Source: a virus. From it: a stretch of DNA of 20,583 bases. Location: positions 1 to 20,583 of IMG/VR virus record IMGVR_UViG_3300021959_000521; one strand, 5' to 3'. This document shows positions 1 through 20,583 of the stretch, piece after piece. The position numbers and the translations under genes were made by a program. Each line of letters begins with the position of its first letter. Within the stretch, counting starts at the first letter, position 1. A model generated the notes under the pieces. The model saw only the letters and a program-made list of their open reading frames with translations. It ran no database searches and was not told the origin of the DNA.

Positions 1-1
1 C

Positions 2-451
2 AAGAAACCAGAAGTTAAGATTCATGAAGCATCGCAGAAACTCATCAAGAAGATGCAAGACCTTGTTGGTGGTCCAGACAAGATGCCTCGTGGCGCAGAG
101 TTCCGTGCACTGAAGAAACGCGCACAAGACGAACTCAAGAAAGACTCTGCAAAGAAGAAGGCAGCACCCAAACCAGTGGTTACTACCAAGACTGCAAAGG
201 GTAAGACCCACACTGGTCGTGCTGATCCAGCAGATCAAAATATCTTCATGCAAATGCGCAAGGCACAGGATGCAGCGAAGGCATCTGGCAGAAAGATGCA
301 TAATATCAAAGTTGGACCAAAGTCTACTGTCAGTGTTCCTACGTCGCTGGTCAACAAGGCACTTGCAAAGCACGACTCTTTGCAGAAACCTGAAGACAAG
401 CGCAAACTGAAGGTCCAACTGATTAGAGCGTTGCGGGCGAAGGCGAAATAA
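2..451 (+). CDS. Basic phage protein of unknown function, 5' end cut by the window
   Basis: The reading frame is open from the first complete codon (base 2) to TAA at 449-451, so the true start lies upstream and at least 149 residues are present. The visible part is very rich in Lys, Arg and Ala, with a low-complexity KKKAAPKP-type linker around the middle and a C-terminal half that looks helical. No catalytic motif, signal peptide or membrane segment is visible. The next gene's ATG follows the stop without a gap, which suggests co-transcription with the spanin genes and probably late expression. The composition would suit a nucleic-acid-binding or head-associated protein, but that is only inference; I do not recognise the family. 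Confidence 0.75.
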   Translation, partial: KKPEVKIHEASQKLIKKMQDLVGGPDKMPRGAEFRALKKRAQDELKKDSAKKKAAPKPVVTTKTAKGKTHTGRADPADQNIFMQMRKAQDAAKASGRKMHNIKVGPKSTVSVPTSLVNKALAKHDSLQKPEDKRKLKVQLIRALRAKAK

Positions 452-874
452 ATGCCCTACATACTTCTAATGTTGATATTGATGTTTGGTTCCGTCGCAG
501 GTGGTGGGTATTTCTATTACAAAGATACTCAAGCAACTATCCGCCAATTAGAAGCGAATAATGCTCAGTTGAAAATTGTAGCAGAGGACAATCAAAGAAC
601 TATTGAGACTTTGCAAGAAAATGTTGAGCGCAGTAATGAGTTGTCTAATGAGTTAAACTCAAAATTACAAGAGTCAGAAACCAGAAGGAATCAGTTGATC
701 AGCACTTTTCGAAGGCACGATTTAACTGTTCTGACTTTGAAAAAACCTGGACTTATTGAAAAGAGAGTAAATAGTGGCACCCAAAAAGCATTTGACGCAT
801 TTGAGTCTATTACTGGCAATCCTCCTGATGACGGGTTGCGGGTGGATGAAACCGAAGGAAGTGATAGTAACTAG
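452..874 (+). CDS. Inner-membrane spanin (i-spanin, Rz-like)
   Basis: The predicted 140-residue protein has one hydrophobic N-terminal segment (about residues 3-23) that would act as a signal anchor. A long, charged, heptad-rich helix follows (about 25-95) with many Glu, Gln, Asn and Leu, then a short C-terminal tail. This is the architecture of i-spanins, which sit in the inner membrane with the coiled coil in the periplasm and pair with an outer-membrane lipoprotein to fuse the two membranes in the last step of lysis. The decisive context is that its last 101 bases overlap, in another frame, the start of a lipoprotein gene with a Pro-rich stretch, the Rz/Rz1 arrangement. The start ATG directly follows the upstream stop. 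Sequence similarity to lambda Rz itself is not obvious, so the call rests on architecture and overlap. Confidence 0.8.
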   Translation: MPYILLMLILMFGSVAGGGYFYYKDTQATIRQLEANNAQLKIVAEDNQRTIETLQENVERSNELSNELNSKLQESETRRNQLISTFRRHDLTVLTLKKPGLIEKRVNSGTQKAFDAFESITGNPPDDGLRVDETEGSDSN

Positions 875-1187
875 GACTGTTGTACAACAACCTACTATTC
901 CCATCAAGCAACCACCACGTCCTGTCGAACTTCATGAAGTTCGATGGTATGCTGTCACTCGAGACAATTTAGAAGAGTTTCTCGAAGAATTTAGTAAAGT
1001 GAACGGCAACGTTGTGTTCTTTGCTGTTTCTGTTCCGCACTACGAAAATATGTCTCTCAATCTAGACGAGATTCGTCGATACGTGGAGCAACAGCAATCT
1101 TTGCTTCTTTATTATGAAACCGAGATATCCGAGAAGGCGTCTGGTATAAATAAGGAAACAAAAGAAACTCCCAAGGGGAACGAATAA
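774..1187 (+). CDS. Outer-membrane lipoprotein spanin (o-spanin, Rz1-like)
   Basis: The 137-residue product starts at GTG inside the i-spanin gene, in a different frame. The N-terminus has a basic n-region (KKH), a hydrophobic core (about residues 10-19) and a lipobox-like LMTGC ending at Cys22, so signal peptidase II processing and an outer-membrane lipid anchor are predicted. A Pro-rich segment (IPIKQPPRP, about residues 42-50) follows, as in other o-spanins. The mature part is longer than lambda Rz1 and carries a folded-looking, acidic C-terminal region. It should bind the upstream i-spanin in the periplasm to bridge and fuse the membranes. The C-terminal codons contain an exact TATAAATA late promoter (1145-1152) and a 20-base palindrome (925-944). 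The stop overlaps the next ATG by one base. Confidence 0.82.
   Translation: MAPKKHLTHLSLLLAILLMTGCGWMKPKEVIVTRTVVQQPTIPIKQPPRPVELHEVRWYAVTRDNLEEFLEEFSKVNGNVVFFAVSVPHYENMSLNLDEIRRYVEQQQSLLLYYETEISEKASGINKETKETPKGNE
925..944. repeat. 20-base perfect palindrome inside the o-spanin gene
   Basis: The half-site TCGAACTTCA is followed directly by its reverse complement TGAAGTTCGA. As RNA it could form an 8-bp stem with a CATG loop; as DNA it could be a dimeric protein site. It lies just after the Pro-rich codons. No function is known. Confidence 0.6.
1145..1152 (+). promoter_or_regulatory. T4-type late promoter (TATAAATA)
   Basis: This is an exact match to the T4 late promoter -10 consensus, which needs no -35 element. 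It is recognised by phage sigma gp55 with co-activator gp33 on the sliding clamp. It lies in the end of the o-spanin gene, 34 bases before the ATG at 1187, leaving room for a short leader with an AAGGGGA ribosome-binding site. I found no other exact + strand copy in this window, and a gp33 homologue is encoded at 19941-20183. Confidence 0.6.
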
Positions 1188-1831
1188 TGGACAAGAAAGT
1201 AATTGAGAACATCTGGAGAGCATTCCAAGAGGTTCAAGAAAAGAAGAAACTCTCTCCTGCTCAAAAGAAGCACATGGACAAAGACAAGGACGGAGACATC
1301 GATGCCTCTGACCTTGCTGCCCTCCGGAAAGAAGAGAACGAAGAAGTCGAAGAATCTTCTTGTGGAAAGATGCGTAAGGAAGAAAGGGTAGAGTGCCCTA
1401 AGTGTAAGGGTAAGGGTTGTGACCATTGCGATGATACTGGTTATCACGTTAAAGAAGAAGCACCTGCTGACCCAATCAAAAAGGCACCTGCTCGTAAGGG
1501 TGACAAGTCAAATGCACAACCATCAGAATTGAAGAAAGAAGAAGCAGATTGGTTAGCAAACCTTGCTGATAAGTTGAATCAACTTGAAGCAGTTATGGAA
1601 AAGAAAGACAAGCACACCAAGGGTGCTACCGAACCAGAAGGCATCATGGATAAAGAATCCCCAAAGTCGAAAGAGTTTGCGGATGCCCATAAAAAGTCTG
1701 ACAAGGAATTTGAAGACAAAGAAGAAAAGGGTCATGATGATGTGGCCAAAGCAGGACGTGCCGTTAAGTCTCAATCGCCAGCACGTCGTGGTGATAACCT
1801 GAAAGGCGGAGACAACAAACCAGTAAAATGA
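1187..1831 (+). CDS. EF-hand and zinc-motif phage protein, possibly structural
   Basis: The 214-residue protein is highly charged. Residues 31-42 form a near-canonical calcium-binding EF-hand loop (D31, D33, D35, G36, I38, D42), though with Asp rather than Glu at position 12. Residues 70-81 hold CPKCKGKGCDHC, a DnaJ-like zinc-binding pattern with C70, C73, C78 and C81. The rest is low-complexity Lys/Glu-rich sequence with short predicted helices (about 117-137) and an AR-rich, probably disordered tail. The exact TATAAATA promoter just upstream and a strong AAGGGGA ribosome-binding site suggest high late expression. A virion or prohead-core role is plausible by context only. The ATG overlaps the o-spanin stop by one base. 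Confidence 0.75.
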   Translation: MDKKVIENIWRAFQEVQEKKKLSPAQKKHMDKDKDGDIDASDLAALRKEENEEVEESSCGKMRKEERVECPKCKGKGCDHCDDTGYHVKEEAPADPIKKAPARKGDKSNAQPSELKKEEADWLANLADKLNQLEAVMEKKDKHTKGATEPEGIMDKESPKSKEFADAHKKSDKEFEDKEEKGHDDVAKAGRAVKSQSPARRGDNLKGGDNKPVK

Positions 1832-1844
1832 GGATGAATTCATA

Positions 1845-2108
1845 ATGGAACTTGTTATTGTATGGGGTCTAATTGCGGCATTTGCTGTTGGGGTTTGGTA
1901 TTTTTCTCGGAAACCTACTAAACTCGAGACAAATACTCCAGAACCTGTAGAGGTAAAAGAAGAGAAAGTTGCTGTCACCAAAGCACAACTGAGCAAAATG
2001 ACCAAGAAAGATCTCGAGGCATATGGGCGTGAGATCGGAATTGAGTTAGACCTTCGCAAAAAGAAAGACGAACTGATTTCTGCGATTGAAAGTCATCAAA
2101 AGAAGTAA
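1845..2108 (+). CDS. Small membrane-anchored protein with SAP/HeH-like tail
   Basis: This 87-residue protein has an N-terminal hydrophobic segment (about residues 2-20) followed by the basic stretch SRKPTK, which suggests a single membrane anchor with the C-terminus in the cytoplasm. After an acidic/Pro linker, residues 49-83 (LSKMTKKDLEAYGREIG, then a DLRKKKDELI motif) look like the helix-extended-helix of SAP, HeH or Rho-N domains, which bind nucleic acids or serve as small adaptors. An AGGA ribosome-binding site (1831-1834) precedes the ATG by about ten bases. Similar short tails occur in marine T4-like phage proteins, but no function is established that I can name. Confidence 0.7.
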   Translation: MELVIVWGLIAAFAVGVWYFSRKPTKLETNTPEPVEVKEEKVAVTKAQLSKMTKKDLEAYGREIGIELDLRKKKDELISAIESHQKK

Positions 2109-2117
2109 TTACTTTAA

Positions 2118-2151
2118 GAATAGATAACTCTGAATTATAGGGAATCTATTC
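2118..2151 (+). promoter_or_regulatory. Inverted repeat that may fold around the ribosome-binding site of the next gene
   Basis: GAATAGAT (2118-2125) pairs perfectly with ATCTATTC (2144-2151), leaving an 18-base loop. The loop contains AGGGA (2139-2143), the probable ribosome-binding site of the GTG at 2153, and the stem ends right against that start codon. It could affect translation initiation, but it may also be chance. Confidence 0.35.
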
Positions 2152-2152
2152 A

Positions 2153-2515
2153 GTGATTACAGAATTAAATGACCAGAACTTCCTCATCTATGCAGCGAAA
2201 AACTATTACAGTCCTCGCTGCATAGACGCGGAAGAATTTTACGACGAGTTGAATCGTTTTAAGTACATAAACAGATTGATCAACAGGTACAACCGTGGAG
2301 GAGATCTTTGTGAGAGGTTACTCCTGAACCACATTACCATTATCCTTAATGTTTTTGGTAATGAACCTGGAATACTAATGCTTATGTACAAAGTTGGCGC
2401 GAACAACTTAAAAATATTAAAACCGTTTTTAATATTCTTATGCGCCATTAAAGAAGAAGATTTCGAGGGAGTCGAAGTTGACCCTTTCGTGGTTAAAAAG
2501 TTGGAAGCAATTTAA
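2153..2515 (+). CDS. Conserved T4-like phage protein of unknown function
   Basis: The 120-residue product starts at GTG with AGGGA about ten bases upstream. The sequence, with landmarks NFLIYAAKNYYSP near residue 9, an FYDELNRFKYINRLINRY segment in the first half, a central LLLNHITIILNVFG and a C-terminal LKPFLIFL, matches from memory a compact helical family found widely in marine T4-like myoviruses next to structural genes. I cannot name its biochemical role. It has no membrane segment strong enough to call and no catalytic motif. Its TAA overlaps the next ATG by one base, so it is translationally coupled to the following conserved protein, and the pair probably acts in the same process. 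Confidence 0.75.
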   Translation: MITELNDQNFLIYAAKNYYSPRCIDAEEFYDELNRFKYINRLINRYNRGGDLCERLLLNHITIILNVFGNEPGILMLMYKVGANNLKILKPFLIFLCAIKEEDFEGVEVDPFVVKKLEAI

Positions 2516-3096
2516 TGGGCATTTTAAGCAGAACAGGCGATCTAGTATACACCCTTCGCTTTCTGCGTTTGCTTACTACGCAGTTCGAAGATACCACTGC
2601 CTTCAAACTTGGTCTTATCGATAAAGAAGGTAAGAAACTAAAGTCCCCCCAAACCACAGATGAAAAGTCTGCCTATAATACTTTTCATCGTCTTGCGTTT
2701 AATCTTAAAAAACTCTTAGCGAAGGTTCCAGGTGGCAGTTCTCGTCTCGCCTCCTATGCTGCTGCTCTCTTGTTAATAAAGGAGCACCTGAACCTTGGGG
2801 ATAGTTCTGTACAAAAGATTGTAGAGCGTTGTGGAGTAGACCCTCTGCATTCTCTGGACGAAAGCAAAGAGTGGTTCTGTACCAAAGATGGTATGCTTAC
2901 TCCTGGAATTTACAAACTGGCAAATCCTAAGATGGTAAACTCTACCTGTGAAGAAATTTGCAGAGCAGGCGACAAGGTAAGGGTTGAACAAGATGCCTTT
3001 CCTATTGACAACCTTTTGGGTTTAGATTTATTTGAAGCAATTCATGTTCCTACTAATCAGAAAATCTACGTCGCTGTCGGAGAACTGAGACGATGA
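2515..3096 (+). CDS. Conserved T4-like phage protein, possibly virion-associated
   Basis: The 193-residue protein begins RTGDLVYTLRFLRLLTT near residue 6 and has a helical N-terminal half (residues 10-95) with a GGSSRLASYAAALLLIKEHL helix. Its C-terminal half (about 125-190) looks like a small beta domain. From memory this N-terminal signature recurs in marine T4-like phages, usually in the neighbourhood of structural genes, with function unknown. No enzyme motif is visible. It overlaps the upstream gene by one base and the downstream 54-residue gene by an ATGA, so the three genes form one translation-coupled unit. A head or tail accessory role is inference from position. Confidence 0.75.
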   Translation: MGILSRTGDLVYTLRFLRLLTTQFEDTTAFKLGLIDKEGKKLKSPQTTDEKSAYNTFHRLAFNLKKLLAKVPGGSSRLASYAAALLLIKEHLNLGDSSVQKIVERCGVDPLHSLDESKEWFCTKDGMLTPGIYKLANPKMVNSTCEEICRAGDKVRVEQDAFPIDNLLGLDLFEAIHVPTNQKIYVAVGELRR

Positions 3097-3257
3097 AAAA
3101 GTTTAAAGAATACCTAACCAACGAAGAGATGACTACTGCTGCTGACGCTGGTATTCCTCACGATACAGCAAACATGGGTCCCAAGAGAAAAAGGAAGTAC
3201 CCTATAACAAGACGCTTTATTGAGGTCATGGGAAAAATAAAGAAACAAATGAAATAG
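3093..3257 (+). CDS. 54-residue basic protein with capsid-targeting-like N-terminus
   Basis: This short gene starts within the stop of the upstream gene (ATGA). The N-terminus MKKFKEYLTNEE follows the pattern M-K-x-aromatic-x-E-aromatic-aliphatic, which resembles the T4 capsid-targeting sequence that directs internal proteins into the prohead and is trimmed by the gp21 protease. The middle (AGIPHDTANMGP, about residues 19-30) is a motif I recall from small marine T4-like phage proteins. The C-terminus is very basic (KRKRK and a KIKKQMK end), which would suit DNA contact inside the head. No exact gp21 cleavage triplet ending in Glu fits well. The function is inferred; the existence of the gene is well supported by overlap and composition. 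Confidence 0.65.
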   Translation: MKKFKEYLTNEEMTTAADAGIPHDTANMGPKRKRKYPITRRFIEVMGKIKKQMK

Positions 3258-3285
3258 TTTTCAATTTCGTCCTGCCCTATATAAA
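3258..3285 (+). promoter_or_regulatory. Possible sigma-70-like promoter upstream of nrdA
   Basis: TTTTCA (3258-3263, 4 of 6 to the -35 consensus) is followed after 16 bases by TATAAA (3280-3285, a weak -10). It lies in the only sizeable gap before nrdA. The overlapping TATATAAAAG is also a poor relative of a late promoter. Weak evidence. Confidence 0.3.
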
Positions 3286-3325
3286 AGCACCCCTGAAATA
3301 TATTTGAATAAGGACGTGAATTACC

Positions 3326-5128
3326 GTGGCAAAGCAGCAATATCTTGGTATAGAAATCGATCTCTCTCGTGATGAACTCTTCGACAAATTAGGAATCCAA
3401 AGACTTAAAGAATCATATATGCGAGACGACGAAGAGTCGCCTCAACATCGATTCGCTTTTGTCTCTCAAAAATTCTCTTCAAACCCTGAGCACGCTCAAC
3501 GTCTCTACGAATACTCTTCTAAACACTGGTTATCCTACTCTACCCCTATCCTCGCGTATGGGCGCACGGGAAAGGGTATGCCAATCTCTTGCTTCCTCAA
3601 CTTCATCGAGGATACAGCTGAAGGATTGGTGAGCAACCTATCCGAGACTAACTGGTTGTCTATGATGGGTGGTGGTGTAGGGATCGGTTTTGGTATTCGT
3701 TCTTCTGACGATAAGTCCACTGGTGTAATCCCGCACCTTAAAACCTATGACGCTTCTTCCCTTGCTTATCGTCAGGGTAAGACTCGGCGTGGTTCATATG
3801 CAGCATACCTCGATATCTCTCACCCAGACGTGATTGAGTTTCTTGAAATGCGCAAACCAACAGGCGACCAAAATCGCCGTTGTTTAAACTTGCATCATGG
3901 TATCAATATCAGCGATCGGTTCATGGAGTTGATTGAACGTTGTATGCAAGACGCCGACGCAGATGATGGTTGGAATCTAATTGATCCGCACTCAGGCGAA
4001 ATCCGCGATACTATTTCAGCAAAGTCTCTGTGGCAGAAGATTCTGGAACTACGCATGGAGACAGGCGAACCATACCTGCACTTCATCGATACCAGCAATC
4101 GTATGATGCCTGCTTTTCAAAAAGAACTGGGATTAAAGATTCATCAGTCTAATCTTTGTTCAGAAATTATCCTGCCAACTAATGAAGAACGAACTGCTGT
4201 TTGTTGTCTTTCTTCAGTAAACCTCGAGCACTATGATGCTTGGAGCAAGAACGAATTGTTTTTGAAAGACATGGCAGAGATGTTGGACAACGTGTTGCAA
4301 TTTTTTATTGACAACGCGCCAGATACAGTTGCTCGTGCTAAGTTCTCCGCAATGCGAGAGCGTTCGATCGGTATCGGTGCCCTTGGGTTTCATGCTTATC
4401 TACAAAAGAAAAACCTACCATGGGATTGTGCCATGGCAAAGGTTACTAACAACAGGATATTTTCTCTCATCCGGAGGAAACTCGATGAAGCAAACCTCGA
4501 GATCGGAAAAGAAAGAGGAGAAGCACCAGACGCAGAAGGAACTGGAAAGAGATTTTCTCATGTTATGGCTGTTGCGCCTAATGCTAGTTCCTCTATCATT
4601 ATGGGCAATACTTCTCCTTCTATAGAACCTTGGCGAGCAAACGCATACCGTCAGGATACATTGTCTGGTTCACATTTAAATAAAAACCGATATTTGGATC
4701 AACTCATAAAAGCAAAAATTCAGTCGGGCGAAACAAAGCAAGACTATGATGAAATTTGGTCAAGCATTATTGCTAACGATGGTTCTGCTCAGCATCTTCG
4801 GTTTCTGACCCAAGAAGAAAAAGACGTATTCAAGACCTCTATGGAAATTGATCAACGTTGGGTTATTGAGCACGCTGCTGATCGGCAACAGTTTATCGAT
4901 CAAGCGCAGTCTTTGAATCTGTTCTTTAGACCAGACGCGAATATCGTTTACTTGCATGCTGTCCATTTCTTGGCGTGGAAGAAAGGGTTGAAGACTTTGT
5001 ACTATTGTCGCTCTGAAAAACTTGGAAAGGCAGATCGCGTTTCTAAGAAGATCGAAAGAGAAGCAATCAAAGAAATTGATATGGTTGCTATCGTTAATAA
5101 TGAAGAGTGTATCGCTTGCGAGGGATAA
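3326..5128 (+). CDS. nrdA: Class I ribonucleotide reductase large (alpha) subunit, without ATP cone
   Basis: NrdA reduces ribonucleoside diphosphates to deoxy forms with the radical-carrying NrdB. The catalytic set is complete. C89 (in PISCFLN) and C293 form the substrate-reducing pair. N276, C278 and E280 (in SNLCSEI) give the thiyl-radical site. Y559 and Y560 (TLYYC) continue the radical path from NrdB. The C-terminal CIACEG (C595, C598) is the shuttle pair re-reduced by glutaredoxin or thioredoxin. PNASSS near 418 is the phosphate-binding loop. The protein is 600 residues, against about 750 for E. coli and T4, because it begins directly in the catalytic region and lacks the N-terminal ATP cone, so dATP shut-off by that route is not expected. 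The start is GTG with AAGGA about 11 bases upstream. A 2OG oxygenase gene separates it from nrdB. Confidence 0.97.
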   Translation: MAKQQYLGIEIDLSRDELFDKLGIQRLKESYMRDDEESPQHRFAFVSQKFSSNPEHAQRLYEYSSKHWLSYSTPILAYGRTGKGMPISCFLNFIEDTAEGLVSNLSETNWLSMMGGGVGIGFGIRSSDDKSTGVIPHLKTYDASSLAYRQGKTRRGSYAAYLDISHPDVIEFLEMRKPTGDQNRRCLNLHHGINISDRFMELIERCMQDADADDGWNLIDPHSGEIRDTISAKSLWQKILELRMETGEPYLHFIDTSNRMMPAFQKELGLKIHQSNLCSEIILPTNEERTAVCCLSSVNLEHYDAWSKNELFLKDMAEMLDNVLQFFIDNAPDTVARAKFSAMRERSIGIGALGFHAYLQKKNLPWDCAMAKVTNNRIFSLIRRKLDEANLEIGKERGEAPDAEGTGKRFSHVMAVAPNASSSIIMGNTSPSIEPWRANAYRQDTLSGSHLNKNRYLDQLIKAKIQSGETKQDYDEIWSSIIANDGSAQHLRFLTQEEKDVFKTSMEIDQRWVIEHAADRQQFIDQAQSLNLFFRPDANIVYLHAVHFLAWKKGLKTLYYCRSEKLGKADRVSKKIEREAIKEIDMVAIVNNEECIACEG

Positions 5129-5131
5129 TTG

Positions 5132-5683
5132 GTGAGTGGTTATATTAAGGAAAGAATTCTTTCCGGTGATGAAATAAAAGAAGCACTAGAAATATACGAA
5201 AGTCTCTCTCCTGTTTTTTGGCATCAAAACTACAACTTGTTTGATGTTGAAAGAAGAGATGTTCCAACCCCACTACAATACGGTTTCTATAATACTTTGA
5301 AAAAGTATTCAAAGATGCCAGGAGATAAGGGGGCATATTTTTTAAAATATGAAAAAGATTCTTTTACAAGAATGCACGAAGACAACAACTCGGATTTGAC
5401 AATTGTTACTTTACTAAAAACAAAGGAGTTGGTTGGTGGAGAATCTTTAGTTAGAGCAGAGTATAAATTAAAGAGCAGACCAATGGGAAATCAGGTGGCG
5501 CGGCATTCTCGCGAACAAGATGCTCCCCCCTATGGTCAGCAAATTATAATGGATGTGGTGAAAGTTGATGATGGTGAAAGTTTAGTTTATGGTCCAAACT
5601 TGACTCATGGAGTGAGCAAAGTTTATGATGGTCATAGAATCGTACTAGTAACTTGGTTCAACAAAACAGAAAACAAAGGATAA
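5132..5683 (+). CDS. 2-oxoglutarate/Fe(II)-dependent oxygenase (P4H-like)
   Basis: The C-terminal half has the jelly-roll oxygenase signature. Numbering from an alternative TTG at 5129, H83 and D85 (MHEDNNS) and H160 (NLTHGVS) form the 2-His-1-carboxylate iron site, and R170 (GHRIVLVTWF) should bind 2-oxoglutarate. GGESLV near 103 is the strand typical of prolyl-4-hydroxylase-like members. The N-terminal 60 residues resemble the usual helical cap. I prefer GTG at 5132 because AGGGA (5121-5125) is well spaced from it. It is placed between nrdA and nrdB and is probably co-expressed with them. Marine T4-like phages carry many such enzymes; the substrate (protein, nucleotide or metabolite) cannot be told. 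Confidence 0.88.
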   Translation: MSGYIKERILSGDEIKEALEIYESLSPVFWHQNYNLFDVERRDVPTPLQYGFYNTLKKYSKMPGDKGAYFLKYEKDSFTRMHEDNNSDLTIVTLLKTKELVGGESLVRAEYKLKSRPMGNQVARHSREQDAPPYGQQIIMDVVKVDDGESLVYGPNLTHGVSKVYDGHRIVLVTWFNKTENKG

Positions 5684-5686
5684 TGC

Positions 5687-6664
5687 ATGCAACTATCAAT
5701 TACGGACAACAGGGATCACTTCAAACCTTTCAACTATCCATGGGCATATGATGCTTGGTTGAAACACGAGCAGTCTCATTGGTTACACACGGAAGTTCCA
5801 ATGGCAGAAGATGTAAAGGATTGGCAAAGAAAACTCACTATTGAAGAGCGAGCATTTTTGACCAATATTTTTCGATTTTTTACTCAGGGTGATATCGATG
5901 TTGCGGGTGGATATGTTTCGAACTATCTTCCTTATTTCCCACAACCAGAAGTTCGTATGATGCTTATGGGATTCGCCGCGAGAGAAGCACTCCACGTTGC
6001 TGCTTATTCGCATTTGATAGAGACCTTGGGTATGCCTGAGTCTACATACAACGAGTTCCTCGAGTACGAGGCAATGCGAGAGAAGCACGAGTATTTTCTA
6101 AACCTTTCCGCAAATAACGGCACCAAAGAATCTGTTGCTGCTAATATCGCCGCGTTCTCTGCCTTCACCGAAGGTATGCAACTGTTCAGTTCTTTCATCA
6201 TGCTACTCAACTTTCCGCGTCATGGTAAGATGAAGGGCATGGGACAGATTGTAACTTGGTCTATCGTCGACGAGACTATGCACGCCGAGTCTATGATCAA
6301 ACTATTCCGAACCTACATAGAAGAGAATATCGAGATTTGGAACGATCAGTTGAAATCAACGATCTACTCTATTGCAGAAAAGATGGTAGAACTCGAGGAC
6401 AAGTTTATCGATCTGGCGTTTGCCATGGGTCCAATGGAAGGACTTACTCAAGAAGAAGTTAAGGCATATATTCGGTACATCGCAGATCGTCGCCTTATCT
6501 CTTTGGGCATGAAGGGTATCTTTAAAGTGAAGAAGAACCCTTTACTTTGGGTCGAAGAAATGATTAACGCGCCAACACACACAAACTTTTTTGAGAACCG
6601 TGCTACAGATTATGCTCGCGGGGCATTAACTGGAGACTGGAAAGAGGTTTGGGGAGCGGCATAA
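5687..6664 (+). CDS. nrdB: Class I ribonucleotide reductase small (beta) subunit
   Basis: The 325-residue protein is the di-iron, radical-generating partner of NrdA. The metal ligands line up with E. coli NrdB: D69 (TQGDID), E100 and H103 (REALHVAAY), E161 (FTEGMQLF), and E195 and H198 (VDETMH). Y107 sits seven residues after E100, exactly where the radical tyrosine Y122 lies after E115 in E. coli, so a tyrosyl-radical class I enzyme is expected. The C-terminal tail, which docks to NrdA, is present (EVWGAA). AAAGGA precedes the ATG, and the gene is four bases from the upstream oxygenase. Length is slightly under E. coli NrdB, as is common in phages. All parts needed for activity appear intact. 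Confidence 0.97.
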   Translation: MQLSITDNRDHFKPFNYPWAYDAWLKHEQSHWLHTEVPMAEDVKDWQRKLTIEERAFLTNIFRFFTQGDIDVAGGYVSNYLPYFPQPEVRMMLMGFAAREALHVAAYSHLIETLGMPESTYNEFLEYEAMREKHEYFLNLSANNGTKESVAANIAAFSAFTEGMQLFSSFIMLLNFPRHGKMKGMGQIVTWSIVDETMHAESMIKLFRTYIEENIEIWNDQLKSTIYSIAEKMVELEDKFIDLAFAMGPMEGLTQEEVKAYIRYIADRRLISLGMKGIFKVKKNPLLWVEEMINAPTHTNFFENRATDYARGALTGDWKEVWGAA

Positions 6665-6665
6665 T

Positions 6666-7175
6666 TTGGAACCTAAATATTATGATAAACCAAACGCACA
6701 ATGGGGGACTTCTTACCAGACTATGCCCAAAAAATGGTTTGATGCTCTTCCCGATACTGACTATATCATGTCAGAAGCTCCTGGTAAATGGCACTCAGAA
6801 ATGAAAAGTCGAGTAGACTCCAGTACAGTCTATAGGCATTATGGTTGGTGCGATAAAGATAAAAAGACGTTCCCAAAAGTTTTTAAGGAGATGATGGAGT
6901 ACCATAAATGTATAAACATTTCTATGTTTATTGGACTTCACGAAGGGGCAAACTCTAGTCTTGGTTGGCACGTTGACAATTATGAGGTTTGGGCATTTAA
7001 CATACTTGGTGTCACAAAATGGACTTGGTTTGAGATTTCGGGGGCAGAAGGGCACCGAGGGGAAATAAGAGAACAAATAGTAGAACCTGGGCATATATTT
7101 TTTATGCCAAAAGGAGTTTCTCACAAGGTCGATGTTCTTTCTGACGAAAGAACATCAATAAGTATTATCGCATAA
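6666..7175 (+). CDS. JmjC/cupin-like Fe(II)-dependent oxygenase
   Basis: The 169-residue protein has a cupin fold signature. HVD at 102-104 (WHVDNYEVW) and H153 (PKGVSHKV) would hold iron, and the EPGHIFFMPKG strand (140-150) is the classic cupin second motif found in JmjC-like hydroxylases. Thr, Lys and Trp around 117-122 could bind 2-oxoglutarate. The N-terminal 80 residues form a helical/aromatic cap of unclear role. Translation probably begins at TTG 6666, two bases after the nrdB stop, with GGGAG about nine bases upstream; the next Met is at residue 20. It lies directly before the PqqA-like peptide gene. The substrate is unknown, and a functional link to that peptide is speculative. Confidence 0.8.
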   Translation: MEPKYYDKPNAQWGTSYQTMPKKWFDALPDTDYIMSEAPGKWHSEMKSRVDSSTVYRHYGWCDKDKKTFPKVFKEMMEYHKCINISMFIGLHEGANSSLGWHVDNYEVWAFNILGVTKWTWFEISGAEGHRGEIREQIVEPGHIFFMPKGVSHKVDVLSDERTSISIIA

Positions 7176-7186
7176 AGGGGAAAGGT

Positions 7187-7258
7187 ATGTGGAACAAACC
7201 AGAAGCAATCGTTATCCGTGCTGGGTTCGAAGTGACCATGTATTTTAGTGTACGGTAA
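7187..7258 (+). CDS. pqqA: PqqA-like precursor peptide (23 residues)
   Basis: This tiny open frame encodes a 23-residue peptide with nearly all the landmarks of PqqA, the ribosomal precursor whose Glu and Tyr side chains are cross-linked to build the redox cofactor pyrroloquinoline quinone. It starts MWNKP, has R11 and G13, then EVTMY at 15-19 with E15 and Y19 in the conserved ExxxY spacing, and ends in Arg at 23. From memory Klebsiella PqqA has the same length and the same E15/Y19 positions. AGGGGA lies about five bases before the ATG, and the gene is tightly packed between the JmjC-like oxygenase and the next gene. No radical-SAM PqqE, PqqD, PqqB or PqqC gene is present in the window. It may feed or decoy a host pathway, or the peptide may have a new use. 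Confidence 0.75.
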   Translation: MWNKPEAIVIRAGFEVTMYFSVR

Positions 7259-7261
7259 GAT

Positions 7262-7501
7262 ATGAAGCAGTCTATAAAAAAATGGTTACATGACGAGTGG
7301 GAGTTGACTATATTTTTCCCAGGAGAAACAGTAGAACAACCAGACGGAACCAAAGTATCCAAGGGAAACCCACAAACCTTTAAGGTTAAAAAAATTAAAA
7401 AAATATCCGAAACCCACTTTGTGTTTATTGACACAGAAGGTTGTAAAAATACATTCAAACTTTTACAACCTGTGGGTTATCATCTTAAAAAGGTGCTGTA
7501 A
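7262..7501 (+). CDS. Small phage protein, probably beta-rich
   Basis: The 79-residue product begins three bases after the PqqA-like stop and overlaps the next ATG by one base (TAATG), so the three genes are translationally coupled. It has alternating hydrophobic strands (LTIFF, FKVKKIKKI, HFVFID, FKLLQPVGYHLKK) and no catalytic residues or membrane segment that I can see. It looks like a small beta-barrel or SH3-like fold. From memory, comparable proteins occur in marine T4-like phages without known function. I checked whether it might be PqqD, the PqqA chaperone, and do not see the expected helical pattern. An extensive inverted-repeat structure lies in its 3' end (7411-7478). Confidence 0.65.
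   Translation: MKQSIKKWLHDEWELTIFFPGETVEQPDGTKVSKGNPQTFKVKKIKKISETHFVFIDTEGCKNTFKLLQPVGYHLKKVL
7411..7478 (+). repeat. Nested inverted repeats (possible RNA structure) before the nuclease gene
   Basis: AGGTTGTAAAA (7438-7448) pairs perfectly with TTTTACAACCT (7461-7471) over a 12-base loop. Immediately after it, GTGGGTT (7472-7478) pairs with AACCCAC (7411-7417), giving a second stem stacked on the 3' side. It lies inside coding sequence, 23 bases before the next ATG. It could tune coupling or transcript stability, or could be chance. Confidence 0.45.
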
Positions 7502-7932
7502 TGTTCGAATATAATTGCAAAGTAATAAAGGTTGTCGACGGAGACACGGTTGATGTTGATATCGATCTCGGGTTTGGCGTTTGGTTAAAGAAACAAAGGG
7601 TTAGACTCTATGGCATCGATACTCCAGAGTCTAGAACGAGAAACCTCGAAGAGAAAAAGTGTGGGTTGCTCGCAAAAGATTATCTGGTAAACTCTTTGGG
7701 TGAAGAAGCGGTTCTTCGAACTAGGAAAGACGGAAAGGGAAAGTATGGTCGAATCTTGGGAGAGTTTATCGTGTACGATGCTTCAAAAGACGCATATCGC
7801 CCCGTGAACGAAATTATGATTGAAAACAAACTCGGGGTTAGGTATTTCGGGCAATCAAAAGACGACATTGCTCAAGAGCATATAACTAATAGAGAATATC
7901 TGTACGAAACAGGAAAGATAGCGAGAGATTAA
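7501..7932 (+). CDS. Staphylococcal-nuclease-like (thermonuclease) enzyme
   Basis: The 143-residue protein matches the SNase/TNase family over its full length. VVDGDTVDVDIDLGFG (11-26) is the Ca-binding strand region, RVRLYGIDTPE (33-43) carries the catalytic R35, D40 and E43, and R84 (KYGRILGE) is the second catalytic Arg. These positions agree closely with R35, D40, E43 and R87 of the staphylococcal enzyme, so calcium-dependent phosphodiester hydrolysis is expected. There is no signal peptide, so it acts in the cytoplasm, perhaps degrading host DNA or RNA to feed the adjacent ribonucleotide reductase route, or processing phage DNA. It starts at ATG overlapping the upstream stop. Confidence 0.92.
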   Translation: MFEYNCKVIKVVDGDTVDVDIDLGFGVWLKKQRVRLYGIDTPESRTRNLEEKKCGLLAKDYLVNSLGEEAVLRTRKDGKGKYGRILGEFIVYDASKDAYRPVNEIMIENKLGVRYFGQSKDDIAQEHITNREYLYETGKIARD

Positions 7933-7934
7933 TA

Positions 7935-8060
7935 ATGGAAGAGTATGTGTTTGACGTTATTTGCGACGTCTGCGAATCTCACTGTGAAATAATTTTAGAT
8001 GAAAATTGTGATGCTGAACCAGCGTATTGTCCTATGTGCGCGTCTCCAGTAGAAGCATGA
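7935..8060 (+). CDS. 41-residue zinc-ribbon microprotein
   Basis: This short gene lies two bases after the nuclease stop and overlaps the next gene by ATGA. Two CxxC knuckles (C10/C13 and C32/C35) with His16, Cys17 and Cys25 between them form a probable single zinc ribbon; the rest is acidic. Such phage microproteins can bind nucleic acid or a partner protein. The overlap with the GIY-YIG-like gene suggests the two work together, but that is inference. Confidence 0.65.
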   Translation: MEEYVFDVICDVCESHCEIILDENCDAEPAYCPMCASPVEA

Positions 8061-8488
8061 CTTGGCACTACGAAGGAAAAGTTTTTGACCCAGAATACGA
8101 ATCGCTCCAAGAATGGACAGGGTTTGTGTACGTCATAACTGAAATAGAAACAGGTATGAAGTATGTCGGCAAAAAATTTTTTCACAAAAAGAAAACACTG
8201 CCAGTGACTAAAAGTCGAAAGCGTAGGAAACATATGCGAGTAGAATCAGACTGGAAAGGTTATTTCGGTAGTTCTGAAGCGGTAAAACTTTTATTAGAAC
8301 AGAAAGGTGCCGATGCTTTCAAACGAGAAATAATCAGGTTGTGTAAAACCAAAGGTGACTGCTCGTACTACGAAGCAAAAGAGCAGTTCGATAGAGAAGT
8401 CCTTTTAAATGACGAATACTACAATGGAATTATAAATTGTCGTATCTCTAGAAAACACCTAAGTAGTAATGTTGATAATCCTATATAA
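8057..8488 (+). CDS. GIY-YIG-like endonuclease-related protein
   Basis: The product (143 residues from ATG 8057) has FVYVI (23-27) and KYVGKK (35-40), the two strands of a GIY-YIG nuclease core, followed by basic HKKK and KSRKRRKH stretches and a C-terminal Y/E-rich region (SYYEAKEQFDREVL). The ATG overlaps the zinc-ribbon stop. An in-frame TTG at 8027 would extend it by ten residues but lies inside the upstream gene. Many T4-like phages carry a conserved protein of this shape, often annotated as Seg-like or GIY-YIG endonuclease. A free-standing homing nuclease is possible, but the lack of an obviously interrupted neighbour and the coupled start suggest a resident phage function such as DNA processing. 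Confidence 0.7.
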   Translation: MTWHYEGKVFDPEYESLQEWTGFVYVITEIETGMKYVGKKFFHKKKTLPVTKSRKRRKHMRVESDWKGYFGSSEAVKLLLEQKGADAFKREIIRLCKTKGDCSYYEAKEQFDREVLLNDEYYNGIINCRISRKHLSSNVDNPI

Positions 8489-8506
8489 TATTGTAGCGAG
8501 GAGATT

Positions 8507-8959
8507 ATGATAACTGAACTTCAACAAGGTAAGAAGTCCAGGTTGGAATTGTACGAAATCGTTGAACTCATCGAAAAGTCTGATGAAAGTAAGAGAGTAG
8601 AATTGATTCGCGAATACTCAAAAATGTATTCTTCTTTTTCCGATTATCTTAGATGCCTCTTTGATGATCGAATCCAACTTCTTCTGCCAGAAGGACGTCC
8701 GCCATTCACCCCTGCTGAAGAGGACAAATTTCCTTCTAGTTGGCACAAGCAAAACACCAAACTCCAATACTTTGTAAAAGGTCTCAAAGCGGATCATATG
8801 CACCCGCTAAAAAGGGAGACTATGTTTATTGGAGTGCTAGAATCTGTACACCCTGCTGACGCGGAACTGCTTTGCGACATGTTGTCCAAGACGCCGCCAA
8901 AAGGGTTGTCAGTTGAAACAGTGAAGGAGGCAGTTCCCAACTTGATTATGACTTCCTAA
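8507..8959 (+). CDS. DUF6433-like conserved T4-like phage protein
   Basis: The 150-residue protein starts at ATG with GAGGAG upstream. Its landmarks are LYEIVELIEKS in the N-terminal helix, LLPEGRPPFTPAEEDK (about 59-74) and LKRETMFIGVLESVHPADAELLC (about 101-123). They match, from memory, the DUF6433 family, which is widespread in marine T4-like myoviruses. The fold looks mainly helical; there is no catalytic motif, signal peptide or membrane segment. The function is unknown. It ends the tightly packed run that starts with nrdA, and a short gene and a terminator follow. Confidence 0.75.
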   Translation: MITELQQGKKSRLELYEIVELIEKSDESKRVELIREYSKMYSSFSDYLRCLFDDRIQLLLPEGRPPFTPAEEDKFPSSWHKQNTKLQYFVKGLKADHMHPLKRETMFIGVLESVHPADAELLCDMLSKTPPKGLSVETVKEAVPNLIMTS

Positions 8960-8980
8960 ATTTTAACCAAGGAGTCGCCT

Positions 8981-9157
8981 ATGGTATCGACAAATCAGTT
9001 AGAAAGGTTACGCAAGGATAGCGCAGAGTTAGGGCATTACGTCCACAAACTTAATAGAAAAGGAAAAAACGAACTAGCACATAAGGTTGAAAAAAAGAGA
9101 CAGTTTCTAGACGACTACATTCTAGAAATTCAGAACTCCCTCGCGGTTAACCAATAA
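8981..9157 (+). CDS. 58-residue helical phage protein
   Basis: A good ribosome-binding site (AAGGAG, about seven bases before ATG) and a clean frame up to the terminator support this short gene. The product is almost all charged helix (ERLRKDSAEL, ELAHKVEKKRQFLDDYILEI) and looks like a small coiled coil. I do not recognise it. It is the last gene before the hairpin terminator at 9179. Confidence 0.6.
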   Translation: MVSTNQLERLRKDSAELGHYVHKLNRKGKNELAHKVEKKRQFLDDYILEIQNSLAVNQ

Positions 9158-9178
9158 GGAAGGTGATCAGTATCTCGT

Positions 9179-9212
9179 GCCCTATTTTCGAATAGGGCAT
9201 CGTTTTGCTTTA
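9179..9212 (+). terminator. Rho-independent terminator with TTCG loop
   Basis: GCCCTATT (9179-9186) pairs perfectly with AATAGGGC (9191-9198) over a TTCG tetraloop. A T-rich tract (CGTTTTGCTTTA) follows. It closes the transcript running through the gene at 8981 and separates it from the phoH-lysozyme group. Confidence 0.82.
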
Positions 9213-9236
9213 CTTTTGAAAAGAAATAAGTATAAT
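9209..9236 (+). promoter_or_regulatory. Sigma-70-like promoter for the FmdB-like/phoH/lysozyme group
   Basis: TTTACT (9209-9214, 4 of 6 to TTGACA) and a perfect TATAAT (9231-9236) are separated by 16 bases. It follows the terminator directly and precedes the gene at 9287 by about 50 bases, so it should be read early by host RNA polymerase. Confidence 0.65.
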
Positions 9237-9286
9237 AGAATCTGTCGCTGCCCCCAGTGATATACTACTTTTATGGAGAACCATTA

Positions 9287-9523
9287 ATGCCTTTTTACGA
9301 CGTAAGAGACACTTCTACTGGAGAAGAGAAAGAAGTCATGTGTACTTATACTGCTCTGAAAGAGAAAGTAGATGCAGGAGAATGGGTACAGGTCCATAAG
9401 AGCAGTGCAGCATTAGTGACTCATGTTAACGGCACTTTATCTAAAACTTCAGATGGTTGGAAAGATCTTCTTAAGAATATGAAGAAGAACACTGGCCGTC
9501 GTGGTAATACTATAAAAACATAA
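9287..9523 (+). CDS. Small FmdB-like phage protein
   Basis: The preferred start is ATG 9287 (GGAGAA at 9275-9280), giving 78 residues; an upstream GTG at 9257 would add ten but has no ribosome-binding site. The N-terminus MPFYDVRDTSTGE resembles the start of FmdB-type small regulatory/zinc-ribbon proteins, but the paired cysteines are missing (only one Cys), so zinc binding is unlikely. The C-terminus is basic (KNMKKNTGRRGNTIK). It is the first gene after a strong promoter and overlaps the phoH start by one base, so it is probably an early gene. Function unknown. Confidence 0.7.
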   Translation: MPFYDVRDTSTGEEKEVMCTYTALKEKVDAGEWVQVHKSSAALVTHVNGTLSKTSDGWKDLLKNMKKNTGRRGNTIKT

Positions 9524-10230
9524 TGACCCAAACAAAACGTCAGAAGTTTGAGTCTCAACGAAAGTTGCGTATAGACGACCTTGGTGTATTCGACCCTTTA
9601 ACAGAAACTCAAAAAGTTGCTAGAGAATCTTGGAAAGATGGAGATCATCTAGTTCTCAGTGGCAGTGCGGGTACGGGTAAGACTTTTACTGCGTTGTACT
9701 TAGCACTGCAAGATGTCCTTGATAAAAATACCCCATGGGAAACTGTGCACATAATTCGTTCAGTTGTTCCTACCAGAGAAGTCGGGTTTTTACCAGGAAC
9801 AGCAGAAGAAAAGTTGCTTCCCTTTATTACACCTTATATTTCTATATGCGATGACTTGTTTGATACTAGTGGCGCATATCAGCAACTTGTAGAACAGAGA
9901 AGCGTAGAGTTTCATTCTACTTCTTTTATTCGAGGAACAACTTTCGACAACGCAATCATCATCGTTGATGAAATGCAGAACTTGACCTTTCATGAATTAG
10001 ACTCAGTAATTACTCGTGTTGGACTGGACTCTAGAATTATTTTTTCTGGGGACTACTATCAATCAGACTTTGTGAAGCAGGGCGATAAGAACGGACTGAG
10101 AGAGTTTATAAGTATTATAGAAATTATGAGAAATTTCTCTATAATTGAGTTTGGTTGGAAAGATATTATTCGTTCGGATTTCGTTCGCGACTATATAATG
10201 ACTAAAGAAATGTTCAAAAAGGGAAATTAA
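9523..10230 (+). CDS. phoH: PhoH-like P-loop ATPase
   Basis: The 235-residue protein has the Walker A motif GSAGTGKT (47-54), Walker B IIIVDEMQN (145-153) and the PhoH-specific IRSVVPTREVGFLPG segment (78-92), with an FSGDYYQSD sensor-like region near 194-202. This is the core PhoH ATPase, a phage marker gene found in many marine viruses. Bacterial relatives are phosphate-starvation proteins, some acting on RNA as ATP-dependent helicases. The phage role is not settled and no phosphate-starvation operator (Pho box) is evident upstream. The ATG overlaps the stop of the FmdB-like gene. All ATPase motifs are intact. Confidence 0.93.
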   Translation: MTQTKRQKFESQRKLRIDDLGVFDPLTETQKVARESWKDGDHLVLSGSAGTGKTFTALYLALQDVLDKNTPWETVHIIRSVVPTREVGFLPGTAEEKLLPFITPYISICDDLFDTSGAYQQLVEQRSVEFHSTSFIRGTTFDNAIIIVDEMQNLTFHELDSVITRVGLDSRIIFSGDYYQSDFVKQGDKNGLREFISIIEIMRNFSIIEFGWKDIIRSDFVRDYIMTKEMFKKGN

Positions 10231-10231
10231 A

Positions 10232-10684
10232 ATGAACAGAGAAGCAGTATTCGAACAACTAAAAATCGACGAAGGTGTTGTCTATGAAATTTACAAAGAC
10301 CACCTTGGATATCCAACATTCGGAGTTGGGCATTTGGTATTGGAAACCGACGCCGAGAACGGTCTTGATGTGGGCACGCCAGTATCCGAAGAAAGAGTCC
10401 GAGAGTGTTTCGAAGCAGACCTCGACCTCTCCATCGCAGAGTGTGACGCTCTATACGGCAAAGGGGAATTTGGAAACTTACCTGATGAGGTCCAGCAGAT
10501 TTTGGTTAATATGATGTTCAATATGGGACGTACTCGACTTTCAAAATTTAAAAACTTCAATGCTGCTATTCTTGACCATGATTGGAAAAAAGCTGCAACC
10601 GAAGGTCGTGATTCGCTTTGGTATCGTCAAGTGACTAATCGCGCCGAGCGACTTATGTCTAGAATGGAAGAAGTACCTTATTAA
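10232..10684 (+). CDS. T4-type lysozyme (GH24 endolysin)
   Basis: The 150-residue enzyme aligns with T4 lysozyme. KIDEGVVYEIYKDHLGYPTF (11-30) contains the catalytic triad E14, D23 and T29, corresponding to T4 E11, D20 and T26, followed by GVGHL. The C-terminal lobe has NMMFNMGRTRLSKFKNF and the Trp-containing SLWYRQVTNRAERLM helix seen in the family. It cleaves the MurNAc-GlcNAc bond of peptidoglycan. There is no signal peptide or SAR domain, so it needs a holin to reach the periplasm; no holin is recognised in the window. The matching spanin pair lies about 9 kb upstream, so the lysis genes are split. Confidence 0.95.
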   Translation: MNREAVFEQLKIDEGVVYEIYKDHLGYPTFGVGHLVLETDAENGLDVGTPVSEERVRECFEADLDLSIAECDALYGKGEFGNLPDEVQQILVNMMFNMGRTRLSKFKNFNAAILDHDWKKAATEGRDSLWYRQVTNRAERLMSRMEEVPY

Positions 10685-10702
10685 TTAATTCATAGGTTCG
10701 TT

Positions 10703-12256
10703 ATGAAATATTTGGGTATTAGTGGAGCACAACTCCACGATGCTGGCATGACGTTGATTGATGACCAAGGCAATATTGTCTTTGCGAGTCAGACAGAAAG
10801 ATTCACTCAAGTGAAGCACGATTCTAGAATCCCCTCTGGTTTGTGGGACTTATTGTATCACCCGAATAAAGGAGAAAACCTAATCGTTACAATGAATGAC
10901 GATTGGGAGGCGAGAGAAGAACTTCGTGGAGGTGAAGTTGCATTAACTCGGAAAAAGTTTCCTGATATTTTCAAATTGGATTGCCCTATACAGAACATAC
11001 ATCCTTCGATGTATACTCAAAAAATAAACGCAAAACCTACTGGGCACCATATTTCGCACGCATATGCTGCTTTTGCCACAAGACCAAAATCTTTCGATAA
11101 AGAAGATTGCGTTATTGTAACAATTGATGGTATTGGGGAGCATCGTTCTGGTGCAATTCTTGATCATAATTTTAATATTATTGAAGAGATAACATTCCCT
11201 AAATCTATCGGATATCTTTATGCTGCCTTTACAGAAGGTTGCGGACTCGGTTTGACCGCAAACGAAGATGAATATGTGATCATGGGATTGTCGAGTTATG
11301 GCGAACCTACTCATACTGAAAAAACTTATGAGATGTTTAGTTCTATTCCCGAATGGTTGATTGAAGAAGCAATACAAAAAAGGGAAGAAGGAAGTTACGT
11401 GAACTGGAAACATTTCTATGACTTAAAGTTAATGTACTTGCGAAAAATCGTACAGATGCTTATGAAAGAATGTAAATCTGTAGAGGATGCAGCTGCATCT
11501 CTTCAAGCATGTACAACCCTCGTTATTTTAGAGTTTATGAAAAAGGCAAGAAAGTACGGAAGCAAACTTTGCTATTCCGGCGGAGTTGCACAGAATATTG
11601 TCACAAATAATGAGGTGAGCAAACTATTTGACGATATGTGGGTAGATTTGAATCCTGGAGATGGAGGTGCTAGTCTCGGTGCAGCTGCTTTTTCTTATAT
11701 GAGAGATACTGGCAAGGATAGAATTAATTGGGAACACCCTTATCTTGGTCACTGTATCGAAGGAGACTTAGACCCAGAAATGGTTGTTGATCATCTCCTC
11801 AAAGAGCGATATTGCGGAGTCGCAAACGGTCCAGCAGAGTTTAGTTATCGTGCATATGGAAACCGATCACTTATTGCAGATGTTAGATTCGATGTTAAAG
11901 ATACAGTTAACATGGTAAAACGTAGGCAGAAATATCGACCTTTCGCTCCTGCTATTTTAGAAGAACATGCAGCAGATTATTTCGAAGGACCAATGAATCG
12001 ATGGATGCAATATGCTGCTAAGGCAAAACACCAGTATTCTTCTGTTACTCATGTCGATGGTACTGGTCGCGTACAATTAGTGCCAAAAGATTCGAAATCG
12101 GTTTTTCGGAAAATAATTGAATGCTATTATGAAAGAACTGGTGTGCCTATGTTGTTAAACACTTCTTTGAATATTCGACGCATGCCGATGGTTAATACTG
12201 TTGAACACGCTGCTCAGTTTGAACGAAAATATGGGGTAAAGGTTTTTACATCATAA
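10703..12256 (+). CDS. NodU/TobZ-type O-carbamoyltransferase
   Basis: The 517-residue protein has the two-domain layout of this family. The N-terminal ASKHA/TsaD-like domain shows LGISGAQLHDAGMTLI at the start, the metal-binding HHISHAYAAF (H115, H116, H119), DGIGEHRSGAI (142-152) and a SGGVAQN motif near 290. The C-terminal domain shows YRAYGNRSLIADVR, YRPFAPAILEEHAADYF and PMLLNTSLNIRRMP. These enzymes make carbamoyl-AMP and transfer the carbamoyl group to a hydroxyl, usually on a sugar. It opens the nine-gene sugar-modification cassette, which suggests a glycan acceptor. It is somewhat shorter than many family members but keeps both domains. Confidence 0.92.
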   Translation: MKYLGISGAQLHDAGMTLIDDQGNIVFASQTERFTQVKHDSRIPSGLWDLLYHPNKGENLIVTMNDDWEAREELRGGEVALTRKKFPDIFKLDCPIQNIHPSMYTQKINAKPTGHHISHAYAAFATRPKSFDKEDCVIVTIDGIGEHRSGAILDHNFNIIEEITFPKSIGYLYAAFTEGCGLGLTANEDEYVIMGLSSYGEPTHTEKTYEMFSSIPEWLIEEAIQKREEGSYVNWKHFYDLKLMYLRKIVQMLMKECKSVEDAAASLQACTTLVILEFMKKARKYGSKLCYSGGVAQNIVTNNEVSKLFDDMWVDLNPGDGGASLGAAAFSYMRDTGKDRINWEHPYLGHCIEGDLDPEMVVDHLLKERYCGVANGPAEFSYRAYGNRSLIADVRFDVKDTVNMVKRRQKYRPFAPAILEEHAADYFEGPMNRWMQYAAKAKHQYSSVTHVDGTGRVQLVPKDSKSVFRKIIECYYERTGVPMLLNTSLNIRRMPMVNTVEHAAQFERKYGVKVFTS

Positions 12257-12271
12257 CCCTTTGGTATCATT

Positions 12272-13060
12272 ATGAAACGTTTAATTTATCAAGTATCTGT
12301 TGGGAAACCTTCTCAACTCTATAAGCATTGCATAGAATCTGTTGCCGCTTATTGCGAAAAGTACGGCATTGATCATGTCGTACAGAAAACTCCAATCTTA
12401 AGAATCAAACCAGATATCTTTGTAACTAATCGCTCCGTAGAGTCGTACGAAAAGCACGGAGGATTTTTGCCAATATATGAAAAAGAAAACGCATTTGATT
12501 ATTTTGCGAAAGGTTATGATCAAATTGCAATCATAGATGCCGACATCTATGTTCGTTCGGAAGCACCGAATATTTTTGAAGACTTTGGCACAGAACATGA
12601 CTTTGGTGCATGCGTCGAACGAGACATGCCAATCTCTGGTGCATACGCCATGAAGATAAAGAACTACTCCAATATGCAGTATGCTAGTCTCGGTAATGTT
12701 GACTGGGACTGGCAAGACTGGGGTGCCAAATTTTATAATATGGGAATGATGATTATGAATAAGTCTATCGTTCCTTATTTCAAAGGACAAACCGCGAGAC
12801 AATTTTTAGGGCGACCCGAGTTTCAAAAATTTATTGATGGTATGGGAAACTGGAAATGGTCTACCGACCAAACACTTTTAAATTGGTGGGTGAAAAAAGA
12901 AGGTCTGAATATCAAAGATATGGACTGGAAATGGAACGCACTATATAAAGGTGTAAAGGACGAATATATCCCTGAGGCAAATTTCGTTCATTTCTTCTTG
13001 AAAGACAAGTTGCCAAATAGTGGGGAAAACGTCGAAGCATTGATGAAGGACATTGCGTAA
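12272..13060 (+). CDS. GT-A glycosyltransferase, GT8-like
   Basis: The 262-residue protein has a GT-A-type N-terminal half with IAIIDADIYV (86-94), whose D89-A-D91 is the metal/nucleotide-sugar binding DxD. GAYAMKIKN and a W-rich segment (VDWDWQDWGAKFYNMGMMIM) precede TDQTLLNWWV, which recalls the acceptor side of GT8-type transferases; the C-terminal NFVHFF matches the family's terminal His motif. It should transfer a sugar from a nucleotide donor. It follows the carbamoyltransferase and overlaps the sulfotransferase start by one base. Donor and acceptor are unknown. Confidence 0.8.
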   Translation: MKRLIYQVSVGKPSQLYKHCIESVAAYCEKYGIDHVVQKTPILRIKPDIFVTNRSVESYEKHGGFLPIYEKENAFDYFAKGYDQIAIIDADIYVRSEAPNIFEDFGTEHDFGACVERDMPISGAYAMKIKNYSNMQYASLGNVDWDWQDWGAKFYNMGMMIMNKSIVPYFKGQTARQFLGRPEFQKFIDGMGNWKWSTDQTLLNWWVKKEGLNIKDMDWKWNALYKGVKDEYIPEANFVHFFLKDKLPNSGENVEALMKDIA

Positions 13061-13752
13061 TGGTATTCGAGAATCAGAAAAGATTATTCATTCATATCCC
13101 CAAGTGTGCGGGAATGACAATACGCAAGAGTCCTCAACTTGCTCCTTATCTGGTTGTCGCAACTCCAAATAATCATAAGTCAGAGCAATACACAAAAGAA
13201 CTTCATAAAGCGATGAGGAAAAGTGGAGATCATCATGGTAATGAACACGCGAGATGGAGAGATATCAAACCAGCAGTCAGAAACTTATATCAAGCATTCG
13301 CCGTGGCACGCAATCCCTGGGACAGAGTTGTATCTCGTTACTTCTTTGCAAAGAAAGTCATTGAGGTTGAAAAGAAAGAACCAATTGGTAAGCACCGAAT
13401 CGACTCATTCGAGTCTTTCCTCGAGGAACGATTTGAGTGGGGCGGAAAGGATTATTATTGGCACCGCGCCATACGTGGTTGGTTTCCTGCTGTCGATCAC
13501 GTTTGCGATGCTAGTGGCAATCTTAAATGTGACATGATGAGATTTGAAAATCTCAACGAAGATCTTTGTGCATACTTCGATATTCCAGAAATGTCTCGAG
13601 CACGTAACGTCACCGATTTGAATAAAGGCACCTACCGAGATATTTACACCGACAAAACAATTCAGATCGTGGCAGACTGGTACAAAGAAGATATCGATTT
13701 CTTTGGGTATGACTTTGATACTGGCGCACAAAAGAACTATTGGAGAAAATAG
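13060..13752 (+). CDS. Carbohydrate-type sulfotransferase
   Basis: The 230-residue protein has both PAPS-binding signatures of the sulfotransferase superfamily. FIHIPKCAGMTI (10-21) is the 5'-phosphosulfate loop with K15, and AVARNPWDRVVSRYF (81-95) is the 3'-phosphate-binding segment with R83 and S92. The family-2 C-terminal pattern (IVADWYKEDIDFFGYDF) is also present. It should move sulfate from PAPS to a sugar hydroxyl. There is no membrane anchor, unlike Golgi enzymes of eukaryotes, so it acts in the cytoplasm on a soluble or lipid-linked acceptor. Placement among glycosyltransferases and a carbamoyltransferase supports a heavily decorated glycan product. Confidence 0.88.
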   Translation: MVFENQKRLFIHIPKCAGMTIRKSPQLAPYLVVATPNNHKSEQYTKELHKAMRKSGDHHGNEHARWRDIKPAVRNLYQAFAVARNPWDRVVSRYFFAKKVIEVEKKEPIGKHRIDSFESFLEERFEWGGKDYYWHRAIRGWFPAVDHVCDASGNLKCDMMRFENLNEDLCAYFDIPEMSRARNVTDLNKGTYRDIYTDKTIQIVADWYKEDIDFFGYDFDTGAQKNYWRK

Positions 13753-13754
13753 TT

Positions 13755-14360
13755 ATGATGGGATCTACTACAAACAGAGATTCAAAAGATATTCTCTATC
13801 TTGTGAAAGAGGGAACCGTTGGTGCAGAGATCGGGGTGTGGATGGGAAACACTTCTATAAACTTTGCAAATAAAAACCCAGCAGAACTTCACCTTGTAGA
13901 TTCTTGGAGCATAGAACCATACAAAGAAAGTACGGAACATGGATCTTATGAAAACTATTTGCAACGGTATTCTAGTGTTTGTGGCGGGAATACTGAAGAG
14001 CAGTTTCAGCAAAAATACGATTCGGTCTATAGAGGAGTCGTAAAGAGGTTTAAAGAACTATCTAACGTACATATACACCGAATGTCTTCAGACGAGTGGT
14101 TCGACCAACGAGAAGAAAACTCTCTAGATTGGATCTACGTTGACGGAGATCATTCATATGAAGGTTGCCTGCGCGACTTAGAAAACTCTTTTAGAGTTGT
14201 TAAATCAGGCGGACTGATTCTAGGCGACGACTATCAGTGGCCATTTCAAAAACACGGCAAGGCAGGTGTAACTGCTGCTGTTGACGAATTTGTGAAGAAG
14301 TATAATTTGAAAATAATTCAGGAAGGTGCAACAACACAATTCAGTATAGAGGTTCTATAG
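13755..14360 (+). CDS. SAM-dependent methyltransferase (Methyltransf_24-like)
   Basis: From ATG 13755, with GGAG about nine bases upstream, the product has 201 residues. GTVGAEIGVWMGNTS near the start is motif I of a class I methyltransferase, binding S-adenosylmethionine. SLDWIYVDGDHSYEGCLRDLE is the metal-coordinating acidic motif seen in sugar and catechol-type methyltransferases, followed by VKSGGLILGDDY. This subfamily often methylates sugar or small-molecule hydroxyls, which fits the surrounding genes. An in-frame TTG at 13740 lies inside the upstream gene and is less likely. The stop overlaps the next GTG by one base. Confidence 0.86.
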   Translation: MMGSTTNRDSKDILYLVKEGTVGAEIGVWMGNTSINFANKNPAELHLVDSWSIEPYKESTEHGSYENYLQRYSSVCGGNTEEQFQQKYDSVYRGVVKRFKELSNVHIHRMSSDEWFDQREENSLDWIYVDGDHSYEGCLRDLENSFRVVKSGGLILGDDYQWPFQKHGKAGVTAAVDEFVKKYNLKIIQEGATTQFSIEVL

Positions 14361-14923
14361 TGCACCCTTCTTCTAGAGAAAATATGAAGAGGGCGAGAGA
14401 CCTTTTAGGTTCTCGACTCGGTAGTGGGTTGACGATACTAGACCTTGGCGGTAGAAATATAAAACCTGGACAAGACCGCACTTATCGACCAATATTCGAA
14501 GATGTTTGCGAAAACTATTACATCGCAGATATAAACGAGGGTGGTAATGTTACTCACAAAATGCCTGGACCGTATGAGTTACCTTTTGAAGACAATTCGA
14601 TAGACTTTATTGTATCGGGGCAAACATTTGAGCATATCTACAATCCATTTAGGGCAGCAGCAGAATTGACTCGAGTTCTCAAACCAGAGCATTACATGGT
14701 GATTATCGCACCTTCTAGTGGACCCACTCACGACAACCCAGACTGTTGGCGATTTTATAGAGACTCGTTTAAAGCAATTGCAAAAGAGTGCGACTTAAAG
14801 GTGATTGCTGATTGGATTGATGATGGTAAAGAATGGGAACAAAGTCCGGATGCTCAGTGGATATCTCCTGGAGTTGAACGCTCTGCTCGTTGGAAAGATC
14901 ACGTATTCATAGGGCAAAAATGA
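14360..14923 (+). CDS. SAM-dependent methyltransferase (Methyltransf_11-like)
   Basis: The 187-residue protein starts at GTG sharing a base with the upstream stop. TILDLGGRN (about 25-33) is motif I, YIADINEGG (about 54-62) carries the acidic residue for the SAM ribose, PFEDNSIDFIVSGQTFEHI (about 75-93) is the motif II/III region, and LKPEHYMVIIAPSSG follows. It is unrelated in detail to the preceding methyltransferase (different motif I and no DGDHSY), so the cassette has two distinct methylation activities. The target is probably a sugar, by context. Its stop overlaps the next ATG (ATGA). Confidence 0.86.
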   Translation: MHPSSRENMKRARDLLGSRLGSGLTILDLGGRNIKPGQDRTYRPIFEDVCENYYIADINEGGNVTHKMPGPYELPFEDNSIDFIVSGQTFEHIYNPFRAAAELTRVLKPEHYMVIIAPSSGPTHDNPDCWRFYRDSFKAIAKECDLKVIADWIDDGKEWEQSPDAQWISPGVERSARWKDHVFIGQK

Positions 14924-15642
14924 GAGCATATATCATCACAATGAGCGACAATGATTCTTCTGTGAGTAGAGCAGAGGTTGCCGCTGAATCTGTGAAAGAA
15001 CATTGCGCGAATATCGCTGTTGAGTTCTTTGAAGCGACACAACCGAAAAATATATATAATCATACAGGGGAAGTATTTGGCAAACAGGTTCCTTGGACAT
15101 GGCCAAGTTCTCCTAACCAAGACGGATTAGATTTAACGACTGGGTTGTATAAGAAATACTATCCAGCAAAAGCACAAGATCGAGTAGTTGCTTGCGCATT
15201 AAGTCACTATCGATTATGGAAGTTATGTGCTGAACAAGAAGGACCAATTCTTGTTCTTGAGCACGATGCAAGGTTCGTGAGGGAATTCTCTGTTGAGGAT
15301 CTCTCCGACAAATGGGGCGCAGTCGGGTTGAATGACCCGCGAGGTAATACGCGCAAGGGACGATTGTTCCATAGTTTAATCGAGAAGTACGGGGAGGGAA
15401 TTCAACGAGTACCCGTCATCGATGAACCGACTGACCCACCTCTACCGATGGGAATCGCTGGAAACAGCGCATACATCATTAAACCTTATTTTGCCAAGAA
15501 ACTTTTGGAAGAGGTGGAGAGAGTTGGAATGTGGCCAAACGACGCTATTATGTGTCGTCAACTATTTCCAACTGATCTAAAGGTTGTCTATCCATACTAC
15601 ACCGTAGTGCAATCAGGAGTATCGACAACCACAGGAATTTGA
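14920..15642 (+). CDS. GT25-family glycosyltransferase, first paralogue
   Basis: The start is ATG 14920, overlapping the methyltransferase stop; the product has 240 residues. MRAYIITMSD opens the domain. ACALSHYRLWKL (about 91-102) and GPILVLEHDARFV (about 108-120) are the two diagnostic GT25 motifs, the second replacing the usual EDD with EHD. GIAGNSAYIIKPYFAKKLL matches the C-terminal A-Y-motif. GT25 enzymes add galactose or similar sugars in lipooligosaccharide biosynthesis. A second, shorter GT25 follows directly, so this is a tandem paralogous pair. Confidence 0.88.
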   Translation: MRAYIITMSDNDSSVSRAEVAAESVKEHCANIAVEFFEATQPKNIYNHTGEVFGKQVPWTWPSSPNQDGLDLTTGLYKKYYPAKAQDRVVACALSHYRLWKLCAEQEGPILVLEHDARFVREFSVEDLSDKWGAVGLNDPRGNTRKGRLFHSLIEKYGEGIQRVPVIDEPTDPPLPMGIAGNSAYIIKPYFAKKLLEEVERVGMWPNDAIMCRQLFPTDLKVVYPYYTVVQSGVSTTTGI

Positions 15643-15644
15643 TA

Positions 15645-16286
15645 ATGAAAGGTTATGTGATCACAATTAGTTCTATAGAGCAATCCTTACAGGCAGCAGA
15701 GCGTTGTATTCGTTCTGCTGGTAGGGTTGGATTTGAGGTAGAAAAGTTCGAAGCAACTACACCAGAGGATAACCCTGGAGAATTCCTCTCAAAAGAAGGA
15801 ATAGGAACCAGAGGGTTTGTTGAAGAGTATTCTCGCTTTGACAACTGTATTGCCGCTTTCACTTCTCATTATAGACTTTGGAAAAAATCAGTAGAAGATA
15901 AAGAAACTCTTCTTGTTCTAGAACATGATGCATATTTTGTAGACCAGATTCCTAATGTTCAATTTGATGGGGTATTGTCTTTTGGGCGTCCTTCTTATGG
16001 TAGATGGATAGCACCCAGCACACTAGGCAAAAATAAACTCATATCAAAGCAATATCTTCCAGGTGCGCACGCATATGCAGTGACGCCAAAAGCAGCAGAA
16101 AAATTAATTGAAAAGGCGAAGGTTGCCGCTGCGCCGACTGACATATTCATAAACAACAACAACTTTGACTTTATAGAAGAATACTATCCTTGGCCGGTAG
16201 AGGCACGCGACTCATTTTCTACCATACAAAAAGAACTGGGTTGTCAAGCAAAACACAACTACAGCGAGGCATATGAATTGATATGA
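15645..16286 (+). CDS. GT25-family glycosyltransferase, second paralogue
   Basis: The start is ATG 15645 (a TTG at 15639 is inside the upstream gene), giving 213 residues. It shares with the preceding gene the order GYVITIS, AFTSHYRLWKK (about 71-81), LLVLEHDAYFV (about 89-99) and GAHAYAVTPKAAEKL, again with EHD in place of EDD. Divergence elsewhere is high, so donor or acceptor specificity probably differs. It most likely adds another sugar to the same glycan. The TGA overlaps the ATG of the next gene (ATGA), indicating coupled translation. Confidence 0.88.
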   Translation: MKGYVITISSIEQSLQAAERCIRSAGRVGFEVEKFEATTPEDNPGEFLSKEGIGTRGFVEEYSRFDNCIAAFTSHYRLWKKSVEDKETLLVLEHDAYFVDQIPNVQFDGVLSFGRPSYGRWIAPSTLGKNKLISKQYLPGAHAYAVTPKAAEKLIEKAKVAAAPTDIFINNNNFDFIEEYYPWPVEARDSFSTIQKELGCQAKHNYSEAYELI

Positions 16287-16951
16287 ATTACTTTGTAACT
16301 GGTTGTGATAAAAACACAGAATGGCAATTACCATGGTTCACCAAAAACTTTCACAAACATTGCGACGACGAACTAGTTATCGCAGACTTTGGACTTTCGC
16401 CAGAAGGTAAGAAGTTTGCAAAGGAAAATTGTAATTTTGTGGTTGGCGTTCAGTCAAACGGTTGGTTTTCCAAAGTAGAAACGATGTGGAAGATGAAGCA
16501 TTGGTTCCAAGGAAAATACTGTTGGGTTGATACTGACTGCGAGATCATGGCAGACCCTTCAGGTATCTTTAACTATGTTGAGCATAATAAACTTACTGCT
16601 GTGATAGATCATCCTTGGACTGCCAATGGGTCTCCTTGGACACCACAGGGAAATTGTGGTCCGTGGTACAACACTGGCGTGGTTGCGTTTGAAGGGAGAC
16701 CTATTATCCTAGAACACTGGTTTAATGAGGTGAAAAAAGAAGGCATCCACAGAGGAGATCAAGAAGCATTGTATTGGTTGTTGAATCAGGACGCCATGAA
16801 CCGCGTTATACATATTTCAGAAGCACCGCATCGCTTTAATGTTTTGCGATTGGATATTCTACAAGAGAGGGTTCCGTCTAAGCAAATTATAAAACACTGG
16901 ACGGGACAGAAAGGTAAAGAAGAAATTCGTAGACAATTGAATCATGACTAA
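16283..16951 (+). CDS. Glycosyltransferase with DxD motif
   Basis: The 222-residue protein has a GT-A-like layout: an N-terminal nucleotide-binding half ending in KYCWVDTDCEIM (79-89) with D83-T-D85 as the metal-binding DxD, a GNCGPWYNTGVVAFEG segment typical of the acceptor face, and HRGDQEALYWLLNQ, like the EQ/DQ helix of GT8/GT32-type enzymes. C-terminal IKHWTGQKG supplies the terminal His. I place it in the GT8/GT32/GT24-like group but cannot choose the family. It overlaps its neighbours on both sides. Confidence 0.78.
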   Translation: MNYFVTGCDKNTEWQLPWFTKNFHKHCDDELVIADFGLSPEGKKFAKENCNFVVGVQSNGWFSKVETMWKMKHWFQGKYCWVDTDCEIMADPSGIFNYVEHNKLTAVIDHPWTANGSPWTPQGNCGPWYNTGVVAFEGRPIILEHWFNEVKKEGIHRGDQEALYWLLNQDAMNRVIHISEAPHRFNVLRLDILQERVPSKQIIKHWTGQKGKEEIRRQLNHD

Positions 16952-17570
16952 GAAAGTTTATATTTTAGGCAATGGCGACATGGCACAAATGATGCCAGAG
17001 TCCGTTAGATACAAGAGAGAAGGCAAACTTATAATTTGCAACCAACCTCCGTTTGAAGTACAAAATGTGTACGCGACTTGTATTGTCGACTTTAAAATGA
17101 TGGCAGCATTGACCGAAGGTTCTATAAACCTTGACGCATACTATTGGGTTTGCGGTAATCGTCCTAAAGCGTGGATGGATTCTCGTCCTAGTTTTTATAT
17201 GATGAAGTCAGCGCAGATAAGAGAGTTCTATACGCACGTCCCTAGTTATGCCGGAAAGGGCAATCAAGGCGCAACAAACTTTAATTGCGGGCACATGGCG
17301 ACACATTACGTTTCTACTAGACACAAACCTGACGAGATTCATATGTTTGGGTTTGACTCTATCTTTGACCACAACATGAGGTCTTATACTGATACCGTCT
17401 TGAGCAGTGATCGAACTGGCAGAAACAACCTTCGCCTGCTCGACATTTGGCGTCCTATCTGGGCAAATATCTTTAACGAGTTCAAGCACATTAAATTTTT
17501 CCTGTACCACAAGCATCCGAACTCAAAAATACAAACACCTCCAAACGTAGAATTTGTAACTAAAATGTAA
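16944..17570 (+). CDS. Sialyltransferase (GT42)- or DUF115-like protein
   Basis: The 208-residue protein starts KKVYILGNGDM, a glycine-rich first strand like those of bacterial sialyltransferases and DUF115 proteins, followed by ICNQPPF near residue 30. The middle has GNQGATNFNCGHMATHY (about 106-122) and DEIHMFGFDSIFD (about 129-141), which match the N-S-G...A...K...I..G.D pattern of that group. No DxD is present, as expected for a GT-B or GT42 fold. It would act on nucleotide-activated sugar, perhaps capping the glycan. The call is by pattern resemblance only. It is the last gene of the cassette; a repeated promoter unit follows its stop directly. Confidence 0.55.
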   Translation: MTKKVYILGNGDMAQMMPESVRYKREGKLIICNQPPFEVQNVYATCIVDFKMMAALTEGSINLDAYYWVCGNRPKAWMDSRPSFYMMKSAQIREFYTHVPSYAGKGNQGATNFNCGHMATHYVSTRHKPDEIHMFGFDSIFDHNMRSYTDTVLSSDRTGRNNLRLLDIWRPIWANIFNEFKHIKFFLYHKHPNSKIQTPPNVEFVTKM

Positions 17571-17653
17571 GTTATTGATTTTACAGTAGTTTTTACTACT
17601 TGCCTTTATGCAAGAATTATAGCATAATAGTATTTCTGGTTGAGGAGAATACT
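17571..17653 (+). repeat. Promoter cassette repeat, copy 1
   Basis: This 83-base unit runs from the upstream TAA to the next ATG and is collinear, without gaps, with 17864-17946. It contains GTTATTGATTTTA, a 6-bp hairpin (AGTAGT/ACTACT at 17585-17600), a promoter and a ribosome-binding region. The last 25-base block (17624-17648) is identical in the two copies. Confidence 0.85.
17600..17628 (+). promoter_or_regulatory. Sigma-70-like promoter within cassette copy 1
   Basis: TTGCCT (17600-17605) and CATAAT (17623-17628) are spaced by 17 bases and sit at the same offsets as the promoter elements of copy 2. GAGGAG follows at the ribosome-binding position for the ATG at 17654. Confidence 0.6.
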
Positions 17654-17863
17654 ATGTGGAATCTTGAAGGCGAATCAGTCAAAGCAACCTATCTCGGAGA
17701 CATCCCTGTTTCCGGAAAAGTCACCCTGTCTCGGGTGAAATACGGTGGTGGGGTTTCTCACCACGTCCGCCTCGACCACGAGATAAAGGATCTCTGCGTC
17801 TACAGGGCAGCGGGAGACACTGTTATCGTAGATCATAAAGACGTAGAACAGGTGTTTTCGTAA
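17654..17863 (+). CDS. 69-residue early-type phage protein
   Basis: The start is ATG 17654 with GAGGAG about seven bases upstream; a TTG at 17600 would add 18 residues but lies within the promoter. The product is beta-rich (SVKATYLGDIPVSGKVTLSRVKYGG is split into strands by Gly/Pro) with HHVRLDHEIKDLC in the middle and a DTVIVDHKDVEQVF end. Similar short beta proteins occur in marine phages, function unknown. The gene is flanked on both sides by copies of the same promoter cassette, so it behaves like an independent cargo unit. It looks more GC-rich than the glycosyltransferase cassette. Confidence 0.7.
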   Translation: MWNLEGESVKATYLGDIPVSGKVTLSRVKYGGGVSHHVRLDHEIKDLCVYRAAGDTVIVDHKDVEQVFS

Positions 17864-17946
17864 GTTGTTGATTTTATTCAAGTTTTTCAAACTTTACTTT
17901 GTGCCTGTTTTGAGCGATAATAGTATTTCTGGTTGAGGAGATTGAT
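17864..17946 (+). repeat. Promoter cassette repeat, copy 2
   Basis: This is the second 83-base unit, again from a TAA to an ATG. GTTGTTGATTTTA differs from copy 1 at one base. The hairpin (AAGTTT/AAACTT, 17880-17894) is conserved in form but not in sequence. The final 25-base block (17917-17941) is identical to copy 1. Confidence 0.85.
17893..17921 (+). promoter_or_regulatory. Sigma-70-like promoter within cassette copy 2
   Basis: TTTACT (17893-17898) and GATAAT (17916-17921) are spaced by 17 bases, at the same offsets as in copy 1. TTTACT also occurs as the -35 of the promoter at 9209, hinting at a shared early-promoter type in this phage. Confidence 0.6.
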
Positions 17947-18429
17947 ATGAAAATTGTTATGCAAACCCAAATCCTAGAAAACTACGGTGCCCACGACTGG
18001 GACGGTACGGGCGAGTGCCCGCAGTACTGGAAACCCAAGGGTGGTAACACCTACGTGCTCCATGGCGTGTCCATCGAACAGGCGATGGGTTCCGAGATCT
18101 GGGACACTCTGCGTCGTCATATCACCGAGCGCAACGAATCTTGGCAGGAGTACATCATTTCCGATGTGCTGGTCGACGATGTCGACTATGTGGAGTCCGA
18201 CCACCTTCCTGAGTGGGATTCCCCCATCAACCTTTCTTTTGCTGGCGGTCGTCTGCTCGCCACTCGCTACACCAAGGCAGAGTTGTTCCAAACAGATATT
18301 TCTGCTCGGTTAGAGCAGTGGGTTCAACTCGAAGGTGGACAGAAGGGAGACTACAAGTTGATGTATGAGATGGCAGACGATGGTAGTCTGTTGACATATG
18401 CCGAGTATCAGGCGCGAGAGGCAGCGTAA
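17947..18429 (+). CDS. Phage protein of unknown function, GC-rich gene
   Basis: The 160-residue product begins MKIVMQTQILENYGAHDWDG and is rich in Trp, Asp and Glu, with an acidic tail. From memory, proteins with this start occur in several marine phages of unrelated hosts, function unknown. No enzyme motif or membrane segment is visible. The gene is notably GC-rich (103 of 180 bases, about 57%, in 18001-18180, against 38% in one sampled 60-base line at 16321), so it may have been acquired from another phage. It follows promoter cassette copy 2 with GAGGAG before the ATG. Its TAA overlaps the next ATG. Confidence 0.75.
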   Translation: MKIVMQTQILENYGAHDWDGTGECPQYWKPKGGNTYVLHGVSIEQAMGSEIWDTLRRHITERNESWQEYIISDVLVDDVDYVESDHLPEWDSPINLSFAGGRLLATRYTKAELFQTDISARLEQWVQLEGGQKGDYKLMYEMADDGSLLTYAEYQAREAA

Positions 18430-18641
18430 TGAAGTGTCAGCGTAAAATCGACGTGGTCAACGATATGTCCACGAACATCGTCACCATCTATCTCGACGAT
18501 GAAGAAGTTTGGTCCATGCCTGCTGGTAAGGGTGTGTTTGACCTTGCCCGAAAAAAAGCGTATAATCTCTCTTGGGAAAACAAAGGGATGTTCACCATCC
18601 GTGGTTACACTATCAACAAGAAGGCAACTCGCTATGCATGA
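18429..18641 (+). CDS. 70-residue phage protein
   Basis: The ATG overlaps the stop of the GC-rich gene by one base. The product has a basic start (MKCQRKID), strand-like IVTIYLDDEEVWSM, a Lys-rich helix (DLARKKAYNL) and a MFTIRGYTI strand, suggesting a small alpha-beta domain. I do not recognise a family. Its last eight bases overlap the start of the next gene, showing coupled translation. It shares promoter cassette copy 2 with its upstream neighbour. Confidence 0.65.
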   Translation: MKCQRKIDVVNDMSTNIVTIYLDDEEVWSMPAGKGVFDLARKKAYNLSWENKGMFTIRGYTINKKATRYA

Positions 18642-18789
18642 ATTACTTGAAATCATCCTAGAAGATCTGTACTACATGTATGAGCAGGAAGGACTGTTCA
18701 GCAAAGACGTTTTTCGTGATATTGCAGAGATGATCGAGAAGCGTGAGTATGAATACTCGCAGATGGTCGAAGGAAGGAAAACTCGATGA
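18634..18789 (+). CDS. 51-residue acidic helical phage protein
   Basis: The real start is probably ATG 18634, because the longer frame (from 18499) is a shadow of the previous gene. The short product is acidic and helical (MHELLEIILEDLYYMYEQEG, then DIAEMIEKREYEYSQM), likely a two-helix protein. Function unknown. It overlaps the gene before by eight bases and the gene after by ATGA, as part of a continuous run of coupled small genes. Confidence 0.6.
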   Translation: MHELLEIILEDLYYMYEQEGLFSKDVFRDIAEMIEKREYEYSQMVEGRKTR

Positions 18790-18944
18790 GGGACGCGATT
18801 GTTTTTATCGTAACCTATGAAGGGTGCGATTATGAAAAAGAACTCAGGTTTCCCACCTATAGTGCCGCACTTGAAATGATCGAAGAAATGGAAGGGCAAT
18901 ACCCCAACCGAAAATGGTACATTGTTGAAAAGGAAGTGTCATGA
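18786..18944 (+). CDS. 52-residue phage microprotein
   Basis: This short gene is coupled on both sides by ATGA overlaps. The product is a likely alpha-beta mini-domain: a strand (AIVFIVTYEG), an aromatic/Pro turn (RFPTYS), one helix (AALEMIEEMEGQ) and a final strand (KWYIVEKEV). I know no family for it. The tight coupling and even composition argue that it is translated. Confidence 0.6.
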   Translation: MRDAIVFIVTYEGCDYEKELRFPTYSAALEMIEEMEGQYPNRKWYIVEKEVS

Positions 18945-19219
18945 AAAAGAATCAGTTACCGACAAAGGAAAAAATTATCGGCGATATGAAGTCGGGTATC
19001 GTCAATTTTTCTTTTACTAAAAAAGACGGAGAAATAAGAGAGATGAATGCTACTCTTGTCTCTAGTCAAATCGACTCTAGATTCCATAAAGAAACTAGTC
19101 CTAATCCTCCTACAAACTCTCCCGATCTAGTGGTCTGCTGGGACGTCGATCAAGTCGGTTGGAGGTCTTTTAACATTTCCACCTTAAAGGAATATAAGGG
19201 AAAGATTCGTAATGTCTGA
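18941..19219 (+). CDS. DUF2693-like (SH3-type) phage protein
   Basis: The 92-residue protein has MKSGIVNFSFTKKDGEIREMNATL in its first half and VVCWDVDQVGWRSFNISTL in the second, a pattern I recall from the DUF2693 group of small phage proteins with an SH3-like barrel (a GxVxFxFxKKDGxxRxA motif and a WDxxxxGWRSF strand). Such proteins are usually early genes with unknown targets. It is coupled to both neighbours by short overlaps. Confidence 0.65.
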   Translation: MKKNQLPTKEKIIGDMKSGIVNFSFTKKDGEIREMNATLVSSQIDSRFHKETSPNPPTNSPDLVVCWDVDQVGWRSFNISTLKEYKGKIRNV

Positions 19220-19787
19220 TATGGACCACTTACTCACGCCAGCGCAGAAACGTGCAGCGAAGAAAGAGGCAAAGAAGCAGGCGATGCTTGAAGAGATCGG
19301 CATTACCGTTAAACCCACCAAGATCAAGCGCACTCGTCGCAAGATGACCGAAGAACAACGCGAAGCAGCAGCAGAGCGACTCGCTATTGCAAGGGCAAAG
19401 AAAAACGCAGGTAAAGAACCAAGCGCGCATTCTCGTGTGCTAGAACTTGACCCCGATCATCCTTTATCGTACAATAACTCTAAAGAGAATCTAAAGTTTT
19501 GGCGAGACAAACTTAAAAGTATCCGCCATCAAAAAGATTCTAAAGAATCTTCTCAGCGACAAGAATATCAGGTCGCCGAAACGTATGTTAAAAACCTTGG
19601 TATTTGGGTTCGAGATGGTGTTTATCTCGACCATAAATATGGTGCAAAACGCGAAAGCAAAATGGAGTATATTTGTGTGACTCCAGCACGTCATTCAGAT
19701 GGTTCGATCAAAAGAACACAAGGCGTCTATTATTCTGATCTTGGACAGGTTTGGACGCAAGAACTAGCAAAGGAATATAACAAATGA
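19212..19787 (+). CDS. Phage protein with basic N-terminus, unknown function
   Basis: The 191-residue protein has a very basic, Ala-rich helical first third (KRAAKKEAKKQAMLEE, then KIKRTRRKMTEEQREAAAERL), followed by a middle with HPLSYNNSKENLKFWRDKLKSI and a folded, aromatic C-terminal part ending in VYYSDLGQVWTQELAKEY. Nucleic-acid binding by the basic arm is plausible but unproven. From memory, comparable proteins lie upstream of gp33 in marine T4-like phages. It overlaps the preceding gene by eight bases and the next by ATGA. Confidence 0.65.
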   Translation: MSDMDHLLTPAQKRAAKKEAKKQAMLEEIGITVKPTKIKRTRRKMTEEQREAAAERLAIARAKKNAGKEPSAHSRVLELDPDHPLSYNNSKENLKFWRDKLKSIRHQKDSKESSQRQEYQVAETYVKNLGIWVRDGVYLDHKYGAKRESKMEYICVTPARHSDGSIKRTQGVYYSDLGQVWTQELAKEYNK

Positions 19788-19951
19788 ACGACTCTTTAAT
19801 TGGGTTGCCTTCAGAAACCTTCAATTCAGTGACCAACTATTTAATGTCTAGACCATATAAAGAAGTTCACAACCTGATTGCTGAATTGAAGGAAGTCGCA
19901 CAGATAATATCTGTAGAATCAAAAGAAGAGGAGACATCAGATGACGACTGA
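19784..19951 (+). CDS. 55-residue acidic phage protein preceding gp33
   Basis: The ATG overlaps the stop of the upstream gene. The product starts MNDSLIGLPSETFNSV and has NYLMSRPYKEVHNLIAELK, a small helical module (sequence L-P-x-E-x-F-x-x-V then RPYxEVxxLI) that I recall in short marine phage proteins, followed by an acidic tail (EEETSDDD). Function unknown. Its 3' end overlaps the gp33 homologue by 11 bases and supplies that gene's GAGGAG ribosome-binding site. Confidence 0.6.
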   Translation: MNDSLIGLPSETFNSVTNYLMSRPYKEVHNLIAELKEVAQIISVESKEEETSDDD

Positions 19952-20183
19952 AGAATCTCCTTTAGAGTTTATGACTAAAGCAAAGTTTAGCAAAATTGTC
20001 GAACAGGTTTCTTTAGAAAAATCTTTATCATACATTGATGCTGTCTTGTATGCCTGCGAGCAAAACGGAATAGATCTTGAAGACTCAAAAAAATATGTAT
20101 CAAATGTCATCAAGAGCAAACTCGAAGCAGAGGCGATGAGTTTAAATTACATAGAAAGAAAGGCAGAACTTCCTTTTGAATAA
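19941..20183 (+). CDS. 33: Late-transcription co-activator (gp33-like)
   Basis: The 80-residue protein matches the gp33 family of T4-like marine phages: an acidic N-terminus, FSKIVEQVSLEKSLSYIDAV (about 16-35), YACEQNGIDLEDSKKYV (about 37-53), then LEAEAMSLNYIERK and a C-terminal ELPFE. In T4, gp33 binds RNA polymerase and the sliding clamp, and with sigma factor gp55 activates late promoters of the TATAAATA type; the short acidic/hydrophobic C-terminus is the clamp contact. The gene is shorter than T4 gp33 (112 residues) but similar in length to cyanophage versions. A matching late promoter lies at 1145. No gp55 gene is in the window. Confidence 0.8.
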   Translation: MTTEESPLEFMTKAKFSKIVEQVSLEKSLSYIDAVLYACEQNGIDLEDSKKYVSNVIKSKLEAEAMSLNYIERKAELPFE

Positions 20184-20583
20184 TTATTTTATCAGAGAGT
20201 TCATCTTTGACGAAGAACAAAAAGAGACCCTCCTGACAAAGTTCAAAGAACTTGAACCGCAACTTTCTCCCGCACAAGTTTATGACAGGAATTTAGAATC
20301 TTCTTCTATTTCAGAAACTAGAAAATGTGAAAACATACCGTTTACTTACAAAGAATTCCCCGACATTTCTCTTGCGCTTAGAGAACTTTTACTAGATCTT
20401 TCTCCTAGTTTTCCTGAAGACCTTTGGTTCGCGCAATTTGAGTTTATACGTTATGAAGGAGTTGGGCAACAATTTTTGTGTCACACAGACGACATAGACG
20501 AGATTGGCAGCGCACATAATCGTTTGTTTACCTCCGTCACGATGATTGAAAAATCTGACGACCTCGTCGGTGGCAAGTTAAAA
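20176..20583 (+). CDS. 2-oxoglutarate/Fe(II)-dependent oxygenase, 3' end cut by the window
   Basis: The frame opens at TTG 20176, the only canonical start after an in-frame TAG at 20152, and overlaps the gp33 stop by eight bases; 136 codons are visible. EFIRYEGVGQQFLCHTDD (about 89-106) gives H103 and D105 of the iron site, and FTSVTMIEKSDDLVGGKL is the typical strand pair following it in prolyl-4-hydroxylase-like enzymes. The distal His and the 2-oxoglutarate-binding Arg lie beyond the window. It is the third Fe-dependent oxygenase here and the second of the P4H type. Substrate unknown. Confidence 0.82.
   Translation, partial: MNNYFIREFIFDEEQKETLLTKFKELEPQLSPAQVYDRNLESSSISETRKCENIPFTYKEFPDISLALRELLLDLSPSFPEDLWFAQFEFIRYEGVGQQFLCHTDDIDEIGSAHNRLFTSVTMIEKSDDLVGGKLK

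Follow-up and report, generated by a model that had tools for sequence, protein, structure and literature searches.

PqqA is the single-use precursor of PQQ: PqqE, acting with PqqD, joins a Glu and a Tyr of the peptide, its other residues being discarded. PqqA binds PqqD, and one PqqA is spent for each PQQ made, while the enzymes of the pathway are catalytic. In Methylophilaceae cells, lone pqqA copies lie away from pqqBCDE, and 3–12 pqqA genes have been counted alongside one pqqBCDE set (PMC4109929). A virus-encoded PqqA is also already known: the T4-like Lake Baikal phage VP_266 encodes the peptide, which was proposed to be an auxiliary metabolic gene product (Coutinho et al., 2020; PMC7678222), and a 2026 listing of genes from reservoir viruses includes pqqA, pqqD, and pqqE (PMC13188868). 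The case described here is a much broader instance. Like VP_266, the marine phage analyzed here is T4-like and encodes PqqA; its pqqA, however, sits in an nrd block and belongs to a different phage lineage. In addition, the VP_266 report pairs PqqA with a methanol dehydrogenase of the phage, whereas 50 whole records searched here contained no PQQ-dependent alcohol dehydrogenase, so that a link to such dehydrogenases rests on the host.

The window (the whole stretch of viral DNA that was analyzed, 20,583 bp) contains a single PqqA match (E 4.2e-8 within the record), the pqqA gene at positions 7187–7258 of the plus strand. Its translation is MWNKPEAIVIRAGFEVTMYFSVR, 23 codons that are followed by TAA, and the ribosome-binding site aaaggggaaaggt (7174–7186, plus strand) lies immediately 5′ of the ATG. 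The peptide scores above the cut-offs of both curated models, TIGR02107 (31.4 bits, cut-off 20, E 1.2e-7, with the whole model, 1–21, covered) and PF08042 (24.4 bits, cut-off 21.1, E 2.9e-5), and a first-pass annotation, which had called a PqqA-like peptide with a good ribosome-binding site, was right on both points. The peptide shares with cellular PqqA its length, the W-x-K-P start, G13, and E15-V-T-x-Y19, and thus has the E-x-x-x-Y spacing that cross-linking needs; Glu15 and Tyr19 correspond to the residues that PqqE cross-links in known PqqA. It differs from cellular PqqA in being virus-encoded and in its sequence, the closest of the sampled cellular peptides being 64% identical. The divergence lies in residues 6–12, with Val instead of the Glu or Asp of the viral consensus at residue 9 and Ala instead of Phe or Leu at residue 12. 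PHROGs has no family for the peptide, and no solved structure matches it. All six copies of this exact lineage are identical in DNA and keep both Glu15 and Tyr19, and the gene is conserved in L133, L134, L401, L442, and L478. Positions 7187–7258 are a genuine, selected PqqA-type gene in a phage.

The gene is located behind nrdA (3326–5128), a gene for a 2OG-Fe(II) oxygenase-like protein (5129–5683; slightly under the Pfam cut-off), nrdB for the small subunit of class Ia ribonucleotide reductase (5687–6664, plus strand), and a gene for a JmjC_2/cupin-like oxygenase (6666–7175, plus strand; 25.3 bits, cut-off 22), a diverged homologue of which occupies the same place in L401. Both the adjacent JmjC-like oxygenase and the placement in the nrd block had been proposed from the sequence, and both are borne out. 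Downstream, orf79 (7262–7501, plus strand), which encodes a 79-residue protein without a family, starts 3 bases past the pqqA stop codon and is followed by a gene for an SNase-like nuclease (7501–7932, plus strand) and a SegE GIY-YIG endonuclease-like gene (8063–8488; Pfam, 117.8 bits); a phoH gene is also among the neighbors. The PHROG 447 label of 8063–8488, NAD synthetase, seems wrong in view of the Pfam match.

A 368-bp block (7186–7553, with no strand assigned) that contains pqqA and orf79 is 100% identical to L401 and begins with the base that precedes the ATG of pqqA. L442 and L478 agree with L401 around pqqA. The genes that flank the block are about 86–96% identical between the window and the L401 lineage. 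Relatives whose NrdB is 88–90% identical retain the order nrdA–oxygenase–nrdB–(cupin)–segE–orf150–phoH and lack both pqqA and orf79, and pqqA occurs anywhere in the record in only one of 50 nrd-related records, which indicates that this group of phages can do without it. The identical block, its diverged flanks, and its absence from most nrd relatives make pqqA–orf79 look like a cassette that was recently gained or exchanged, probably through recombination in a variable stretch that follows nrdB. Synteny with nrdB, which had been suggested as a check, is seen in the lineage of the window and, in a different arrangement, in L471, but is not general among viral pqqA genes.

Two window proteins have relatives in marine phages of the T4-like kind, among them Melnitz, HTVC008M, and Phage C48C1; the statement in the first-pass annotation that PqqA-like peptides are annotated in some such phages is consistent with Melnitz and with the window. 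A search for the T4 portal protein in an 84-kb relative (IMGVR_UViG_3300021960_000047) gave no match, and the positive control was likewise unmatched. No tRNA was found in the window. At 10703–17570, carbamoyltransferase, sulfotransferase-family, and methyltransferase genes stand in a row with unassigned genes that are glycosyltransferase-like; together they may form a block for glycan or nucleotide modification.

Searches of phage records and, with DNA patterns, of IMG/VR recovered in all at least 251 intact viral PqqA copies in at least 250 loci (a lower bound), which form at least 57 context clusters when grouped by shared neighboring genes; an SD-like motif precedes 228 of 230 copies among the matches listed. 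When the window peptide was compared by tblastn with 50,697 phage records, 12 were hit, and three other viral PqqA types recovered the same 12 records. Nine are from Methylophilaceae/OM43 phages (MEP401, MEP402, MEP301, Venkman, P19250A, and four records of Melnitz); the others are one spring-water podovirus and two Acinetobacter contigs. One of these contigs, the record of Acinetobacter ‘phage MD-2021a’ (L004, CAKLQF020000010.1), carries ppk and pqqABCDE, looks like a bacterial chromosome, and was excluded.

The cultured OM43/LD28 phages (Melnitz, Venkman, MEP301, MEP401/402, and P19250A) resemble the window in having a lone, intact pqqA with an SD motif, but their PqqA is nearer to that of the Methylophilaceae hosts, and the genomic neighborhoods differ. 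Every cultured Methylophilaceae phage met in the analysis carries pqqA, and none of these genes is annotated as PqqA in its record. The publications that describe MEP301, MEP401/402, and Melnitz are silent on PqqA (where ‘pqq’ occurs for Melnitz, it refers to PQQ as a supplement of the growth medium), and no description of the spread of phage PqqA or of its presence in cultured methylophages was found in a search of openly available literature. Gene callers easily overlook a gene of 23 codons; that it is missing from published methylophage genomes or is labeled ‘hypothetical’ there is in keeping with this.

Conservation was counted in a scan that required only residues 2–14, and patterns that fixed Glu15 and Tyr19 were left out as biased. 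Both residues are retained in all 124 matches listed, and four of these (L479, L480, L481, and L495) have Ile in place of Val16 (EITMY for EVTMY). The same scan disclosed no decayed frame among the matches listed, so that loss of the cross-linked residues and decay of the frame, which had been named as signs against the call, were looked for and are not seen. Over 214 distinct viral sequences, the pooled pN/pS is 0.30, and several synonymous codons are in use for the fixed PqqA residues, a sign of synonymous turnover. This pattern of substitution indicates that viral pqqA is under purifying selection as PqqA. With that ratio and its presence in isolates, the gene is what is expected of an auxiliary metabolic gene, an intact homologue of a host gene under purifying selection.

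Queries for PqqB, PqqC, PqqD, and PqqE found nothing in the 250 viral loci listed, which add up to 2.06 Mb; in the cellular loci that served as control, they detected PqqB in 38, PqqC in 35, PqqD in 23, and PqqE in 23. When 50 whole records were searched for each of PqqB and PqqE (many records are fragments, and six are complete phage genomes), none had a match above the cut-off, and one weak, partial radical-SAM-like match was obtained with PqqE. The early view of a phage PqqA with none of the other pathway genes is thus confirmed and extends to at least 250 virus loci. Viral pqqA lies outside the pqqABCDE operon that is usual, although not obligatory, for PqqA; this is not disqualifying, because lone pqqA copies are common in Methylophilaceae.

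Methylophilaceae and some related bacteria have the same peptide type as the main viral one. Three peptides are shared without change between viruses and Methylophilaceae, and one of these was found 58 times in cells. In a set of 23 Methylophilaceae-type genomes, picked for carrying the phage-type peptide and hence not a random sample, 21 have 2–12 pqqA genes each; the published range given above is independent of this set. Transcription of lone pqqA copies is reported for another methylotroph, in which higher PQQ production goes with higher pqqA expression (PMC9851590). Multiple lone pqqA genes beside one pqqBCDE set suggest that what these hosts increase is the supply of the consumable peptide, not that of the enzymes, and the phages appear to do alike. 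The expectation that likely hosts carry pqqBCDE thus holds for the Methylophilaceae phages; for the window phage, a PQQ-making host is presumed. NrdB was rejected as a pointer to that host, since the best phage match of the window NrdB is 67% identical and the best match among some 300 genomes sampled from the phylum is 54%.

These comparisons favor a genuine precursor that most likely supplies substrate to the PQQ enzymes of the host, a reading to which we assign a probability of about 0.7. The phage gene would be expressed as PqqA precursor peptide during infection, PqqD and PqqE of a PQQ-making host would cross-link Glu15 and Tyr19 of this peptide, and PQQ would be completed by peptidases of the host together with its PqqB and PqqC. 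Because one PqqA is used per PQQ and the enzymes are catalytic, a gene of 72 bases would suffice for the phage to raise or sustain the PQQ supply of the cell without carrying the pathway; where the enzymes are already present, supplying PqqA is the cheapest route to more PQQ. The cofactor would serve PQQ-dependent dehydrogenases, which in Methylophilaceae are the methanol dehydrogenases at the entry of energy and carbon metabolism, and the phage would presumably benefit. Substrate supply had been proposed in the first-pass annotation, and of the mechanisms considered it is the best supported by the sequence comparisons, since Glu15 and Tyr19 are conserved, some phage peptides equal those of hosts, and the hosts multiply pqqA alone; sequestration and reuse of the peptide, which had also been offered, appear less likely.

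If the phage peptide instead bound PqqD or PqqE, clogged the pathway, and shut down host oxidation, the known binding of PqqA to PqqD and the lack of the remaining pathway genes in the phage would both be explained. Such a decoy would not need both cross-linked residues, however, and the relaxation at Glu15 and Tyr19 that it predicts is not seen in the 124 matches listed; moreover, some phages encode exactly the working peptide of the host, and we regard a decoy as improbable. The peptide could also have been recruited as the substrate of another radical-SAM or phage enzyme, yielding a different modified peptide for signaling or antimicrobial action. The divergence of the window peptide in residues 6–12, the orf79 product that travels with pqqA in the identical block, and the oxygenase-like gene upstream would suit recruitment, and for the divergent window copy reuse is possible. 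As a general account it has little likelihood, given that no radical-SAM enzyme is seen in the window, that most viral copies are near to ordinary host PqqA, and that no partner gene is common to the at least 57 contexts.

Passive carriage of a host pqqA acquired by chance, with no function in the phage, would draw on the many lone copies available in Methylophilaceae and would account for the patchy presence among nrd relatives. It is very unlikely in the face of the pN/pS of 0.30, the intact frames in the scan described above, the SD motif in nearly all copies, and the occurrence of pqqA in phages of many unrelated groups. That the frame merely resembles PqqA by chance might be thought of a gene of only 23 codons, but the E value of 4e-8 in its own record, the exact conservation in its lineage, and hundreds of relatives leave that idea a negligible probability; conservation has already refuted it.

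Substrate supply to the host pathway, as preferred here, may have a wider form: a lone gene for a single-use precursor that is near-universal in Methylophilaceae phages, has been acquired and swapped many times independently as a minimal 72-base cassette, and lets phages control a cofactor pathway through its consumable substrate instead of an enzyme; the window would then show a T4-like phage doing likewise in a PQQ-making host. We consider this broader statement somewhat better than an even bet. Most auxiliary metabolic genes encode enzymes, whereas pqqA encodes the raw material of a cofactor, one peptide being used per molecule. If the statement is true, phages of some of the main marine methanol consumers would set the supply of the methanol-oxidation cofactor during infection, and the substrate-supply idea is directly testable in cultured OM43 phage–host pairs.

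Two pqqA genes, of the EMRFGF and ELRFGF forms, lie in tandem in a single phage record of 21,559 bp (L439:11629-11834), and pqqA is also present in very large virus contigs (L398, 265,895 bp; L400, 339,794 bp; and L374). PqqA in L398, L374, and L473 is of an alphaproteobacterial-looking type (GMEVTSY), and in L374 a radical-SAM-like protein is encoded about 2.6–3.2 kb from pqqA.
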